NCBI GenBank assembly: GCA_020848035.1
Contig: JADLAX010000012.1
Location: 1 to 57,408, forward strand
Direction: 5' to 3'
Origin: Anaerolineae bacterium
GTDB lineage: Bacteria; Chloroflexota; Anaerolineae; Promineifilales; Promineifilaceae
Length of the DNA: 57,408 nt
In this document: positions 1 through 57,408 of the stretch, in pieces
Layout: every line of letters begins with the position of its first letter
Numbering within the stretch: position 1 is the stretch's first letter
The notes under the pieces: generated by a model
Databases searched by the model: none
What the model was told of the DNA's origin: nothing
The model's input: the letters and a program-made list of their open reading frames with translations, nothing else
Position numbers and translations under genes: made by a program

Positions 1-141
1 ACTCATCGCAACCTCGTTGTGAAATATTGCTATGAGCCTGCCACTAATGAGCAGTTTGTAAAGGTTCGACTTTTATTTTTGGCGATTTTTTACGATTTCG
101 CCGCTAATTGCACAAAACTTACGTTAGGAAAAGGAATTTAA
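1..141 (+). CDS. Possible 3' end of an unrecognised gene, cut by the window edge
   Basis: Frame 1 is open from the first base to a TAA at 139-141, giving a 46-residue tail containing the hydrophobic stretch LLFLAIFYDF. It overlaps the start of the next ORF by 34 bases. I recognise no family, and a stretch this short in AT-rich DNA could be open by chance. Confidence 0.2.
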   Translation, partial: THRNLVVKYCYEPATNEQFVKVRLLFLAIFYDFAANCTKLTLGKGI

Positions 142-620
142 ACTCCAAAGAACTAGAAAGACATTTCGGTAAAGTTCACGCTTTCGTTAGGAGCAGTAAC
201 CTAAAAAAATATTTAGGAAACCAACAGGCAAAGAAATTCTTTTTAGACATTGCAGAGAATGTCAAAGAAAGTATTTCTGATGAAGAAAAAACAGACGAGC
301 AAGGAAAACCTTATGACGAAAGAGAGGTCGATGAAATCTGGGGTAGAAAGTTTAGAACCGAAATTATCGGAAGTCTTGTACAAGCTCGTAAAGAAATTGA
401 AAGGCAAAATGAAAAAGATCAACCTCTAGATTTACTCCAAAATGCCTTACAAAAACTCAATCATAAAAACCTAGTTTTTGACAAAATGAGTAATTTCCAA
501 TTCCAAAAGGCACTAAAGTTGGCAGAGGAAATCGAGACAAGGGCCAATAAGCTTAGAAAAGAAATTGATAGTGCAAGATATAGTTCTCAAAAAGCAATGA
601 AGAAAAGGAATAAAAGTTGA
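108..620 (+). CDS. Small charged protein of unknown function, first gene of the AT-rich island
   Basis: This is a 170-residue lysine- and glutamate-rich protein with no signal peptide or membrane segment. The TTG at 108 directly follows an in-frame TAA, so it is the earliest possible start; no good ribosome site is visible and the true start may be later. The second half is probably helical. The stop overlaps the TTG start of the helicase gene (TTGA at 617-620), so the two are probably translationally coupled and may work together. I do not recognise the family. A DNA-binding or accessory subunit of the helicase/methylase module is only a guess. Confidence 0.6.
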   Translation: MHKTYVRKRNLNSKELERHFGKVHAFVRSSNLKKYLGNQQAKKFFLDIAENVKESISDEEKTDEQGKPYDEREVDEIWGRKFRTEIIGSLVQARKEIERQNEKDQPLDLLQNALQKLNHKNLVFDKMSNFQFQKALKLAEEIETRANKLRKEIDSARYSSQKAMKKRNKS

Positions 621-2524
621 TATTAGACGTTGAGAACAGTCTCATCACGCTGAATACAGCAAATACTAACCTTAAAAAATACCATGATTCACAGCTCCGT
701 TTTTTTGGTTTCAAAAATTTGGGGGGAAAATATTATAAACAATCGGTTAGCTTTGAGTCGGACATAAAAAAAGTTATTGAATACTTTAACAATGAAGGTG
801 TTGAGATAATCTTCTCTACTAAGGTTATGGCATTGGTAAGTGAAATTCACAGAAGGAATTCACAAACAGATATTATATTCCAACAAGCAAAAAGAATTAA
901 AGATGGGAATATTGACAAAAATCTACTCAGCGACTTCGAAAATTTTACAAAAAAACTTCCCAGAAAACTTAAATCGCATCAGATAAAAGCCGCTTTTCAC
1001 CTTTACACCATTGCAAATGGTGCTAATTTTTCTGTGCCTGGAAGTGGGAAAACTTCAGTAGTTCTAACAGTCTACGAAAAATTATTAAAAGAGGGAAAGT
1101 GCAATTTACTATTCGTTGTTGGACCCCCTTCATGTTTTCAACCTTGGCAAAATGAGTATCAAGAAACTCTAGGACGATCACCTCAAGTTATCATTCTATC
1201 CGGCGGAAACAAGGAAATCCGGAAATCAGAATACTATACTTCTCAAAACGACATATCGGAACTTTATTTATCCACCTTTCACACAATGTCGAATGATTCT
1301 GAGGATGTTGCAAGGTTTCTCCAACAAAAAGGAGTAAATGCTTTCTTTGTTATTGATGAAGCGCATTACATGAAACAAGCTGGAGGGGCGTGGGCAAACT
1401 CGTTACTAAAAATAGCAACCTACGCAAAATTCAGGTGCGTTTTAACAGGAACCCCTATCCCCCGAAGTTATGCTGATTTATTTAATTTATTTGATTTTTT
1501 ATGGCCAAACACCTCACCACTAAGCGAAGAGGACAAGATCCAGATAAGGTTATGGGAGAAGAATGGAGAGGATAAAGCTGCAAAAGCCTTTTTAGAGGAA
1601 AAAATAGGACCATTATTCTACAGGGTTCGAAAACAGGATTTAGGTTTAAAACCTGCAATATTTCATGAACCAATAATGGTTAGAATGAATCCTGTAGAAC
1701 AACGAATTTATGACCTTATTAAGTCTAGGATTTTTGAGCTATCAAAAAAAGATTTTCTAGAAAACGAGGAATTATTAAACAAATTGTGGAGGGGAAGGAT
1801 TATCAGGCTAAGACAAGCTATTTCGTATCCTAAACTACTTATTACAGCAGTTGAAGATTATGAAGAAGATGTGCTAGATCAATCGGAACTTGCTGCAATA
1901 ATTCAAAATTACGATTCTATTGAAGTGCCCGGAAAACTCGATCTTCTGACTAGTATGATCCTCAATTTTCAACAGAAGGGCGAGAAAGTTTTAATATGGT
2001 CAAACTTTGTGGGAACTTTAGAGTTAATTAAATCTCATTTTACAAATCTCAACTTAAGGAGCGAACTGATTTATGGAAAAACCCCACTCAAAAAAGGCCC
2101 AAATATTAACGAGCTAGCCGAGGAAATGACAAGAGAAGAAATTCGAGATGTATTTGTTGATCCTAATAGTGGGCTAGATATTTTGATTGCAAATCCTGCC
2201 GCTTGCGCCGAATCAATTTCACTCCATAAATCCTGTTTTCATGCTATTTATTACGATCTTTCTTATAATTGCGCCCAGTATCTCCAATCTTTAGATCGTA
2301 TTCATCGGGTTGGTGGTTCAGAAGTCAATACGGCAAATTACTATTTCTTGCAATATGAGTCTTCGATAGATCAGGATATCAAGTTAAACTTAGAAATCAA
2401 AGCACAAAAGATGTATGCTATTGTCGAGCAAGATTATGGGATTTACAGTCTCGACATTTTTGAAGAACTCCCAGAAGACGATATTGCTGCTTATAAAAGG
2501 TTATTCTACAAAAATAAAACATAA
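617..2524 (+). CDS. SNF2-like superfamily 2 helicase/ATPase
   Basis: This 635-residue protein shows the ordered motifs of an SF2/SNF2 ATPase. Walker A (VPGSGKTS) lies near residue 140, the DEAH box (VIDEAHYM) near 246, motif III (LTGTPIP) near 275, and the C-terminal motif VI region (DRIHRVGG) near 561. Such enzymes translocate on double-stranded DNA and are common in restriction-like and anti-phage islands. The first 110 residues match nothing I know. The TTG start overlaps the upstream stop. The gene is AT-rich and lacks the ACGGCCGT octamer found across the rest of the window, which suggests recent transfer. The methylase follows five bases after the stop, so the three genes look like one operon. 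Confidence 0.85.
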   Translation: MILDVENSLITLNTANTNLKKYHDSQLRFFGFKNLGGKYYKQSVSFESDIKKVIEYFNNEGVEIIFSTKVMALVSEIHRRNSQTDIIFQQAKRIKDGNIDKNLLSDFENFTKKLPRKLKSHQIKAAFHLYTIANGANFSVPGSGKTSVVLTVYEKLLKEGKCNLLFVVGPPSCFQPWQNEYQETLGRSPQVIILSGGNKEIRKSEYYTSQNDISELYLSTFHTMSNDSEDVARFLQQKGVNAFFVIDEAHYMKQAGGAWANSLLKIATYAKFRCVLTGTPIPRSYADLFNLFDFLWPNTSPLSEEDKIQIRLWEKNGEDKAAKAFLEEKIGPLFYRVRKQDLGLKPAIFHEPIMVRMNPVEQRIYDLIKSRIFELSKKDFLENEELLNKLWRGRIIRLRQAISYPKLLITAVEDYEEDVLDQSELAAIIQNYDSIEVPGKLDLLTSMILNFQQKGEKVLIWSNFVGTLELIKSHFTNLNLRSELIYGKTPLKKGPNINELAEEMTREEIRDVFVDPNSGLDILIANPAACAESISLHKSCFHAIYYDLSYNCAQYLQSLDRIHRVGGSEVNTANYYFLQYESSIDQDIKLNLEIKAQKMYAIVEQDYGIYSLDIFEELPEDDIAAYKRLFYKNKT

Positions 2525-2528
2525 AATT

Positions 2529-3479
2529 ATGGATGTTGATATTGAAGTCGGAGATAAGTTAGAACCTTTAACGGAGTATAAAAAATTAGATCCCCCATTT
2601 GGATACTTTGGATCAAAGAACAAAATTGCGCTACAACTTTGTGAAAACTTACCTCCACACAATTGCTGGGTGGAAGTTTTTTGCGGATCCGCTGCACTAA
2701 CTTTGGCAAAACCTCCTTCTCCCATCGAGATAATTAACGACTTTGATGGCGCAATTGTTAATGTCTTCAAGCAATTAAGAGACAATTTTGATGAACTGAT
2801 TGATCTCATAGAAGCAACCCCCTATGCAGAGGCAGAATTAAAATATGCGCGGATTCTTAATGAAAACGACAGTGATTTAGAAAAGGCTAGAAAGTTTTTA
2901 GTCCAGTCAATGATGGCAATTAATGGTGCTTTTGGCGAAGAAAGTGGGGGATTTTCATATTCAAATTCATATTCAAGAAATGGAAGTGAAGCAAGAGTTA
3001 ACAGGTAGAAAAACTTACCCGATAGATTGAGAAAGGTAGTAAATAGGCTGAAAGACGTGAGAATTGATAACAAAAACGCTATTGAAGCATTGAAGAAATT
3101 TACTAATCGCCCCGCAACACTTCTTTACTTGGACCCACCTTATCTAGCGAATCGGAAACCCAGCTACAACATTGATGCAAATGAGGAGCAGTTTCACCAA
3201 GAACTATTGGAAATCGCAAATCAAGCTCATTGCATGATATTTATCAGTGGGTATAAAAATGATCTTTACAATTCATTACTCACCGCAGACAGGGGTTGGC
3301 AAACAAAAACAATAGAAACATCAACTAAAGGCTCAAAAGGTAATAGTCACCCTAGGACTGAGACTGTATGGATGAATCTTCATTTTGTTAACGCAGTGAA
3401 CACAAATCAAATCCCCATTGAATTGACTGAAAAAGAAAAAAAACAAGGTAAAGTGAATCCAGAAAGAAACTTTAATTGA
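2529..3479 (+). pseudogene. D12-class N6-adenine DNA methyltransferase (Dam-like), interrupted by an in-frame TAG
   Basis: The reading frame carries the D12 methylase signatures: an FGYFGSK-type AdoMet-binding motif near codon 24 and the catalytic DPPY motif near codon 202. Between them, codon 160 (3006-3008) is TAG, and the frame continues open on the other side without a shift for another 156 residues. Related methylases typically have a tryptophan at this place (VNR-W-xxLPDRL), so one TGG to TAG change explains the break. The start is taken as the ATG at 2529, just after the helicase stop. The product is probably a dead 159-residue fragment unless the stop is read through. A living version would methylate adenines, for host protection or regulation. 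Confidence 0.8.
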
Positions 3480-3543
3480 ACTCCACTAGCAGCGAACCGT
3501 GGGAATGCCGCTTTTGTATTCTATGTGAAACACAGAAGAATTT

Positions 3544-5571
3544 TTATAAAGCCATTAGCTCGTCTAGCTCGGTGGAGAGGGTGGTGAGTTCGGTTTGGGC
3601 GATGGTGCGCTCCTGCTCAAGCGCTTCTTTGCGAGCACCAGTCGCCCGGGCCAGTTGGAAGGTTAGCTGCTCCCACCACCCTTCCGTCTCCTCAATTTGC
3701 TCGGTGAGTTCGCGAATGCGGCGGTCGCGCGCCCGGCGGTCTTCGGCGGTGACTTTAAGGGGATCCACCACATCCTCTATCCAGTCCAGATTAACCGGCG
3801 GCAGCACTTTTTCTTTAGTCGGCAGCGCCACTTTGGAAGAAATGGTCTTGATGATCGCCTCCCCACCCTCTTTAGTGGCCAGAAATTCCTGGTAGGTGCC
3901 GTCAAAAACGTGCAAATGTTGGTCGCGCAGCTCCCAGATTTGGGTGGCCAGGCGATCCACCAGGTAGCGGTCGTGGCTCACCAGCACAATCGTGCCGTCG
4001 AACTGCTCCAGCACCGCCTGCAGCGCCTCCTGCGACGGGATGTCCAGGTGGTTGGTTGGCTCGTCGAGCAGCAGGAAATTGGCCTCGTCCAGCGCCAGCA
4101 GCGCCAGGGCCAGACGGCCGCGTTCGCCCCCGCTCAAATCCCCCACCTGCTTAAACACATCGTCGCCGCGGAACAGGTACTGCCCCAGGTAGCGGCGCGC
4201 CTCTTCCGGCGACATCGGTTTGTGGGCCAGCACCTCATCCAGCACCCGTCGGTTCACGTCTAGCTGCTCGTGCCCCTGGGCAAAATAGCCCAGGATCAGC
4301 CCATCACCCAGGCGAATTTTGCCCCGCAGCGGTGGAATGTCGCCCAGGATGGTGCGCAGGAAGGTGCTTTTGCCGCTGCCATTGGGGCCAATCAGGGCGA
4401 CGCAGTCCAGCCGCTCCAGGTTGAGGTCGTCGCAGTCGAACAAGCTGTTTTCCGGGTAGCCGATGCGCAACTTTTTGGTGCGCAGCACAAAGCGGCTGCT
4501 GCGCTGCTCCGGCTTGAGCTTGATTTTAAGTTTGGGCATCCGGCTGGTGGGTGACGGCAGCTCTTTGATGCGCTGCGCCGCTTCGTTGACGGTGAGGGTG
4601 CGCACCCGCTCGCCGATTTGCAGCCAATTTTTGCCCTGCATGCCCAGCAGCCCCACCTCTTCGATGAGCACGAGGTCGCGGGTAAGGCGCTTGAGCTTGC
4701 CTTTGGCGATGTCGGTTTTGCCCCCGGCGATGTTTTTGCGAATGAATTCCAGCTCGGCTTCCAGGCGGGCCATCTCGTTGGCAAAAAGGGTCTCTTCGTG
4801 CTGCCACTCCAGCTCGCGCTGCTGGACGTAGGTGCTGTAGCTGCCTTTGTATGCTTTCACGCCAAACTGGTTCATGGACCACACCTGGGTCACCACACGG
4901 TCCAAAAAATAGCGGTCGTGGCTGACGATGATGAGCGTGCCTTCCCAGGTGCGCAGCGTTTTTTCCAGCCACTCGATGGCGCTGGTGTCCAGATGGTTGG
5001 TCGGCTCGTCGAGGATGAGCAGATCGGGTTTTTCCAGCAGCAGCCGCCCCAGCAGGACGCGGGTTTTCTGGCCGCCGCTCAAGTGCGTCAGCGGCGTGTC
5101 CCATTCATCGGCGGCGAAGCCCAGCCCTTGCAGCACACGTTTAATGTCGTGCTGGTAGTCGTAGCCGCCGCCGTGCTCGTAGAGGGTTTGGATACGGCCG
5201 TATTCCTCCAACACATCCTCCCCCATTTCCCCCGCTTCCATCCGGGTTTCCAACTCCCTCAGGCGTGTCTCATGGGCGCGCAGCCCGGCAAAAACGGACA
5301 GCATCTCCTCGTACACCGTGTTGTCTTGCCCGGCAAAGGTCAGCACCGCCTCTTGCCGCAGATAACCCAGCGTTAACTCTGCCTGGCGCGAGACGCTGCC
5401 GCCGGTTGGCTCCAGCAGCCCGGCCAGGATGAGCAGCAGGGTGGTTTTGCCCACACCGTTGGGACCTACCAACCCCACCCGATCTTTGGCGTGCAGCGTC
5501 ACCGAGACATCTTCAAACAGATCGTCCGCACCAAAGGCGTGTGCCAGTTCGTTGGCCTGCAAAATAATCAT
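3544..5571 (-). CDS. ABC-F family ATP-binding protein (ribosome-associated, Uup/YheS-like)
   Basis: This 675-residue protein has two ABC domains and no membrane segments. The N-terminal domain has GPNGVGKTT, LSGGQKTR and a LLILDEPTNHLD Walker B. The second has GPNGSGKST, LSGGERGR and LLLDEPTNHLD. An inter-domain linker with charged helices and a C-terminal charged, coiled-coil-like tail of about 90 residues are typical of ABC-F proteins, which bind the ribosomal E site and rescue stalled translation or protect against antibiotics. The start at 5571 is the first ATG of the conserved N-terminus; no Shine-Dalgarno is obvious, and a small hairpin lies just upstream. It stands alone, next to the end of the AT-rich island. 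Confidence 0.92.
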   Translation of the reverse strand: MIILQANELAHAFGADDLFEDVSVTLHAKDRVGLVGPNGVGKTTLLLILAGLLEPTGGSVSRQAELTLGYLRQEAVLTFAGQDNTVYEEMLSVFAGLRAHETRLRELETRMEAGEMGEDVLEEYGRIQTLYEHGGGYDYQHDIKRVLQGLGFAADEWDTPLTHLSGGQKTRVLLGRLLLEKPDLLILDEPTNHLDTSAIEWLEKTLRTWEGTLIIVSHDRYFLDRVVTQVWSMNQFGVKAYKGSYSTYVQQRELEWQHEETLFANEMARLEAELEFIRKNIAGGKTDIAKGKLKRLTRDLVLIEEVGLLGMQGKNWLQIGERVRTLTVNEAAQRIKELPSPTSRMPKLKIKLKPEQRSSRFVLRTKKLRIGYPENSLFDCDDLNLERLDCVALIGPNGSGKSTFLRTILGDIPPLRGKIRLGDGLILGYFAQGHEQLDVNRRVLDEVLAHKPMSPEEARRYLGQYLFRGDDVFKQVGDLSGGERGRLALALLALDEANFLLLDEPTNHLDIPSQEALQAVLEQFDGTIVLVSHDRYLVDRLATQIWELRDQHLHVFDGTYQEFLATKEGGEAIIKTISSKVALPTKEKVLPPVNLDWIEDVVDPLKVTAEDRRARDRRIRELTEQIEETEGWWEQLTFQLARATGARKEALEQERTIAQTELTTLSTELDELMAL

Positions 5572-5584
5572 GCGGGAATGATAG

Positions 5585-5607
5585 TTTGCCGCGCGGTTTG
5601 CGGCAAA
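5585..5607. repeat. Short hairpin in the ABC-F leader
   Basis: Arms TTTGCCGC (5585-5592) and GCGGCAAA (5600-5607) pair perfectly around a 7-base loop, 14 bases upstream of the ABC-F start codon. It could act on translation or simply be a repeat remnant. Confidence 0.5.
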
Positions 5608-5618
5608 CGGAGGGCGTA

Positions 5619-5675
5619 AGTTCCCCGGAAACTGCGACTTTTTATCATCCTTACCTTAGGCGTTTCCGGGGAACT
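5619..5675. repeat. 57-bp inverted-repeat element, CCCCGG type
   Basis: Arms AGTTCCCCGGAAAC (5619-5632) and GTTTCCGGGGAACT (5662-5675) are perfect complements, 14 bp each, with a 29-base interior. Length and arm design match the element at 14018-14074 and resemble the CTCCGGGAG elements elsewhere in the window. Confidence 0.75.
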
Positions 5676-5802
5676 CGCAGAAGCCGGATTATGATTTTTA
5701 TCAGCCGATTTACATCCCTTTGTTACTGTCAGAACCCGCCAGGCAAGGTTTACAGTGGTCCTATGGCAATTCATCGGGAGCCGCTAAGCGAGGAGAAGTG
5801 CG

Positions 5803-5967
5803 ATGAGCGAAAACGAGGAGCAGCTTAAGAAGACCCCCAGGCGCATACGCAAGAAAAAAGAGCGTGTCCACAAACACAAGGCCGAAAAAGCCAAAGCTGC
5901 CAAGCAAAACAAAGTAGAGCAAAAGAAGAAAAAATCTCGCCAAAAGCAAGGCAAGCGCGATCGCTAA
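5803..5967 (+). CDS. 54-residue highly basic small protein
   Basis: ATG at 5803 is preceded by a good ribosome site (AGGAG, about 8 bases upstream). The product is 54 residues, over 40 percent Lys/Arg, with one short acidic stretch near its N-terminus (SENEEQ). It has no membrane segment and no cysteines. The composition suggests a nucleic-acid or ribosome-binding protein, or a disordered tail-like protein, but I recognise no family. It lies alone between the ABC-F gene (divergent) and uspA. Confidence 0.6.
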   Translation: MSENEEQLKKTPRRIRKKKERVHKHKAEKAKAAKQNKVEQKKKKSRQKQGKRDR

Positions 5968-6072
5968 TTCAACCCCAAACCAGCCTGCCGCCGCCTATAC
6001 AGGTTTGCCCTTCAGTTAGCGCCCCGTCCGCAGAATAGTAGTTCTAGAAACTCGTTTCTTTGGAGGTGCAGT

Positions 6073-6609
6073 ATGTTTACCCATTTATTAGTGCCGTTAG
6101 ATGGTTCAGAACTGGCGGAGATTGCGCTGCCAATGGCCCAGGCCGTGGCGAAACGATTTGGCAGCAAAGTCACCCTGGTTCGTGCCGTTCACCTGCCGCC
6201 CTACATCGGTGATGGCCTCGACTTCACCGATCTGTATACCAATCTCGACCAGACCATGCAGCAGGAAGCCAGAGAGTACCTGGAACAAAAACAAAAGGCG
6301 CTGGAAACCGCTGGTGTTGCTGTGAATTACCACCTCGTGGTGGGGGAACCACCAGCCGACGCCATTTTGTTGGCCGCCGACGAGTTGGGCGCGGATGCCA
6401 TTGTGATGAGCACACACGGCCGTAGCGGCATGATGCGCTGGGTTTTTGGCAGCGTCGCCGACCGGGTGCTGCAGCGGGCCAGGGTGCCCATTTTGCTCAG
6501 CCGGGTTATGCCTCCCGCCATTCAGGAAAGCCAGATTCCGGCCATCGAAGATTTGGCAGACCTCCGCTCCCACGAAGGGCCAGAAAGCGTCCTGGAAAAC
6601 GGCCGTTGA
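6073..6609 (+). CDS. Universal stress protein UspA family
   Basis: The 178-residue product starts FTHLLVPLDGSELAE, the usual beta-1/ATP-site start of the Usp fold. It ends the domain with the nucleotide-binding pattern STHGRSGMMRWVFGSVADRVL (G-2x-G-9x-G-S), so it is probably an ATP-binding Usp. The last 30 residues are an extension beyond the domain. A strong ribosome site (GGAGG) lies 7 bases before the ATG. greA follows 23 bases later on the same strand, so the two are probably co-transcribed as a stress and transcription-fidelity pair. Confidence 0.93.
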   Translation: MFTHLLVPLDGSELAEIALPMAQAVAKRFGSKVTLVRAVHLPPYIGDGLDFTDLYTNLDQTMQQEAREYLEQKQKALETAGVAVNYHLVVGEPPADAILLAADELGADAIVMSTHGRSGMMRWVFGSVADRVLQRARVPILLSRVMPPAIQESQIPAIEDLADLRSHEGPESVLENGR

Positions 6610-6632
6610 CCAACGCTTGAAGAAGGTGCACC

Positions 6633-7127
6633 ATGATCAGCGAAAAGCCAATTTACGTGACACCCGAAGGGTTGGCCGACCTGGAAACTGAGTTGGCCCA
6701 TTGGCACACAACCAGACGGCCGAATCTAATCGAACAGCTGCAAGAGGCCAAGCGCAACGGTGACTGGATGGACCAGACCGAATACATGCTTGTTGAGGCG
6801 GAACTGGCGTTTGTCGACGGCCGTATCGCCGAACTGCAACATATGATTGACCACGCCCAGCTCATCGGCCCCGGCAATGAGGATAATGTGGTGAATATTG
6901 GCGAAACGGCCGTTATCCAAACCAGCGAGGGTGAAACGGAGCAGTACACCATCGTTGGCGTGGCCGAGGCCAACCCCACGCTAGGCCTCATCTCCAACGA
7001 GTCGCCGCTGGGCCAGGCCCTCCTGGGCCACAAGGTCGGCGACGAGGTCAACGTACACGCCCCCATCGGGGATATTCACTACCGTATCGTCTCCGTCACC
7101 GCGCAGCCACGGCCTCGGGCGGCGTAG
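6633..7127 (+). CDS. greA: Transcription elongation factor GreA/GreB family
   Basis: This 164-residue protein has an N-terminal antiparallel coiled coil (residues about 10-80) with the GreA-type YVTPEGLADLETEL start and conserved acidic tip residues. The C-terminal FKBP-like domain (about 85-160) contains ISNESPLGQALLGHKVGD, typical of GreA. Gre factors enter the secondary channel of RNA polymerase and stimulate cleavage of backtracked RNA. Length fits the family (about 158). It follows uspA and is convergent with the glycosidase-like gene; a GGAGATT-type hairpin lies between them and may end both transcripts. Confidence 0.93.
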   Translation: MISEKPIYVTPEGLADLETELAHWHTTRRPNLIEQLQEAKRNGDWMDQTEYMLVEAELAFVDGRIAELQHMIDHAQLIGPGNEDNVVNIGETAVIQTSEGETEQYTIVGVAEANPTLGLISNESPLGQALLGHKVGDEVNVHAPIGDIHYRIVSVTAQPRPRAA

Positions 7128-7143
7128 CGGGGTAAATAAAGGA

Positions 7144-7200
7144 GAGTGGAGATTAGAGATTGGCGGCTGGTTCAATCTCCGATCTCAAATCTCCAATCAA
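7144..7200. repeat. GGAGATT/AATCTCC inverted-repeat hairpin
   Basis: Runs of GGAGATTAGAGATTGG on the left and their complements on the right form an imperfect hairpin between convergent genes. Similar elements lie at 41769-41835 and 53232-53297. It may work as a bidirectional terminator. Confidence 0.6.
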
Positions 7201-7217
7201 CCCCTCTGCGGCAAACC

Positions 7218-8474
7218 TCACTGTTTGGGCAACCCGGCTACGGCAAAAAATGCCGGTCGCGGCGAGCCATCTGGGCGCAGCAAGCTGTAGCCGGATTCGC
7301 TGAAATCTGGTCCCAGCCAGGGGGCAAAGTTTAGATTCCACAGCATCTGCGGCCCTACCCAGGGCCAGTCGTGGGCCAGGGCAAAGGCGCGCTGGGTGAA
7401 AGCCGCCTGCTGCCATTCGCTCACATTGCTCATAAATTCCGCTCCGGCGGGCGGAAGTCGGCCAAACGTCTCAAAGCTGCCCCAGCCAAATTCGGTCACC
7501 CACAGCTGCTTGCCAGCAATGCCAAACTCGTTTAGCAGCGCCCCGTAATCGCGCAAGGTGTCCTGGAAAAAGAAGCTGGGATGGTTGTTGTGGCTGGGAA
7601 CGGCCGTATCCGGATTCGCAAACGTGGCGTCTGGCGGATTGGCCCAGCCGTAGGGATGCACGCCCAAACCATCTACCACCTCAGCCACCCCCGCCGCCAA
7701 CATGCCACGAAAATAGACCCGGTCGTCAACGGCCGTAACCCCATCATTGATGCCGGTTACCGCGGGCGCACCGCTGATCACCAGCGCCGCCGGATCGCCA
7801 GCCTGCACACCTTCCGCCCCGGCACGAATCAACTCCACCAGGGCAGCGGCGTCCAGCGGCACGCCGTTCCACTCACGCTGCAAATTGGGCTCATTCCACA
7901 GCTCATAGGCGGCCACCTGCCCCTGGTAGCGCTGGGCCAGCCGCAGCAAAAACTGGCGGTAGAGATCGTAGTCGGCGGGCGGACCGTCCAGTTCGGTGGT
8001 GGGGCGGCTCCATTCCGGCGCTTTAGCTACGCTGAGCATGACGCGAATGCCGCTGGCGTGGGCCTGGGCCACCAGGGCATCCAGGTCGGCAAACTGCTCC
8101 TCGGAATATTGGTCGGGATAAGGCTGGAACAGCTTCCATGAAACCTGCGCCTTCACCCAACCGACGCCCAGCTCGTGCAGCTGGGCCACCAGCGCAGGCA
8201 CATCAACGCGGTGCAAGTACACCTGCACGCCGATGTCGCTGCGGTTAAGCGTTGGGCCAGTGTATTCGGGATGTGTAGGTGTTGGCGTGAGCGTGGGGGC
8301 GGGAACGGCCGTCACCGTCTCGGCTGGCAGTGGTTGCGGGGTAGCGGTTGGTGCTGCCGTTGGGGAAATTGTGGCGCGGGGAACGGCCGTTGGCGTCGGC
8401 TCAACTACGGGCCGACCACAAGCGGCTAATCCCAGAAAGATCAAATAAAAAAGCAGCTGTTTTTTCCCAATCAC
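7218..8474 (-). CDS. Secreted lipoprotein with clan GH-A glycosidase-like domain
   Basis: This is a 418-residue lipoprotein. A signal peptide ends in a lipobox (LAAC, Cys19), followed by a Pro/Thr linker to about residue 65 and a TIM-barrel-like domain. The acid/base signature LWNEPN lies near residue 195 and the candidate nucleophile signature VTEFGWGS near 328, the classic clan GH-A pair. A GH39/GH5-like hydrolase of external polysaccharide is likely; substrate unknown. Start is GTG at 8474. It stands alone, with hairpins downstream and a tandem repeat upstream. Confidence 0.82.
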   Translation of the reverse strand: MIGKKQLLFYLIFLGLAACGRPVVEPTPTAVPRATISPTAAPTATPQPLPAETVTAVPAPTLTPTPTHPEYTGPTLNRSDIGVQVYLHRVDVPALVAQLHELGVGWVKAQVSWKLFQPYPDQYSEEQFADLDALVAQAHASGIRVMLSVAKAPEWSRPTTELDGPPADYDLYRQFLLRLAQRYQGQVAAYELWNEPNLQREWNGVPLDAAALVELIRAGAEGVQAGDPAALVISGAPAVTGINDGVTAVDDRVYFRGMLAAGVAEVVDGLGVHPYGWANPPDATFANPDTAVPSHNNHPSFFFQDTLRDYGALLNEFGIAGKQLWVTEFGWGSFETFGRLPPAGAEFMSNVSEWQQAAFTQRAFALAHDWPWVGPQMLWNLNFAPWLGPDFSESGYSLLRPDGSPRPAFFAVAGLPKQ

Positions 8475-8536
8475 AGCGGCCCATTCTAAACCAACTGCGT
8501 CGGGGTAACACCACTTTTCACTTTTTACTTACATAT

Positions 8537-8672
8537 GGGCGAGGCAGTCGGTGGCTGGATTCACTGCTTGCCAGGTTGCGGGCCGACTGCCTCGCCCCTA
8601 CATCTCATTGACGCGGGCGGGGCAACCGGTGGCTTCACTGCTTGCCAGGTTGCTGGCCGACTGCCTCGCCCC
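8537..8672. repeat. Two-copy direct repeat (period 74) of a palindromic GAGGCAGTCGG element
   Basis: The first copy (8537-8599) folds on itself: GGGCGAGGCAGTCGG pairs with CCGACTGCCTCGCCC. The second copy (about 8615-8672) repeats TCACTGCTTGCCAGGTTGC exactly and then the right arm; its left arm has diverged. It fills most of the gap between the glycosidase-like gene and the GHKL gene. Confidence 0.7.
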
Positions 8673-8721
8673 TGCATTTTGCTTGCATGGGATTGTACCT
8701 GACGCAACCGCGCCACCGGGT

Positions 8722-8727
8722 TACAAT
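8722..8727 (+). promoter_or_regulatory. Candidate -10 box of the GHKL ATPase gene
   Basis: TACAAT lies 26 bases before the chosen ATG, leaving a short leader with GGAG at 8737-8740. TACAAT preceded by GC also occurs at the fur, kinase and DGR-template promoters. No clear -35 is visible. Confidence 0.3.
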
Positions 8728-8752
8728 CTGGCCCACGGAGCGTGATCCAACC

Positions 8753-11700
8753 ATGAGTGACGATAACTTTGTCTACAAAGCGCAAGATGTGAACTACCTC
8801 GGCTTTCTAGAAGCCCAGCTGCGCGACATGATCGGCATAGACACCCTGGCCTACGAGCTGATCCAAAATGCCGACGATGTGCAGAACGAAGACGGCCGTT
8901 TCGCCGTCACCACCCTCACCTTTGATATCACCGATGACGCCCTGATTGTGCACAACAACGGCCGTTTCCGCCCGGTAGACTTTGAACGCCTGCAAAACAT
9001 TGCGGGCGGCGGCAAACGGGCCGAAGCCGGGGTAACCGGCGCGTTTGGCCTCGGTTTCCTGGCCGTGTACCAGGTCACCGATGCCCCCGAAATTTTCTCC
9101 AACGGCCGTCACTGGATCATTCGCCCAGATGCGCCCACCGCACAGCGTATCGTCGAGCGCGCCGCCGAAACCAGCGGCACCACCTTTCGCCTGCCCTGGG
9201 CCACCGACCCCACCTCCCCCGTGCGCCGCACCCTGCGCCTGGAAGCCGTGCAGCCCGCGCAGTTAGACAGCTTTGCCCACCAAATGGGCGAAGCAATTCA
9301 CCAGGCCATCCATTTTTTGCAGCGCCTGACCGAGCTGGAGGTGAGGCGCAACGGCGTCACCATCCGCCGGGTAAAACGGCAGCTGGACGAGGACCGTCTG
9401 CGCCTCACCGATGAAACTGGCCAGGTCAGCCAATGGCAGCTGCTCACCGGCGATTTTGGCCCCGCCGCCGACCAGCTGCGGCAGCAGTATCCGTGGCAAA
9501 TCGAGGCGCAGCGCCAAAGCCGGGTGCAGATCGCGTTACCCATCACCACCGCCCTGCCCACCGGGCGGCTCTACGCCGGGCTGCCCACCGCCGATCGCCT
9601 GCCGCTGACGTTTCACTTTAATGCCGACTTTTTCCCCACCACCGACCGCAAGCGGGTGCATTTTGCCAGCGGCTACCAGGCTGAATGGAACCAGACGGCC
9701 GTTACAACCGCCGCCACCCTCCTGGCCGAAACGCTGCCTGAGCTGCCCCACCTGCTGTCGGCCCACGGCTTGTGGCCCCTGCTGCACAGCGCTGCCGAAA
9801 CCGCCCAACAGGCCCAACGCGGCGAACTGCCGGAGGTTTTTGCCGCTTTCTGGCACGAACTGCGGCCCAAACTGCCGCAAACGGCCGTTTTCTACACCGC
9901 CGCCCATACCTGGCTGCTGCCCGCCGACGGCCGTCTGCTGCCCCACGCCTCAGCCGCCGCCACGCCACTGCTAACCGCCTTGCACATCCCGGTGCCGCAC
10001 CCCGACCTGGCCAACTATGCCCCGCTGCTGCGCCAGATTGGCACACCCTCCATCACCGTCGGCGATGTGGCCGAGGGGCTGCGCCACGCCGGGCTCATGC
10101 GGGCCGTGCCGCTGCACGAAGCACCACCGTTTTTACGCAGCCTGGACGCCTGGCAGCCGCTCTGGCGTTTGCTCGATGGCCTGCTGCGCGGTCTGCCGCC
10201 CGCCGAACGCAGCGCCGCCCTGGACCAGCTGACAGGTTGCGCCGTCGCTCTCACGGACCGGATGGGGTTACGGCCGTTGTCCCAACTCTATCGCGGCCAG
10301 CCAGAAGCCCAGGCGCTTTTCCCAGACGTGGCCTGGCTGCACCCCGCCCTGCCCGCCGACAGCTTCCCCGGCCGCTACGTGCCCACCTTCGGCGTGCGCC
10401 AGGCGGTCGACCAGCTATCTGAGTGGCCCATCGACCAGTTAGAACAGGCGTGGCAGCTGGGTCGATTAGACCTGCCTCGCCTTTTCCGCTGGTTTGAAAG
10501 CCAGCAAATCGAAATTTTTGCCGACGATCCCACCCTGGCGAGTGCCATCCGCCGCCTGCCGCTTTGCCCGGTGGATGGCGGGCTGCGGCCGCTGCGCGAT
10601 CTCTTCCTGCCCGGCGGCTTTGAGGATCCGCTCCAGCTGGCCGGGCTGGTAGACGTGACCGCCATCGGTGGGCGGCGTCACTTTTTGCAAGACCTGGGCG
10701 TTCAGTCGCTCGATTTTGACACCTACCTGCACACCCTCCTACCGCGGGTGTTGGCCCAGCAGCCCGATTTGCCCGCCGACGGCCGTCACCGGCTGCTGCA
10801 TCTGCTGGCCAGACGCCTGGGCGAATTCCGCGACGACGAAACGCTGCAAGCCCAGCTCAGCCAGCTGCCGCTCATCCCCTGCCTGGATGGCTCGTTTCGC
10901 CCGGCGGTGTCGGTTTACTTTTCACGGGAGGTGATGGACCAGTTGGGGCTGCGGGTTCACGTGGCCGAACCGGTGGAGAGCAGCGCGCAGCAGGCGCTGT
11001 ACACCTGGTTGGGCGTACGCACCACGCCCAGCGCCGCCGACCTGGTACAGGCACTGCGGCAGCTCAGCCAGGCGTGGGGCACAACTCCGCTGGATGAAGC
11101 CACCCTCAGCACGGTTCACCATGTTTGGCAGGCGTTGGCCAACCAGCTGGAAGCAAACCAGGCAGTTGCCGAGCTGCTGGCCGATCTGCAGGAGCAACCG
11201 GTTCTTCCCAACGGCCGTTACGTACTGACTCTTCCGGCAAACATGCTGCTAGATGATCGGCCAGAGATGGCCGAACAGTTTGCCAATTGGGCACCGTTTT
11301 TCCTGCCTGCCGACCTGGTCTGGCGAAGCGCGGCGATGGCGGCTGGCGTCCGGCCGCTGTCGCAGGCCGTGACGGTGGTTGTGGTGGCTGGGGGAGACGC
11401 GGTGGCCGAGACGGCCGTCCAGCAGCATATCACCAGCCGCCGTCCCCTGCTGCAACGGCTGCTGCGGGCGCAAACGGCCGTTGACCACACCATGCAGGCC
11501 AGCGTGCTGACACACCTCCAGGTGAGGTCGCTGCCCAACCTGCACATCCAGGCACGGCTGCACCTGGGCACGGAGAGCCAGGCCACCACCGCAGAGCCAA
11601 CTGTCGCAAAGTGGCTTGATGGTGTGCTCTACCTGGACAGTGAAAAGCAGCCAATCCCGTGGACGGCCGTTGCCCGGGAATTGGCCCAGGCGATGGCCCC

Positions 11701-11803
11701 AGGACAAAACGTGGCAGGGCTGGCACTGGGCATCAAAGAGGTGCTGGCCGCCACCACCCCCACCGCCGCCGCTGCGGTACTGGACGAACTGGGCTATCCT
11801 TAA
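8753..11803 (+). CDS. Large sacsin-type GHKL ATPase domain protein
   Basis: This 1016-residue soluble protein has an N-terminal HATPase of the sacsin/HSP90-like type. ELIQNADD (N box) lies near residue 36, then a D-x-G-equivalent region (VHNNGRF), and GAFGLGFLAVYQV (glycine-rich lid) near 95. The remaining 800 residues have no domain I can name; they are rich in Leu, Pro and Gln, with repeated LP-L-P patterns. Sacsin-like ATPases occur in bacteria as chaperone-like proteins and in several defence loci, but no partner gene is present here. ATG 8753 is preferred over an upstream in-frame start because the conserved domain starts there and GGAG precedes it. The C-terminus is dense in ACGGCCGT sites. 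Confidence 0.75.
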   Translation: MSDDNFVYKAQDVNYLGFLEAQLRDMIGIDTLAYELIQNADDVQNEDGRFAVTTLTFDITDDALIVHNNGRFRPVDFERLQNIAGGGKRAEAGVTGAFGLGFLAVYQVTDAPEIFSNGRHWIIRPDAPTAQRIVERAAETSGTTFRLPWATDPTSPVRRTLRLEAVQPAQLDSFAHQMGEAIHQAIHFLQRLTELEVRRNGVTIRRVKRQLDEDRLRLTDETGQVSQWQLLTGDFGPAADQLRQQYPWQIEAQRQSRVQIALPITTALPTGRLYAGLPTADRLPLTFHFNADFFPTTDRKRVHFASGYQAEWNQTAVTTAATLLAETLPELPHLLSAHGLWPLLHSAAETAQQAQRGELPEVFAAFWHELRPKLPQTAVFYTAAHTWLLPADGRLLPHASAAATPLLTALHIPVPHPDLANYAPLLRQIGTPSITVGDVAEGLRHAGLMRAVPLHEAPPFLRSLDAWQPLWRLLDGLLRGLPPAERSAALDQLTGCAVALTDRMGLRPLSQLYRGQPEAQALFPDVAWLHPALPADSFPGRYVPTFGVRQAVDQLSEWPIDQLEQAWQLGRLDLPRLFRWFESQQIEIFADDPTLASAIRRLPLCPVDGGLRPLRDLFLPGGFEDPLQLAGLVDVTAIGGRRHFLQDLGVQSLDFDTYLHTLLPRVLAQQPDLPADGRHRLLHLLARRLGEFRDDETLQAQLSQLPLIPCLDGSFRPAVSVYFSREVMDQLGLRVHVAEPVESSAQQALYTWLGVRTTPSAADLVQALRQLSQAWGTTPLDEATLSTVHHVWQALANQLEANQAVAELLADLQEQPVLPNGRYVLTLPANMLLDDRPEMAEQFANWAPFFLPADLVWRSAAMAAGVRPLSQAVTVVVVAGGDAVAETAVQQHITSRRPLLQRLLRAQTAVDHTMQASVLTHLQVRSLPNLHIQARLHLGTESQATTAEPTVAKWLDGVLYLDSEKQPIPWTAVARELAQAMAPGQNVAGLALGIKEVLAATTPTAAAAVLDELGYP

Positions 11804-11815
11804 ACAGCCCCTCCT

Positions 11816-11862
11816 CCCTCATCCCTCATCCCTCATCCCTCATCCCTCATCCCCCATCCCTC
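11816..11862. repeat. CCCTCAT heptamer tandem repeat
   Basis: Roughly six head-to-tail copies of CCCTCAT, the last ones degenerate, lie just after the GHKL stop. A repeat of this type can change length by slippage, but no gene reads through it. Confidence 0.8.
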
Positions 11863-11979
11863 AAAAAACTGAATATTTCCGTGGGAACAAAATAGAAACG
11901 GCCGTCGTTCTACCAGCAAGTGTATACACCAAAACGCCAAAACTTTATCAATCCAGATTCTCGTTAAAAGGAACCCATC

Positions 11980-13674
11980 ATGAAACCGTATACCAAACGT
12001 GCCATTTTGTTCTTACTCCTGATCGTCTTGCTGCTTGCTGCCTGCGGCGGCGGTGCAGGCGAAACCCAACCCATTGCCGTGGAACGCCCCCGGGACGAAT
12101 CCAACCAGGCCCCCATCACCTCCTACGAACCGACTGATGACGGTGACACGGAAGTCAGCACCTCTGAAAATACACTCACCGAGCAAATCTACGAAGAAGT
12201 TGAAGTTGAAGCCGAAGAAAGTTTAGACGCAGCCAGCGAAGCCGCACCGTCTGGCTACATGGAACCACTGCCGCCCGTCGCCACCGCCGCGCCAGACATC
12301 GTCATTGTGCCCGGGCCTGCCGCCACCCCATCGGCCATGTTTTTTGAAGAGTACGGCGTCAATCCCTACATCCTTACCGACGTGGATAACCTCTCCACCT
12401 TCTCGCTGGACGTAGACACCGGCAGTTACAGCATTGCCCGGCGCTACCTGCAAGACGGCCTGATGCCGCCGCCCGAATCGGTGCGTGTGGAGGAGTTTGT
12501 GAACTCGTTTGACCAGGGCTACCAGATTCCGCCGAACACCGCTTTTGCTGTCTACGCCGACGGCGCACCCAGCCCGTTCCACACCGACGGCACCTATTTC
12601 TTGCGGATTGGCGTGCAGGGGTACGAGAGTTCAGAGGAAGTACGGCCGTCTGCCAACCTGGTTTTTGTCATCGACGTCTCTGGCTCGATGGCCCAGGAAA
12701 ACCGCCTGGAGTTGGTTAAGCAGTCGCTGGAAATCCTGGTGGACCGGATGCGCGCCGACGACACCATCGCCATTGTCGTCTACGGCTCCGACGCCCGCGT
12801 GGTGCTGCCGCCCACCAACGGTTCCGACCAGCGCACCATCATGCGGGCCATCAACAGCCTGGAAACCGAAGGCTCTACCAACCTGGAAGCGGGCCTGCTG
12901 TTGGGCTACCAGATGGCCAACCAGGCCTACAAATTTGATGGCATCAACCGCGTCATTTTGGCCAGCGACGGCGTGGCCAACGTGGGCAACACCAGCGCCG
13001 ACGGCATCGCCGCCCAAATTCGCGGCTACGCCGACGCGGGCATTCAGCTCACCACCATCGGCTTTGGATTGGGCAACTACAACGACGTGATGATGGAACA
13101 GCTGGCCGACCAGGGCGACGGCAACTACGGCTACATTGACACGCTGGAAGAAGCCGAAACCTTGTTTGTGGACAACATCATGTCTACCCTGCAGGTGATT
13201 GGTTTGGACGCCAAAATCCAGGTGGAGTTTGACCGCAACGTGGTGCAGCAGTACCGGCTCATCGGTTACGAAAACCGGGCCATTGCCGACGAGGATTTTC
13301 GTAACGACACAATTGATGCGGCCGAATTTGGGGCAGGACATACGGCCGTTGCCATCTACGCCGTCCAGCTGGTGCCAGGAGCTCAGGGCCGCATTGCCAC
13401 CGTCAACCTGCGCTGGCAAGACCCCGATACCCGCGTTGTGAAAGAGATCAACGGCGTCTTCACCACCGAAAACCTGGCCCGCTCCTTCGATGATGCCCCG
13501 CTGCACTACCAGCTGGCCGTCGTTGTCAGCCAGTACGCCGAGCTGCTGCGCGACAGCTACTGGGTGGAAGGCTTCAACATGCGCGACCTGCAAATCCGCG
13601 CCGAACGCCTGGCTTCGCAAATGAACGACGAAGCCATCTGGGAACTAGCCAGCCTCATTTCCTACAGCCGATAA
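11980..13674 (+). CDS. YfbK-like von Willebrand factor A lipoprotein
   Basis: This 564-residue protein has a signal peptide with lipobox LAAC (Cys22) and an acidic linker to about residue 120. Next comes a vWF-A N-terminal segment (NPYILTDVDNLSTFSLDVDTG; about 125-215). The VWA domain itself starts at VFVIDVSGSMAQEN, with the metal-binding DxSxS motif at about residues 231-235. The region after about 420 matches the C-terminal domain usual in YfbK relatives. It is probably surface-anchored and binds a divalent metal and a protein partner; the partner is unknown. Start ATG has GGAA upstream. A strong terminator follows. Confidence 0.87.
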   Translation: MKPYTKRAILFLLLIVLLLAACGGGAGETQPIAVERPRDESNQAPITSYEPTDDGDTEVSTSENTLTEQIYEEVEVEAEESLDAASEAAPSGYMEPLPPVATAAPDIVIVPGPAATPSAMFFEEYGVNPYILTDVDNLSTFSLDVDTGSYSIARRYLQDGLMPPPESVRVEEFVNSFDQGYQIPPNTAFAVYADGAPSPFHTDGTYFLRIGVQGYESSEEVRPSANLVFVIDVSGSMAQENRLELVKQSLEILVDRMRADDTIAIVVYGSDARVVLPPTNGSDQRTIMRAINSLETEGSTNLEAGLLLGYQMANQAYKFDGINRVILASDGVANVGNTSADGIAAQIRGYADAGIQLTTIGFGLGNYNDVMMEQLADQGDGNYGYIDTLEEAETLFVDNIMSTLQVIGLDAKIQVEFDRNVVQQYRLIGYENRAIADEDFRNDTIDAAEFGAGHTAVAIYAVQLVPGAQGRIATVNLRWQDPDTRVVKEINGVFTTENLARSFDDAPLHYQLAVVVSQYAELLRDSYWVEGFNMRDLQIRAERLASQMNDEAIWELASLISYSR

Positions 13675-13680
13675 AAAGAA

Positions 13681-13714
13681 TGGGTGCCGCTTTTAGAAGC
13701 GGCACCCACTTTTT
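13681..13714 (+). terminator. Rho-independent terminator after the VWA gene
   Basis: Perfect 12-bp arms (TGGGTGCCGCTT at 13681-13692 and AAGCGGCACCCA at 13697-13708) around a TTAG loop are followed by C and a T-run. It sits 7 bases after the VWA stop and just past the stop of the convergent small membrane gene. Confidence 0.85.
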
Positions 13715-13721
13715 GGTTATA

Positions 13722-13850
13722 TTATTTACCGCCGGATCGGCCTTTTTTGATCAAAAAGACAGCAACTCCGACAGCAATTAACAGTGGAATGACCAAGATG
13801 ATGATGACCTGCATCACCAGGTACCCTACATTAATCCCCAGTGCTTCCAT
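13722..13850 (-). CDS. 42-residue single-span membrane protein
   Basis: On the minus strand, AGGAGG stands 6 bases before an ATG that opens a 42-codon frame. The product has a short N-terminus (MEALGINVGY), a hydrophobic helix of about 24 residues with ILVIPLLIAVGVAVFLI, and a basic tail (KKGRSGGK), so it would sit in the membrane with its C-terminus inside. The strong ribosome site and clean composition argue for a real gene. Function unknown; it resembles small regulatory or stabilising membrane subunits only in general form. Confidence 0.7.
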   Translation of the reverse strand: MEALGINVGYLVMQVIIILVIPLLIAVGVAVFLIKKGRSGGK

Positions 13851-13890
13851 AAAAAACCTCCTGTGACTGAATGGCTGAATTATAACTGAA

Positions 13891-13923
13891 AACGGCTCCG
13901 CAAGAAGTTCTCGCGGAGCCGTT
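13891..13923. repeat. Hairpin upstream of the small membrane gene
   Basis: AACGGCTCCGC and GCGGAGCCGTT pair perfectly over 11 bp around an 11-base loop. With two bulged bases the stem extends by AACTGA/TCAGTT. It lies 40 bases upstream of the small membrane gene start. Immediately after it on the plus strand is GGAGGAGG with a six-codon ORF (13942-13962), too small to call. Confidence 0.55.
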
Positions 13924-14017
13924 CAGTTGAAGGAGGAGGAAATGTTTATGCCAGTATCTTAGCCAGCAAGTGTAAACAAGGTGTAAACAAAAGATGATAG
14001 CAACCTGAGCGTGACTT

Positions 14018-14074
14018 ATTTCCCCGGAAAATCACCCACGGCTAAACAGGCACTCGAACATTTTCCGGGGAAAT
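14018..14074. repeat. 57-bp inverted-repeat element, CCCCGG type (second copy)
   Basis: Arms ATTTCCCCGGAAAAT (14018-14032) and ATTTTCCGGGGAAAT (14060-14074) are perfect 15-bp complements. Same length and centre as the element at 5619-5675. Confidence 0.75.
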
Positions 14075-14156
14075 GCAATGCAAAAAATGCCAAATTTCAC
14101 GATTGTGATATGCTTATTTGCACGAAGCGACTGATGAACAAATCCGAAATCTTCGC

Positions 14157-14190
14157 GGTCACAACCGAAACTTGTTGTGGCCGTTTTTTA
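14157..14190 (+). terminator. Terminator-like hairpin in a gene-free stretch
   Basis: GGTCACAAC (14157-14165) pairs with GTTGTGGCC (14174-14182), with one G-T pair, and is followed by GTTTTTTA. No plus-strand gene ends here, so it could end a short untranslated RNA starting around 13930, or be an attenuator in the release factor 3 leader. The remainder of 13851-14278 holds only the hairpins listed and a tandem GTGTAAACAA pair near 13970. Confidence 0.5.
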
Positions 14191-14207
14191 TGCTAAAGCG
14201 ACATTAG

Positions 14208-14264
14208 CCACAGAGGGCTCAGAGGAAAAAGAGCAAACCTCTAAAATCTCTATCCCCTCTGTGG
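14208..14264. repeat. CCACAGAGGG/CCCTCTGTGG hairpin repeat
   Basis: Arms CCACAGAGGG (14208-14217) and CCCTCTGTGG (14255-14264) enclose shorter complementary pieces (AGAGG/CCTCT). It ends 14 bases before the prfC start and would form in its leader. Confidence 0.65.
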
Positions 14265-14278
14265 CAGAAAATAATCAA

Positions 14279-15883
14279 ATGAGTGAAGAAGCAACAATCA
14301 TCAACCCGGAAACGCTGAAAAAGCAAATCAACGTGCGGCGCACCTTTGCCATCATCTCCCATCCCGATGCGGGCAAGACGACGCTAACGGAGAAGCTGCT
14401 GCTCTACGGCAACGCCATCCACCTGGCGGGCAGCGTGCGGGCGCGGCGCAACCAGCGCTCCGCCACCTCCGACTGGATGAAAATGGAGCAGGAGCGCGGC
14501 ATCTCGATTACCTCCACGGTACTGCAATTTCCGTACAAAGGGCACGTGGTCAATTTGCTGGACACACCCGGCCATCAAGACTTTTCCGAAGACACCTACC
14601 GCACCCTAACGGCCGCTGACTGTGCCGTCATGGTGCTGGACGCGGCCAAAGGGGTGGAAGAGCAAACCCTGAAGCTGTTTGAGGTGTGCCGCCGTCGGGG
14701 CATTCCGGTGTTTACCTTCATCAACAAGATGGATCGTCCAGCAGAGGACCCGCTGGGGCTGCTGGATGAAGTGGAAACCGTGCTGAAAATGCAGCCCGTG
14801 CCGATGAATTGGCCCATCGGCGACGGCGACACGTTTCTGGGCGTGTACGACCGCAAAACCGATGACGTGCATCTCTACGACCGCACAGCACACAATCAGA
14901 CCATCTCGCCGGAATACGTTACCTCGCTGGACGACCCACGCATTGAGGCGGGCCTGAGCAGCTCCCAGTTTGAAGAGCTGCACCTGAACATCGGCCTGCT
15001 GGATGAGCTGGCCGAGTACGACCATGAGAAATTTTTGCGCGGGGAGCAAACGGCCGTTTACTTCGGCAGCGCCCTTACCAATTTCGGCGTCCAGCTGTTC
15101 CTGGACGATTTTATCAAGATGGCCCCGGCCCCTAGCGCCTACCCCAGCGACGCGGGCAAGGTTGATCCCGTCTCGCCCGGCTTTTCTGGCTTTGTCTTTA
15201 AGATTCAGGCCAACATGGACCCCCGGCACCGGGACAGCGTGGCCTTTTTGCGGATTTGCAGCGGCCGTTTCGAGCGTAACGTCCAGGTGAAACATCCCAA
15301 AACAGGCAAGGTGCTCAAGCTCTCCCGCACCTACACCTTCTTTGCCGACGAGCGCTCGGTGGTGGACGAGGCGTACGCCGGGGACATCATCGGCCTGCCG
15401 GGCAACCGCGAATTTGGCATCGGCGACACCATCAGCAGCGACGGCGACTTCAGCTTCGACCCGATTCCCCGCTTTGCCGCCGAGCATTACGCCCGGCTGA
15501 TCAACCTGGACGTGGGCAAACAGAAGCAGTTCCTCAAAGGCATTCACCAGCTAGAATCTGAAGGCGCAATGCAGGTACTGTACGAAACCGACGCCACGCG
15601 GCGCGATCCGATTTTGGCGGTGGTGGGTGTATTGCAGTTTGAAGTGGTGCAGGCGCGGCTGGACAATGAGTACGGCGTCAAAACCAAGCTGGAAATGCTG
15701 CCCCACCAGCTTTCTCGTTGGGTCGAAGGGCCAAAAGAACAAATCGACCAGCTTCCCTGGCGCTACGGCATGATGCGCACCGAGGATTTAGACGGCCGTC
15801 TCGTGGCCCTCTTCTCCTCCCCCCACGAGCTGAGCTTTTACAGCGAGAAATACCCGGACATCAAATTTCTCACGATTCAGTAG
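14279..15883 (+). CDS. prfC: Peptide chain release factor 3
   Basis: This 534-residue translational GTPase matches RF3 in length and domain order. The G1 motif SHPDAGKT lies near residue 28, the switch region carries the RF3-typical RSATSDWMKMEQERGISITS, G3 is DTPGHQDF, and G4 is NKMD. Domains II-III include RHRDSVAFLRICSGRF. RF3 removes RF1/RF2 from the ribosome after peptide release. The frame is open upstream, but ATG 14279 is chosen because it gives the family length and the upstream codons fall in a hairpin repeat. The ribosome site is weak. The chain ends LSFYSEKYPDIKFLTIQ, as in complete RF3 proteins. Confidence 0.95.
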   Translation: MSEEATIINPETLKKQINVRRTFAIISHPDAGKTTLTEKLLLYGNAIHLAGSVRARRNQRSATSDWMKMEQERGISITSTVLQFPYKGHVVNLLDTPGHQDFSEDTYRTLTAADCAVMVLDAAKGVEEQTLKLFEVCRRRGIPVFTFINKMDRPAEDPLGLLDEVETVLKMQPVPMNWPIGDGDTFLGVYDRKTDDVHLYDRTAHNQTISPEYVTSLDDPRIEAGLSSSQFEELHLNIGLLDELAEYDHEKFLRGEQTAVYFGSALTNFGVQLFLDDFIKMAPAPSAYPSDAGKVDPVSPGFSGFVFKIQANMDPRHRDSVAFLRICSGRFERNVQVKHPKTGKVLKLSRTYTFFADERSVVDEAYAGDIIGLPGNREFGIGDTISSDGDFSFDPIPRFAAEHYARLINLDVGKQKQFLKGIHQLESEGAMQVLYETDATRRDPILAVVGVLQFEVVQARLDNEYGVKTKLEMLPHQLSRWVEGPKEQIDQLPWRYGMMRTEDLDGRLVALFSSPHELSFYSEKYPDIKFLTIQ

Positions 15884-15961
15884 GTCAGCAAACTGAATAC
15901 GGTGCTGGTCAAGTTTAGACAGATGCTGCGGCAGACCTCAATGTGACGTTCAATTGTCCGA

Positions 15962-18358
15962 TTAATCCGCCATACCCAACTTCTCGGCCAGAGTCATGTA
16001 CTGCACCTGTTCGTGCGGAGACATGGCCCGTTTCTCTGTCTGGCGCAGCGCCCGCGCCCGGGCCAATAGAGCCGCCGCTTCTTTCGCGTCGTCTCTTTCC
16101 CAGGCTAACTCCGCCTGCACCAACAGGGCCGACGCCATCATAATGGCATCCTCCCGCGCCGCATAGTGGGCATAGGCCAGCGCCGCCAGAGAAACGGCCG
16201 TCTCATATTCCCCTTCCGCCAGCGCAATTTGCGCCAGCGTTAAATGTGCGTCGGGCTGAAAATGGCTGTCTTCCAATTCGGTGAAGATGCGCAAACTCTC
16301 CTGCGCCAGGCGAGTGGCCGACTGCAACTCGCCCAGTTCACGCAAGACATCGGCCAGATAGTTAGCGACGAAGGCGTTTAACCAGCTATCGCCCGCCTGC
16401 CGGGCCTGGTCGTAGGCTTGCTGCAAATAGCGCCGGGCGGCCGGTAAGTCCAGCGTTTCCTGGGCAATCAGCCCCAGGTGGGCCAGTTCGGAGGCGTGGT
16501 CGCCTTCCGGGTACACCTCAACGCTTTCCATCAACCGCGCCCGCGCCAGGTCATACTCACCCATGATGACGGCCGTAAGTCCCAGATTATGCAGCGCAGT
16601 CGAGATGCCCAGGCGGTCGCCAAGCTGGCGGCGCAAGGCCAGCCCTTCTTCGTGATAAGCCAGGTTGGCAGCGTAATCGCCCAGCTCCAGGCAAAAGCTG
16701 GCCAGCCCGTTAAGAGCGCGGGCGCGCTGCGACAGGTCGGCGGAAGGAAGCTGTAACGCGGCCGTGAGCAGTTCCCGCCCCAGGGCAAACAGGCTGCGCC
16801 GATACCAGAACCACCACAAATTCCCGGCAATGGTTACGGCCGTTTCTCCATCCCCCGCCGCCAACGCCCAGCGCAGCGCCGCCACAAAGTTATCCTGGTC
16901 GGCCAGCGCCCGTGGCATCCAGACGCCCTGCTCATCACCCAACAGCCCGGCAAACACATCCTGGGTGAATTGGGCGTAGTAATGGGCGTGTGCCTGCTGC
17001 GTGGCGGCTAATTGGTCGGCGGCGGTTAACTGCTCCAGGGCGAAGGCGCGCAGGGTTTCTAACAGGTGGATACGGCCGTTACGCACCCCCACCAGATTCG
17101 CCCGCGCCAACTGCGCCAACTGCGCGGCATCCGCCTGGGCAATGGCCTCGGCGGCCGCCGCCACGCCGCCGCCCACCAAGACACCCCGGCGATAAAAAGC
17201 GTTTTGCGCGACGGCGGGCAGCAGGTGGACGCTCCAGGCGATGGCCGCGTGCAGCGTGCGATGCCGTTCGGCCACGTTGCGCCGCGTCTGCTGCAACCAG
17301 GTGGAAGAAAGCTGATTGTTGCCGCGCAGCATGAGCAGCTGCTGCACCAGATTGGCGGGCTCATGGTCGCGCAGGCGAGCGGCAGCCAGCTCCAATGCCA
17401 GGGGCAGCCCATCCAGCGCGGCGCACAACGTCGCCAGGGGCAGCAAGTTATCGTCGTTCAGGGCGAAGGTGGGGTCTATGGCTTGCGCCCGCGCCAGCAA
17501 AAGCTGCATCGCCGCCGTGTCGGCCCAGGTGGGCGACGGCCGTTGCGCCAGATCAGGCACAGGCAGCGGGGCCAGCGGCCACTCCTGCTCGCCGTACAAA
17601 TCCAGGGGCGTGCGACTGGTGCAAAGCAGCTTCAGGCGCGGCGCTTGCGCCAGCCAATCGGTAAAGAGGGTGGCGCTTTCCAGCAGATGTTCGCAGTTGT
17701 CTAGCACCAGCAGCAGGCTGCGCGGGGTGAGATAGGAGTGGATGGCGGCAACGGCCGTTTGCTGCGGCGCAGGGGCAATGTCCAATTGGCGCAGCACGGC
17801 ATAGGGGATGTCTTCGGCCGTTTGCGCCTCCGCCAGCGACACAAAGACCGCGCCGTCGGCGAACTGTCCCAGGGCGGCGTGGGCCACCTCCAGCGCCAGG
17901 CGCGTCTTGCCAATGCCCGGCGCGCCCACCAGGGTGATGAGCCGCGCCGTCTGCAATCGGGCCACCAGCCCAGACAGCTCGGCCTGCCGACCCAACAGCG
18001 GCAGCAGCGGCGCGGGCGGCGTGTGGCCGGGCGCGGTAAGGGTGATTGTTTCCTGCACCAGTTGCAGGCGCGTCTCTTTGGTGTGGCTGATGGTGATCTG
18101 CCGGTCGCGCCGGGTTTGCCCGGCCAGCGCCAGGAACTGCTCCACCAGGGCGCGTTCCCGCTCCAGCAGCAGCGCGGGCACAAACAGCGCTGCGATGACG
18201 GCCAGATCGGGCAGGCGGGAGCCGTTTTCCAGGCGGGCAATTTGCTCGCGGCTGTAGCCAACGGCGCGGCCCAGTTCGTCTTGGGTCAGGCGGGCGCGTT
18301 TGCGCAGGAAACGCAGCGCCAGGCCAAAAGAGGTGGGGAGGGGGAGGGATTGGGTCAT
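15962..18358 (-). CDS. XRE-HTH / NB-ARC-like ATPase / TPR signalling regulator
   Basis: This 798-residue protein is built in three parts. Residues about 8-65 are an XRE helix-turn-helix (TQDELGRAVGYSREQIARLENG). Residues about 115-450 are a STAND-type ATPase with P-loop VGAPGIGKTRLALE near 146 and Walker B LLLVLDNCEHL. Residues about 540-790 are TPR-like helices with repeated alanine/leucine pairs. Such proteins (COG3903-like) are abundant in Chloroflexota and actinobacteria and are thought to be ligand-switched transcription regulators. It is divergent from the lipoprotein gene at 18555, the nearest candidate target. Confidence 0.88.
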   Translation of the reverse strand: MTQSLPLPTSFGLALRFLRKRARLTQDELGRAVGYSREQIARLENGSRLPDLAVIAALFVPALLLERERALVEQFLALAGQTRRDRQITISHTKETRLQLVQETITLTAPGHTPPAPLLPLLGRQAELSGLVARLQTARLITLVGAPGIGKTRLALEVAHAALGQFADGAVFVSLAEAQTAEDIPYAVLRQLDIAPAPQQTAVAAIHSYLTPRSLLLVLDNCEHLLESATLFTDWLAQAPRLKLLCTSRTPLDLYGEQEWPLAPLPVPDLAQRPSPTWADTAAMQLLLARAQAIDPTFALNDDNLLPLATLCAALDGLPLALELAAARLRDHEPANLVQQLLMLRGNNQLSSTWLQQTRRNVAERHRTLHAAIAWSVHLLPAVAQNAFYRRGVLVGGGVAAAAEAIAQADAAQLAQLARANLVGVRNGRIHLLETLRAFALEQLTAADQLAATQQAHAHYYAQFTQDVFAGLLGDEQGVWMPRALADQDNFVAALRWALAAGDGETAVTIAGNLWWFWYRRSLFALGRELLTAALQLPSADLSQRARALNGLASFCLELGDYAANLAYHEEGLALRRQLGDRLGISTALHNLGLTAVIMGEYDLARARLMESVEVYPEGDHASELAHLGLIAQETLDLPAARRYLQQAYDQARQAGDSWLNAFVANYLADVLRELGELQSATRLAQESLRIFTELEDSHFQPDAHLTLAQIALAEGEYETAVSLAALAYAHYAAREDAIMMASALLVQAELAWERDDAKEAAALLARARALRQTEKRAMSPHEQVQYMTLAEKLGMAD

Positions 18359-18365
18359 ATACGCT

Positions 18366-18396
18366 GGTAGAGACGTTGCCAGGCAACGTCTCTACC
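18366..18396. repeat. GTAGAGACGTTGCC palindrome
   Basis: Fifteen-base arms GGTAGAGACGTTGCC and GGCAACGTCTCTACC around a single A form an almost perfect palindrome 8 bases upstream of the regulator gene start. A second copy is at 22858-22886. Similar elements are widespread in cyanobacteria and Chloroflexota, from memory. Confidence 0.85.
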
Positions 18397-18554
18397 GTGC
18401 GTATTTTATCCATTCTGGCGGGTTGTCACAAAATGTCACCTTTGTCACTCACCTGGCGGCTATCTTACGGCGATGAAAATGAAACGGGTGATTTTGACGA
18501 TTGAAACAATCGAAACAACGACGATCACCATTAGCCAACAAGGAGTGACGCCTG

Positions 18555-19229
18555 ATGAAAAAAGTTCTCGTTTTGTGTTTGTTGCTGTGCAGCATGATCG
18601 CTGGCGTGGCGTGTGGCGGCTCGGAGTCAGTCGGACAGGAGTCCGTGGGCGGACAGGAGCCCGTCAGCCAGGAAGTCAACAGTGGCCCGGAGAGCAGCAG
18701 CCAGACGGCCGTTAGCGACCCAACGGCCGTTCCCCCCACCGAAACCGCACCTGAAGCCGCCGCCAATGACGGCTGCGAACCCACCTTCCGCTTTTGCACC
18801 CACGTCCAGATCAGCGGCAGCCTCACGGCCGATTTCACCAGCGGCATTGGCGGCAATGTCCCCAGCTGCGCCGAATGGGCCGCCGGTGGCGATTCACGCC
18901 ACCTGGATTTGCCGATGGTGCAGGCGTTTGAGCAAACGCCGGTGGTCATCGTGGCCTTAACGGCGCTGGGCGAATACACCGGGCCGGGCGAATATGCGAT
19001 GCAGCACACCAAAACAGGCGCACTGCCGGATATGTTCCCGGTGCTGTCAATGGGCGACCGGACGTTTGAGCGCGGGGAAGGGGCAACGGCCGTTGCTCAA
19101 ATCGCTGCCGATGGTTCCGGCACCTTCACCGCCACCGGCCTGGTGGAAGTGGCCTCCATGCAAAACAGCAGCCCCGACCCGGACGCGCAGGTAGATTTGA
19201 CCGTGACCTGGACGTGCCAGGAACCGTAG
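18555..19229 (+). CDS. Lipoprotein of unknown function
   Basis: This 224-residue product has a signal peptide and lipobox GVAC (Cys20), then a low-complexity Ser/Gln/Glu/Thr linker to about residue 72. The domain has four cysteines (DGCEPTFRFCTH, PSCAEW, TWTCQEP), which could form two disulfides. ATG has AGGAG 9 bases upstream. The domain looks like a compact beta sandwich, but I cannot name it. It is divergent from the XRE-ATPase regulator, which may control it. Confidence 0.75.
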   Translation: MKKVLVLCLLLCSMIAGVACGGSESVGQESVGGQEPVSQEVNSGPESSSQTAVSDPTAVPPTETAPEAAANDGCEPTFRFCTHVQISGSLTADFTSGIGGNVPSCAEWAAGGDSRHLDLPMVQAFEQTPVVIVALTALGEYTGPGEYAMQHTKTGALPDMFPVLSMGDRTFERGEGATAVAQIAADGSGTFTATGLVEVASMQNSSPDPDAQVDLTVTWTCQEP

Positions 19230-19306
19230 GTAATTTTGGATTGAAGAGGTTTCGGGAGATTCAGTGAATGAAAAGGACACAGATTAACACTGATTTTCAC
19301 AAACCC

Positions 19307-19362
19307 AACCTCCGGGAGGTTCAGCCCGTAACAGAAGCCATTTCTGAAGCCTCCCGGAGGTT
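19307..19362. repeat. 56-bp inverted-repeat element, CTCCGGGAG type (copy A)
   Basis: Left arm AACCTCCGGGAGGTT (19307-19321) and right arm AGCCTCCCGGAGGTT (19348-19362) pair at 14 of 15 positions. It lies directly upstream of the beta-helix gene, 20 bases before its ATG. Confidence 0.8.
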
Positions 19363-19381
19363 TATTTTCGAAGGAGATAGT

Positions 19382-21037
19382 ATGAAAAACACACAACTCT
19401 GGTTACTGGCGACCCTCTTTCTGTTGGCGCTGTTCTGGGGCACGAGGCAGACGCGGGCGGCGGATGCGGTGGTGGGCGATGGCAGCCCGACAAGCTGCAC
19501 GGAGGCGGCGTTTGATAGTGCGTTGGCAACGGCCGTTTCCGGCGGTGGAACCATCACCTTCAACTGTGGCGCGGCCGAAACAACCATCCCGTTTAGCCTG
19601 AGCAAAATTGTGAACCTGGGCAATGTGACCATAAATGGCGCAGACCGCATCATCCTGAACGCCAACAACAACGACCGGCACTTTTTTGTCGGCAGCGGCG
19701 TCACCTTTCGCCTGCAAAACATCACCCTGCGCGATGGCAATTCGCTGGTGAGCGGTGGGGCGATTGAAGCTTCTGGGGCAACGATCATCTTGGAAAATGT
19801 GCGCCTGCTCAACAACTACTCCAGCGTAGCGGGCGGGGCTATTTATTGTTATGACAGTACGCTGACGATGAGCAGCAGCCTGCTGGAAAACAACGCCTCG
19901 GACACGGCCGGGGCCATTTATAACGATGGCTGCACCATAACGATCAGCAGCTCCACGCTGCGGGGCAACCAGGCGCTCGGTACGTTTGGCCGGGGCGGGG
20001 CGATTGAAAACCGGCCGCCGGGGGCGTTAACGCTGACCGAGACGCGGCTGGAGAACAACACCGCTGCCGATGGCGGCGGGTTGTACAATGACAGCGGCGC
20101 GAATGCCCAGTTAACGGCCGTTATCTTCGTCGAAAACACGGCCAATCATGGCGGCGGCGTGGAAAACAGCGGCGCGCTGACTGTGACCCACAGCCTGTTC
20201 GCGAGCAACAACGCAGTGGGCAGCGGCGGCGGGTTGTGGAATTTGGGGGGAACGGCCGTTATCGAAACCAGCACCTTCACCGATAACTTCGCCTACGAGG
20301 GCGGTGGCGTCAACACGTATGGCGTCTCTCTGGAGATGCGCGATGTGAACCTGGTAAGCAACTACGCCAATGGCCTCAGCGGCACGCCACACGGCGGCGG
20401 GTTGTACCATGCGGGCGGCACGGCGTTTATCACCAACGCCACCATCCAGGGCAACTACGCAGCCAGCAACGGCGGCGGCATCTACCAGGCGTCCGACGAC
20501 AACCTGGCCCTGACCAATGTGACCATCGCCGGGAATGTGGCGGCGGGGCTGGGGGGCGGATTGTACCATTACGGCCGTTATGCCGTGCTGACCAATGCCA
20601 CGTTAGCCAATAACCTGGCGGGCAGCGCCGGAAACGCCATTTATGAGGATTCGCCGCAAACCCCGGCCGAACCGGGCGTGGTGCAGCTTGTCAACACCGT
20701 CATCTTGGGCCAGGCGGTCAATTGTGATGGCGGGCTGTTCCAATCGCTGGGGCATAACCTGAGCCAGGGCAGCTGCGCCTCGCTCACCGATCCCACCGAC
20801 CAGGACGCTTTCCCTGGCGATCTGCTGCTTGGCCCATTGGCTTTTAACGGCGGCGATTTTGCCATGCAAACCTTATTGCCTCAAGCTGGCAGCCCGCTGA
20901 TTGACGCGGGCGACCCCACCGCCTGTTGGGCCACCGATCAACGCGGCGGCAGCCGGGTGGGCATGTGCGACTTGGGCGCGGTGGAGTATGGGGCGAGTGT
21001 GATGCGGGTGTATTTGCCGCTGGTGGTACGGCCGTAA
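19382..21037 (+). CDS. Secreted right-handed beta-helix repeat protein
   Basis: The 551-residue product has a signal peptide (MKNTQLWLLATLFLLALF, cleavage near ADA) and a long run of imperfect repeats with GGGLYN, GGGVEN, GGAIYC and LTNATIxGN elements. This is the pattern of pectate-lyase-like parallel beta-helix or choice-of-anchor Q proteins. The extreme C-terminus is VYLPLVVRP. Such proteins are secreted or surface-displayed and usually bind or cleave polysaccharide; no catalytic site is evident. ATG 19382 has AAGGAGAT just upstream; an in-frame upstream extension would run through the inverted repeat and is rejected. Confidence 0.85.
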   Translation: MKNTQLWLLATLFLLALFWGTRQTRAADAVVGDGSPTSCTEAAFDSALATAVSGGGTITFNCGAAETTIPFSLSKIVNLGNVTINGADRIILNANNNDRHFFVGSGVTFRLQNITLRDGNSLVSGGAIEASGATIILENVRLLNNYSSVAGGAIYCYDSTLTMSSSLLENNASDTAGAIYNDGCTITISSSTLRGNQALGTFGRGGAIENRPPGALTLTETRLENNTAADGGGLYNDSGANAQLTAVIFVENTANHGGGVENSGALTVTHSLFASNNAVGSGGGLWNLGGTAVIETSTFTDNFAYEGGGVNTYGVSLEMRDVNLVSNYANGLSGTPHGGGLYHAGGTAFITNATIQGNYAASNGGGIYQASDDNLALTNVTIAGNVAAGLGGGLYHYGRYAVLTNATLANNLAGSAGNAIYEDSPQTPAEPGVVQLVNTVILGQAVNCDGGLFQSLGHNLSQGSCASLTDPTDQDAFPGDLLLGPLAFNGGDFAMQTLLPQAGSPLIDAGDPTACWATDQRGGSRVGMCDLGAVEYGASVMRVYLPLVVRP

Positions 21038-21092
21038 ACAGACCACTGCACAATACGGATTACCGATCTAGCTACATACCACTCTGGGAACA

Positions 21093-21162
21093 GGACACAG
21101 AAGAACGCAGATTTTCACAGATAAAAAGAAAAATCTGCGTCAATCTGTGATAATCTGTGTCC
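21093..21162. repeat. GGACACAG...CTGTGTCC hairpin repeat
   Basis: GGACACAGAAGAACGCAGATT and its complement (AATCTGCG...CTGTGTCC) form an imperfect long hairpin between convergent genes. A partial relative (GGACACAGATT) is at 19275. It may serve as a terminator for both genes. Confidence 0.65.
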
Positions 21163-21198
21163 CATTTTTCTTAATTCTCAAACTGATTTGTGGCTAGA

Positions 21199-21975
21199 TT
21201 ACCGATTACCGACCACCGGCATTTCCAGTCCATGTGCTTCTAAAAAGGTTACATCCTGGAGGAGGACGGCCGTTTCCCCATCGGCCACCACCTGCCCCTC
21301 ATCCATCACAATCATGCGCGGGAACAGTTCCTGCACCAGCAGCATGTCGTGGGTGGAAACGAGCATCGTCAGCGGCAGCGCGCGCAGCAGGTTGATGAGC
21401 GACCGCCGCGCCCGTGGGTCCAGCCCCGCCGATGGCTCGTCCAGCACTAAAATCTCTGGGTCCATCGACAGCACCGTGGCAATCGCCACCCGCTTTTTCT
21501 GGCCGATGCTCAGGTGGTGTGACAGGCGCTCTTCAAAACCTGCCATGTCCACCTGGGCCAAAGCCCGCGTGACGCGCTGGCGCACTTCGGCCTCCGGGTA
21601 GCCCATGTGCAGCGGACCAAAAGCCACGTCGTCAAACACGGTGGGCGAAAAAAGTTGGTCATCTGGATTTTGGAACACCATGCCCACTTTGCTGCGAATC
21701 AGCGGCAAATTTTCCTTCACGATGGGCAGCCCGGCGACGGCCAGCGCGCCGTGGCCATGCAGCAGGCCGTTGAGGTGCAGCATCAGCGTGCTTTTACCCG
21801 CCCCGTTTGGCCCTACCAACGCCACTTTCTCCCCCGCACCAATGGCAAAGTTGACGCCGTGCAGCGCCTGGTGGCCATCCGGGTAGGCAAAACTGAGGTT
21901 GCTGACTTCCAGGGTGGGTTGGATACGGCCGTTGCTGGACGGCCGTATCACCTCAGATTCATGAACAATCGGCAT
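21199..21975 (-). CDS. cbiO: Energy-coupling factor ABC transporter ATPase, nickel/cobalt type
   Basis: The 258-residue ATPase has Walker A (GPNGAGKST) at residues 55-63, Q-loop FQNPDDQLF, signature LSIGQKKR and Walker B ILVLDEPSAGLD. FQNPDDQ is characteristic of ECF ATPases. It powers uptake through CbiQ and CbiM, encoded upstream in the same operon. ATG 21975 is chosen over a start 45 bases upstream, because the upstream codons lie in an inverted repeat whose GGAGG sits five bases before this ATG and can serve as ribosome site. Confidence 0.93.
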   Translation of the reverse strand: MPIVHESEVIRPSSNGRIQPTLEVSNLSFAYPDGHQALHGVNFAIGAGEKVALVGPNGAGKSTLMLHLNGLLHGHGALAVAGLPIVKENLPLIRSKVGMVFQNPDDQLFSPTVFDDVAFGPLHMGYPEAEVRQRVTRALAQVDMAGFEERLSHHLSIGQKKRVAIATVLSMDPEILVLDEPSAGLDPRARRSLINLLRALPLTMLVSTHDMLLVQELFPRMIVMDEGQVVADGETAVLLQDVTFLEAHGLEMPVVGNR

Positions 21976-21978
21976 AAA

Positions 21979-22034
21979 AACCTCCGGGAGGCTCCTAAAA
22001 GAAGCTTGAAAGCAGACCAACCCTCCCGGAGGTT
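21979..22034. repeat. 56-bp inverted-repeat element, CTCCGGGAG type (copy B)
   Basis: AACCTCCGGGAGGCT (21979-21993) and CCTCCCGGAGGTT (22022-22034) pair with one mismatch. It fills the gap between cbiQ and cbiO and, on the minus strand, puts GGAGG at the position of the cbiO ribosome site. Confidence 0.8.
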
Positions 22035-22048
22035 GACTGCGAGAAAAA

Positions 22049-22846
22049 TTAAACTAAGCGTGCGATAACCTGCAAAGCGACAATCAACCCCACGCCCAAC
22101 GCCAAAAACAGCCAATCTGGCCGCCGCATCACGTGCGGATTCATCGTCAACAGCTGGCCGCGATAGCCACGAGCCAGCATAGCGTTGTACACCTTGTCGC
22201 TGCGCTCAAAGCTGCGCACAAACAGCTGGCCCACCATGCTGCCCGCCACCTGCGCCCGCCAGAAAACCGTGCCGCCGTGTTTGCCATCGTTCACCAGACG
22301 AGCGCTGCGCGCTTCCCGCGCCCGCAGCAGCCGCATCGCCTCATCTACCAGCACAAACAGGTAGCGGTACATGAAGCTGATGATGGAGATCAGAATAGAT
22401 GGCACCTTCAGGTGACGCAGCGCATGCATCAGGTCCGGGAATTGGGTCGTCGCCGTCAACAAAATGGCTGCCTGCACCGACAGCCAACTGCGAATGACAA
22501 TGCTAAAAAAGCGAATGACCCCTGCATCAGAAATGGTGATGGTGCGGCTGCCCCAGGTCCAGCTGGCCACTGGGTTGCCAGGATAAACAAAGATCACGGT
22601 GATGGCCGCCAGGGCAAACGGCAGGGCAATAAACGAGCGTTTAAACAGGTAGCCAAAAGAAAAATGCGCTGCCCGGTTGGAAACCAGTAAAACCAACCAG
22701 GCAGCGGCAAAAGCAATCCACGCCCCGTCTAGCAGGAGGACATTGGATACGATGAAGGAAAGCGTCAGCACCACCTTCACCCGCGGATCGAGGCGGTGAA
22801 GGAGGCTGGTGCCTTGTTGGTAGCGATCGAAGGTGCTGACGTGCAT
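22049..22846 (-). CDS. cbiQ: ECF transporter T component, nickel/cobalt type
   Basis: This is a 265-residue membrane protein with about five to six hydrophobic segments. It has the T-component signature of two short Ala-Arg-Gly motifs: AMRLLRAREAR and MLARGYRG. The N-terminus contains HRLDPRVKVVLTL, typical of CbiQ. It couples the ATPase to the substrate-binding CbiM. It lies between cbiM and cbiO, separated from cbiM by a GTAGAGACG hairpin that overlaps the cbiM stop codon. Confidence 0.93.
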   Translation of the reverse strand: MHVSTFDRYQQGTSLLHRLDPRVKVVLTLSFIVSNVLLLDGAWIAFAAAWLVLLVSNRAAHFSFGYLFKRSFIALPFALAAITVIFVYPGNPVASWTWGSRTITISDAGVIRFFSIVIRSWLSVQAAILLTATTQFPDLMHALRHLKVPSILISIISFMYRYLFVLVDEAMRLLRAREARSARLVNDGKHGGTVFWRAQVAGSMVGQLFVRSFERSDKVYNAMLARGYRGQLLTMNPHVMRRPDWLFLALGVGLIVALQVIARLV

Positions 22847-22857
22847 TTGTTTTTCCA

Positions 22858-22886
22858 GTAGAGACGTTGCAATGCAACGTCTCTAC
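22858..22886. repeat. GTAGAGACGTTGC palindrome (second copy)
   Basis: Perfect 13-bp arms (22858-22870 and 22874-22886) around AAT. The cbiM stop codon (22883-22885) lies inside the right arm, so the element was inserted at, or created, the end of cbiM. Confidence 0.85.
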
Positions 22887-23827
22887 GACGAGCGGCGCAG
22901 GACGCGGCCCAGGCCGATGGTAATCCCCGCCACAATCAATGCGCCGACGATGCCCGCTACAATTGTAGACAGGCCCGTTTCGCCGAGACCGGGAATTGTG
23001 TAGTCGGGCAGCAGCTGGTAGGGCGCATCCAGGGCAGTGCCCAGAAAGCCAGACTGCTCAGCGACCCATTCCAAACCGTCCGGTGAGCCAGAGGCAAACG
23101 GGGAAAACAGCACAACAACCAGGGCCAGAAGAATGCCGGCGACGATCCATTTACCACTGCTGGCTGGGGTCGTGTTGTTCAGCAGATCTGGCCGGGTTTG
23201 CATGATGAAGCTGAGTGCCGCCACGGTGATCAGCGCTTCGCCAATGCCAATGAGGGCATGAACCCCCAGCATCGCGGGCACGGCGACACCAAGAGAGGTG
23301 GTGCCGCTAAAGCCAAGCAGCAGAGAAACAGTTAAGGCCGCAAGCATGACGGAGAGCCAGGCGGCAACGGCCGTTACCCCCAATTTCACCCCGCGTGACT
23401 GATCTTTTACCATTTGGAAAACCCCGTAACCGACAAAACCAGGAATGATGCCCATCACCAGAATGTTGGCACCCATTACCACCAGGCCACCATCCTGGAA
23501 AATGAGCGCTTGCAGGCTGACAACGGCCGTCATCGCCAACAGCCCTACCCAGGGTCCCAGCACAACAAACGCCAGCGTCGCCCCAATCAGATGACCCGAC
23601 GTGCCGCCCGCCACCGGAAAGTTCAACATTTGCCCGGCAAAAATGAAGGCGGCCATGATGCCTGCCAGCGGGATCAACCGCTCATCAAACGCCTGCTGCG
23701 CCTGCCGCACGGCAAAATAGAGCACAATCACGGTCACAATCCAGCAAAGAACAGAAATGGGGATGTTCAAAAAACCGTCGGGAATGTGCATCAGCTGGAT
23801 CGCTGAAAACAGAGGTGTGGACATCAT
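22883..23827 (-). CDS. cbiM: ECF transporter S component CbiM/NikM with fused N-like domain
   Basis: The 314-residue protein begins with the CbiM hallmark HIPDGFLN shortly after the N-terminus, where the histidine takes part in metal binding. It has about six membrane helices, with AGGTSGHLIGATL and a YGVFQM region. The last 90 residues (PDGLEWVAEQSGF, then a final helix) match the CbiN/NikN-like domain fused in many NikM proteins. It determines specificity for nickel or cobalt; which of the two cannot be read from the sequence. AAGGAG precedes the ATG. Confidence 0.92.
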   Translation of the reverse strand: MMSTPLFSAIQLMHIPDGFLNIPISVLCWIVTVIVLYFAVRQAQQAFDERLIPLAGIMAAFIFAGQMLNFPVAGGTSGHLIGATLAFVVLGPWVGLLAMTAVVSLQALIFQDGGLVVMGANILVMGIIPGFVGYGVFQMVKDQSRGVKLGVTAVAAWLSVMLAALTVSLLLGFSGTTSLGVAVPAMLGVHALIGIGEALITVAALSFIMQTRPDLLNNTTPASSGKWIVAGILLALVVVLFSPFASGSPDGLEWVAEQSGFLGTALDAPYQLLPDYTIPGLGETGLSTIVAGIVGALIVAGITIGLGRVLRRSS

Positions 23828-23866
23828 TTTCTCCTTTTTTCTGAAACCGAACTTCTTTATAAACGA

Positions 23867-24301
23867 CTACGCACCTGCGGCTTGTCTGCATTCAGCGCAG
23901 AGGCCGTTGATGGCTAAATGGGACAAATCTGCGGCAAAACCGTGTTCAGCCAGTAAATGGTCCGCCAGCTCCGTAAAATGATAATCTGGCAGCGAAGCCA
24001 CATGGCCACATTGGCGACACACCAGGTGATGGTGCGGGGAATCGCCCATAATTTCGAACATGGTTTGCCCGCCAATTTCGGCTTTGGCGACCAGCTGGAG
24101 ATCGCAGAAAAAGTCCAGAATGCGGTAGACGGTGGCCCGGTTGATGGCGGGCTGCCGGGCGTTCACCGAGTCGTAAATTTCGCTGGCCGTGGCGTGCCCG
24201 CCCTGTTCACAGACGGTGTCCAGCACAATCTGGCGCTGGGGCGTCATGCGGAAGCCCTGCTCACGAATTTTCTGCACATAATCAATGTTGTAATGGGTCA
24301 T
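23867..24301 (-). CDS. Fur-family metal-responsive repressor
   Basis: The 144-residue regulator has the Fur winged helix (GFRMTPQRQIVLDTV ... NRATVYRILDFF). The metal/dimer domain has HHHLVCRQCG and NGLCAECRQ, two CxxC pairs that probably hold structural zinc. It is the first gene of the operon with cbiM, cbiQ and cbiO, so a nickel- or cobalt-sensing (Nur-like) role is more likely than iron; this is inference. The start at 24301 gives the family length; the frame is open further upstream, but that part covers the promoter and a simple-sequence tract. Confidence 0.9.
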   Translation of the reverse strand: MTHYNIDYVQKIREQGFRMTPQRQIVLDTVCEQGGHATASEIYDSVNARQPAINRATVYRILDFFCDLQLVAKAEIGGQTMFEIMGDSPHHHLVCRQCGHVASLPDYHFTELADHLLAEHGFAADLSHLAINGLCAECRQAAGA

Positions 24302-24312
24302 AGCGAGTCTTA

Positions 24313-24352
24313 TTGCGAATTTTTGCATTAGCAACAATTGGCGGTGATTGTA
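24313..24352 (-). promoter_or_regulatory. Promoter and candidate Fur-family operator of the metal-uptake operon
   Basis: On the minus strand an extended -10 (TGCTACAAT; TACAAT at 24347-24352) is followed by an AT-rich partial palindrome with TTGC and GCAA ends at 24313-24334 (inner core TTGC-ATTA-GCAA). This matches the general form of Zur/Nur boxes and sits between the predicted start site and the fur ATG, where a repressor would block transcription. Confidence 0.5.
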
Positions 24353-24376
24353 GCACTTTTTTTGTAGACAACAACT

Positions 24377-24465
24377 GGGGAGAAGGGGTGAAGGGGTGAC
24401 AAGGTGACAAGGTGACGGGGTGACGGGGTGAAGGGGTGACGGGGTGAAGGGGTGAAGGGGTGAAG
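24377..24465. repeat. GGGGTGA/AGGTGAC simple tandem repeat
   Basis: About eleven 7-9 base units of GGGGTGAA, GGGGTGAC and AAGGTGAC follow each other between fur and the kinase gene. The tract is slippage-prone and gene-free. Confidence 0.85.
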
Positions 24466-24510
24466 GCCGTTTTCCTACCAAAACGTATTCGCTACAATAG
24501 GCGGTTAAAC

Positions 24511-25023
24511 ATGGGTATCAAAAACTACTTAATCGAGGGTGTTTCCTGCGCCGGTAAGACAACGGTCTGCGCTGAGCTGCATAGGCGCGGCTACCATACC
24601 GTGCACGGCGACCGGGAGCTGGCCTATTGGGGCAATTTGAGAACTGGGGAACCGGTAGACGGCCGTACCGACGAAAATCGCAGCTGGCTGTGGGACGTGG
24701 CCAAGGTCAAAGCGCTGGTGGCCGATCACCGCCATGTGGCCACCTTCTTTTGCGGTGGCTCCCGGAACTCCGACCGATTCATCGAACTTTTTGATGAAGT
24801 TTTTGTTCTGGAAATTGATCTGGACACGCTGAACCGGCGTCTGGCCGCCCGACCGAAAGATGAATGGGGCGGAACAGCCAGCGAAGGGGAATTTTTTGCC
24901 CGCTTACAGCATCAAACAAAAGAGGGTCTGCCCCAAAACGCCATCATCATTGATGCCATGGCACCGCTCGCAACCATTGTAGACACCATTCTGGCCCATG
25001 CCAACCTGCCGTCGCAGGGTTAG
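24511..25023 (+). CDS. P-loop nucleoside/shikimate-kinase-like protein
   Basis: This 170-residue single-domain P-loop protein has Walker A GVSCAGKTT near residues 9-17. The pattern HGDRELAYWG near 35 and the LID-like RRLAARPKDEW near 112 resemble small nucleoside or AAA_18-type kinases. The substrate is unknown. ATG 24511 starts the conserved strand just before the P-loop; an upstream in-frame ATG lies inside the tandem repeat. TACAAT at 24493-24498 may be the -10. It is next to the DGR region but on the opposite strand. Confidence 0.75.
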   Translation: MGIKNYLIEGVSCAGKTTVCAELHRRGYHTVHGDRELAYWGNLRTGEPVDGRTDENRSWLWDVAKVKALVADHRHVATFFCGGSRNSDRFIELFDEVFVLEIDLDTLNRRLAARPKDEWGGTASEGEFFARLQHQTKEGLPQNAIIIDAMAPLATIVDTILAHANLPSQG

Positions 25024-25028
25024 ATGAG

Positions 25029-25125
25029 CGGTTCCTACCCCCAACACCCACCGCAAATTCACCATATTCTGCCGCCACACGCACGCCTGATCCACGTACA
25101 AACTGGCGGACCAGATGCTTCCCAT
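25029..25125 (-). pseudogene. Relic of an HprK-like kinase 3' end
   Basis: On the minus strand this stretch reads SASLYVDQACVWRQNMVNL. The intact kinase at 28696-29742 has HNSLYVDRPQVWRQNVSNL near its C-terminus. The DNA also aligns well over about 80 bases (shared ATTCTGCCGCCACAC). No start or P-loop region is present, so this is the tail of a lost paralogue or a rearrangement scar. Confidence 0.7.
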
Positions 25126-25138
25126 CCATAAAAATATT

Positions 25139-25175
25139 TGCCCCGATTCGGGGACAGAACCCTGGAATCGGGGCA
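25139..25175 (-). terminator. Candidate terminator of the DGR template transcript
   Basis: TGCCCCGATTC (25139-25149) pairs perfectly with GAATCGGGGCA (25165-25175). On the minus strand the stem is followed by AATATTTTTATGG. It lies about 150 bases downstream of the template repeat. Confidence 0.6.
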
Positions 25176-25322
25176 GTTGTTATTTGCCTGGTCAGGCATG
25201 GTTTGCACCAATGCCCAACGCAGGAAGGAACAGGCCGCGCTTTCTCTCACGAACCTAAACAGGTTCTCTACCTCGGCCACCAAGCCATAGCCGGGTGACA
25301 ATTCCGGCGGAGCTGTTCTGGA

Positions 25323-25406
25323 AGAAATGAGCCGACCACCCCACCCGAAAACCGTTGTTGTTCCAGTTGTTGTCGTTGTTGTGGTTGCGATACGCCGACC
25401 GCGCGG
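25323..25406 (-). other. DGR template repeat (TR)
   Basis: This 84-bp stretch aligns without gaps to the variable repeat at 25581-25664 (constant offset 258). The two differ at 13 positions, and at every one the template has A on the minus strand. The core is a run of AAC codons (AACCACAACAACGACAACAAC), which encode Asn in the target frame and can mutate to many residues without making stops. Both ends are invariant: GCGCGGTCGGCGTATCGC on the 5' side and GGTTTTCGGGTGGGGTGGTC on the 3' side. It lies in a gene-free stretch downstream of the target gene, between a candidate promoter and terminator. Confidence 0.92.
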
Positions 25407-25448
25407 CTTCGGCCGTCCCTACTGCCCAATACAACAGACAGCAAAAAA

Positions 25449-25454
25449 ATTGTA
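25449..25454 (-). promoter_or_regulatory. Candidate extended -10 for the template RNA
   Basis: Minus-strand TGCTACAAT has its TACAAT at 25449-25454, about 43 bases upstream of the template repeat. The same TGCTACAAT occurs at the fur promoter. No -35 is clear. Transcription from here to 25139 would give an RNA of roughly 300 bases. Confidence 0.4.
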
Positions 25455-25493
25455 GCACAGATCACCTGAATTTCGGCTAGCAAAAATGGCAAA

Positions 25494-25514
25494 GCAGGGG
25501 GGAAGCCCCCCTGC
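25494..25514. repeat. GC-rich hairpin downstream of the variable repeat
   Basis: GCAGGGGGG and CCCCCCTGC (9-bp perfect arms, 3-base loop) lie 66 bases beyond the variable repeat in the reading direction of the target gene. Short GC-rich hairpins just after the variable repeat are known to help retrohoming in phage BPP-1. It may equally be the terminator of the target gene. Confidence 0.6.
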
Positions 25515-25560
25515 ACCCCCCACAAAGATCAAAGTTTCAGAGTGCCAGAGTTCAGAGGGT

Positions 25561-26949
25561 TCAGCGGCCAGAGGCAAGAGAGAAAGGAGCCGACCACCCC
25601 ACCCGAAAACCGTAGAGGAGCCAGTAGTAGCCGCTGTGGTGGCCGCGATACGCCGACCGCGCGGTGCGGGAATCTGAATACCAAGAGCCGCCTCGCAAAA
25701 CATGCCCATCATCTGCGTTCATGCGTTCGCGTCCGTCATCCGCCTTGTAAGGGTAAGCTTGCTTTGTGCTGCTGGTCCATTCCCAAACGTTGCCACTCAT
25801 ATCAAATACGCCATAGGGAGAAGCCCCTCTAGGAAATTGGGTAACAGGCGTTGTGCCCTCGTATTCATTTGCAGCATTGCACAAATTTTTTTGCCAATCA
25901 TTCCCCCAGGGATACTTGTACCCTTTAGGCCCACGCGCCGCTTTTTCCCACTCCGCCTCAGTCAGCAAACGAATGGGCACCCCGGAAACACGCGCCGCCC
26001 AATCACAAAACGCCACTGCATCTGACCAGGAAACATAATTAACCGGATGATTGTCTTTACCCGCAGGTATGCGTCCATTTTCCCAATGGGACGGCGCTCG
26101 ATGTCCCGCCGCCCGTACAAAAATCTGATACTGTTGGTTGGTAATGGGATACTTGGCAATGTAGTAGGCTGGCAAATAAACCTTGTGGCGCGGTTTTTCA
26201 CCATCGTACGCCTCCGGGTCGTTGGCCTCACTTCCCATCCAAAAATTTCCCGCCGGAACATAACACCATTCAAGCTTCAAGGCAGATGTCACGTAAGTCT
26301 CGCGCACCTTACCACTACTCTGACCCGATCGGTTGATTTTTCGGGCAGATGGCTCATGCACCTGCGTCAACAAATCATAAATGTAGCTGCCAATCAACTC
26401 TGGCGCGATTGCTTCAACCAGCAACCAGCTCAAAACAGCCACGGCAACGCCAAAAATCGTTTTGGCGCTCAGCTGCTTGGCCGTTTTTGGATCGGTCAGC
26501 CATTCCAATATAGCCCGTTCCCCGTAAGGTGTACATTGCAACAACGGCTCGCCTGGCAGCAAATGGAAAAGCTGGGGAGCCACATTCTCAACCAATCGTT
26601 CCACTAGCTCAGCTTTTCGGCCAGAAACGGGAAGGCCATGCGCCTCTAACAAACCTGTTAACTCAGCCACCGTTTTTTCAGCTAAAACCAGGGTAAGATG
26701 ATTCTTTGGCAGAATTTCCGCCAAAACCCCCTGCACACGAAACCGTTCAACCGCCTTTTCTACAGGTTCACCCAAAGTTGCTTCCCAAGTCGCTCTGCCC
26801 GGGAGATTAGATTGGGCCGAAACGGAACGAGGCTCAAGAAACGTGTTCAACAGGAGCATATGCCCGGCAGATTCGCGCCAACTCCAACCAAACGTTCGGC
26901 GTAGCTTTGATCCGAGATTTGAATTTGTTTCGTTACTCATAGCTGGCAT
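25561..26949 (-). CDS. DGR target protein: SAP domain, membrane segment and FGE-sulfatase (C-type-lectin-like) fold
   Basis: This 462-residue protein has a SAP-like motif (LTGLLEAHGLPVSGRKAEL) near residue 115 and a hydrophobic segment (IFGVAVAVLSWLLVEAI) near 185. From about 225 to the end is an FGE-sulfatase domain (FWMGSE, YPITNQQY, EWEKAARG, NVWEWTSS). FGE/CLec-fold domains are the usual hosts of DGR variable regions. The variable repeat covers about residues 429-456, ending 17 bases before the stop codon. Compared with the template the changed residues are mainly Asn to Gly, His, Ser, Tyr and Leu. The gene lacks ACGGCCGT sites. ATG 26949 is used; ATG 26940 is an alternative. Role: probably a diversified ligand-binding protein, ligand unknown. 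Confidence 0.88.
   Translation of the reverse strand: MPAMSNETNSNLGSKLRRTFGWSWRESAGHMLLLNTFLEPRSVSAQSNLPGRATWEATLGEPVEKAVERFRVQGVLAEILPKNHLTLVLAEKTVAELTGLLEAHGLPVSGRKAELVERLVENVAPQLFHLLPGEPLLQCTPYGERAILEWLTDPKTAKQLSAKTIFGVAVAVLSWLLVEAIAPELIGSYIYDLLTQVHEPSARKINRSGQSSGKVRETYVTSALKLEWCYVPAGNFWMGSEANDPEAYDGEKPRHKVYLPAYYIAKYPITNQQYQIFVRAAGHRAPSHWENGRIPAGKDNHPVNYVSWSDAVAFCDWAARVSGVPIRLLTEAEWEKAARGPKGYKYPWGNDWQKNLCNAANEYEGTTPVTQFPRGASPYGVFDMSGNVWEWTSSTKQAYPYKADDGRERMNADDGHVLRGGSWYSDSRTARSAYRGHHSGYYWLLYGFRVGWSAPFSLASGR
25581..25664 (-). other. DGR variable repeat (VR)
   Basis: This 84-bp segment at the 3' end of the target gene matches the template repeat except at 13 template adenines. It ends in the constant GGTTTTCGGGTGGGGTGGTC, the likely initiation-of-mutagenic-homing region. 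Coding outcome: the template frame R-N-H-N-N-D-N-N-W-N-N-N reads R-G-H-H-S-G-Y-Y-W-L-L-Y here, while GFRVGWSA after it is constant. Confidence 0.92.
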
Positions 26950-27078
26950 CTATATTGGCAAAAGATTTGGTCTTGGTGTAAAGGATTATGTGTCACCTTA
27001 AAAGAGAAACAGATAGAAACTAGAAGAAAGAGTTGATTCTTTGCCCAATTTTAGGGCAACGGCCGTTTCCCCCAGAAA

Positions 27079-28575
27079 CTAATAGGCCCAAGCGTTCTGT
27101 TTAAACAGTTCAATTTCTTCTGGCTGTATCACTTCTTTGGCATCAGACACATTTCCCACAACAATCTTTGAAGTATCTAACGCAGATTGTAAGCTTTTAC
27201 TTGAGATCCATACATTTTCCCACAAATCTACCGTCTCCCCATTCACAATTTTGCATATCGATTCATCACTTGTAAACGGAATACCAATTGTTTTTGGCTG
27301 CGTGACTCGCTGCAGCCAAATCTCTAAATAGCCATTATATGGAACACGGGCCATCTTTTTACGCACTTTCATCCATAGCCTAGATTTCTCATCTGGAGAT
27401 GCCAGGGAAATAAGATGACTCAAAATGCCTGCAACTGCTGGAAATGTAGCTGGTGAAACAAAACCTATGTCTGTAGCAATAGCAACCTGTACCTCAAGGT
27501 CATCGGGTCTTTCGCTATGTTTTGTTATCTTGGTATGAAATTCGCTAACCAAACGTCGAAGAGCTCCGCTATTTGGGAAACGCATTCCAAAAGAATGAAG
27601 CCTAAGCAACTGCTTTTGAATCGTCTTTGCATTTGCATCGCCAAGATCTTGTAAGTCAATTCCTGCCAGCTTGTCTGGTTTTATAGATCCTTCAACCACA
27701 TTGCGGCTTAAGAAAGTCTTTGACACACCCAATTTCATTCCAACCGAACGTAGCTTATCGCTTATTACTTTTAAAATTTCTTCAGCTCGATCATCGCTGT
27801 TGGCAAAAATCCTATAATCATCCCGAAATCTCAAAATCCGAAAATCGTCCGGTTCACCTAATGCAGAGTTAATCAGCATATCGACATAGCCTAGAACTAT
27901 CTCTGCAATAAAATCCATCAAAGCAGACCCCTGGGAAATACCGTTCGTTTGCCCATAACGACTTGCTTGAATATGCGAATCAATCTTATTACCTAAAAGA
28001 GAATTTTTTCTCTTATTCTTCTTAGCGTCTTCTAAGCCATGTAGTGCCCAAGAAATACTGTGAGTGTACAGAGAGCCATAACAGTCAATTACATCTGTAT
28101 GAAGAACATGGCTAAATTCTAAAGAATAGCTCAATGATCGTTGTTCTACACTTTGCCACCAACTTCTAACCTGCGCCGCTGAATCACTTTGATGATCAAG
28201 TGACATGACAGGAGCACTGCAACAATCAACCGAACCGCCAGCAAAACTCGAAAATCGGCTAACAATGTGACTCCAGTTATCAGAATCACAAATAACTTCT
28301 ACCAAAGAAACATAAATTGCTGGGTGGATTAGCTCATATGGTCTCCACGCTAGCCTGCCGTCTTTGTTTACAACGAAATTGTAATTTACACCTGGATATT
28401 CTCCTGGATTGGCTGACTTAAATGCAGTATAGCTATCTCCGTTTAACACAGATGCAACATCCTCTAGGATTGGTTCAAAACTCACGTAGTTCGGCACGTC
28501 TCCACTAAAGTAACTACTTCCTTTAGTAAAATATTTTCTTGCTTCCTCATTTGAAAGTTCAACTAGTTTCTTCAT
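27079..28575 (-). CDS. Reverse transcriptase, probably of the unknown-group/defence (UG/DRT) type
   Basis: The 498-residue protein has RT motifs in order. Motif A is HTDVIDCYGSLYTH (Asp near 160), motif B is NGISQGSALMDFIAEI, motif C is LRFRDDYRIF (DD near 250) and motif D is GMKLGVSKTF. The QGS in motif B and the FRDDYRIF form of motif C resemble abortive-infection/DRT enzymes, as I remember them; DGR enzymes usually have an SQ motif B and YMDD/YVDD. The long C-terminal part is alpha-helical and unrecognised. ATG 28575 is chosen; a GTG at 28602 is in frame. The gene is AT-rich without ACGGCCGT sites, suggesting transfer. It is either an anti-phage RT beside the DGR or a divergent DGR enzyme. 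Confidence 0.85.
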   Translation of the reverse strand: MKKLVELSNEEARKYFTKGSSYFSGDVPNYVSFEPILEDVASVLNGDSYTAFKSANPGEYPGVNYNFVVNKDGRLAWRPYELIHPAIYVSLVEVICDSDNWSHIVSRFSSFAGGSVDCCSAPVMSLDHQSDSAAQVRSWWQSVEQRSLSYSLEFSHVLHTDVIDCYGSLYTHSISWALHGLEDAKKNKRKNSLLGNKIDSHIQASRYGQTNGISQGSALMDFIAEIVLGYVDMLINSALGEPDDFRILRFRDDYRIFANSDDRAEEILKVISDKLRSVGMKLGVSKTFLSRNVVEGSIKPDKLAGIDLQDLGDANAKTIQKQLLRLHSFGMRFPNSGALRRLVSEFHTKITKHSERPDDLEVQVAIATDIGFVSPATFPAVAGILSHLISLASPDEKSRLWMKVRKKMARVPYNGYLEIWLQRVTQPKTIGIPFTSDESICKIVNGETVDLWENVWISSKSLQSALDTSKIVVGNVSDAKEVIQPEEIELFKQNAWAY

Positions 28576-28695
28576 ATATACCCATGTTCTGGCGTGATTC
28601 ACGATTTATCAGAAAACATCAAAATATTAACACATAAAACGCCAAAACACGGCAGCATATGCAAATCGGTACGCCAGCAGATAATTTGAGGGAAT

Positions 28696-29742
28696 TCAAT
28701 AAGCTATGAGGTAATTGTCCAAAATGGTTGGCAATTGATTAGAATCAAATCCTAGTATCAGGGATAATACCGTTCCCCCCCCCAACATCTTCTCTAAATT
28801 AGAAACATTCTGCCGCCACACCTGCGGCCGATCCACATACAAACTGTTGTGCAAAATGGCCTGAATCACTTCCGCTTCCCCCACCTCTTCTACCACCGTC
28901 GCCTCTTGTTCATGGCGCGACAGCAGGCAGAGGATGATTTTTCGGGGACGTACGGCCGTTTCCCACACAAAATCAGGGTTGACGGCGCGCAAATCCACCC
29001 GGTACTTCGTCTCCTGGCGCACGACTTCTGGTTGGAGGAACGGCCGTAATTCCGGGAACTGATCCACCATATCGCCACGCAGCTTGGCCAGCCCCATCGG
29101 GTAGCCGTGCAAAAAACCATCGCCATCGACAAACACCATGCTGTCCGTGAGCAAGCGAAAGCCCGCCAGCGCCAGCCGCAGCGCCGTGGTGCTTTTACCC
29201 GTGTTGTGCGGCGCCAGCAGCAGCAGCGCCACCCCGTCCCGCACCAGGCAGGAGGCGTGCAGCATCCCATAACCATGCGAGATCACCAAATTGAGCAGCA
29301 GCGTGTGCAGCACACATTGGGCTACCAGTTCCGGTTTGGCAGCGAGTTGGGGGGAGAGAACGGCCGTACCCAACCGCCGCGACAAATCCAGATGCACCAC
29401 GCCCCAACCGCCCAGCTGCATCATCAGCCAATCGGCGCTGCCGCTGTAGGTGATCTGCTGCATCAAGTCGTCCGGCGCGGGGCCGGGGGGCTGGCGCATG
29501 GGCTGCACCACAAGTTGCAGTGCGCCCAACGGCGCTTTGCTTTGCGCCGTTTTTGTATAATTTTGCAGGGCAAATTCAACTGCGGCCAACACCCCCACCA
29601 CGTTGCTCTCCACCACCAGCGGATGACCAAACAGCCGCACTTCCTGCCTAAACTGGAGATTGTTGGTGCGGCGCTGCCAGAAATCTTCCAGGTCGCTCTC
29701 GTTCAATTGGGACAGCCAATCGTCGTTGGGAATTGTTGTCAT
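28696..29742 (-). CDS. HprK-like P-loop kinase
   Basis: This 348-residue protein has a central HPr-kinase-like P-loop (LLAPHNTGKSTT, near residues 177-188) preceded by HGYGMLHASCLV. After it come LLTDSMVFVDGDG and a basic region. HprK relatives in lasso-type peptide clusters phosphorylate a serine at the end of the precursor; here the peptides end in SSH, which makes that attractive but unproven. The ATG at 29742 overlaps the flippase stop by four bases (ATGA), so the gene is the third of an operon with the nucleotidyltransferase and flippase. A damaged copy of its 3' end lies at 25029-25125. Confidence 0.78.
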   Translation of the reverse strand: MTTIPNDDWLSQLNESDLEDFWQRRTNNLQFRQEVRLFGHPLVVESNVVGVLAAVEFALQNYTKTAQSKAPLGALQLVVQPMRQPPGPAPDDLMQQITYSGSADWLMMQLGGWGVVHLDLSRRLGTAVLSPQLAAKPELVAQCVLHTLLLNLVISHGYGMLHASCLVRDGVALLLLAPHNTGKSTTALRLALAGFRLLTDSMVFVDGDGFLHGYPMGLAKLRGDMVDQFPELRPFLQPEVVRQETKYRVDLRAVNPDFVWETAVRPRKIILCLLSRHEQEATVVEEVGEAEVIQAILHNSLYVDRPQVWRQNVSNLEKMLGGGTVLSLILGFDSNQLPTILDNYLIAY

Positions 29743-31070
29743 GCAGAATGCTCCAGCGTGGGGCGCAGCCAAAACCAGTACAGCAGCCCGCCGCCGATGG
29801 CCGGCAGCCAGCCGCCCACGCCAAAAATGGCGGTCACCGTGGGCAAGTCGAGGGGCACCGTTTGCAGCAAAATGAGTTGGAGAACGGCCGTTCCCGCCAA
29901 CACAACCACAAACGGCAGCGGTCGCGTCGCCAAATAAAAATTCAGCCAGATGACGGTGAGCCCCACGCCCAGCATCGCCGCGCCCATGCCGCCCAGCAGC
30001 GGGGCCGCCGCCGCATACGCTGGGCCGAGCGTCCAACCAATCAGCGGTGCGCCAAACAGGGTAAGAACGGCCGTTAAAATCACCGTCGGCAGGCTCACCA
30101 CCACGGCCGTTTGCCACAGCAGTTTGTCCGGCAGCTGTTTGGCCGCCACCCGCGCCACCGCCCGCGGATACATGATCACAATCACCGCCCCGGGCAGCAG
30201 CAGCAAAATACGGCGCAGCAAAACGGCCGTGGCGTACAGCGCGGCATCCTCAGCAGGCAGCAGGCGGTTTACCCAGACCAAATCCAGGCTGAGCAGCGCC
30301 ATGTACGCCGCGTAAGCCACCAGCGCATTCAGCGTCAGCGTGCTGGCGGACCAGCGATATTTTTGTAGACCGCCCCCTGAGCCTGTCGAAGGGGCCTCTT
30401 CGACAGGCTCAGAGGCCGCATTTCGCTGCCACGCCAAGCCGCCCAGACAAGCCAGCCCCACCAGCAGCGACACCACGCCGCCCAGCGGCATCGCCCCGAT
30501 GGCCCCATTCAGGCCCAAACCGAGCGCCGAAATGAGCAGCAATCCCACAGCAAAACGGCCGACGGCGTAGCCCAGGCGCATCCCGCCAAACCAGCCAAAG
30601 CGGCGCTGCCCTTGCAGCATTCCAGCGACAACCGGCCGCGTTGTGGCAATCAAAATCATGAAGGCGGCCAGGGCAACGGCCGTTTCCGGCAAGTTCAACC
30701 AATCGGCCAACCGGCCACGCAGCAGCCAGACCAACAGCACCGCCACCAGCCCCACCAGCCCGCTGCGGCCTAAAAAATGGCGAAAAATGGCAAAATCGGT
30801 GTGTGCGGGCAGGTCTGTGGCGAGGCTGGCTTCGGCGACGTAACGGGCCACCACCGGCTGCATGACCGCCGCCGTGGTAAGGACCAACAGCAACAGGCTG
30901 TTGATTGTTTGCGCAGCGGCAAAATCGGCGGGCAGCAGCACGCGGGCCAGGTAGATGTGAAAACCGTAGTCGATGACGTTGGTCACGGCGTCGATCGCCA
31001 GCAAAAAGCTGGTTTGCTGCACGGCAGGTCGCTGCCGCCACGGGGTCCACACCGCACGCAGGTCGGTCAT
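29739..31070 (-). CDS. Wzx/MATE-like flippase with an in-frame palindrome insertion
   Basis: The 443-residue polytopic protein has about 12 hydrophobic segments and the polysaccharide-flippase pattern, with an N-terminal AIDAVTNVIDYGFHIYLARVLLPADFA. It probably moves a lipid-linked or peptide product across the membrane. Residues about 219-231 (SEPVEEAPSTGSG) are encoded by a palindromic repeat and lie in a cytoplasmic loop, so the insertion may be neutral. Start and stop each overlap the neighbouring genes by four bases, so the three genes are translationally coupled. Confidence 0.82.
   Translation of the reverse strand: MTDLRAVWTPWRQRPAVQQTSFLLAIDAVTNVIDYGFHIYLARVLLPADFAAAQTINSLLLLVLTTAAVMQPVVARYVAEASLATDLPAHTDFAIFRHFLGRSGLVGLVAVLLVWLLRGRLADWLNLPETAVALAAFMILIATTRPVVAGMLQGQRRFGWFGGMRLGYAVGRFAVGLLLISALGLGLNGAIGAMPLGGVVSLLVGLACLGGLAWQRNAASEPVEEAPSTGSGGGLQKYRWSASTLTLNALVAYAAYMALLSLDLVWVNRLLPAEDAALYATAVLLRRILLLLPGAVIVIMYPRAVARVAAKQLPDKLLWQTAVVVSLPTVILTAVLTLFGAPLIGWTLGPAYAAAAPLLGGMGAAMLGVGLTVIWLNFYLATRPLPFVVVLAGTAVLQLILLQTVPLDLPTVTAIFGVGGWLPAIGGGLLYWFWLRPTLEHSA
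30377..30412. repeat. Palindrome CTGAGCCTGTCGAAG inside the flippase gene
   Basis: Perfect 15-bp arms (30377-30391 and 30398-30412) around GGGCCT. The element keeps the flippase frame open. Sequences of this kind are common intergenic repeats in many bacteria, from memory. Confidence 0.85.
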
Positions 31071-32389
31071 GCGTCCCCATCGAGCCGGTTGAAGAGGGAG
31101 GTGCTGTAATTTTGCCGCCGCAGCCGCCAGTAGCGTTCCCAGGTGAAATAAAGTGTGTCGCGGGCGATACGGCCGTACTGCCCCAGCGCTCGCCAAAAAT
31201 GGCCCACACCGCGCCAAACGGTGCCGCTGCCGTACCTGCGCTGCAAATAATCCCGCCCCGGAAAGCAATAGTCCAGCAAATCCAGCAGGCGAATCGGCCG
31301 TAAAATAAACGCGCCGTTGGTGATGAGTAAAAATTTCCACAATTGATTGGGCGGCTGGCCGAGGTGAACGGCCGTTTCATACGCCACCACCTTCTGCATC
31401 ACCCACCGCTTCACCCGGTTTGGCCCCACCACCGGCAGCGCCTCCAGCACCCAGGCGGGCACCGGCGCACGCAGATAGCCGTGGCACACCTGCAAAACCG
31501 CGCCCAAAATCTCCGCCGCGCCCCACGCCTTAGCCAGATCAACCGTCTGCGGCCAATCAATTTCGCTCTCGTGCTGCTTCACCACTTCGGCCACATCCAC
31601 AAAATACATCAACATCCCATCCGCCAAAATGATGCGCGCCAGATCAGGACGATCCAGTACGCTGGGCAGGTAGATGGCGTGTTTCACCAGGTGAATGGCT
31701 AAACTCAGCAGCAAATCGGGCAGCGCCAGATCGGCCACGGGCGCACCGAGCAGCGTGCCGGGCGTCGTGCGATCCAACACCGCCTCGTAATCAATCGTCA
31801 GCCGCGTCAGGGGATGGTCCAGCGCCCAATGCACCTCGTACCACAGCCGTAAATCTTCGGTGCAGCGCTGCTGGTGCAGATGGTGCCGCGCGTAGTAGCG
31901 GTCGTCCATCAGGTTGGGCCAGTTTTGGCCAATTTCCATCTCGTCCAAAATGCCGATGCTGCCGTCCACGTCCCGCGCCCGCACCAGCACGTCAATGTCG
32001 CCGCCGGGGCGTACGGCCGTATTCCCGTAAATATTCTGCGAAACCGAGAGTCCTTTGAGAACGGCCGTCTCAATCCCCCGCGCCTGCGCCTTTTGCAGAT
32101 AAATTTGCAGCGATTGGCCCATAACGGCCGCATCCTGCCGAAATTTGGCCGCCCCCTCTTGCAAACTGGCCAAATCTGCGGCAGGCAGCTCCGCTAAAAC
32201 CTGGTGCGCCTCCAAAAAATCAAGCAGCAGCGTCTGCGCCCGGTTCCACAGCCCCACCCGTACCAACGCTGACCAATCGACCGCCTCAGGCAAAACGGCC
32301 GCTTCCGGGGCACGCCAACACACCGCACATTGCCAAAGCCAAATTTCATGCGGCTGCAAATTCGTAAAAAATGAATCCGATAGTTTCAT
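31067..32389 (-). CDS. NTP_transf_5-type nucleotidyltransferase (copy 1)
   Basis: This 440-residue protein has the family pattern: AVLKGLSVSQNIYGN followed by a PGGDIDVLV catalytic-type DxD, then an EVHW strand (WYEVHWALDHP). Family members occur in peptide-modification and polysaccharide clusters and transfer nucleotides or related groups to unknown targets. The start is set at ATG 32389; a TTG 12 bases upstream is in frame. It heads the operon with flippase and HprK-like kinase and is divergent from the two peptide genes. Confidence 0.85.
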   Translation of the reverse strand: MKLSDSFFTNLQPHEIWLWQCAVCWRAPEAAVLPEAVDWSALVRVGLWNRAQTLLLDFLEAHQVLAELPAADLASLQEGAAKFRQDAAVMGQSLQIYLQKAQARGIETAVLKGLSVSQNIYGNTAVRPGGDIDVLVRARDVDGSIGILDEMEIGQNWPNLMDDRYYARHHLHQQRCTEDLRLWYEVHWALDHPLTRLTIDYEAVLDRTTPGTLLGAPVADLALPDLLLSLAIHLVKHAIYLPSVLDRPDLARIILADGMLMYFVDVAEVVKQHESEIDWPQTVDLAKAWGAAEILGAVLQVCHGYLRAPVPAWVLEALPVVGPNRVKRWVMQKVVAYETAVHLGQPPNQLWKFLLITNGAFILRPIRLLDLLDYCFPGRDYLQRRYGSGTVWRGVGHFWRALGQYGRIARDTLYFTWERYWRLRRQNYSTSLFNRLDGDA

Positions 32390-32402
32390 AAGCGCGTACA
32401 AA

Positions 32403-32430
32403 TTGTCGAAACGAGCAAACTGGTTATACT
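32403..32430 (+). promoter_or_regulatory. Candidate promoter of the peptide genes
   Basis: TTGTCG (32403-32408) and TATACT (32425-32430) are separated by 16 bases, a plausible sigma-70 promoter about 180 bases upstream of the first peptide ATG. The long leader leaves room for regulation. The rest of 32431-32607 holds no gene I can see. Confidence 0.45.
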
Positions 32431-32607
32431 ATTCACCATAGGTTCTGGCAAAAATGCCAACCGTTACCGATACTAGACAATCGCTCCAATCCAACTTAAC
32501 AAACCAGGGAACGTTTGGAATGCGCCCAGAAACAGGTGATAAATTTGGTCAAAGGGAGGCACGTTACCGCCAGGTACGGCCCATTTCTTAATTTCAGGAG
32601 AAAACAC

Positions 32608-32673
32608 ATGTACAAAAAACCAGCAATCACCAAGCACGAAGAACTGACCCAGGTTACCTTCAGCAGCCATTAG
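32608..32673 (+). CDS. 21-residue RiPP-like precursor peptide (copy 1)
   Basis: ATG has AGGAG 7 bases upstream and opens 21 codons ending in TAG. The peptide begins MYKKPAITKH, continues EE and ends LTQVTFSSH. Tyr2, Pro5, Ile7 and Thr17 fit the spacing of the lasso-peptide leader motif Y-x2-P-x-L-x3-G-x5-T, with Glu11 in place of Gly. Only four residues (FSSH) follow the Thr, so any core would be tiny; Ser19, Ser20 and His21 are possible modification sites. It lies between a divergent nucleotidyltransferase and a second one downstream. Confidence 0.8.
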   Translation: MYKKPAITKHEELTQVTFSSH

Positions 32674-32735
32674 TCAGTTGCCCCCAAAACAATTTTTAAT
32701 TCAACAAACCAATTCCAACTAGCAGGAGAAGGTAA

Positions 32736-32801
32736 ATGTACAAAAAACCAGCAATCACCAAGCACGAAGAATTGACCCAAGTTACCTTTAGCAGCCACTA
32801 A
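32736..32801 (+). CDS. 21-residue RiPP-like precursor peptide (copy 2, identical product)
   Basis: This copy starts 128 bases after the first and has its own AGGAG. It encodes exactly the same 21 residues. The two genes differ at five bases (CTG/TTG, CAG/CAA, TTC/TTT, CAT/CAC and TAG/TAA), all synonymous, while the spacer between them is not conserved. That pattern shows the peptide is translated and under selection. It is followed by the second nucleotidyltransferase, 83 bases on. Confidence 0.82.
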   Translation: MYKKPAITKHEELTQVTFSSH

Positions 32802-32884
32802 TTCAGGTTCGCTGCCAAATCATTTGAGTAAAACCGCTGTACCGGTTGGTAATGTGCCTCTCTTTGACCAAGATTTAGATTTGC

Positions 32885-34168
32885 ATGACAACCTCCACAG
32901 CCACGACCCAACACCTGCTTAACGCGCTCCGTCCGCAGCAAAATCCCGAACAATGGTTAGCCCAAACCCAACAGCTCAATTGGGATGATTTTGCCATCCG
33001 GGCCATTGCTTTTGGCCTGGCGCCTCAGATTTTTGCCCGGTTCAAGCAGTGGGATGCCAAAATCCCGCCCAAAGCACTGGCCAAGCTGGCCGTCACCCAC
33101 AAAATGCAGGCCCAGCGCAGCGAGGCGATTTACGCCCAGCTGGCCCAACTGCTGCACGCCGCCGCTGCCGCCAATTTGCACCCCGTGGCCCTCAAAGGGG
33201 TGCATCTGGCCGCCTGTTACTATCCCGAACCCGCCCAGCGCCCCATGAACGACATCGATCTGCTGTTCCCGCCAGACGAACTGCCCCAGGCCGAGGCGCT
33301 GCTGCAAGAATTGGGCTACGGCGGCAAACACAAATCGGCCGAGGCGGGGGCGCGGGTGACCAAACACACCAGCACCTTCCGCCGCGAAGAAGCCGCAAAG
33401 CAAAACGCCACGCCCAACCCGTACCTCTCCGCCAGCCTGGACCGCACCATCGAACCGCACAGCTCGCTGGAGGAAAGCTGGTTTGGCCTGAAGGTGGACA
33501 TGACGCCGGGGGTAAGAGCGCGGGTGGATACGGCCGTTCTCGCCCCCACCGCCCCCGCCTGCCACGTCCTCAACCCCACTGACCTGCTGCACCACATCTG
33601 CCTGCATTTCGCCTTCCACCTCATCCAGGGCGCACCTTCGTTTGTGCAGCTCACCGATTTGCTGGTGATTACCCAGAACGCAACCTCCGGGAGGTTCCTG
33701 GGATCATCAGGGTCATTTATCAAACCTCCCGGAGGTTTATTTTCGGCGGAGCGGGCATCCGAAGCTGCCCCGTTCGCATCTGAGGATGCGAACTCCGCCG
33801 TTCACAAAGTTGAGTGGGACACATTTTTGCAGCGCGTCGATGAAGCAAAAAGCTGGGGCTACGTGCTGGCAGCGCTGACGCTGGCGCAAAAACTGGTCGG
33901 TGCGCCGCTGCCGGAGCACATTTTGCCCAAACTGGCCGAGCAAACGCCCGCCAGCCTGCGCCAGCGCATCGCCCAGATGGACCTGGTCTACGTGCTGCGC
34001 CGCACCCAGCAAAAACCGCTCAACACCGTGGCCGACCGGCTGCAACGCGGCATCACCGATCGCATGGAGATTGCCCGCTGGGCACCAACCTGGGGTGAAA
34101 AGTGGCGCGTGTGGCAAACGGCCGTGCAGTTCACCCGCACGGACACGGCAAAGATGTTGCGCGAGTAA
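32885..34168 (+). CDS. NTP_transf_5-type nucleotidyltransferase (copy 2) with in-frame repeat insertions
   Basis: This 427-residue protein has the family core VALKGVHLAACYYPEP ... PMNDIDLLFPPDELPQAE, the EVD-equivalent strand (FGLKVDMTPG) and a C-terminal helical domain. About 40 residues (266-305, from ATSGRFLGSSG to DANSAVH) are encoded by two palindromic elements and interrupt a helical region between LLVIT and KVEWDTFLQRV. It directly follows the two peptide genes and is probably in the same transcript, so the peptides are its likeliest substrates. Confidence 0.82.
   Translation: MTTSTATTQHLLNALRPQQNPEQWLAQTQQLNWDDFAIRAIAFGLAPQIFARFKQWDAKIPPKALAKLAVTHKMQAQRSEAIYAQLAQLLHAAAAANLHPVALKGVHLAACYYPEPAQRPMNDIDLLFPPDELPQAEALLQELGYGGKHKSAEAGARVTKHTSTFRREEAAKQNATPNPYLSASLDRTIEPHSSLEESWFGLKVDMTPGVRARVDTAVLAPTAPACHVLNPTDLLHHICLHFAFHLIQGAPSFVQLTDLLVITQNATSGRFLGSSGSFIKPPGGLFSAERASEAAPFASEDANSAVHKVEWDTFLQRVDEAKSWGYVLAALTLAQKLVGAPLPEHILPKLAEQTPASLRQRIAQMDLVYVLRRTQQKPLNTVADRLQRGITDRMEIARWAPTWGEKWRVWQTAVQFTRTDTAKMLRE
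33682..33737. repeat. 56-bp inverted-repeat element, CTCCGGGAG type (copy C, inside a gene)
   Basis: AACCTCCGGGAGGTT (33682-33696) and AACCTCCCGGAGGTT (33723-33737) are exact complements. It inserts within the second nucleotidyltransferase gene without breaking the frame. Confidence 0.85.
33744..33800. repeat. Second palindromic element inside the same gene
   Basis: Outer arms CGGCGGAG (33744-33751) and CTCCGCCG (33793-33800) enclose an inner hairpin GTTCGCATC/GATGCGAAC (33772-33780 and 33785-33793). It begins 6 bases after copy C, and the frame stays open. Confidence 0.75.
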
Positions 34169-34174
34169 AAAATA

Positions 34175-34251
34175 CCCCCTCCCTAACCCTCCCCCGTTGG
34201 GGGAGGGAACAAAGTCCCCCCTCCCTTTGGGAGGGGGTTAGGGGGAGGGAA
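34175..34251. repeat. CCCTCCC/GGGAGGG nested hairpin repeat
   Basis: CCCTCCCCCGTTGGGGGAGGG is a strong inner hairpin; outer CTCCCTAACCCTCCC and GGGAGGGGGTTAGGGGGAG also pair. It lies between the second nucleotidyltransferase and the DUF5693-like gene, where it may slow or stop RNA polymerase. Confidence 0.75.
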
Positions 34252-34267
34252 AAACGGAGAAAAAAGT

Positions 34268-36253
34268 TTGAAACTATCCCGCCTGCTTTCACTCACCCTG
34301 GCCGTCGCTGGTGGCGTCGCCTCCCGCCGCGTCTTGCAGCGCCGCCAGCAGTGGGAAGCGCAAAACAACCGCATGGCCATCTGCGTCGATTTTGACGATG
34401 CCCAGGCCGCCGCCATCCGCGCCGGGCTGCCGCTGACCGAACTGGTGGAAATGCTGGCCAGCAACGGGGCCACCCACCTCTCATTGCCGGAGCTAACGCT
34501 GAACCGGCTGCGGCAAACCGGCCAGCTCACCCCACAAGCCCCGACCAAACCGCGTAGCGATGCGCCCCGCGTCGGCCATTGGAACTACCTGCACGGCCCG
34601 GAAAATCTGGTGCGCCACCTGGCCACCGAGCTGCGCGAACGGCTGCCCTACACCCAGGCCAGCTGCCACGACGCCCAAACGCTCGTCTTTGCCGGGGATT
34701 TGCCCACCGTGGGCGAAATCGGGCTGGGGTACGATGTGCCCCTGGCGCGGCGCATCCAGGCCAACGGGCTGGCGCTGCTGCCGCGCCCGGTCAGCTACGC
34801 CTGGCCCGAGAAAGAGCTGCTGGAGCGGACCTTGGGGCAAACGGCCGTTCTCAGCCCCCTCGTCGCCTTTGCCGGGAATATGATTTTGGGCCACGAAATG
34901 CACTTGGACGAAACCGTCGCGGCGATGGAAGATAACGATTTGTCGCTGGTCTACTTTGCCGAATCGCGCCACCAAAAAGGGGACTGGTTTGTGGCCAAGC
35001 GACGCGCCCCCCACGTGATTTTGGCCCACCAGTTCACGCCAGAGGATATGATTCCGCTGGATTTCCACGCCGCCAGCCACAACTGGGCCCACTTCGCCCG
35101 CGAACGGGGCATCCGACTGTGCTACGTGAACTTTTTCCGGGTTTTGCACGCCACCGCGCCGTTAGAGGGGATCGATTATGTGCACCACCTGAAGCACGCC
35201 CTGGAGGATGCGGGCTACCTCGTCTCGCGCGAGGTGGCGCTGCCCACACCGGTGCCTGCGCCAGACACGCCGGAGTTGGCGCTGGCGGGGGTGAGCGTGG
35301 CGGGCATTGGGGCAACGGCCGTATCCACCCTGCTCAACCTGCCCGAAGCGATCGCCCTGCCGCTGACCATTGCCGCCGCTGGCGGTGCCGCCGCCCTGCC
35401 GTTTGTGGAAGAACAGCGCAATCAGGCAGCCATCGCTCGCCTGGCCCATGCCCACGAGCACGACCACCATCACCACGACCACGAGCACGAGCACGAGCAT
35501 GGCCATGACCACGGCCACCACCATCATCACCACGATCATGAGCACGACCACGGCCACGATCATGGTGATTTGGCCGCGCTATACCCGCCGTCTTACGCGC
35601 CAAAATTGATTGCCCTGGGGGCGACCGCGCTCACGCCCATTGCCGTCCAGCAGGCGGCCCGATTGGACGGCGCGGCGGGCTGGCTGGCAGGGTTGGCCTA
35701 CCAGGCCACGGCGGCGGCGGCGCTGGCCAGCAGCACCAGCGGGCAGGAGTATCAGCTGCGCATTGAGGCGTACAAAGGGTTTAATCTAGATTGGCTGGTA
35801 CCGCTGGCAACGGCCGTTTTCCAACTCCCCCACAACGGGACAAAGGCAGCCGCCTGGGCTGTGCTCGCTGCGGCTTACCTGGCGGCGCGGCAGCAAAACC
35901 TGGATGTGCTCTCGGCCCTCGATCCGGGTCATGCGGAGGGGCATACCCACCACATTTCGGCGGCGATGGCCGCCATCGGCGACCTCCAGATGGCGATCGG
36001 GCCAAAACCGGCGCGCAAGTGGGCCGGCTTAGGACCAGCAGCAACGGCCGTTTCGCTCGTGTTGGCCAATCGGGGATACAAAACTGGGGCGGTGGCAACG
36101 GCCGTACTCGGCACCGTTGGCCAAACAATGGGCCTCGTCGGCTTCCGCCACCCCGAACGCGCCCTGAAAGACACCTTGCAGCAAGCCGCCCCCAGCTTCG
36201 CCATCGGCGCGGGCGTAGGGTTATTGGCTTTGCTCCTCAGAGACAAATCATAG
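34268..36253 (+). CDS. DUF5693-like membrane protein with a histidine-rich loop
   Basis: This 661-residue protein matches the DUF5693 type in its first 330 residues. It has a short hydrophobic N-terminus, ICVDFDDAQAA, then HLSLPELTLNRL, GNMILGHEMHLDETVAAM and LCYVNFFRV. The second half has several hydrophobic helices. Between them, residues about 395-432, is a stretch made almost only of His, Asp and Glu, a likely metal buffer or binding loop. The start is TTG with GGAG upstream. DUF5693 proteins are often near surface-polymer genes; the function is unknown. Confidence 0.68.
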   Translation: MKLSRLLSLTLAVAGGVASRRVLQRRQQWEAQNNRMAICVDFDDAQAAAIRAGLPLTELVEMLASNGATHLSLPELTLNRLRQTGQLTPQAPTKPRSDAPRVGHWNYLHGPENLVRHLATELRERLPYTQASCHDAQTLVFAGDLPTVGEIGLGYDVPLARRIQANGLALLPRPVSYAWPEKELLERTLGQTAVLSPLVAFAGNMILGHEMHLDETVAAMEDNDLSLVYFAESRHQKGDWFVAKRRAPHVILAHQFTPEDMIPLDFHAASHNWAHFARERGIRLCYVNFFRVLHATAPLEGIDYVHHLKHALEDAGYLVSREVALPTPVPAPDTPELALAGVSVAGIGATAVSTLLNLPEAIALPLTIAAAGGAAALPFVEEQRNQAAIARLAHAHEHDHHHHDHEHEHEHGHDHGHHHHHHDHEHDHGHDHGDLAALYPPSYAPKLIALGATALTPIAVQQAARLDGAAGWLAGLAYQATAAAALASSTSGQEYQLRIEAYKGFNLDWLVPLATAVFQLPHNGTKAAAWAVLAAAYLAARQQNLDVLSALDPGHAEGHTHHISAAMAAIGDLQMAIGPKPARKWAGLGPAATAVSLVLANRGYKTGAVATAVLGTVGQTMGLVGFRHPERALKDTLQQAAPSFAIGAGVGLLALLLRDKS

Positions 36254-36278
36254 TTCTGATTTTTATCAACAGATTTTT

Positions 36279-37142
36279 ATGAAACTCCCAAAATCAGCCA
36301 GCAATACGCGTTTTTGCCACATTCCGGCAGGGCCGTTTGTCTATGGGCCGGAAGTGTGTTACGAGCGGCTAGAACAGTGCCCGCCGTTGAAGCCGCAGCA
36401 AACCGTGGAGCTGCCGGAATTTTGGCTGGCGGAATTTCCGGTGACGTATCGGCAGTGGCGCGAATTTTTGCAGGAGACGGGGCACACCTGGACGGGCAGC
36501 TGGTACGCCGTTGTACCCGGCTGGCGCGGCACTTTTTTACGGGCATATGCGCCCGTCGCCGCCTACCCGGCAGGGCACGACGATTTGCCCATCGTGGACG
36601 TGACGCAGGCAGAGGCGTACCGGTATTGCGGCTGGCTATCCGAAAAGCTGAGGGTGGAAGTGACGTTACCCACGGAGTTTCAGTGGGAAAAGGCCGCACG
36701 GGGGGAGGACGGCCGTTTCTACCCCTGGGGCAACCAGAAACCACGACCGGAAATCCAGTGGCAGGCCACGTTTCCGGTAAAACCCGCCACGTATTTGTTC
36801 AGTCTGCTGGTCAAACCGCGTCGCGAGTGGGCGCGGGCGGGCTGGTATTGGCGTAATGGCTACCCGCTGGCGGTGGGCGCGCTTGCGCAAAACGTGTCGC
36901 CCTACGGCTGCATGGACATGAGCGGCAACATCTGGGAATGGACCAGCAGCCGGTACAATCCCACCCTACCCGATTTTCACGTGGTGAAGGGCGGCTCGTG
37001 GGGCTACACCATTCACCACGCAGCGTGCAACGTGCGCAGCGCGTGCAGCGTCACCACCCCCAGCCGGGAATATCACGCGCAGGGAACGGGTTTTCGGGTG
37101 TTGGCACTGGGGGAACCGGAGTTAGTGAAAAGTGATGAGTGA
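36279..37142 (+). CDS. SUMF1/FGE-sulfatase-fold protein (non-variable)
   Basis: This 287-residue single-domain protein runs from FCHIPAGPFVYGPE through EFPVTYRQWREF, PTEFQWEKAARGE and SPYGCMDMSGNIWEWTSS to GTGFRVLAL. It shares the fold with the DGR target, but its C-terminus lacks AAC-type variation and no template matches it. Relatives generate formylglycine or act as non-haem iron oxidases, so a role in modifying the small peptides is possible. It has two cysteines near its C-terminus (ACNVRSACSV). No ribosome site is obvious at the ATG. Confidence 0.82.
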   Translation: MKLPKSASNTRFCHIPAGPFVYGPEVCYERLEQCPPLKPQQTVELPEFWLAEFPVTYRQWREFLQETGHTWTGSWYAVVPGWRGTFLRAYAPVAAYPAGHDDLPIVDVTQAEAYRYCGWLSEKLRVEVTLPTEFQWEKAARGEDGRFYPWGNQKPRPEIQWQATFPVKPATYLFSLLVKPRREWARAGWYWRNGYPLAVGALAQNVSPYGCMDMSGNIWEWTSSRYNPTLPDFHVVKGGSWGYTIHHAACNVRSACSVTTPSREYHAQGTGFRVLALGEPELVKSDE

Positions 37143-37196
37143 AAAGTAGAAAGTGAATAGTGATAAGTGGTCACTTTTTACTTTTCACTCAAAATG
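37124..37196. repeat. GTGAAAAGT/ACTTTTCAC hairpin repeat
   Basis: AGTGAAAAGTGATGAGTGAAAAG pairs with CTTTTTACTTTTCACT around AAGTGGTCACTT. It overlaps the last codons of the SUMF1-like gene and separates it from the convergent membrane gene. Relatives lie at about 8508-8530 and 55352-55380. Confidence 0.65.
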
Positions 37197-37222
37197 AAGA
37201 GCCGCAGCCGGGCAAACGGCCG

Positions 37223-39166
37223 TTAGCGCTGCACAAAAACGATTGATTCGATGGCCAGGCTTAGCCGGGACGGATCTTGGTCGCTGAACGGGTACGCATC
37301 CGGCAGGGCCAATATCAGCGCATTCACGGTGTTGGGTAAAAAGAGGGCCGAATCCAGGGAAAAAACGGCCGTTTCTGCCGCCAAGCCCGGCTGCTGCACA
37401 AACACGGTTTCGGCCACAAAGGTTCCATTCAACCAAATTTGCACCCGCTGCCTGCCAAATGCGGCCGTTTTCAGCTCAAGTTCGTACACCCCCGACGGCA
37501 CCTCCCCCAGCTGAAACAAAACGGCCGCTTCGTCGCAAAACAGCTCGCGGTGACGGGCGCGGTCGTTGTCAAGGGGTGCCCAACCGATGAGAGCGGCGGG
37601 GCTGTGGTTGGGCGCGGGGATATTGTGAAGGGTAACGGCCGTGGCTAAACTGTACCCAATTGGCTCATTGAACTGATACGGCCGTAACACCCCGGCCGCC
37701 GCCACAATTTGCCGGGTGCGCTGGGCAGCCATCTGGCACAGGCTGCCGTTGCTGGCGGCAAACTGCGGATAGCGCCAGCTAAACAAATCGCCCCATGCCC
37801 CTGTGTACGGCGGAGCGGGCTGGTGACTGGCGACGGCATTCCACAACGCCGTGCTGTAGTTGTAGAGCCCCTGGTAGCTGTGCAGCCAAATGCCAAACAA
37901 GCCCAAAACCAGGTAAGCAGCGGCCAATCTTTGCCGCACGACAGCTGGCTGCTGGCAATTTTGCCGCCACGCCAGCAGCGTCAGCAAAAAAAACGCCAGC
38001 ATCAGCTCGGTGAGAATACGCGGACCAAAGGCGTCGCCGCCCCACCAGACGGTGCCGCGCAGCACAACCGTTAAATGCAGGCCAATCCAGCCCAGGCAGA
38101 GCCAGGCCAGCGGCCGCCGCCACAACCAGCGCGGCAAAAACAGGAGCAAAACGGCCGTTGGCCCATACACAAACAAGCCCCGCCCGGAACTGAACAAAAC
38201 GCCCAGCAGCGCCACCCAGCCCGGCCCCCTGTCTACGCCCAAACGAGCGGCACTGTAATAAATGGGCAGCCAGCTGCCAAATACCAGCTTCGACCAGAGC
38301 AGGAAGAGAGCGAGGAGCGTGGCGGCGGTAACGGCCGTCACGACCAGTTCACGAGCTTGAGAAGAAAAAATCAAAGATTTCGCCGATTTAGAAGATTCTT
38401 CGATACCGCTGTGGCCGGTGTCCTCACCGTGCCACCTGGCGCGATAAGCTAACAGCACCAAAACCGGCAAAATGAAAGCCGCAGCGGCCGCGCGGGAAAA
38501 GTAGGCCAGAAAAAGCAGCAGCCCCAGCCAGAACGGGTGAACAGTTTTAGACAAGCCCATTTCCCTGCGCAGCAGCAGCAACAGTGCGGCGGCAATTGCC
38601 AGGACAGAGAAATTAATGCTCCACAGCGCCGTACCCATCGTGCTGATGAGCGGGCTGCCGAGGAGGGAAACGGCCGTAATTACTAACCCCGACCGCCACG
38701 GCACAAAGCAGCGGGCCATGCCCGCCATCAGCCACAGCAGCACCACCAGCGACAGCGCCGAGAGCAGTCGCTGGGCGTTGATGTTATCGGCGGCGAGGCG
38801 CATATCCCAGCCAACGAACCGGGCCACAGCCACAAACGGCACCGATAGCAGCGAAGGGCCAGCGGGAAAGTAGTTGTAGAAACTGCCGTTCCGCTCAACA
38901 ATATTGAAGTTCTCGGCAAAGTTGGCTGGCTCTCCCCAAATATCATCATCAGCGTAGGCATCCAGGGCGATGGTGCCGTTGTCCAGAACAGATTGGGAGA
39001 CAATGAGCGTGTAGCGTGGATCAGAACCGGCACCGTAAGTGAGGCCGCGCCACGCCAGCAGAAAAACGAGTCCGCTCAAAAGCAGGAAGATGGCAAGGGA
39101 AACGGCCGTAAAAAAAGGCGTGTCCTTTGAATTATCATTCCGGTTAACTATACTCAGGCTCGGCAT
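37223..39166 (-). CDS. Large polytopic membrane protein, GT-C glycosyltransferase-like
   Basis: This 647-residue protein has about ten to twelve hydrophobic helices. An early external loop holds YGAGSDPRY and DADDD-type acidic residues (AYADDDIWGEP); FYNYFPAGPSLLSVP follows. This is reminiscent of GT39-like lipid-linked sugar transferases. The last 120 residues form a soluble beta domain with PSGVYELELKTAAFGRQ. The role is probably transfer of a sugar to a surface molecule; I cannot name a substrate. Its ATG (CAT at 39164-39166) overlaps the ATG of the divergent gene. Confidence 0.65.
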   Translation of the reverse strand: MPSLSIVNRNDNSKDTPFFTAVSLAIFLLLSGLVFLLAWRGLTYGAGSDPRYTLIVSQSVLDNGTIALDAYADDDIWGEPANFAENFNIVERNGSFYNYFPAGPSLLSVPFVAVARFVGWDMRLAADNINAQRLLSALSLVVLLWLMAGMARCFVPWRSGLVITAVSLLGSPLISTMGTALWSINFSVLAIAAALLLLLRREMGLSKTVHPFWLGLLLFLAYFSRAAAAAFILPVLVLLAYRARWHGEDTGHSGIEESSKSAKSLIFSSQARELVVTAVTAATLLALFLLWSKLVFGSWLPIYYSAARLGVDRGPGWVALLGVLFSSGRGLFVYGPTAVLLLFLPRWLWRRPLAWLCLGWIGLHLTVVLRGTVWWGGDAFGPRILTELMLAFFLLTLLAWRQNCQQPAVVRQRLAAAYLVLGLFGIWLHSYQGLYNYSTALWNAVASHQPAPPYTGAWGDLFSWRYPQFAASNGSLCQMAAQRTRQIVAAAGVLRPYQFNEPIGYSLATAVTLHNIPAPNHSPAALIGWAPLDNDRARHRELFCDEAAVLFQLGEVPSGVYELELKTAAFGRQRVQIWLNGTFVAETVFVQQPGLAAETAVFSLDSALFLPNTVNALILALPDAYPFSDQDPSRLSLAIESIVFVQR

Positions 39167-40394
39167 GAGCGATTATACCTTGCGACCCGAACTTCCCCAC
39201 GAAAAATTAGCCGCTGTGACCAACACGCTGGCCTGCTGGCTGCCCGGCAGCCTGGCAGATTCGGCGCTGGCAAATTGGACCCTGGCCGAATGGGAAGCGG
39301 CCGAATGGGTGGTGTATTGGCAAAATGCCCTGCCCTGGCTGGCAAATCGGGTAGCGGAAAGTGGCATGATGCTGCCAGAGGGGGTGAACGGCCGTCTCCA
39401 GGCCATCAACCACGCCAGCCGGGAGCGCACCAAAGTGATGCTGGACGCCTGCGTCGAGATTTTGGCGGCGTTCAAGCAGGCGGGCATCGAGGTGATGCTG
39501 CTCAAGGGAGCGGTGTTGGCCCCGATCATTTACACCGATCCAATGCAACGGCCGTTGGCCGACCTGGATTTGCTCATCCGCCCCCAAGATGTGGCCGCCA
39601 GCCGGGCAATCATGCTGCACCAGTTGGGCTACCGCTACTACTCCCGCAGCGCCGAGGACGAGGTGTACCTGCGCGGCGAGCGCCAAGCGAATATTTGGGC
39701 ACCCGACAATGTGCATCCGGTCGAGGTGCATTTTACGCTGCGCGAGGAGTATGCGGGCATTGGCTATGAGCTGGCGGAAGTAATGTGGCGGGAGAGTGCG
39801 GAACGGCCGTACTGGCAAAACACAACCGCCCGCATCCCCACCCCTGCCGCCCTGCTGCTGCACGTTTGCGCCCACACCACCAGCGATTGGATCATCCAAC
39901 GCGGCCGTCTGATGCACATCGACGACATCCGCCAGCTTTGCGCCGCCATGCAGCCTGCCGACTGGCAAACATTTAGCCAATTGGTGCAGCCCAGCACGGC
40001 TCGCTTCATTTATCCCGCGCTAGCGTTTGTGGGCAAATACACCCAACTGACGATTCCGTCCGACACGCTAAATTGGCTACGCGAAAATTGCCCGCCCGCC
40101 CTGCTGGACTGGCTGGCCCATACCGAACTGGCCGAAGCGTCCGAGTCGAACCCGACCAACCGCAGCGGCATCGGCCTGGACATTGCCCGGCGGCTGGCCC
40201 GTTCCCGGCTGGACATGATCCGCTTCTGGCTGCGCTCCTTCTTCCCGCGCCGCTACAACCTGGCCAAACGCTACCCCAAACTGGTGGAAACGCCGTTTTG
40301 GTGGCTGGGGTATTTGCTAATCAATCTGGACCGGGCGAGGCACATGGGTGGAAAATTTCACCGCGGAGGACGCGGAGGGCGCGGAGGAGAATGA
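39165..40394 (+). CDS. NTP_transf_5-type nucleotidyltransferase (copy 3)
   Basis: This 409-residue protein has VMLLKGAVLAPIIY, the catalytic-type PLADLDLLIRPQDV, a PVEVHFTLREE strand and a helical C-terminal domain. The last residues (HRGGRGGRGGE) are encoded by the left inverted repeat that borders the GxxExxY gene, so the natural C-terminus was replaced by the insertion. ATG 39165 shares bases with the divergent ATG. No Shine-Dalgarno is visible, so a leaderless or unusual start is possible. Confidence 0.82.
   Translation: MSDYTLRPELPHEKLAAVTNTLACWLPGSLADSALANWTLAEWEAAEWVVYWQNALPWLANRVAESGMMLPEGVNGRLQAINHASRERTKVMLDACVEILAAFKQAGIEVMLLKGAVLAPIIYTDPMQRPLADLDLLIRPQDVAASRAIMLHQLGYRYYSRSAEDEVYLRGERQANIWAPDNVHPVEVHFTLREEYAGIGYELAEVMWRESAERPYWQNTTARIPTPAALLLHVCAHTTSDWIIQRGRLMHIDDIRQLCAAMQPADWQTFSQLVQPSTARFIYPALAFVGKYTQLTIPSDTLNWLRENCPPALLDWLAHTELAEASESNPTNRSGIGLDIARRLARSRLDMIRFWLRSFFPRRYNLAKRYPKLVETPFWWLGYLLINLDRARHMGGKFHRGGRGGRGGE
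40356..40386. repeat. Left 31-bp inverted repeat around the GxxExxY gene
   Basis: TTTCACCGCGGAGGACGCGG and the following AGGGCGCGGAG form the left arm; the complement at 40782-40812 matches with few changes. It lies inside the 3' end of the third nucleotidyltransferase gene. Confidence 0.8.
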
Positions 40395-40395
40395 G

Positions 40396-40779
40396 ATGAA
40401 GGAGAGGTTGGACGGTATTACGGAGCAAATTATTGGCGGGGCTATTGCGGTGCATAAAGCGTTGGGACCAGGATTGCTGGAATCTGCGTATGAAGCCTGT
40501 TTGGTATACGAACTGCGGCAGCGTGGTTTAAAAGTTGAACGACAAAAAGAGCTGCCAATTATTTATGGCGAAGTCAAACTCGATTGTGGCTATCGCCTGG
40601 ACTTATTCGTGGAGGACTCAGTGATTGCTGAGTTGAAAGCGGTCGATCGGCTTGCCTCAATTCATGAAGCGCAACTGCTCTCCTACCTAAAATTGGCGAA
40701 CTGCCGCCTTGGGCTTCTCATAAATTTTAACGTAACCCTGCTCAAACGAGGCATCCGCCGCCTGGCCAACAACTTATAA
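40396..40779 (+). CDS. GxxExxY protein
   Basis: This 127-residue protein carries the family motif GLLESAYEAC, with G-x2-E-x2-Y near residue 27, and the PD-(D/E)xK-like pattern LDCGYRLDLFVEDSVIAELKAV. It is probably nuclease-related, though its function is not established. ATG 40396 is chosen since the preceding codons belong to the inverted repeat. The gene sits exactly between two inverted repeats, suggesting that it moved as a unit. Confidence 0.88.
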   Translation: MKERLDGITEQIIGGAIAVHKALGPGLLESAYEACLVYELRQRGLKVERQKELPIIYGEVKLDCGYRLDLFVEDSVIAELKAVDRLASIHEAQLLSYLKLANCRLGLLINFNVTLLKRGIRRLANNL

Positions 40780-40781
40780 AA

Positions 40782-40812
40782 CTCTGCGCCCTCCGCGCTC
40801 TCCGCGGTGAAA
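40782..40812. repeat. Right 31-bp inverted repeat around the GxxExxY gene
   Basis: CTCTGCGCCCTCCGCGCTC and the following TCCGCGGTGAAA are the complement of the left arm at 40356-40386 with a few mismatches. It ends 3 bases before the ABC ATPase start. Confidence 0.8.
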
Positions 40813-40815
40813 AAA

Positions 40816-41778
40816 ATGACTGAAATCATCAAAGTCACCAACTTAAGCAAGACGTACCAAAGCCGGGGCAAGGTGGTAACGGCCGTTTCCCACATCACTT
40901 TTTCGGTGCGCGAGGGCGAGCTGTTTGGCCTGTTTGGCCCCAACGGCGCGGGCAAAAGCACGATTGTGCGTATGTTGACGACTTTGCTGGCACCGACAGG
41001 GGGAACGGCCACAGTCAACGGCTTCGATGTGGTGCGACAAGAGATGCAGGTGCGGGCGTCGATTGGGCTGGTGACGGCGGATGAACGGTCGTTTTACGGC
41101 CGTCTGACCGCCCGGCAAAATTTACAGTTTTACGCCGCCATGCAAAACGTGCCGCGTCGGCAAATTGCCACGCGCATTGGCGAAGTCCTGGACATCTTTG
41201 GTTTAACTCACAAAGCCAATGCGCCAACCCAATCGCTCTCCACCGGGCAAAAGCAGCGGCTGAACATCGCCCGCGCCCTCATCCACAATCCACCCATTTT
41301 GTTTCTGGACGAGCCGACCAAGAGCATGGACGTGCAAACCAGCGACTTTGTCAAGGCGCTCATCCGCGACGAGCTGGTGAACCGGCAGGGCAAAACGGTG
41401 GTGTTCATCAGCCACGAGCTGTACGAGATGGAAAATTTTTGCGACCGGGTCATCATTTTGGCCAACGGCACCGTGCAGGCGGTGGGCACGCCCGCCGAGC
41501 TGGGGGCGCGGCTGCCCCGCCGCGCCCTGTTCCGATTGGTCGTCGAAGGCAATCCCGAGGCGCTGACGCAAAGCTGGCAGGCGCTGCACGGCGTGGAGTC
41601 TGTGACGGAAATCTCACGCGGCGCAACCCAGACGACGTTTGATATTGCCCTGGCGGATGAGCGGGTTTGGTTTGGGGTGTTGGCGGTGATTGAGGAGGGA
41701 AACGGCCGTCTCGAATCCTACCACCGCGCCGACGACGAATCCCTGCGCCGCATCGTGGCCCATTTTAGTGGAGATTAG
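40816..41778 (+). CDS. ABC-2 type transporter ATPase
   Basis: The 320-residue protein has Walker A GPNGAGKST, an LSTGQKQRL signature, Walker B PILFLDEPTKSMD and a switch His in FISHEL. After residue 230 a C-terminal regulatory extension follows, as in NatA/CcmA-like exporters. It pairs with the permease encoded 67 bases downstream. In this context it could export the peptide product. A GTG nine bases earlier is an alternative start; no clear ribosome site is present because the inverted repeat ends there. Confidence 0.9.
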   Translation: MTEIIKVTNLSKTYQSRGKVVTAVSHITFSVREGELFGLFGPNGAGKSTIVRMLTTLLAPTGGTATVNGFDVVRQEMQVRASIGLVTADERSFYGRLTARQNLQFYAAMQNVPRRQIATRIGEVLDIFGLTHKANAPTQSLSTGQKQRLNIARALIHNPPILFLDEPTKSMDVQTSDFVKALIRDELVNRQGKTVVFISHELYEMENFCDRVIILANGTVQAVGTPAELGARLPRRALFRLVVEGNPEALTQSWQALHGVESVTEISRGATQTTFDIALADERVWFGVLAVIEEGNGRLESYHRADDESLRRIVAHFSGD

Positions 41779-41835
41779 AGATTGGAGACTGGAGATTAGA
41801 GATTGGCAATCTCCAGTCTCCAGTCTCCAATCTCC
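41769..41835. repeat. GGAGATT/AATCTCC inverted-repeat hairpin (second copy)
   Basis: GGAGATTAGAGATTGGAGACT repeats and its complement form a long hairpin that begins in the last codons of the ABC ATPase gene and ends before the permease. It could reduce permease expression relative to the ATPase. Confidence 0.75.
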
Positions 41836-41845
41836 TAAAAATCGC

Positions 41846-42640
41846 ATGCAAAAGCTACTCGCCTTAATCACCCACAACTTTCGCCTGGCCTGGGCGTACA
41901 AGCTGAACTTTGTCACCCGCTACCTGGGGATGATTATTTCGGTGCTGCTCTTTTTCTTTTTGGATCAGCTTTTGCAGCGTGGCGGCGCGGGCCAGGTGGA
42001 GGGCGGTACATACTTCACCTTTTTGATCATCGGCGGGGCCTTTTCCAAGTTTTTGGAGCTGAGCAGTCACGCCTTTTCCGCCAATCTGCGCGAGGAGATG
42101 CTGCAAGGCACCATCGAGCCGCTGCTGGTGACGGCGACGCCAGTGACGCTTGCGCTGCTGGGCCCGTCGTCGTGGATGCTGCTGGAGGGGGTGCTGCTGG
42201 TGCTGATTCAGCTGGGGGTGGGTACGGCCGTTGGTGCCGATTTCTCACAGGCGAATTGGGGAACGGCCGTCCTCGTCCTGCTCGTTTCGCTCTCCAGTTT
42301 AATCAGCTACGGCATTTTTTCGGCGGCGTTTGTGATTGTGTTTAAGCGGGGCGACCCGATGAACTGGTTCATCAACTCGGTGGCCTACGTCTTTAGCGGC
42401 GTTTTTTTTCCGGTGGAACTGCTGCCCGGCTGGCTGCGGATCATCAGCTATGCCCTGCCGTTTACCTACGCTTTGCGCGCCCTGCGCGGGTCGCTGATGC
42501 GCGGCGAGACGGTGGTTGAGGTTGGCGGGGACTTGCTGGTGTTGGGGGGATTTACGGCCGTACTCCTCCCCCTCTCTTTCTTCGCCCTGCGCTACGCCAT
42601 CCGCCACCTGAAGCAGACCGGAGAGTTGGCACACTATTAG
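41846..42640 (+). CDS. ABC-2 type transporter permease
   Basis: The 264-residue protein has six hydrophobic helices and the ABC-2 signature FSGVFFPVELLPGWLRIISYALPFTYALRALRG near residue 190. It forms a dimeric export channel with the upstream ATPase. ATG 41846 lies just after the hairpin. No further gene follows on this strand for 187 bases; that gap shows nothing beyond a possible leader for the histidine kinase. Confidence 0.9.
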   Translation: MQKLLALITHNFRLAWAYKLNFVTRYLGMIISVLLFFFLDQLLQRGGAGQVEGGTYFTFLIIGGAFSKFLELSSHAFSANLREEMLQGTIEPLLVTATPVTLALLGPSSWMLLEGVLLVLIQLGVGTAVGADFSQANWGTAVLVLLVSLSSLISYGIFSAAFVIVFKRGDPMNWFINSVAYVFSGVFFPVELLPGWLRIISYALPFTYALRALRGSLMRGETVVEVGGDLLVLGGFTAVLLPLSFFALRYAIRHLKQTGELAHY

Positions 42641-42827
42641 TTGATGGTTGGTGAGTAGTAACAGCCAAGGTCTCACTTAAAACGTTGATGCCAATGCCTG
42701 GCCAGCTAAATCCTGTCGCAGTTGGGAATGGGCAATCATGGGCATCGACTGCAGAAAGAACAAAATGGTACGCGCGTCGAGTCTTATGTACATACATCCA
42801 TCGGGGAAATTTTAGGAGAAGTTACTA

Positions 42828-45800
42828 ATGAATGATCCGCAACCATTTAAGCCAGGACCTATCCTCACGCAGATCAGTCCGCAAGATGTCCTAAGTTCAT
42901 CCCCTTGGCACTTAATCCGCATTCTTGTTGTCTCAGTTTTTGCTGTCGAACTGGCAATTATGCTCCTGCTTGAGCCACTTCTTTTCGATATAGATACTTC
43001 GTTTTGGGAAAATCTATTCGAAGGGTTGCTTGACGCTTCGCTTCTCTCATTCGTCGTATTTCCTATTCTTTACTACTATGCGTTTAAACCATTGGTCATT
43101 CTTATCGAGCGGTACCAACAAACAGAACGTGCCCTGGACACTGTAAACACCTTTTTAGAAATAGTGTTCGCCAGTCTTACCGATGGCGTGATTGTAGTAA
43201 ATAAAGCGGATTACCACATAATGTCATGCAATCGCATGGCCGAGAAACTTTTGGGCCAGCCGCAAAGCCATTTAATCGGGGGGAATATTCAGCTTTTTCT
43301 CAATCTAGATGAAACTGATTGGTTCAGATTACAGGGTGAAATCGAAACGAGTCTGTCCTCGGGAAGAATTTTTCGGACAGAAATAGCTCTAAACCCGCGG
43401 AAAGAGCTTGGATATGTAGCAGAACTTACGGTCAACCGGATCGAGTCAGCCTATGAAGCAAACACGTTACAGGTCTATGTCGTTCGAGATATCTCCGAGA
43501 GAATTAAGTCCCAGGAACAGCTTCTCCTACAGACAACAGCCCTTGAAGCTGCAGCAAATGGCATCATGATCACCAACAATGATGGTCTCATAGAATGGAT
43601 CAATCCAGCACTCATGGAAATGACAGGGTTTTCCTTTGAAGAACTGGTTGGGAAAGACGCCAGGATTTTCAACTCAGGTTCTCATGAGACGAAAGATTCT
43701 AGTGCCATATTTCAAGCCATTCAAGCTGGTAATGTGTGGTCTGGCGAATTGATGAATCAGCGAAAAGATGGCTCATTTTATATTGAACACCAGTCTATAG
43801 CCCCTGTACGCAACAAAAATCATGAGATAACCCATTTTATTGCCATAAAAGAGAATATTACAGAGCGAAAACAGGCAGAAATCCAGATGCAACGGCGTAA
43901 CCAAGAGCTGGTGATGCTTGGTCAATTGGGACAATCGGTGGTATCGAGTTTGGAACTGCCGCATATTCTAGCTAATGTCATTGTCCAGGTAATGCCGCTA
44001 ATAGGCGCAGAATGTCTATCAATTATTTTGCGTGAAGACGATCATTTAACGTATGCCGCCACGGCAGGCCAGGAAACAGAGATGATGCAGGGAGCGCATG
44101 TTTCTATCGATAAGGGAGTACCTGGAGAAGTGCTGCGTACAGGGCAGTTGGTACATGTGACCGGAAACAATAGCAAGTTTAATTTATCCGATAATGGTCC
44201 TTGCAGTCCCCAGTCACTCATCGCCGTACCTTTAGCACTCGGTCACAATCAACTGGGACTCATTCAGGCAAGCCACCGGCAGCCACAAGCCTTTGATGAC
44301 GGGAGTATTCGCACTTTGATGACGGCCGCCAACTGGGCTGCTATTGCCATAAGCCACGCTAACCAGTTAGAAGAAATTCGTCACCAGCTAAATGAGGCAG
44401 CGACGCTGGCGGCCATTAATCAATCACTTAATGAAACGCTCGATTTGGACAACGTTTTACAACTCATTGCCGACTCAACCCCCAAGCTGCTCAACCAGGC
44501 AGATGGTGTTGTTATCCATCTGCGAAATGACAGTGAAAATTTTCTTACACCGGCTATTTGGAGTGGTCACTCAGTTAAGGATTATTCTTCTCTTTTTCTG
44601 GAACTCAATAAAGGTCTGGTTTATGAAGTATTTCGCGAGGGGAAACTGATCAATTTGCCTGATGTCAGTCAAACGCCATATGCTGACACGTTCCCGCATA
44701 GCGATATGCCTGCCTCACTGGTGATTGTGCCCTTAAAAAGTGGCAGTCACCAATTAGGTACGATCATTGTGCAAAACCAGACCAGGCCCCATGCCTTTAC
44801 AGCGAAGGATGAGCGCCTGCTGCTGCGTTTGGCGGATTCAGCAGCAGTAGCCATCAACACAGTCAGGCTTTACCAATCAGAACGAGCACAACGACAACAG
44901 GCCGAATATATGGCTCGAACGGCCGTTGCGCTTAGCCAAAGCCTGGAAATGGATGAGGTGCTGTCAACAATCCTCAAGCATGCTTCAGAAATAGTGGAGG
45001 GGTTGGAAACGGCCGTTTTTTTGCTGCGTGATGACCGAATCTTCCGTTCCCAGTACAGCCAATCGGCCAAACCAAACCGACAACTTTCCCTCGTTTTACA
45101 AAAGCTTGTGGCCCCCGATGGGATAAATGCTTCACCGTCACTCAAGCGTATAATGAAAACCGGCAAACCAACGTTCATTATCAATAACCCGGAGCATGAC
45201 GCAGTTGAAGTGAACTTAAGCACCCCCAATCAGCCCGTGTGTGTGGCTGCCCCGCTACGTATCACCGCAGAAACCGCCGGGTTTGTGATATTCCAGAGTA
45301 ATAAGCCAGGTATCTTTAACCACTTCACGATGAGCCAGATAGAACTTTTGGCTTCTCAAGCCTCCTTAGCCGTGCAAAACGCCCTTCTTTTTAATGATCT
45401 GAGTGAAATACTAAAAAAAGAACAGTCGACCCGGGCTCAGTTGGTTCAGGCACAAAAGCTGTCAGCGTTGGGGCGTATGGTAGCCTCCGTAGCACACGAG
45501 CTGAATAATCCTTTGCAGACCATCAAAAATTGCTTATTCTTAATACAGCAAGATTTAGGAGAAGAAACAGATACACAAGCTTATCTTGAGATGGCTTTGT
45601 CAGAGTCCAACAGACTGACAAATTTAGTGGTGCAGCTGCGGGACGTTTATCGCCCAGCCAGCAGCGATAAACCGCATCAGGTGTCCTTGTCAGACATTAT
45701 TGGACAGGTATATTTGATCTTACGGCAGCATCTCAAACAAAATAACATTAATTACCTGTTTACCCCCGCTGATTCACCGTTGTGGGTTTTAGGCGATGCG

Positions 45801-46121
45801 AATCAGCTAAAACAAGTGGTTATCAATATCTGCCTGAATGCTATAGATGCCATGTTACCCGATGGGGGAACGTTGTCTCTATTTCCTGTAATGAAACAAG
45901 ACAAAGTAGGGGTGGCGATCCAGGACACCGGTATAGGTATCGCTGAAACTGATAAAGAAAAATTGTTTGAGCCTTTCTTTACGACCAAGGATACAGGATC
46001 TGGCTTAGGGTTAGCGATTTGCTATGATATTATGCAAAAATATGATGGGTATATTGATGTGCAAAGTTCGCCGGGCAAGGGATCAACTTTCACAGTTTGG
46101 CTGCCTGCGCTGACAGAATAA
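42828..46121 (+). CDS. Membrane-anchored PAS/GAF sensor histidine kinase
   Basis: This 1097-residue kinase has two membrane helices near residues 27-47 and 63-87, two PAS domains (about 105-225 and 230-350; WINPALMEMTGFSFEELVGKD), and three GAF-like domains (about 375-870). A HisKA domain follows with phospho-acceptor His near 890 (SVAHELNNPLQ). The ATPase has the N box (NICLNAIDAM), G1 (DTGIGIAE) and G2 (GSGLGLAICY). ATG has TAGGAGAAG upstream. The GC content is lower than its neighbours, with only two ACGGCCGT sites. It is followed by its response regulator. Confidence 0.93.
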   Translation: MNDPQPFKPGPILTQISPQDVLSSSPWHLIRILVVSVFAVELAIMLLLEPLLFDIDTSFWENLFEGLLDASLLSFVVFPILYYYAFKPLVILIERYQQTERALDTVNTFLEIVFASLTDGVIVVNKADYHIMSCNRMAEKLLGQPQSHLIGGNIQLFLNLDETDWFRLQGEIETSLSSGRIFRTEIALNPRKELGYVAELTVNRIESAYEANTLQVYVVRDISERIKSQEQLLLQTTALEAAANGIMITNNDGLIEWINPALMEMTGFSFEELVGKDARIFNSGSHETKDSSAIFQAIQAGNVWSGELMNQRKDGSFYIEHQSIAPVRNKNHEITHFIAIKENITERKQAEIQMQRRNQELVMLGQLGQSVVSSLELPHILANVIVQVMPLIGAECLSIILREDDHLTYAATAGQETEMMQGAHVSIDKGVPGEVLRTGQLVHVTGNNSKFNLSDNGPCSPQSLIAVPLALGHNQLGLIQASHRQPQAFDDGSIRTLMTAANWAAIAISHANQLEEIRHQLNEAATLAAINQSLNETLDLDNVLQLIADSTPKLLNQADGVVIHLRNDSENFLTPAIWSGHSVKDYSSLFLELNKGLVYEVFREGKLINLPDVSQTPYADTFPHSDMPASLVIVPLKSGSHQLGTIIVQNQTRPHAFTAKDERLLLRLADSAAVAINTVRLYQSERAQRQQAEYMARTAVALSQSLEMDEVLSTILKHASEIVEGLETAVFLLRDDRIFRSQYSQSAKPNRQLSLVLQKLVAPDGINASPSLKRIMKTGKPTFIINNPEHDAVEVNLSTPNQPVCVAAPLRITAETAGFVIFQSNKPGIFNHFTMSQIELLASQASLAVQNALLFNDLSEILKKEQSTRAQLVQAQKLSALGRMVASVAHELNNPLQTIKNCLFLIQQDLGEETDTQAYLEMALSESNRLTNLVVQLRDVYRPASSDKPHQVSLSDIIGQVYLILRQHLKQNNINYLFTPADSPLWVLGDANQLKQVVINICLNAIDAMLPDGGTLSLFPVMKQDKVGVAIQDTGIGIAETDKEKLFEPFFTTKDTGSGLGLAICYDIMQKYDGYIDVQSSPGKGSTFTVWLPALTE

Positions 46122-46139
46122 CCGTCGAGGATGTTTGTT

Positions 46140-46937
46140 ATGGATTCCAAATATTCCATCTTGATCGTTGATGACGAACCCAATTTAGGAGCTACGTTAA
46201 GCCTTATCTTGCAGCGTGAAGGGTATACCGTAACCACTGCGGGCAATGCCGAAGAAGCTCACGAAAAACTGCGAATAAATCATTTCGATCTTGTTTTTTT
46301 AGACATAAAAATGCCTGGAAAGAGCGGCCTTATCCTTTTAACCGAGGTTAAACAGCTCTTCCCAGATTTGCCTGTTTTGTTGCTGACCGCCTTCGCCAGT
46401 TTGGACTCTGCCATCGAGGCGGTGCGGCGCGGTGCAGCCGACTATCTGCTAAAACCAATTGATCCGGCTCAAATATTGTCGCGCGTCAAGCAAGTCTTGT
46501 TAGCGCAGCAACCTCACCGCCGCCGCGTTATCATGAACGAGATGCAGCGCCTGCTCGGTGAACTTCACCAGATTGATGGCTTAAAAACTCAACCGGTGCC
46601 AAAATATGCCGCTCCAGATGTAAACCCCGAAAGATATTTGCAACGCGGTCCTTTTATCCTCGATTTATATGCTCGCGCGGTCTCCTTAAATGGCGAGGAA
46701 CTATCATTAACCCCCACAGGTTTTGACTACTTAACCGTGCTGCTTCGCTTTTCACCCAACACGTTGGGGTATCAGAAGCTGGTAGTAGAAGCGCAAGGTT
46801 ATGAAATCACGCCCATTGAAGCAAAAGAAGTAACCCGGTGGCGAATTCATGAACTGCGCAAAGCGATTGAGAGCGATTCGCGCAATCCCCGTTTTCTCAT
46901 CACGGTACGTGGCAAAGGATATCGCCTGGTTACATAA
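46140..46937 (+). CDS. OmpR/PhoB-type response regulator
   Basis: The 265-residue protein has a receiver domain (ILIVDDEPN; phospho-acceptor in LVFLDIKMPG, Asp55 from this start; Lys in YLLKPID) and a C-terminal winged helix of OmpR type (residues about 165-265), ending VRGKGYRLV. The ATG at 46140 is 9 bases after GAGG, while the earlier ATG at 46131 abuts that site, so 46140 is preferred. It is the cognate regulator of the upstream kinase; targets are unknown. Confidence 0.93.
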   Translation: MDSKYSILIVDDEPNLGATLSLILQREGYTVTTAGNAEEAHEKLRINHFDLVFLDIKMPGKSGLILLTEVKQLFPDLPVLLLTAFASLDSAIEAVRRGAADYLLKPIDPAQILSRVKQVLLAQQPHRRRVIMNEMQRLLGELHQIDGLKTQPVPKYAAPDVNPERYLQRGPFILDLYARAVSLNGEELSLTPTGFDYLTVLLRFSPNTLGYQKLVVEAQGYEITPIEAKEVTRWRIHELRKAIESDSRNPRFLITVRGKGYRLVT

Positions 46938-46952
46938 ACTTTCGATTCAGAA

Positions 46953-48143
46953 CTATGGCCTTTGAAACGCAGCAAGGGTACCTTCTTGGTCCACTAAAAA
47001 GAGCCAACCATCGCCGAGGGTGAGAGGGACGCGGGCGCGCGGTTGGGGCGTCGTTTGCCAGCGCAGAGCCCCGTTGGTGAGATCGAGGGCGTAGAACCGG
47101 TTGTCATTACCTTGAAAATAAGCAAAGTTATCATCGAGCGTCGGTTCGGTGCGGGGAGCGTTAAACACACCGTCGAGCTGCGTTTGCCATACGGCCGTTC
47201 CCGTTTCACCGGCCACCCCATGCACAAACCCGTTGTCGCTGCCAAAATAAAGCACGCTGTCCTGCTCGCTAAAACCAGGCGACCAATTTTCTGTCGGATA
47301 CTCCCAACGGAGTTCACCGGAACGGCCGTCCAAGCCGTAAACCATATCCGTATACGCCAGCAAAAATAGAGTGTTTGCATCCGCTGCAAGTGATTTGATG
47401 AAACCGTCCTGCCGTTCCGTTTGCCACTGCAATTCCCCCGTGACCTGATCAAAAGCGTACAGACGCAATAAGCCGCCCTCTTCTACATCGGTTTCTGGCT
47501 GCAAGAAGCTGCCACCCACAAACAGCTGGAGCCCATTACTGGCAGGCGTGGTGAGGCTGTAAACGGCCGTTTCCTGAGCCCACTTTACCTCCCCAGAATG
47601 AATCGCGACAGCATACACCCAGGCGCTGCCCTCGGGATTAGGCGTGATGCCTGGACCGACAAAAGCGGTACCCGCGAATACCGTATCCGCCGTTAGCCGG
47701 GGAGCCCAAAGAAGATCGCCTACCAACGGCAGCTGCCACAGCAGCATCCCGTTCACCGGATTTAGAGCGGTCATTTGCCCTGGGCTGCCCACCACCACCA
47801 CCGATTCATTAGCCGCCAGCGAACGGGGCCAAATGCCAGTGGGTAACCTCACTTCCCACCTGGTAGCTCCAGTAGCAGGATCAAGGGCGAAGACGGCCGT
47901 ATCTACAACCACAAACAGATTTCCGGCGGCATAGGCGGCTGGCCCTTTTAACCCGGTGCCAAACGGCCGTTGCCAGATAAGCTCTGGCAAAGCGGTAGCT
48001 TCTGTCGCCAGAGACGAGACTGAGGGTGTGGGTGAAACGGCCGTAGCGTGGGAAGGCACGGTCGCTCCAGACTGTGCCGACGGCGCAGATGCACAGCCAA
48101 GCAGCAGCGACATCACGGCAAAAAACAGCACCCAATAACGCAC
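46953..48143 (-). CDS. PQQ-like beta-propeller lipoprotein
   Basis: The 396-residue product has a signal peptide with lipobox LLGC and a Ser/Thr linker, then repeated propeller blades with the WxxQ/GxxRWE pattern (ATGATRWEV, NGMLLWQLPL, SGEVKWAQE, SGELRWEYP, NGALRWQT). These resemble BamB and quinoprotein propellers, but no PQQ-binding residues are evident. GTG 48143 is preceded by GAGG at good spacing; the frame extends 66 bases upstream. It is convergent with the response regulator, with only 15 bases between the stops. Confidence 0.8.
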   Translation of the reverse strand: MRYWVLFFAVMSLLLGCASAPSAQSGATVPSHATAVSPTPSVSSLATEATALPELIWQRPFGTGLKGPAAYAAGNLFVVVDTAVFALDPATGATRWEVRLPTGIWPRSLAANESVVVVGSPGQMTALNPVNGMLLWQLPLVGDLLWAPRLTADTVFAGTAFVGPGITPNPEGSAWVYAVAIHSGEVKWAQETAVYSLTTPASNGLQLFVGGSFLQPETDVEEGGLLRLYAFDQVTGELQWQTERQDGFIKSLAADANTLFLLAYTDMVYGLDGRSGELRWEYPTENWSPGFSEQDSVLYFGSDNGFVHGVAGETGTAVWQTQLDGVFNAPRTEPTLDDNFAYFQGNDNRFYALDLTNGALRWQTTPQPRARVPLTLGDGWLFLVDQEGTLAAFQRP

Positions 48144-48213
48144 ATAGCACCTCAACCAGGCAAGGAAAGAGTGGCCCAATCTGGGAGATCGGACCACTCC
48201 ACACCACAATCAA

Positions 48214-51201
48214 CTAATCATCATCAAACGACAGGTTTGCCAGAAAATCTACCAGCAAATCAATCTCTTCGGCCGTAAGTTTGTCGCCAAAGTTTGGAGG
48301 CATCGTGTTCACCTGGTCTTCAAACCCTGGCACTGTGAACTTCTGTGGCTCAAGAATGGACTGACGGATATATTCTGGGCCACTCAACCCTGAAATGCGC
48401 GTCGCGGCATTCTCGGCCAGCTCGTCCCAACCAGGGCCAATCTTACCGCCTCGGCCAATCGCTTCGATGCGATGGCAGGCAAAGCAGCCCGCTTGCTCAA
48501 TCACGGCAATAGCGGCCTGGTCGCTTTCCGAAATCTGCGTAGCGACCTGACTACGGATGTAGGCAATCACTTGCCATCGCTCTGTCTCCGTCAGGTATGT
48601 TTTCCAGGCAGGCATCGCCGAGAAGAATGGAGCCTGGCTGCCCCCTTCACTGATGCGCCAGAACAGATAAGAATCCGTGATGAATGGCAAACTCATGAGA
48701 GAAGGGTCTGTCAAATTCACCGGGCGCGGCTTGAGTCCTTGACTAAAGATTCCCTGCCCATCAAGCTTTGTACCATGACATGCATAGCAATCGTTATCGT
48801 CGTACACAGCTTTCCCGGCCGCCACAGCGGCTGAGTCGTTGGCCAACGGATTGCTCAGCGCTGCGTAGGCAAGTGGAATCTTGGCCTGCCATTCTTCCAG
48901 GCGCACCTCCGGTAAGGTCGGCACCTCCGGCACCGCCGTAATGGGCAGCGGCACGGCTTCTCGAATCACAGTCGTGCGGGTGAACACATCCGTCAGCGTC
49001 GCGTGCACCGCCAGCCCGGCCGAGAACACAGCCAGCACCGCAAATAGCAAGAAAAGGATGTTGCGCAGGTAGTCAGCGCGGTTGGCCTGCGTTTCTGGCT
49101 TACCCAGCTGCACGGCTGAACTAAAGCCCATCGCCACACCAAACACCACCGTCAACATGCCAAACAACGCCAGAAACATTGGTGGGTAGACAGGCTCGGT
49201 TACCGTCTCGGTAATTGTGGCCTGTGGTATTTCTGGCTGGCTGGGCGACGTGTCGGCTTCGTCAATGGTTGAGACGGTTTCTAGAGGAGCCGCTGGGACA
49301 ACGGCCGTTGCCGCACTTACCGGTTGGGGTTCCAGACCACCGGTCAGATACCCCGCCCGAATCAGCGGTCCGTCTCGATTTGTCTCTTCAATGTCAAATT
49401 CCCAGCCAGGCGGCATCCGGTTGTTGCGCAAACGGGTCCGCAGCTTGGAATTCTCCCAATCGCCAGGCAGCACAATCGGCACCCCTGGCGGATCAGATAA
49501 CACGTCAGCACCCAGCAGAATGCCCTCGTGGCTGCCCAGATTCATTTCGTGCCGCGAATCTTCGGAGTTGTCAAAATGGCATTCTGTACACGCCTGGGAA
49601 CCTTCAAACCAGGCGTCTTCCGTAGTAAACAGCGGCAGAACGTCGGCCTCAAAGCTGCCGGAATGCTCGCTGCCAGTGGTATCGGTCCAGGCGAAAGTGC
49701 CATCCGGTGCCCCCGCCTCTACCCAGGCACCAATTAGTTCCACGGCGTAGACGTTGCCGCCATCATGTTCCAGCAGGGGGCCATCCCGGTTGGTTTCTTC
49801 AATATCAAATTCCCAGCCAGGCGGCATGCGGTTGTCACGCAAACGGCCGCGCAAGGTGGAATCGTTCCAATTTCCGGGAATAATGATCGCGACGCCTGGC
49901 GGGTCCGACAGCACATCACCGCCTAACAAAATACCTTCGTAGCTGCCCAAATTCATTTCGTGGCGCGAATCCTCGGAGTTATCAAAATGGCACTCCGTGC
50001 ACGCCTGTGAACCCTCGAACCAGGTGTTTTCCGTGGTGAACAGCGGCAAAACCTCGGTGGCAAAGGTGCCTGCACAAACCGCACCATTGGCGTCGACAAA
50101 CTCAAAAACGTCGCGTTCGGGGGCACCCGCATCTACCCAGGCGCCAATCAGATCTACGGCATACACTTCACAGCTGTTATCGGTGGCGGGGCTGGCTAAG
50201 GTGCCTACGGTCACTATCGGTCCATCTCGATTGGTTTCTTCGATATCAAATTCCCAACCAGGCGGCATCCGGTTGTTGCGCAATCGTGCCCGCAGCGTCG
50301 AATTCTCCCAGTCACCGGGCAGCACAACCGGCACCCCTGGCGGGTCAGACAACACGTCGCCACCCAGTAAGATACCTTCGTAGCTGCCCAGATTCATTTC
50401 GTGCCGCGAATCTTCAGAGTTGTCAAAATGGCATTCTGTGCACGCCTGGGAACCTTCAAACCAGGCATCCTCCGTCGTAAACAGCGGCAGGACGTCAACC
50501 TCAAAACTGCCGGAATGCTCGCTGCCATTGGTATCGGTCCAGGTGAAAGTGCCATCCGGTGCCCCGGCTTCTACCCAGGCACCAATTAGTTCCACGGCAT
50601 AGACGTTGCCCCCATCATGTTCCAGCAGGGGGCCATCCCGGTTGGTTTCTTCGATGTCGAACTGCCAGCCGGGCGGCATGCGGTTGTTGCGCAAACGTGC
50701 TCGCAGCGTAGAGTTTTCCCAATCACCCGGCAGCACAATCGGCACCCCGGGCGGGTCAGATAGCACATCCCCCCCCAGCAGGATGCCCCCATAGCTGCCC
50801 AGGTTCATTTCATGACGCGAATCCTCTGAGTTGTCGAAGTGGCACTCAGTGCATGCCTGCGAGCCTTCAAACCAGGCACCTTCGGTAGTAAAAAGGGGCA
50901 GTACATCTGTAGTGAAGTCAGCGACACACGCTTCGTTGTTAAGAGAAATGAAGGGGAAACGGCCGTCCATCGCCCCACCATCTACCCAGGCACCAATCAA
51001 ATCAACGGCATAGATAGCGCACTCACCGCTGCCTTGCTGCCGGGTGGCAGCAGAAGCCAGGTTGTAGTTTGGATGGAGAGAAGAGGAAACGGATGTTTCC
51101 AGCGAATCATTAATGGCGGCGTTGGTTGGTTGCAATCCCCACCAGCCTAGCGCGCTACAAAAAACCCCCAAACCAATCAGCCAAAAGGAAACTCTTCTCA
51201 T
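48214..51201 (-). CDS. Multihaem membrane cytochrome c with four tandem CTECH modules
   Basis: This 995-residue exported protein has a signal peptide, then four repeats of about 140-150 residues. Each carries ACTECHFDNSEDSRHEMNLG and LRNNRMPPGWEFDIEETN (CxxCH near residues 117, 254, 401 and 538). Two membrane helices lie near 680-760. Two more classic cytochrome c domains have CYACHG near 805 and CFACHR near 906, so six haem c sites in total. It probably carries electrons at the outer face of the cytoplasmic membrane. ATG 51201 has AGGAGG at 8 bases; a GTG six bases earlier is too close to it. The propeller lipoprotein gene follows downstream on the same strand. Confidence 0.88.
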   Translation of the reverse strand: MRRVSFWLIGLGVFCSALGWWGLQPTNAAINDSLETSVSSSLHPNYNLASAATRQQGSGECAIYAVDLIGAWVDGGAMDGRFPFISLNNEACVADFTTDVLPLFTTEGAWFEGSQACTECHFDNSEDSRHEMNLGSYGGILLGGDVLSDPPGVPIVLPGDWENSTLRARLRNNRMPPGWQFDIEETNRDGPLLEHDGGNVYAVELIGAWVEAGAPDGTFTWTDTNGSEHSGSFEVDVLPLFTTEDAWFEGSQACTECHFDNSEDSRHEMNLGSYEGILLGGDVLSDPPGVPVVLPGDWENSTLRARLRNNRMPPGWEFDIEETNRDGPIVTVGTLASPATDNSCEVYAVDLIGAWVDAGAPERDVFEFVDANGAVCAGTFATEVLPLFTTENTWFEGSQACTECHFDNSEDSRHEMNLGSYEGILLGGDVLSDPPGVAIIIPGNWNDSTLRGRLRDNRMPPGWEFDIEETNRDGPLLEHDGGNVYAVELIGAWVEAGAPDGTFAWTDTTGSEHSGSFEADVLPLFTTEDAWFEGSQACTECHFDNSEDSRHEMNLGSHEGILLGADVLSDPPGVPIVLPGDWENSKLRTRLRNNRMPPGWEFDIEETNRDGPLIRAGYLTGGLEPQPVSAATAVVPAAPLETVSTIDEADTSPSQPEIPQATITETVTEPVYPPMFLALFGMLTVVFGVAMGFSSAVQLGKPETQANRADYLRNILFLLFAVLAVFSAGLAVHATLTDVFTRTTVIREAVPLPITAVPEVPTLPEVRLEEWQAKIPLAYAALSNPLANDSAAVAAGKAVYDDNDCYACHGTKLDGQGIFSQGLKPRPVNLTDPSLMSLPFITDSYLFWRISEGGSQAPFFSAMPAWKTYLTETERWQVIAYIRSQVATQISESDQAAIAVIEQAGCFACHRIEAIGRGGKIGPGWDELAENAATRISGLSGPEYIRQSILEPQKFTVPGFEDQVNTMPPNFGDKLTAEEIDLLVDFLANLSFDDD

Positions 51202-51625
51202 GGACACTGCCTCCTGTTTTAATTGCCCGACGACTTATTGACCAAAAACACAAAAATGAAAGCTGCTTTCTGTAAACGAGCTACAGGTATACAAAATGGG
51301 TTTCGGATCAGAGGTAAGACACAAGCAAAGAAGTCGCCAAAATTTTTGCCTGTGTCTAAATATGTTGCAGTTGATAACAGCGTTATACACCTGTTGGGAT
51401 GCTGAATGAGGTGAGTTGCCTTTGCTTCTCAATGGAAGTAAATTCTCGCCAAACAAATTGTAAAGCCTAGCTGTGGCCTAAAGAATTGAGTTTTATGGGG
51501 AAATATTTAGAAAAATTGTAGGGCAAACCTCAAGCTCGCCCGAATAGACTGTTATTTTGCAGAAATCAAGTAAGATAGAAGCACGATCAACACCTGATTT
51601 CAACTTGTGGAAGAGGAAAAATCGA
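51202..51625. other. Gene-free AT-rich spacer between divergent genes
   Basis: About 420 bases separate the cytochrome and radical SAM genes. Short frames exist, but none has a ribosome site or recognisable composition. It must hold the promoters of both genes; I could not fix a confident -35/-10 pair. Confidence 0.5.
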
Positions 51626-53224
51626 ATGGCCCAATCAATGTTAACTTTAAGTAACGTTCAAGTTTCCCCTGACTCCCTGCCACAGCAGCCCTCCGACGCC
51701 AGCAGCACCATCTTTCTCATCAATTTCCGCAACCACCGGGACATGTACCCGCCATTTGGCATTATGTACGTGGCGGATGCGCTGGAACAGGTAGGCTTTA
51801 GCTGCCGCATTTTCCACGAAACGGCCGAATTCCTCGAACAGTTTGTGGCACAGGTGGCGGCGGAACGGCCGCTTTTTGTCGGTTTCAGCACCATTACCGG
51901 GCCGCAGCTCAGACCCACCATTGAGGCGTCGAAGCGGGTGCATGATCTGGGCATCCCCGTGGTGTGGGGCGGCGTGCACGCCACCATCATGCCCACCGAA
52001 GTGCTCAAAGAAGAATACGTCGATTTTGTCATCGTGAACGAAGGCGAGGAGACGGCGCAGGAGTTTGCGCTGATTTTGGCGGGCCGGGTGCCGCCGCGTG
52101 ACTGGTCCACCGTACCCGGACTGGCCTACAAGCGCGAGGGTGATGGTTTTCCGCTGTTTTGGCGGGAACGGCCGTTCATCCAGGACCTCGACAAATTTTA
52201 CCCACGCTGGGATTTACTGGCCGACGTGGCCGCCTACCTCATCCCCAGCGGGCCGTATAAACGCGCCATCCCCGTCTACATTTCGCGCGGCTGCCCCTTC
52301 CGCTGCGGCTTTTGCTACAACGAAGTAGTCATGAAACGCACCTGGCGCCAGCATTCCGACGAATTTATCATCAACCAGATTCAATGGCTCAAAGACAACT
52401 ACCAGGTGGACGCAATTGATTACGCCGATGACTACCTGTTTGGCCGGATCAAGCCGATGCAGCGGCTGGTAGAAAAAATCGGCATGCCCTGGAGCGGGCA
52501 GGTGCGCGTGCAGCTGCTCAAGCCGGAATTTGTGCAGTGGATGAACGACACCGGCTGCCAATGGGTCAACATCGGCGTCGAATCGGCCTCGCAAGAGGTG
52601 CTGGACCGCATGACCAAAGACCAGGACGCCGAGCAAATTTTGTGGGGCATCGGCAATTTGGTGCAATACGCGCCGCACATCGAGGCCAACTGCTCCTTCA
52701 TCGTGGGCATGCCGGAAGAACAGCCGCACGAAACCAAGGAAACATTCGACACCATCGAAGCATTATCGGCGATGAGCGAGAAGGTGCGCTGCTCGGTCTG
52801 CGTCTACATGCCCTACCCCGGCACACCGCTCTGGGGCAAGGCGTTGGAAATGGGTTACGTGCCGCCTGCCAACCAGGAAGGCTGGTGCGACATGGACCTG
52901 AACCGGGGCAACACGCCGTGGATCAGCGACGACGAGGCGCAGGTGATGTGCGACATCAACGATATTTTGTTTGTGGGGCGGTCACAGGGACATTGGCTGC
53001 TAAAACCGTACTACAGCCTGCTGCGCTGGCGCTGGCGCAACCAATATTTCAAAAATTACTGGGAAGGGGCGCTGAAAAGGCGGCTCATTCATTCACCGCT
53101 TAAGCCGCTCATCGCCTGGATGACCAAGCGCATGGTGACGTTTAACCAGACCACGCACAAAGGCACTGTTTCCGAAGGGGCGGAGCTGCTGGGGCTGGAT
53201 TATTCCAAACCGTCTGGGGATTAA
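51626..53224 (+). CDS. B12-binding-domain radical SAM protein
   Basis: The 532-residue protein has an N-terminal Rossmann-like B12-type domain (YPPFGIMYVADALEQVGF ... VVWGGVHATIMPTEVL, residues about 35-180). It lacks the DxHxxG motif, so cobalamin would bind base-off or not at all. The radical SAM core has SRGCPFRCGFCYNE (CxxxCxxC near residue 225), and a C-terminal helical region follows. Relatives methylate or rearrange unreactive carbons in lipids, pigments or peptides. AGAGGA lies 6 bases before the ATG. It is isolated, so the substrate is open. Confidence 0.88.
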   Translation: MAQSMLTLSNVQVSPDSLPQQPSDASSTIFLINFRNHRDMYPPFGIMYVADALEQVGFSCRIFHETAEFLEQFVAQVAAERPLFVGFSTITGPQLRPTIEASKRVHDLGIPVVWGGVHATIMPTEVLKEEYVDFVIVNEGEETAQEFALILAGRVPPRDWSTVPGLAYKREGDGFPLFWRERPFIQDLDKFYPRWDLLADVAAYLIPSGPYKRAIPVYISRGCPFRCGFCYNEVVMKRTWRQHSDEFIINQIQWLKDNYQVDAIDYADDYLFGRIKPMQRLVEKIGMPWSGQVRVQLLKPEFVQWMNDTGCQWVNIGVESASQEVLDRMTKDQDAEQILWGIGNLVQYAPHIEANCSFIVGMPEEQPHETKETFDTIEALSAMSEKVRCSVCVYMPYPGTPLWGKALEMGYVPPANQEGWCDMDLNRGNTPWISDDEAQVMCDINDILFVGRSQGHWLLKPYYSLLRWRWRNQYFKNYWEGALKRRLIHSPLKPLIAWMTKRMVTFNQTTHKGTVSEGAELLGLDYSKPSGD

Positions 53225-53231
53225 AAGAAGG

Positions 53232-53297
53232 TGAGATTGGTAATTGGAGATTGGAGATTGGCATAGAAACATCTCCAATCTCTAATCTCCAATCCCC
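53232..53297. repeat. GGAGATT/AATCTCC inverted-repeat hairpin (third copy)
   Basis: GAGATTGGTAATTGGAGATT and its complement lie between convergent genes, again where a terminator is expected. Confidence 0.7.
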
Positions 53298-53300
53298 TTT

Positions 53301-54086
53301 TTAAGAAGCGTTGGCGACGAAGGTGATGATCAAATCCACTTCGTTTTCCACGTTGGCCACGCTGGGAACCTCAGGAATGTTAAGGCCGTAGGTATCGCGC
53401 AGCACGGTGGCGGTGGCCGTGCCGGTGATTTGGGTGGCAGAAACGGCCGTTGCCGTCACCGTAAAGGTCACCGGGGCCGTAATATCGCGAATGGTCAAAT
53501 CACCGTCAATGGTGAAGCTAATTTCTTCACCCGCCGCTGCCGAAGCAGGCAGACCATTTACGGCCGTGGGGACAAAAGAGATAATTTCGTACGCGCCCGT
53601 TTCCAAAATCTCGTTTTGGATGGCCCGGTTGCGGAAATCATTGTCCGTGGCCAGCGTGCGGGCATTAATTTGAATTTCGCCCACCTGAGCCGTGGACAAA
53701 TCGCTCAGGTCCAGGGCAAGCTGCCCGGCAACCTGGTCGGTGGTACCCACCACGGTGATCCGCGTACCACGCAGATCCTCATCCAGCTCAAAGCGCACTT
53801 CCGATTCACCCTGGCTAATTTCATACACCACCAGGCCACCAGCAGCGGCCGTTTCGTTGCTTGTTTCAGTTGTTTCAGTCGTTTCTGCGGCTTCTTCCAC
53901 TTCAACTGGCGGTTCTTCAGCAACGGCCGTTGCCTCTTCCACCACCGCCGCTTCATCAGCCTCGTCAACCTCCAGCGGCACCGCTTCAAGCGTGGCGCTT
54001 GGCTCCGCCGGTTCCTGTAAAAGCCCACAGGCGGTTGCTGTGAGCAAAAGACCAAACAACAATAAAATACCTAAACCTTTCTTCAT
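53301..54086 (-). CDS. YceI-like lipoprotein
   Basis: The 261-residue product has a signal peptide with lipobox TAC (LLLTATACGLL), an acidic Glu/Ala/Val linker to about residue 80, and a YceI-type lipocalin-like beta barrel (SEVRFELDEDLRG ... FRNRAIQNEILETGAYEIISF). YceI proteins bind isoprenoid-type lipids such as quinones. ATG 54086 has GGAGGT 4 bases upstream; the frame is open 99 bases further, but that part lacks a ribosome site. It is probably on the outer face of the membrane. Confidence 0.85.
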   Translation of the reverse strand: MKKGLGILLLFGLLLTATACGLLQEPAEPSATLEAVPLEVDEADEAAVVEEATAVAEEPPVEVEEAAETTETTETSNETAAAGGLVVYEISQGESEVRFELDEDLRGTRITVVGTTDQVAGQLALDLSDLSTAQVGEIQINARTLATDNDFRNRAIQNEILETGAYEIISFVPTAVNGLPASAAAGEEISFTIDGDLTIRDITAPVTFTVTATAVSATQITGTATATVLRDTYGLNIPEVPSVANVENEVDLIITFVANAS

Positions 54087-54317
54087 ATCAACCTCCACAG
54101 TTTCATGGAAAATTTTGGACACACTTAAAAACAGAAGGTAGTTGGTGGCGCCCCATAACCAACTGCCAATTTTACGAACGGTCATTTCTAAATAGATCTA
54201 TTTCCCATAAGCCTCTCAGAAATGGCTCATTCAGGTGCCGCAGACCTGTTGCCGGAGTATAGGCAGTGAGTGTTTAGATAATGTGAAGAAGCATTAAAAT
54301 TCTTGTTAATGTGCATC

Positions 54318-54346
54318 TTGACAATTCCGGCCAAATGTTCTAATCT
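54318..54346 (+). promoter_or_regulatory. Strong sigma-70-like promoter of the recombinase-like gene
   Basis: Perfect TTGACA (54318-54323), 17-base spacer and TAATCT (54341-54346), with the gene start 45 bases downstream. The remainder of 54087-54390 shows nothing else. Confidence 0.65.
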
Positions 54347-54390
54347 CCCTGTCTATACGAAAGAAGTTTCGTTTAAAGGAGCAGCCAAGC

Positions 54391-55353
54391 GTGAGCGAAC
54401 AACAACCACTTATTCCGGCAGATCAACTGCCACCCAAACAAACGTCAGCGGCACCGCCCCTCTCCCCCGACGCCTCCATCCAGGCAGCTCTGGGGCTGTT
54501 TGAGACTCATATGCGAGACGAAGGATTTGCCATCAACACAATGAAAGCCTTTGCCAGCGATGTCCGACTGCTGGGCAAATATCTGGGCATTGGCCAACCC
54601 ATTGGCGAAATTGGCACCAACAACCTGAATGACTTTTTGAAATGGCTGGTTGAAGACCGCGGCGTGCCGTGCAGCCCCAAATCGTACGCCCGGCGCGTCA
54701 CCACCCTGAAGGTGTTTTTTGGCTGGCTGCATGAATCTGGCATCCTGCCCAACGACCCTTCCCTGGCCGTCATTCAGCGCAGCGTCAAAAGCCCGCTGCC
54801 CGTCGTGCCCACGGAAGACGACCTGGCCAAAGCCCTGGCCGTTACCGAGCAAATTCGGCGGGGCGCACCCGACCAAAAGGCGGATGCCCGCCCCCATCTG
54901 CTGCTAACCTTGCTGCTGAAAACCGGCATCAAAAAGGGGGAAGCGATGGCCATCGTGCCCAATCATGTGGATCGCAGCGGTTCGGCGCAGCCCATGCTGT
55001 TCATCCGCTACCCCAACCCGCGCCTGCGCTACAAGGAGCGCAAGCTAGACCTGGAACCCGAATGGCTGGACGTGCTCGACGAATACCTGGCGCAGTACGA
55101 GCCGCCGGACACGCTGTTCACCTGCACGCCGCGCAACCTGGAGTACATCCTGCGCGACATCGGCGACGCTGCTGGCCTGGGACGTGGACTGCTCTCCTTT
55201 GAAAATCTTCGCTGGGCGGCTGCTCTGCGCGACTGGCGAGCCAACGCCGAGCAGGACGACATCCGGCAAAAGCTGGGGCTGTCTAAAATTACCTGGCGCG
55301 AAACGAAGTCAAAGCTGGAGCGGTTGACCGAGAGTGAAGAAGTTGAAGCGTGA
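54391..55353 (+). CDS. Tyrosine-recombinase-like protein lacking catalytic residues
   Basis: The 320-residue protein has an N-terminal SAM-like DNA-binding domain (ALGLFETHMRDEGFAINTMKAF ... YARRVTTLKVFFGWL) and a C-terminal domain with the recombinase layout. The box I site reads LLLKTGIKKGEAMAI (Lys where Arg is expected), the H-x-x-R site reads FENLRWAAAL, and no terminal Tyr follows KLGLSKITWRET. It therefore probably binds DNA without recombining it. GTG start, AAGGAG upstream and a strong promoter support expression. A terminator follows. Confidence 0.75.
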   Translation: MSEQQPLIPADQLPPKQTSAAPPLSPDASIQAALGLFETHMRDEGFAINTMKAFASDVRLLGKYLGIGQPIGEIGTNNLNDFLKWLVEDRGVPCSPKSYARRVTTLKVFFGWLHESGILPNDPSLAVIQRSVKSPLPVVPTEDDLAKALAVTEQIRRGAPDQKADARPHLLLTLLLKTGIKKGEAMAIVPNHVDRSGSAQPMLFIRYPNPRLRYKERKLDLEPEWLDVLDEYLAQYEPPDTLFTCTPRNLEYILRDIGDAAGLGRGLLSFENLRWAAALRDWRANAEQDDIRQKLGLSKITWRETKSKLERLTESEEVEA

Positions 55354-55436
55354 TTAGTGAAAAGTCAAAAGTGAAAAGTGGGAACTTATTGGCGAACAGT
55401 GTCGTTAAGGAATAACTTAAACATTGTTTTCCTCTT

Positions 55437-55480
55437 GAAAAGCCGTCGCTGTGGGGACAGCGGCGGCTTTTCGCGTTTTT
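55437..55480 (+). terminator. Rho-independent terminator between convergent genes
   Basis: GAAAAGCCGTCGCTG (55437-55451) pairs with CAGCGGCGGCTTTTC (55458-55472) with one G-T, followed by GCGTTTTT. Confidence 0.85.
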
Positions 55481-55493
55481 GGGGAGCGGCAAA

Positions 55494-57164
55494 TTAAGGC
55501 GCGTTTCGCTCCGCCAGCCATTTGCGGCGGTTTTCGGCGCGGGCGATTTTGCCGCTGGAGGTTTTAAGCAGCCAATGGCGCGGCACCAGGGTGACAAAGC
55601 TGACGCTAACGGCCGTTTCCACCCCCACCCTCTGCCGTATCACCAACCGAATCTGGTTTTGCTGCTCCGGATCGGCCGTTTCCACCTCAGCCACCACGGC
55701 AATGAGTTCCGTACCTTCGCGCTCATCGGGCACACCAAAGGCTACGGCCCGCCCTGGATAGACGCCGGGCACCTCGTTCACCACCGCTTCAATGTCCTGT
55801 GGATAAATGTTTTTGCCCGCGTTAATGATTAAATCCTTGCTGCGGCCAATCACATACAGCTCGCCCTCGGCCAGGTAGCCGCGATCGCCGGTGTGGTACC
55901 AGCCGTGCTGGAACGGCCGTAAATCCTCCCGCCGGTAATAGCCCGTCAACATGCAGTCACTGCGCACCACAATCTCGCCCACCCGGCGCGGCGGCAGCGG
56001 ATTGCCCTGTTCGTCAACGATGGCAACGGCCGTTCCGGAAATCGGCCGTCCGCACGAAACCAGCGGCACCGCCTCGGGCTGCGTTGGCTCGACTGGCTGA
56101 GCCAGGTTTTGCTCAGCCAGAAGCTGCCCGTCGATCCAGTCCAGGGGAGCAGGCTGCCCCGGCGCCGTTTGGGTGACGGCGAAGGTGTTTTCGGCCATGG
56201 CGTAGCTCACGCCCAGCCTGTCGGGCGTGACGCCCTGGGCAGCAAAAGCGTCGAGGAAAAGCTGGTGGCTACTGTGGCGCACCGGCTCGGAGCAGTTGAT
56301 AAACAGCCGCATCGAGGCCAGCGACACGGCCTCTTTGTCGCGGCGGCGAATGCGCCGGGCACAGTGGTTGTAGGCAAAGTTGGGCAGCCAGCACAGCGTG
56401 CCCCGGTAGCGATCAATCGCTTGCAGCAGCAGGGCGGGATGCTGCACCCAATCAAACGGCGACAGCAGCACCAGCGGCAGACCCTGCACCAGCGGCAGCA
56501 AAAAGCCCGCGATGAGGCCCATGTCGTGGTAGAGCGGCAGCCAGCTCACCACCACGTCGTCGGCGTGCAGGGCGATGGCCTGGCTGTAGGCGGCGAGCTG
56601 GTTGAGTACGGCCGTATGCGTCAGCGCCACCCCCTTCTGCAAACCGGTTGTGCCCGAGGAGTGCTGCAAAAAGGCAATCGATTCCGGGTCTGGTTGGGTG
56701 AAAGGAGGCGGGGGGACGTCCAGCGGCAAGTCGCGGGTGCCGTAGACCGGGCAGCGGGTCACCTCGCGCAGAGTGGCGGCAAAGTCGTCGCTGGTGAGCA
56801 CCGCTTTCACCTGTGACAAGTCAATCAGCTGGGCCATGTTGCGGCGGTACACCTCGGCGTCGAGCTTTTCGGTGAGGCTGGGGAAAAGGGTGGGAATGGC
56901 CCCCAACTGAAGTGCGCCCCAAAAGGCGTAGACGGCGGCCAAATTTTGCGTATGGGCAATAAGCACCAGGTCGCCTGGCCGAATGCCGAGAGCGTGCAGG
57001 GCAGCGGCGTGGTGGGTAACGGCCGTTGCCAACGCCCGCCGCGTCACCACCACCGGCTCAGCCTCCGTGGCCACAAAAATGATGGCGGGCGCATCGCTCG
57101 GCTCGGCCAAGGTGCGCGCGTCCAGCAGGGTGTGAAACGTGGTGCGGGTGGCCGGGGTGAGCAT
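55494..57164 (-). CDS. Fatty-acyl-AMP ligase-like adenylating enzyme
   Basis: The 556-residue ANL-family enzyme has the AMP-binding loop LQHSSGTTGLQKGV near residue 167 and LPLYHDMGLIAG. The GWYHTGDRGYL motif and the hinge region SKDLIINAGKNIYPQDIE follow, and the catalytic Lys region KTSSGKIAR is near the C-terminus. LPLYHDMGLI is typical of fatty-acyl-AMP ligases, which load acyl chains on carrier proteins. Its start overlaps the stop of the ACP gene, its probable partner. Confidence 0.88.
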   Translation of the reverse strand: MLTPATRTTFHTLLDARTLAEPSDAPAIIFVATEAEPVVVTRRALATAVTHHAAALHALGIRPGDLVLIAHTQNLAAVYAFWGALQLGAIPTLFPSLTEKLDAEVYRRNMAQLIDLSQVKAVLTSDDFAATLREVTRCPVYGTRDLPLDVPPPPFTQPDPESIAFLQHSSGTTGLQKGVALTHTAVLNQLAAYSQAIALHADDVVVSWLPLYHDMGLIAGFLLPLVQGLPLVLLSPFDWVQHPALLLQAIDRYRGTLCWLPNFAYNHCARRIRRRDKEAVSLASMRLFINCSEPVRHSSHQLFLDAFAAQGVTPDRLGVSYAMAENTFAVTQTAPGQPAPLDWIDGQLLAEQNLAQPVEPTQPEAVPLVSCGRPISGTAVAIVDEQGNPLPPRRVGEIVVRSDCMLTGYYRREDLRPFQHGWYHTGDRGYLAEGELYVIGRSKDLIINAGKNIYPQDIEAVVNEVPGVYPGRAVAFGVPDEREGTELIAVVAEVETADPEQQNQIRLVIRQRVGVETAVSVSFVTLVPRHWLLKTSSGKIARAENRRKWLAERNAP

Positions 57165-57408
57165 CAGGCAGGCAAATCGCGCAAAACGCGGGCGACCATC
57201 TGGTTGAGTGAATCCATCTTGGCCACGGTTAAGTCGGCGTCGGGGATGTAGACGTCAAAGGCATCTTCCACATACACGCCGAGTTCGGCCAGGGCAAACG
57301 AATCCATCAGCCCGCTGGAGATGATGCCTTCGTCGTCGCGCAGCGGGTAATCCGGTTCGCGGACCAGTTCATTGAGAATAAACGCGCGCATCTGGCGGCG
57401 TAGGGTTG
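57164..57408 (-). CDS. Acyl carrier protein, start possibly beyond the window
   Basis: At least 75 residues with the ACP pattern: the phosphopantetheine serine in SSGLMDSFALAEL, followed by acidic helix III. An ATG at 57391 is available, but the frame stays open to the window edge (TLRRQ before it), so the true start may lie outside. Its stop overlaps the ligase start (TGATG), so the two genes are coupled. Confidence 0.82.
   Translation of the reverse strand, partial: TLRRQMRAFILNELVREPDYPLRDDEGIISSGLMDSFALAELGVYVEDAFDVYIPDADLTVAKMDSLNQMVARVLRDLPA

Follow-up and report, generated by a model that had tools for sequence, protein, structure and literature searches.

A diversity-generating retroelement cassette with its own template and structured RNA domain, lacking its own reverse transcriptase and probably rewritten in trans

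The minus strand at positions 25123–25664 of the 57,408-nt stretch of Anaerolineae DNA analysed here (the window) carries a diversity-generating retroelement (DGR) cassette without a reverse transcriptase (RT) of its own, the target gene of which has probably been rewritten in trans by an RT–Avd pair that was since lost or escaped assembly. At the level of sequence, this reading is supported by adenine-only differences between two repeats, a boundary mark, a hairpin near the variable repeat, a structured RNA domain, a search of the assembly that found neither DGR RT nor Avd, and RT relics elsewhere in the genome. The repeat pair and its target form a genuine DGR cassette, yet an incomplete DGR.

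Comparison of the repeats revealed an AAC-rich template repeat (TR; 25323–25406, minus strand) with 20 adenines and a variable repeat (VR; 25581–25664, minus strand) that differs from it at 13 of 84 positions, every one of them a template adenine. This alignment, with its counts and coordinates, had been reported in a preliminary description of the DNA and was reproduced exactly on recomputation. Base-blind extension of the repeat ended at the same 84 nt and gave changes at 13/20 adenine sites and 0/64 other sites, indicating that the adenine-only pattern is not a search artefact. No other such pair occurs across the 57-kb window, and a genome-wide search located the 111-nt template region in two places only. 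Only first and second codon positions are affected, and a stop codon cannot arise from any A-to-N change in the template codons; in translation, the template reads ARSAYRNHNNDNNWNNNGFRVGWSAHF and the gene ARSAYRGHHSGYYWLLYGFRVGWSAPF.

The 3'-most difference (template 25328, gene 25586) is an A in the TR and a fixed C in the VR, and the identical A-to-C difference recurs at 35 of the 37 loci whose last mismatch is isolated. Given this constancy across loci, it is a fixed boundary mark, leaving 12 of 19 adenines for true mutagenesis, and we infer that it corresponds to the IMH/IMH* mark of DGRs. The earlier view that both ends of the repeat are invariant had to be narrowed accordingly, as the 3' end carries this mark. 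On the 3' side of the VR, a GC-rich hairpin (25494–25514, minus strand; 9-bp stem, 3-nt loop) that resembles the target-site hairpin of known DGRs begins 66 nt past the repeat. Stems of at least 8 bp lie near the VR in 29 of 50 loci, the mean longest stem being 7.96 as compared to 4.37 in base shuffles. Inspection of an alignment of four cassettes by eye further pointed to an extended -10-like promoter element, TGTGCTACAAT (25449–25459, minus strand), whose pattern TG-NNN-TAYAAT is present in 4/4; the template RNA is predicted to start ~35–45 nt ahead of the template.

Starting 9 nt past the TR, a conserved structured RNA domain of ~190 nt (DGR-RNA spacer domain; 25123–25313, minus strand), supported by fold z-score, the models R1/R2 and covariation, is newly recognised in this cassette type. 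The fold z-score is -3.69 for 25115–25322, and covariation, computed in 21 and in 69 sequences, is strong: double-change cells number 428 as compared to 143.8 in shuffles and at most 108 upon sliding, in an alignment that had been fitted to the structure. Sequence and fold of the segment 25130–25174 (minus strand), with a terminal hairpin (25140–25174) and a T-rich run, predict a terminator. No Rfam match was obtained for the window at gathering cut-offs, and a literature search (titles and abstracts, few subscription papers, no separate bioRxiv set) returned no paper presenting a covariance model for DGR RNA. Within the class, 58 of 396 genomes contain a match to our model. Beyond the family, 35 of 56 RNA loci have an adenine-directed TR/VR pair directly 5', 28 of these 35 with a DGR RT; RT-linked DGRs too carry the domain directly 3' of the TR. 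Among all 77 RNA matches, 51 come with a detected pair, and in 46 of these 51 loci the nearest VR lies 5' of the TR, so that the target-then-template order, initially described as less usual, is the common arrangement. The 26 matches devoid of a pair comprise 15 with at least 7 AAC in at most 160 nt upstream (a raw count, no control), two cut by the contig end and nine without a clear template.

The target gene (25561–26949, minus strand) is an open reading frame of 462 aa with a SAP domain, a hydrophobic segment and a C-terminal FGE-sulfatase (C-type-lectin-like) domain containing the VR. Placement of the VR in the 3' end of an FGE-sulfatase-fold gene, as originally proposed, is borne out by the Pfam match (FGE-sulfatase, 1.2e-50) and by a structure model (pLDDT 80.9) whose top PDB matches are ToxD, CalU17 and FGE. 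The SAP-like motif seen earlier is likewise confirmed at residues 93–122 (26584–26673; Pfam 1.7e-08, 34.3 bits over a cut-off of 23.9), and a PDB profile search matched the SAP of THO1. As for the membrane segment that had also been named, a single 19-residue hydrophobic stretch is indeed present at residues 164–182 (26404–26460; mean Kyte-Doolittle value 2.15), which by hydropathy alone is possibly membrane-spanning. Treponema denticola variable protein 1 is among the 37 sequence matches of the target. Viral origin of the target was considered and rejected, as IMG/VR contigs yielded two pattern matches to its relatives, none of them confirmed. We predict that the protein is a sensor in which an FGE-type ligand-binding end is joined to SAP and the hydrophobic segment, more specifically a defence sensor, consistent with relatives that have the sensor fused to TIR, CHAT, NACHT or KAP. 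Scanning the targets of 8 of 12 RT-less loci (see below) gave CHAT (2), NACHT (2), TIR (2), KAP and a zinc ribbon.

Searches of the window's own genome assembly (G000; 97.2% complete, 7.3% contamination, 104 contigs) with Pfam RVT_1 and an alignment of 21 DGR RT sequences revealed no intact DGR RT but relics only, which sit on contigs C8 and C72 and not at the cassette; the C72 relic holds stops and lies at both ends of transposase-like ORFs. Avd, searched with one Avd as query, gave no match at E 0.01 in this 97.2%-complete assembly, and the only RT of the window is Abi-P2. A working DGR in this genome, as the preliminary description had implied, is therefore not supported. The same description had named the lack of variation together with the lack of a DGR-type RT as evidence against a DGR; as to the RT, no intact one was found in the assembly, while variation is seen in the lineage of a relative's cassette (G299; see below). 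Since only broken RT remnants are found, the mutating RT would have acted from elsewhere. That neither DGR RT nor Avd was found in the assembly weighs against the trans reading, and action in trans today is at most a possibility.

The same RT-less layout, i.e. target, hairpin, promoter-like element, TR and RNA domain, is found in three further genomes (G299, G310 and G214). Altogether, 12 loci, G000 included, have TR and RNA domain without an RT in the stretch seen; in G310 and G214 the contig ends 680 nt and 460 nt from the cassette, respectively, and an RT could follow beyond. A full DGR RT is present elsewhere in six of the 12 genomes (G219, G333, G292, G030, G310, G214), accompanied by Avd in 6/6; in G292, RT and cassette share one contig and are some 18 kb apart. 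In the other six, a full DGR RT was found nowhere in the genome: single-contig G228 has no RVT_1 match, and in G000, G299, G280 and G012 (92–99% complete) neither full RT nor Avd was found. The search with one Avd as query covered 12 genomes and gave matches in eight. RT relics reside within the locus in G326, G228 and G030, so at these three loci an RT once stood in cis and has since been lost; in G326 and G228, relic and an open Avd frame adjoin the cassette.

Base-blind extension of each TR against its own VR gave 0/64 non-adenine mismatches in G000, 1/67 in G299, 1/66 in G310 and 1/64 in G214, whereas TRs of different genomes differ at 2–7 of 57–60 non-adenine sites. That TR and VR agree better than the TRs of different species argues that rewriting was likely recent. 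Extension of 50 direct pairs, selected by requiring an adenine-only core of 33 nt or more and leaving out the single inverted pair, gave 26 without and 24 with one to three non-adenine mismatches, in total 30/3665 such sites as compared to 763/1266 adenines; as the pair scan retains only stretches free of non-adenine mismatches, the adenine-only pattern outside the window is partly by construction. Compared with the G299 target, to which it is closely related, the database protein P0124 differs at 11/13 adenine-bearing VR codons and 0/14 other VR codons, and at 19/415 residues outside the VR, the start codon among them. Variation within a lineage is thus seen for the G299 cassette type alone, and at the protein level.

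How would such a cassette operate? A promoter ahead of the template may drive a ~310-nt RNA ending at the hairpin and T run. Its structured 3' domain would recruit RT–Avd and help to prime cDNA synthesis at the TR 3' end, as the BPP-1 spacer does; template adenines would be miscopied in the cDNA, which would then take the place of the VR, steered by boundary sequence and hairpin. The RT may recently have been lost from the strain, in which case the sensor would then be frozen, or it may be located on DNA outside the assembly.

Two other readings concern the fate of the RT. The cassette could be the fossil of a complete DGR, dead after deletion of adjacent RT and Avd, its VR frozen at its last state. 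The relics that, together with an open Avd frame, adjoin the cassettes of G326 and of RVT_1-free G228, the four genomes devoid of both full RT and Avd, and the RT relics elsewhere in G000 would fit this history. However, both G000 relics are on other contigs, TR and VR of the window show 0/64 non-adenine mismatches though the TR is non-coding, and the four family cassettes have one layout in common with no RT remains alongside. Their RNA domain is also uneroded (140.1, 142.3, 136.4 and 132.7 bits), scores to be read in the light that all four belong to the model's own building set. We thus regard a fossil as unlikely. Equally doubtful is a narrower form of our preferred explanation, namely that RT–Avd acts in trans now from a plasmid, phage or unbinned contig: while G000 is a draft of 104 contigs and full trans RTs exist in six of the 12 genomes, that of G292 ~18 kb away on the same contig, joint absence of RT and Avd from four genomes that are 92–99% complete is improbable from missing sequence alone.

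An RT gene does adjoin the cassette. The Abi-P2 defence RT (27079–28602, minus strand; PADLOC AbiP2 5.5e-190, Pfam RVT_1 3.9e-09) lies 130 bp upstream of the target on the same strand, and could in principle itself mutate adenines as a new kind of DGR enzyme. We judged it to be outside the cassette and rejected this role as very improbable: in 86 loci of relatives (80 of 115 confirmed relatives and 6 further, in stretches of 3–22 kb) 0/86 have a DGR-like pair at the gene end, G299 has the same cassette yet no RVT_1 match at all, and across the class the RNA domain accompanies DGR-type RTs. Repeats reported in the 86 loci were CRISPR-like (L076), homopolymer ends (L039, L091), palindromes (L083), or ends of longer, mobile-element-like repeats whose changes cluster at one end (L075, L052). 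L068 has two short intergenic pairs (41 nt, 7 changes; 62 nt, 6 changes) in which only A sites differ, even when the repeats are extended; being intergenic and not AAC-rich, they were not counted as DGR. There is no sign that Abi-P2 takes part in template/variable exchange. Chance, or plain duplication of a repeat under biased substitution, has practically no probability left: two-copy repeats are commonplace, but the hypergeometric chance of adenine-only differences is 1.2e-10, the 50 extended pairs beside the same RNA show the adenine bias given above, and boundary mark and hairpin are present.

Beyond rewriting in trans at this locus, RT-less cassettes might tentatively be seen as a standing class of non-autonomous elements that have their own promoter, template, structured RT-recruiting RNA and terminator next to a sensor gene, borrow RT–Avd from a different locus or element and are left with a locked-in receptor upon RT loss. 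On the RNA tree, the 'no RT' label switches six times, at least four of them on well-supported branches, a pattern compatible both with repeated RT loss and with a standing non-autonomous lineage. If such a class exists, bacteria could switch receptor evolution on and off. To DGR surveys that take the RT gene as their starting point, RT-less cassettes are invisible; according to Roux et al. 2021 (PMC8144416), their survey would miss targets not adjoining the RT. A literature search (titles and abstracts, few subscription papers) returned no report of DGR cassettes that lack an RT yet carry an RNA domain of their own. The RNA-domain model thus offers an RT-independent route to DGR templates and makes the DGR RNA of the whole class testable, while RT-less cassettes provide a clean test bed for trans recognition of DGR RNAs.

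In addition, SAP joins the list of domains fused to a DGR-type sensor: set against the conflict-system sensors diversified by DGRs that Dore et al. 2024 describe, the window target shows SAP and a hydrophobic segment beside the FGE-type end, and 'diversity-generating retroelement' and 'SAP domain' were not found together in one paper in our literature search. PMC10907252 (2024), in the parts available, describes FGE/CLec targets fused to NACHT, TIR, CHAT and KAP, degenerate RT-less loci and transposons inside RT genes, proposes trans action, and has 0 mentions of SAP. Its trans case consists of VRs matching the TR of another locus, whereas the present cassette contains both a TR and an RNA domain of its own but neither RT nor Avd, a layout that recurs in several genera. 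The DGR of Bordetella phage BPP-1 (mtd, avd, TR, spacer, brt), according to PMC12875486 and PMC3240598, has a boundary sequence, a hairpin 3' of the VR and a structured spacer 3' of the TR. Adenine-directed TR-to-VR transfer, a TR/VR boundary difference, a VR hairpin and structured RNA 3' of the TR are thus shared, the RNA domain, which is defined by its own class-wide model, being likened to the BPP-1 spacer by description of position and structure. Unlike in BPP-1, where the RT gene follows the spacer, a predicted terminator follows here and no RT or Avd is present in cis; the hairpin lies 66 nt downstream of the VR instead of immediately downstream, and the diversified gene is cellular, not one for a phage tail. 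In cyanobacteria, the remote variable proteins of DGRs, as far as PMC7517822 describes them, likewise have the CLec fold and are encoded away from the RT locus, but they are linked to a TR within the DGR locus itself, whereas here the template adjoins its target.

The preliminary description had proposed a diversity-generating retroelement (DGR) in which a template repeat (TR, 25323-25406) and a variable repeat (VR, 25581-25664), both on the minus strand, differ at template adenines only, and both 84-nt copies were indeed found there, with 13 of 13 differences at adenines of the template strand. Base-blind extension of the pair returned the same 84 nt, with 13 of 20 adenines and none of the 64 other sites changed (chance of an adenine-only pattern, 1.2e-10). 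All changes fall on codon positions 1 and 2, and no possible A-to-N change in the template produces a stop codon. An adenine-only repeat scan revealed no second TR/VR pair in the 57-kb window, and the 7.65-Mb assembly of this genome (G000) holds no third copy of the repeat. The target gene (25561-26949, minus strand) encodes a SAP domain (residues 93-122), a hydrophobic stretch (residues 164-182) and a C-terminal FGE-sulfatase domain (residues 228-450) with the VR at its end; a domain search confirmed the earlier claims on both the VR position and the SAP domain. The AlphaFold model of the target (mean pLDDT 80.9, pTM 0.57) structurally matches ToxD, CalU17 and formylglycine-generating enzymes. 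The target-family profile matches the SAP domain of THO1 as well as Treponema denticola variable protein 1, which we take to be a known DGR product.

A profile of 21 DGR reverse transcriptases (RTs) of the same family detected no full DGR RT in the G000 assembly, only relics, namely a C-terminal piece on contig C8 and two pieces on contig C72 (locus L225, 7530-8982), one of them with six stops. The C72 pieces flank IS630-like transposase ORFs (named by reading), one at either end, and the relic adjoins a gene whose product ends in an FGE domain. Three RVT_1 proteins are encoded in G000: one on C13, by reading a group II intron protein, one on C17, by reading a defence-type RT, and Abi-P2 (27079-28602, minus strand; PADLOC 5.5e-190), which lies directly upstream of the target gene on the same strand, ~130 bp apart. 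As the DGR RT, Abi-P2 can be rejected, since a program that recovers the window pair at once found no DGR-like adenine-only pair at 86 loci that encode relatives of it, the 80 best of 115 on genome contigs plus six from whole genomes. The named relatives come from Chloroflexi, Caldilineaceae and Anaerolineae records and from more distant groups. A Carboxylicivirga record (L068) contains two short intergenic repeat pairs near its Abi-P2 gene (4991-5031 with 9420-9460; 1-62 with 5801-5862), whose differences are all at A of one copy. Abi-P2 and the target gene possibly form a small defence island. A 75-nt direct repeat of 75% identity is found at 28772-28846, the 3'-terminal part of an HprK-like gene (named by reading), and at 25031-25105, a stray fragment of such a gene just past the DGR RNA, so that Abi-P2 and the cassette are flanked by related sequence. 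At 24369-24474, tandem 8-nt units (GGGGTGAA/C) overlap the start of a Fur-like ORF (named by reading).

TR-like DNA is present in nine of 52 family genomes, G000 counted. Genomes G299 (contig C31), G310 (C187) and G214 (C358) share the cassette, comprising an FGE target, a hairpin and a TR 228-252 nt from the VR, and a TG-NNN-TAYAAT element precedes the TR in all four family cassettes. No RT lies beside the three related cassettes; the G310 and G214 contigs end 680 and 460 nt past the RNA, respectively, so an RT farther out is possible there, whereas the window and G299 cassettes lie within long contigs. Complete DGR RTs are encoded on other contigs of G310 and G214; in G299, RVT_1 had no match and the DGR RT profile picked up one truncated piece, on C65. 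A dead, non-coding TR is expected to drift. Non-adenine differences between a TR and its own VR amount to 0/64 in G000, 1/67 in G299, 1/66 in G310 and 1/64 in G214, as compared to two to seven per 57-60 sites between TRs of different genomes, a comparison with little power for G299 and G310, the closest pair (2/59). In addition, when a database protein (P0124) is compared with the G299 target, 11 of the 13 adenine-bearing codons of the VR are changed and none of its other 14, and outside the VR 19 of 415 residues differ. We regard the window element as a real DGR cassette, probably rewritten recently, that stands without its RT.

Alignment of the four cassettes revealed conservation running well beyond the TR, to a hairpin and T run. 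In the window, where the domain spans 25123-25313 (minus strand), the stretch 25115-25322 folds better than 200 of 200 shuffles (z -3.69), and the four sequences show compensatory changes at 11 of 42 predicted pairs. A covariance model of the domain (R1) matched 21 places in 14 of the 52 family genomes, RT-linked DGRs among them. Pairing cells made up 87.4% in these 21 sequences versus 71.3% in shuffles, and double-change cells numbered 127 versus 40.4; with 69 sequences, the latter rose to 428, versus 143.8 in shuffles and at most 108 when slid, figures from alignments that were fitted to the structure and hence biased towards it, and from shuffles that ignore kinship. A second model (R2), built on family sequences 3' of the TR only, gave matches at an E-value of 0.001 in 58 of 396 class genomes, a set taken from a larger group and scored under stricter filtering.

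All 56 R2-listed loci outside the family were checked, two overlapping matches on one contig counting as one. An adenine-only TR/VR stretch with the TR next to, 5' of and on the same strand as the RNA was present at 35 of them, with the TR at most 100 nt from the RNA in 33; among the family loci, which are training sequences, the figure was 16 of 21. An AAC-rich TR-like stretch was seen at 14 of the 21 remaining out-of-family loci, counted without control. Base-blind extension of 50 pairs gave 763 of 1266 template adenines changed as compared to 30 of 3665 other sites. Because an adenine-directed TR adjoins the RNA at out-of-family loci, we infer that the element would be the 3' domain of the DGR RNA, corresponding to the spacer of BPP-1, for which folding and recruitment of RT-Avd are reported (PMC12875486). 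At L256 (G250:C8, RNA 4738-4903) and L305 (G012:C110, RNA 3581-3714), the RNA directly follows VR-like rather than template-like sequence; these are possibly VR/TR recombination products with the template deleted. No template-like sequence precedes the near-identical matches in L202 (G234:C25, 6523-6677, 80 bits) and L203 (G254:C519, 6987-7141, 77 bits). In four RT-linked DGRs (L164, L167, L172, L211), the RT gene faces the RNA from the opposite strand, so that the target-TR-RNA unit and the RT gene run towards each other and meet at the terminal hairpin.

TR/VR and RNA occur together at 51 loci, and at 39 of these the stretch seen includes an RT match over at least 150 positions of a 359-position profile, non-intact RTs included (split in L289 and L300). 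The other 12 are in G000 (window), G299, G310, G214, G326, G219, G228, G280, G333, G292, G012 and G030, with RT relics at the locus in G326, G228 and G030. Full DGR RTs occur elsewhere in G219 (three), G310 (two), G333, G030, G214 and G292, in the last on the same contig ~18 kb off; the profile search found none elsewhere in G000, G299, G326, G228, G280 and G012. G280 and G012 each encode one RVT_1 protein scoring weakly against the DGR RT profile (69.2 and 114.2 bits, versus at least 538 for complete DGR RTs). In the single-contig genome G228, which has no RVT_1 match, changes between TR and VR affect 24 of 33 adenines and 0 of 67 other sites. The accessory protein Avd is present in eight of the 12 genomes, adjoining the DGR RT in G214 (NCBIfam DivGenRetAVD, 85 bits, cut-off 80), and had no match in G299, G280, G012 and the G000 assembly. 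On an RNA tree of 69 rows, of which 10 count as RT-less, 45 as RT-linked and 14 were left uncounted (the RT-less copies of G012 and G030 are absent because of their low scores), the RT label changes six times, at least four via well-supported branches, versus 9.4 in shuffles, the deep branches being weak. The tree points to several independent events, in which either an RT was lost or an RT-less cassette arose; it fits either. Targets were scanned at eight of the 12 RT-less loci, where CHAT (two), NACHT (two), TIR (two), KAP NTPase or a zinc ribbon precedes the FGE domain; one TIR target also carries EAD7, below cut-off. Dore et al. (PMC10907252) list CHAT, NACHT, TIR and KAP for conflict systems.

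At 37 loci, the last 3' difference is separated by 20 nt or more from its neighbour; in 35 of them the TR carries A and the VR carries C at this site, C occurring at 104 of 690 other changed adenines. We read this difference as the IMH/IMH* mark, beyond which no cDNA copying would take place. A GC-rich hairpin (stem of at least 8 bp within 110 nt) follows the VR at 29 of 50 loci, in the window at 25494-25514, with a mean stem of 7.96 versus 4.37 in shuffles. Their recurrence 3' of the VR resembles BPP-1, whose target site is reported to need a hairpin (PMC3240598); alternatively, these hairpins may be terminators of the target gene.

As far as the literature searched goes, the SAP-fused DGR target, the class-wide RNA domain with its covariation support and the recurrence of RT-less cassettes are new. 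RT-less loci and action in trans are already in print for Thiohalocapsa (PMC10907252), whereas the cassettes described here recur without RT while keeping their own template and RNA.
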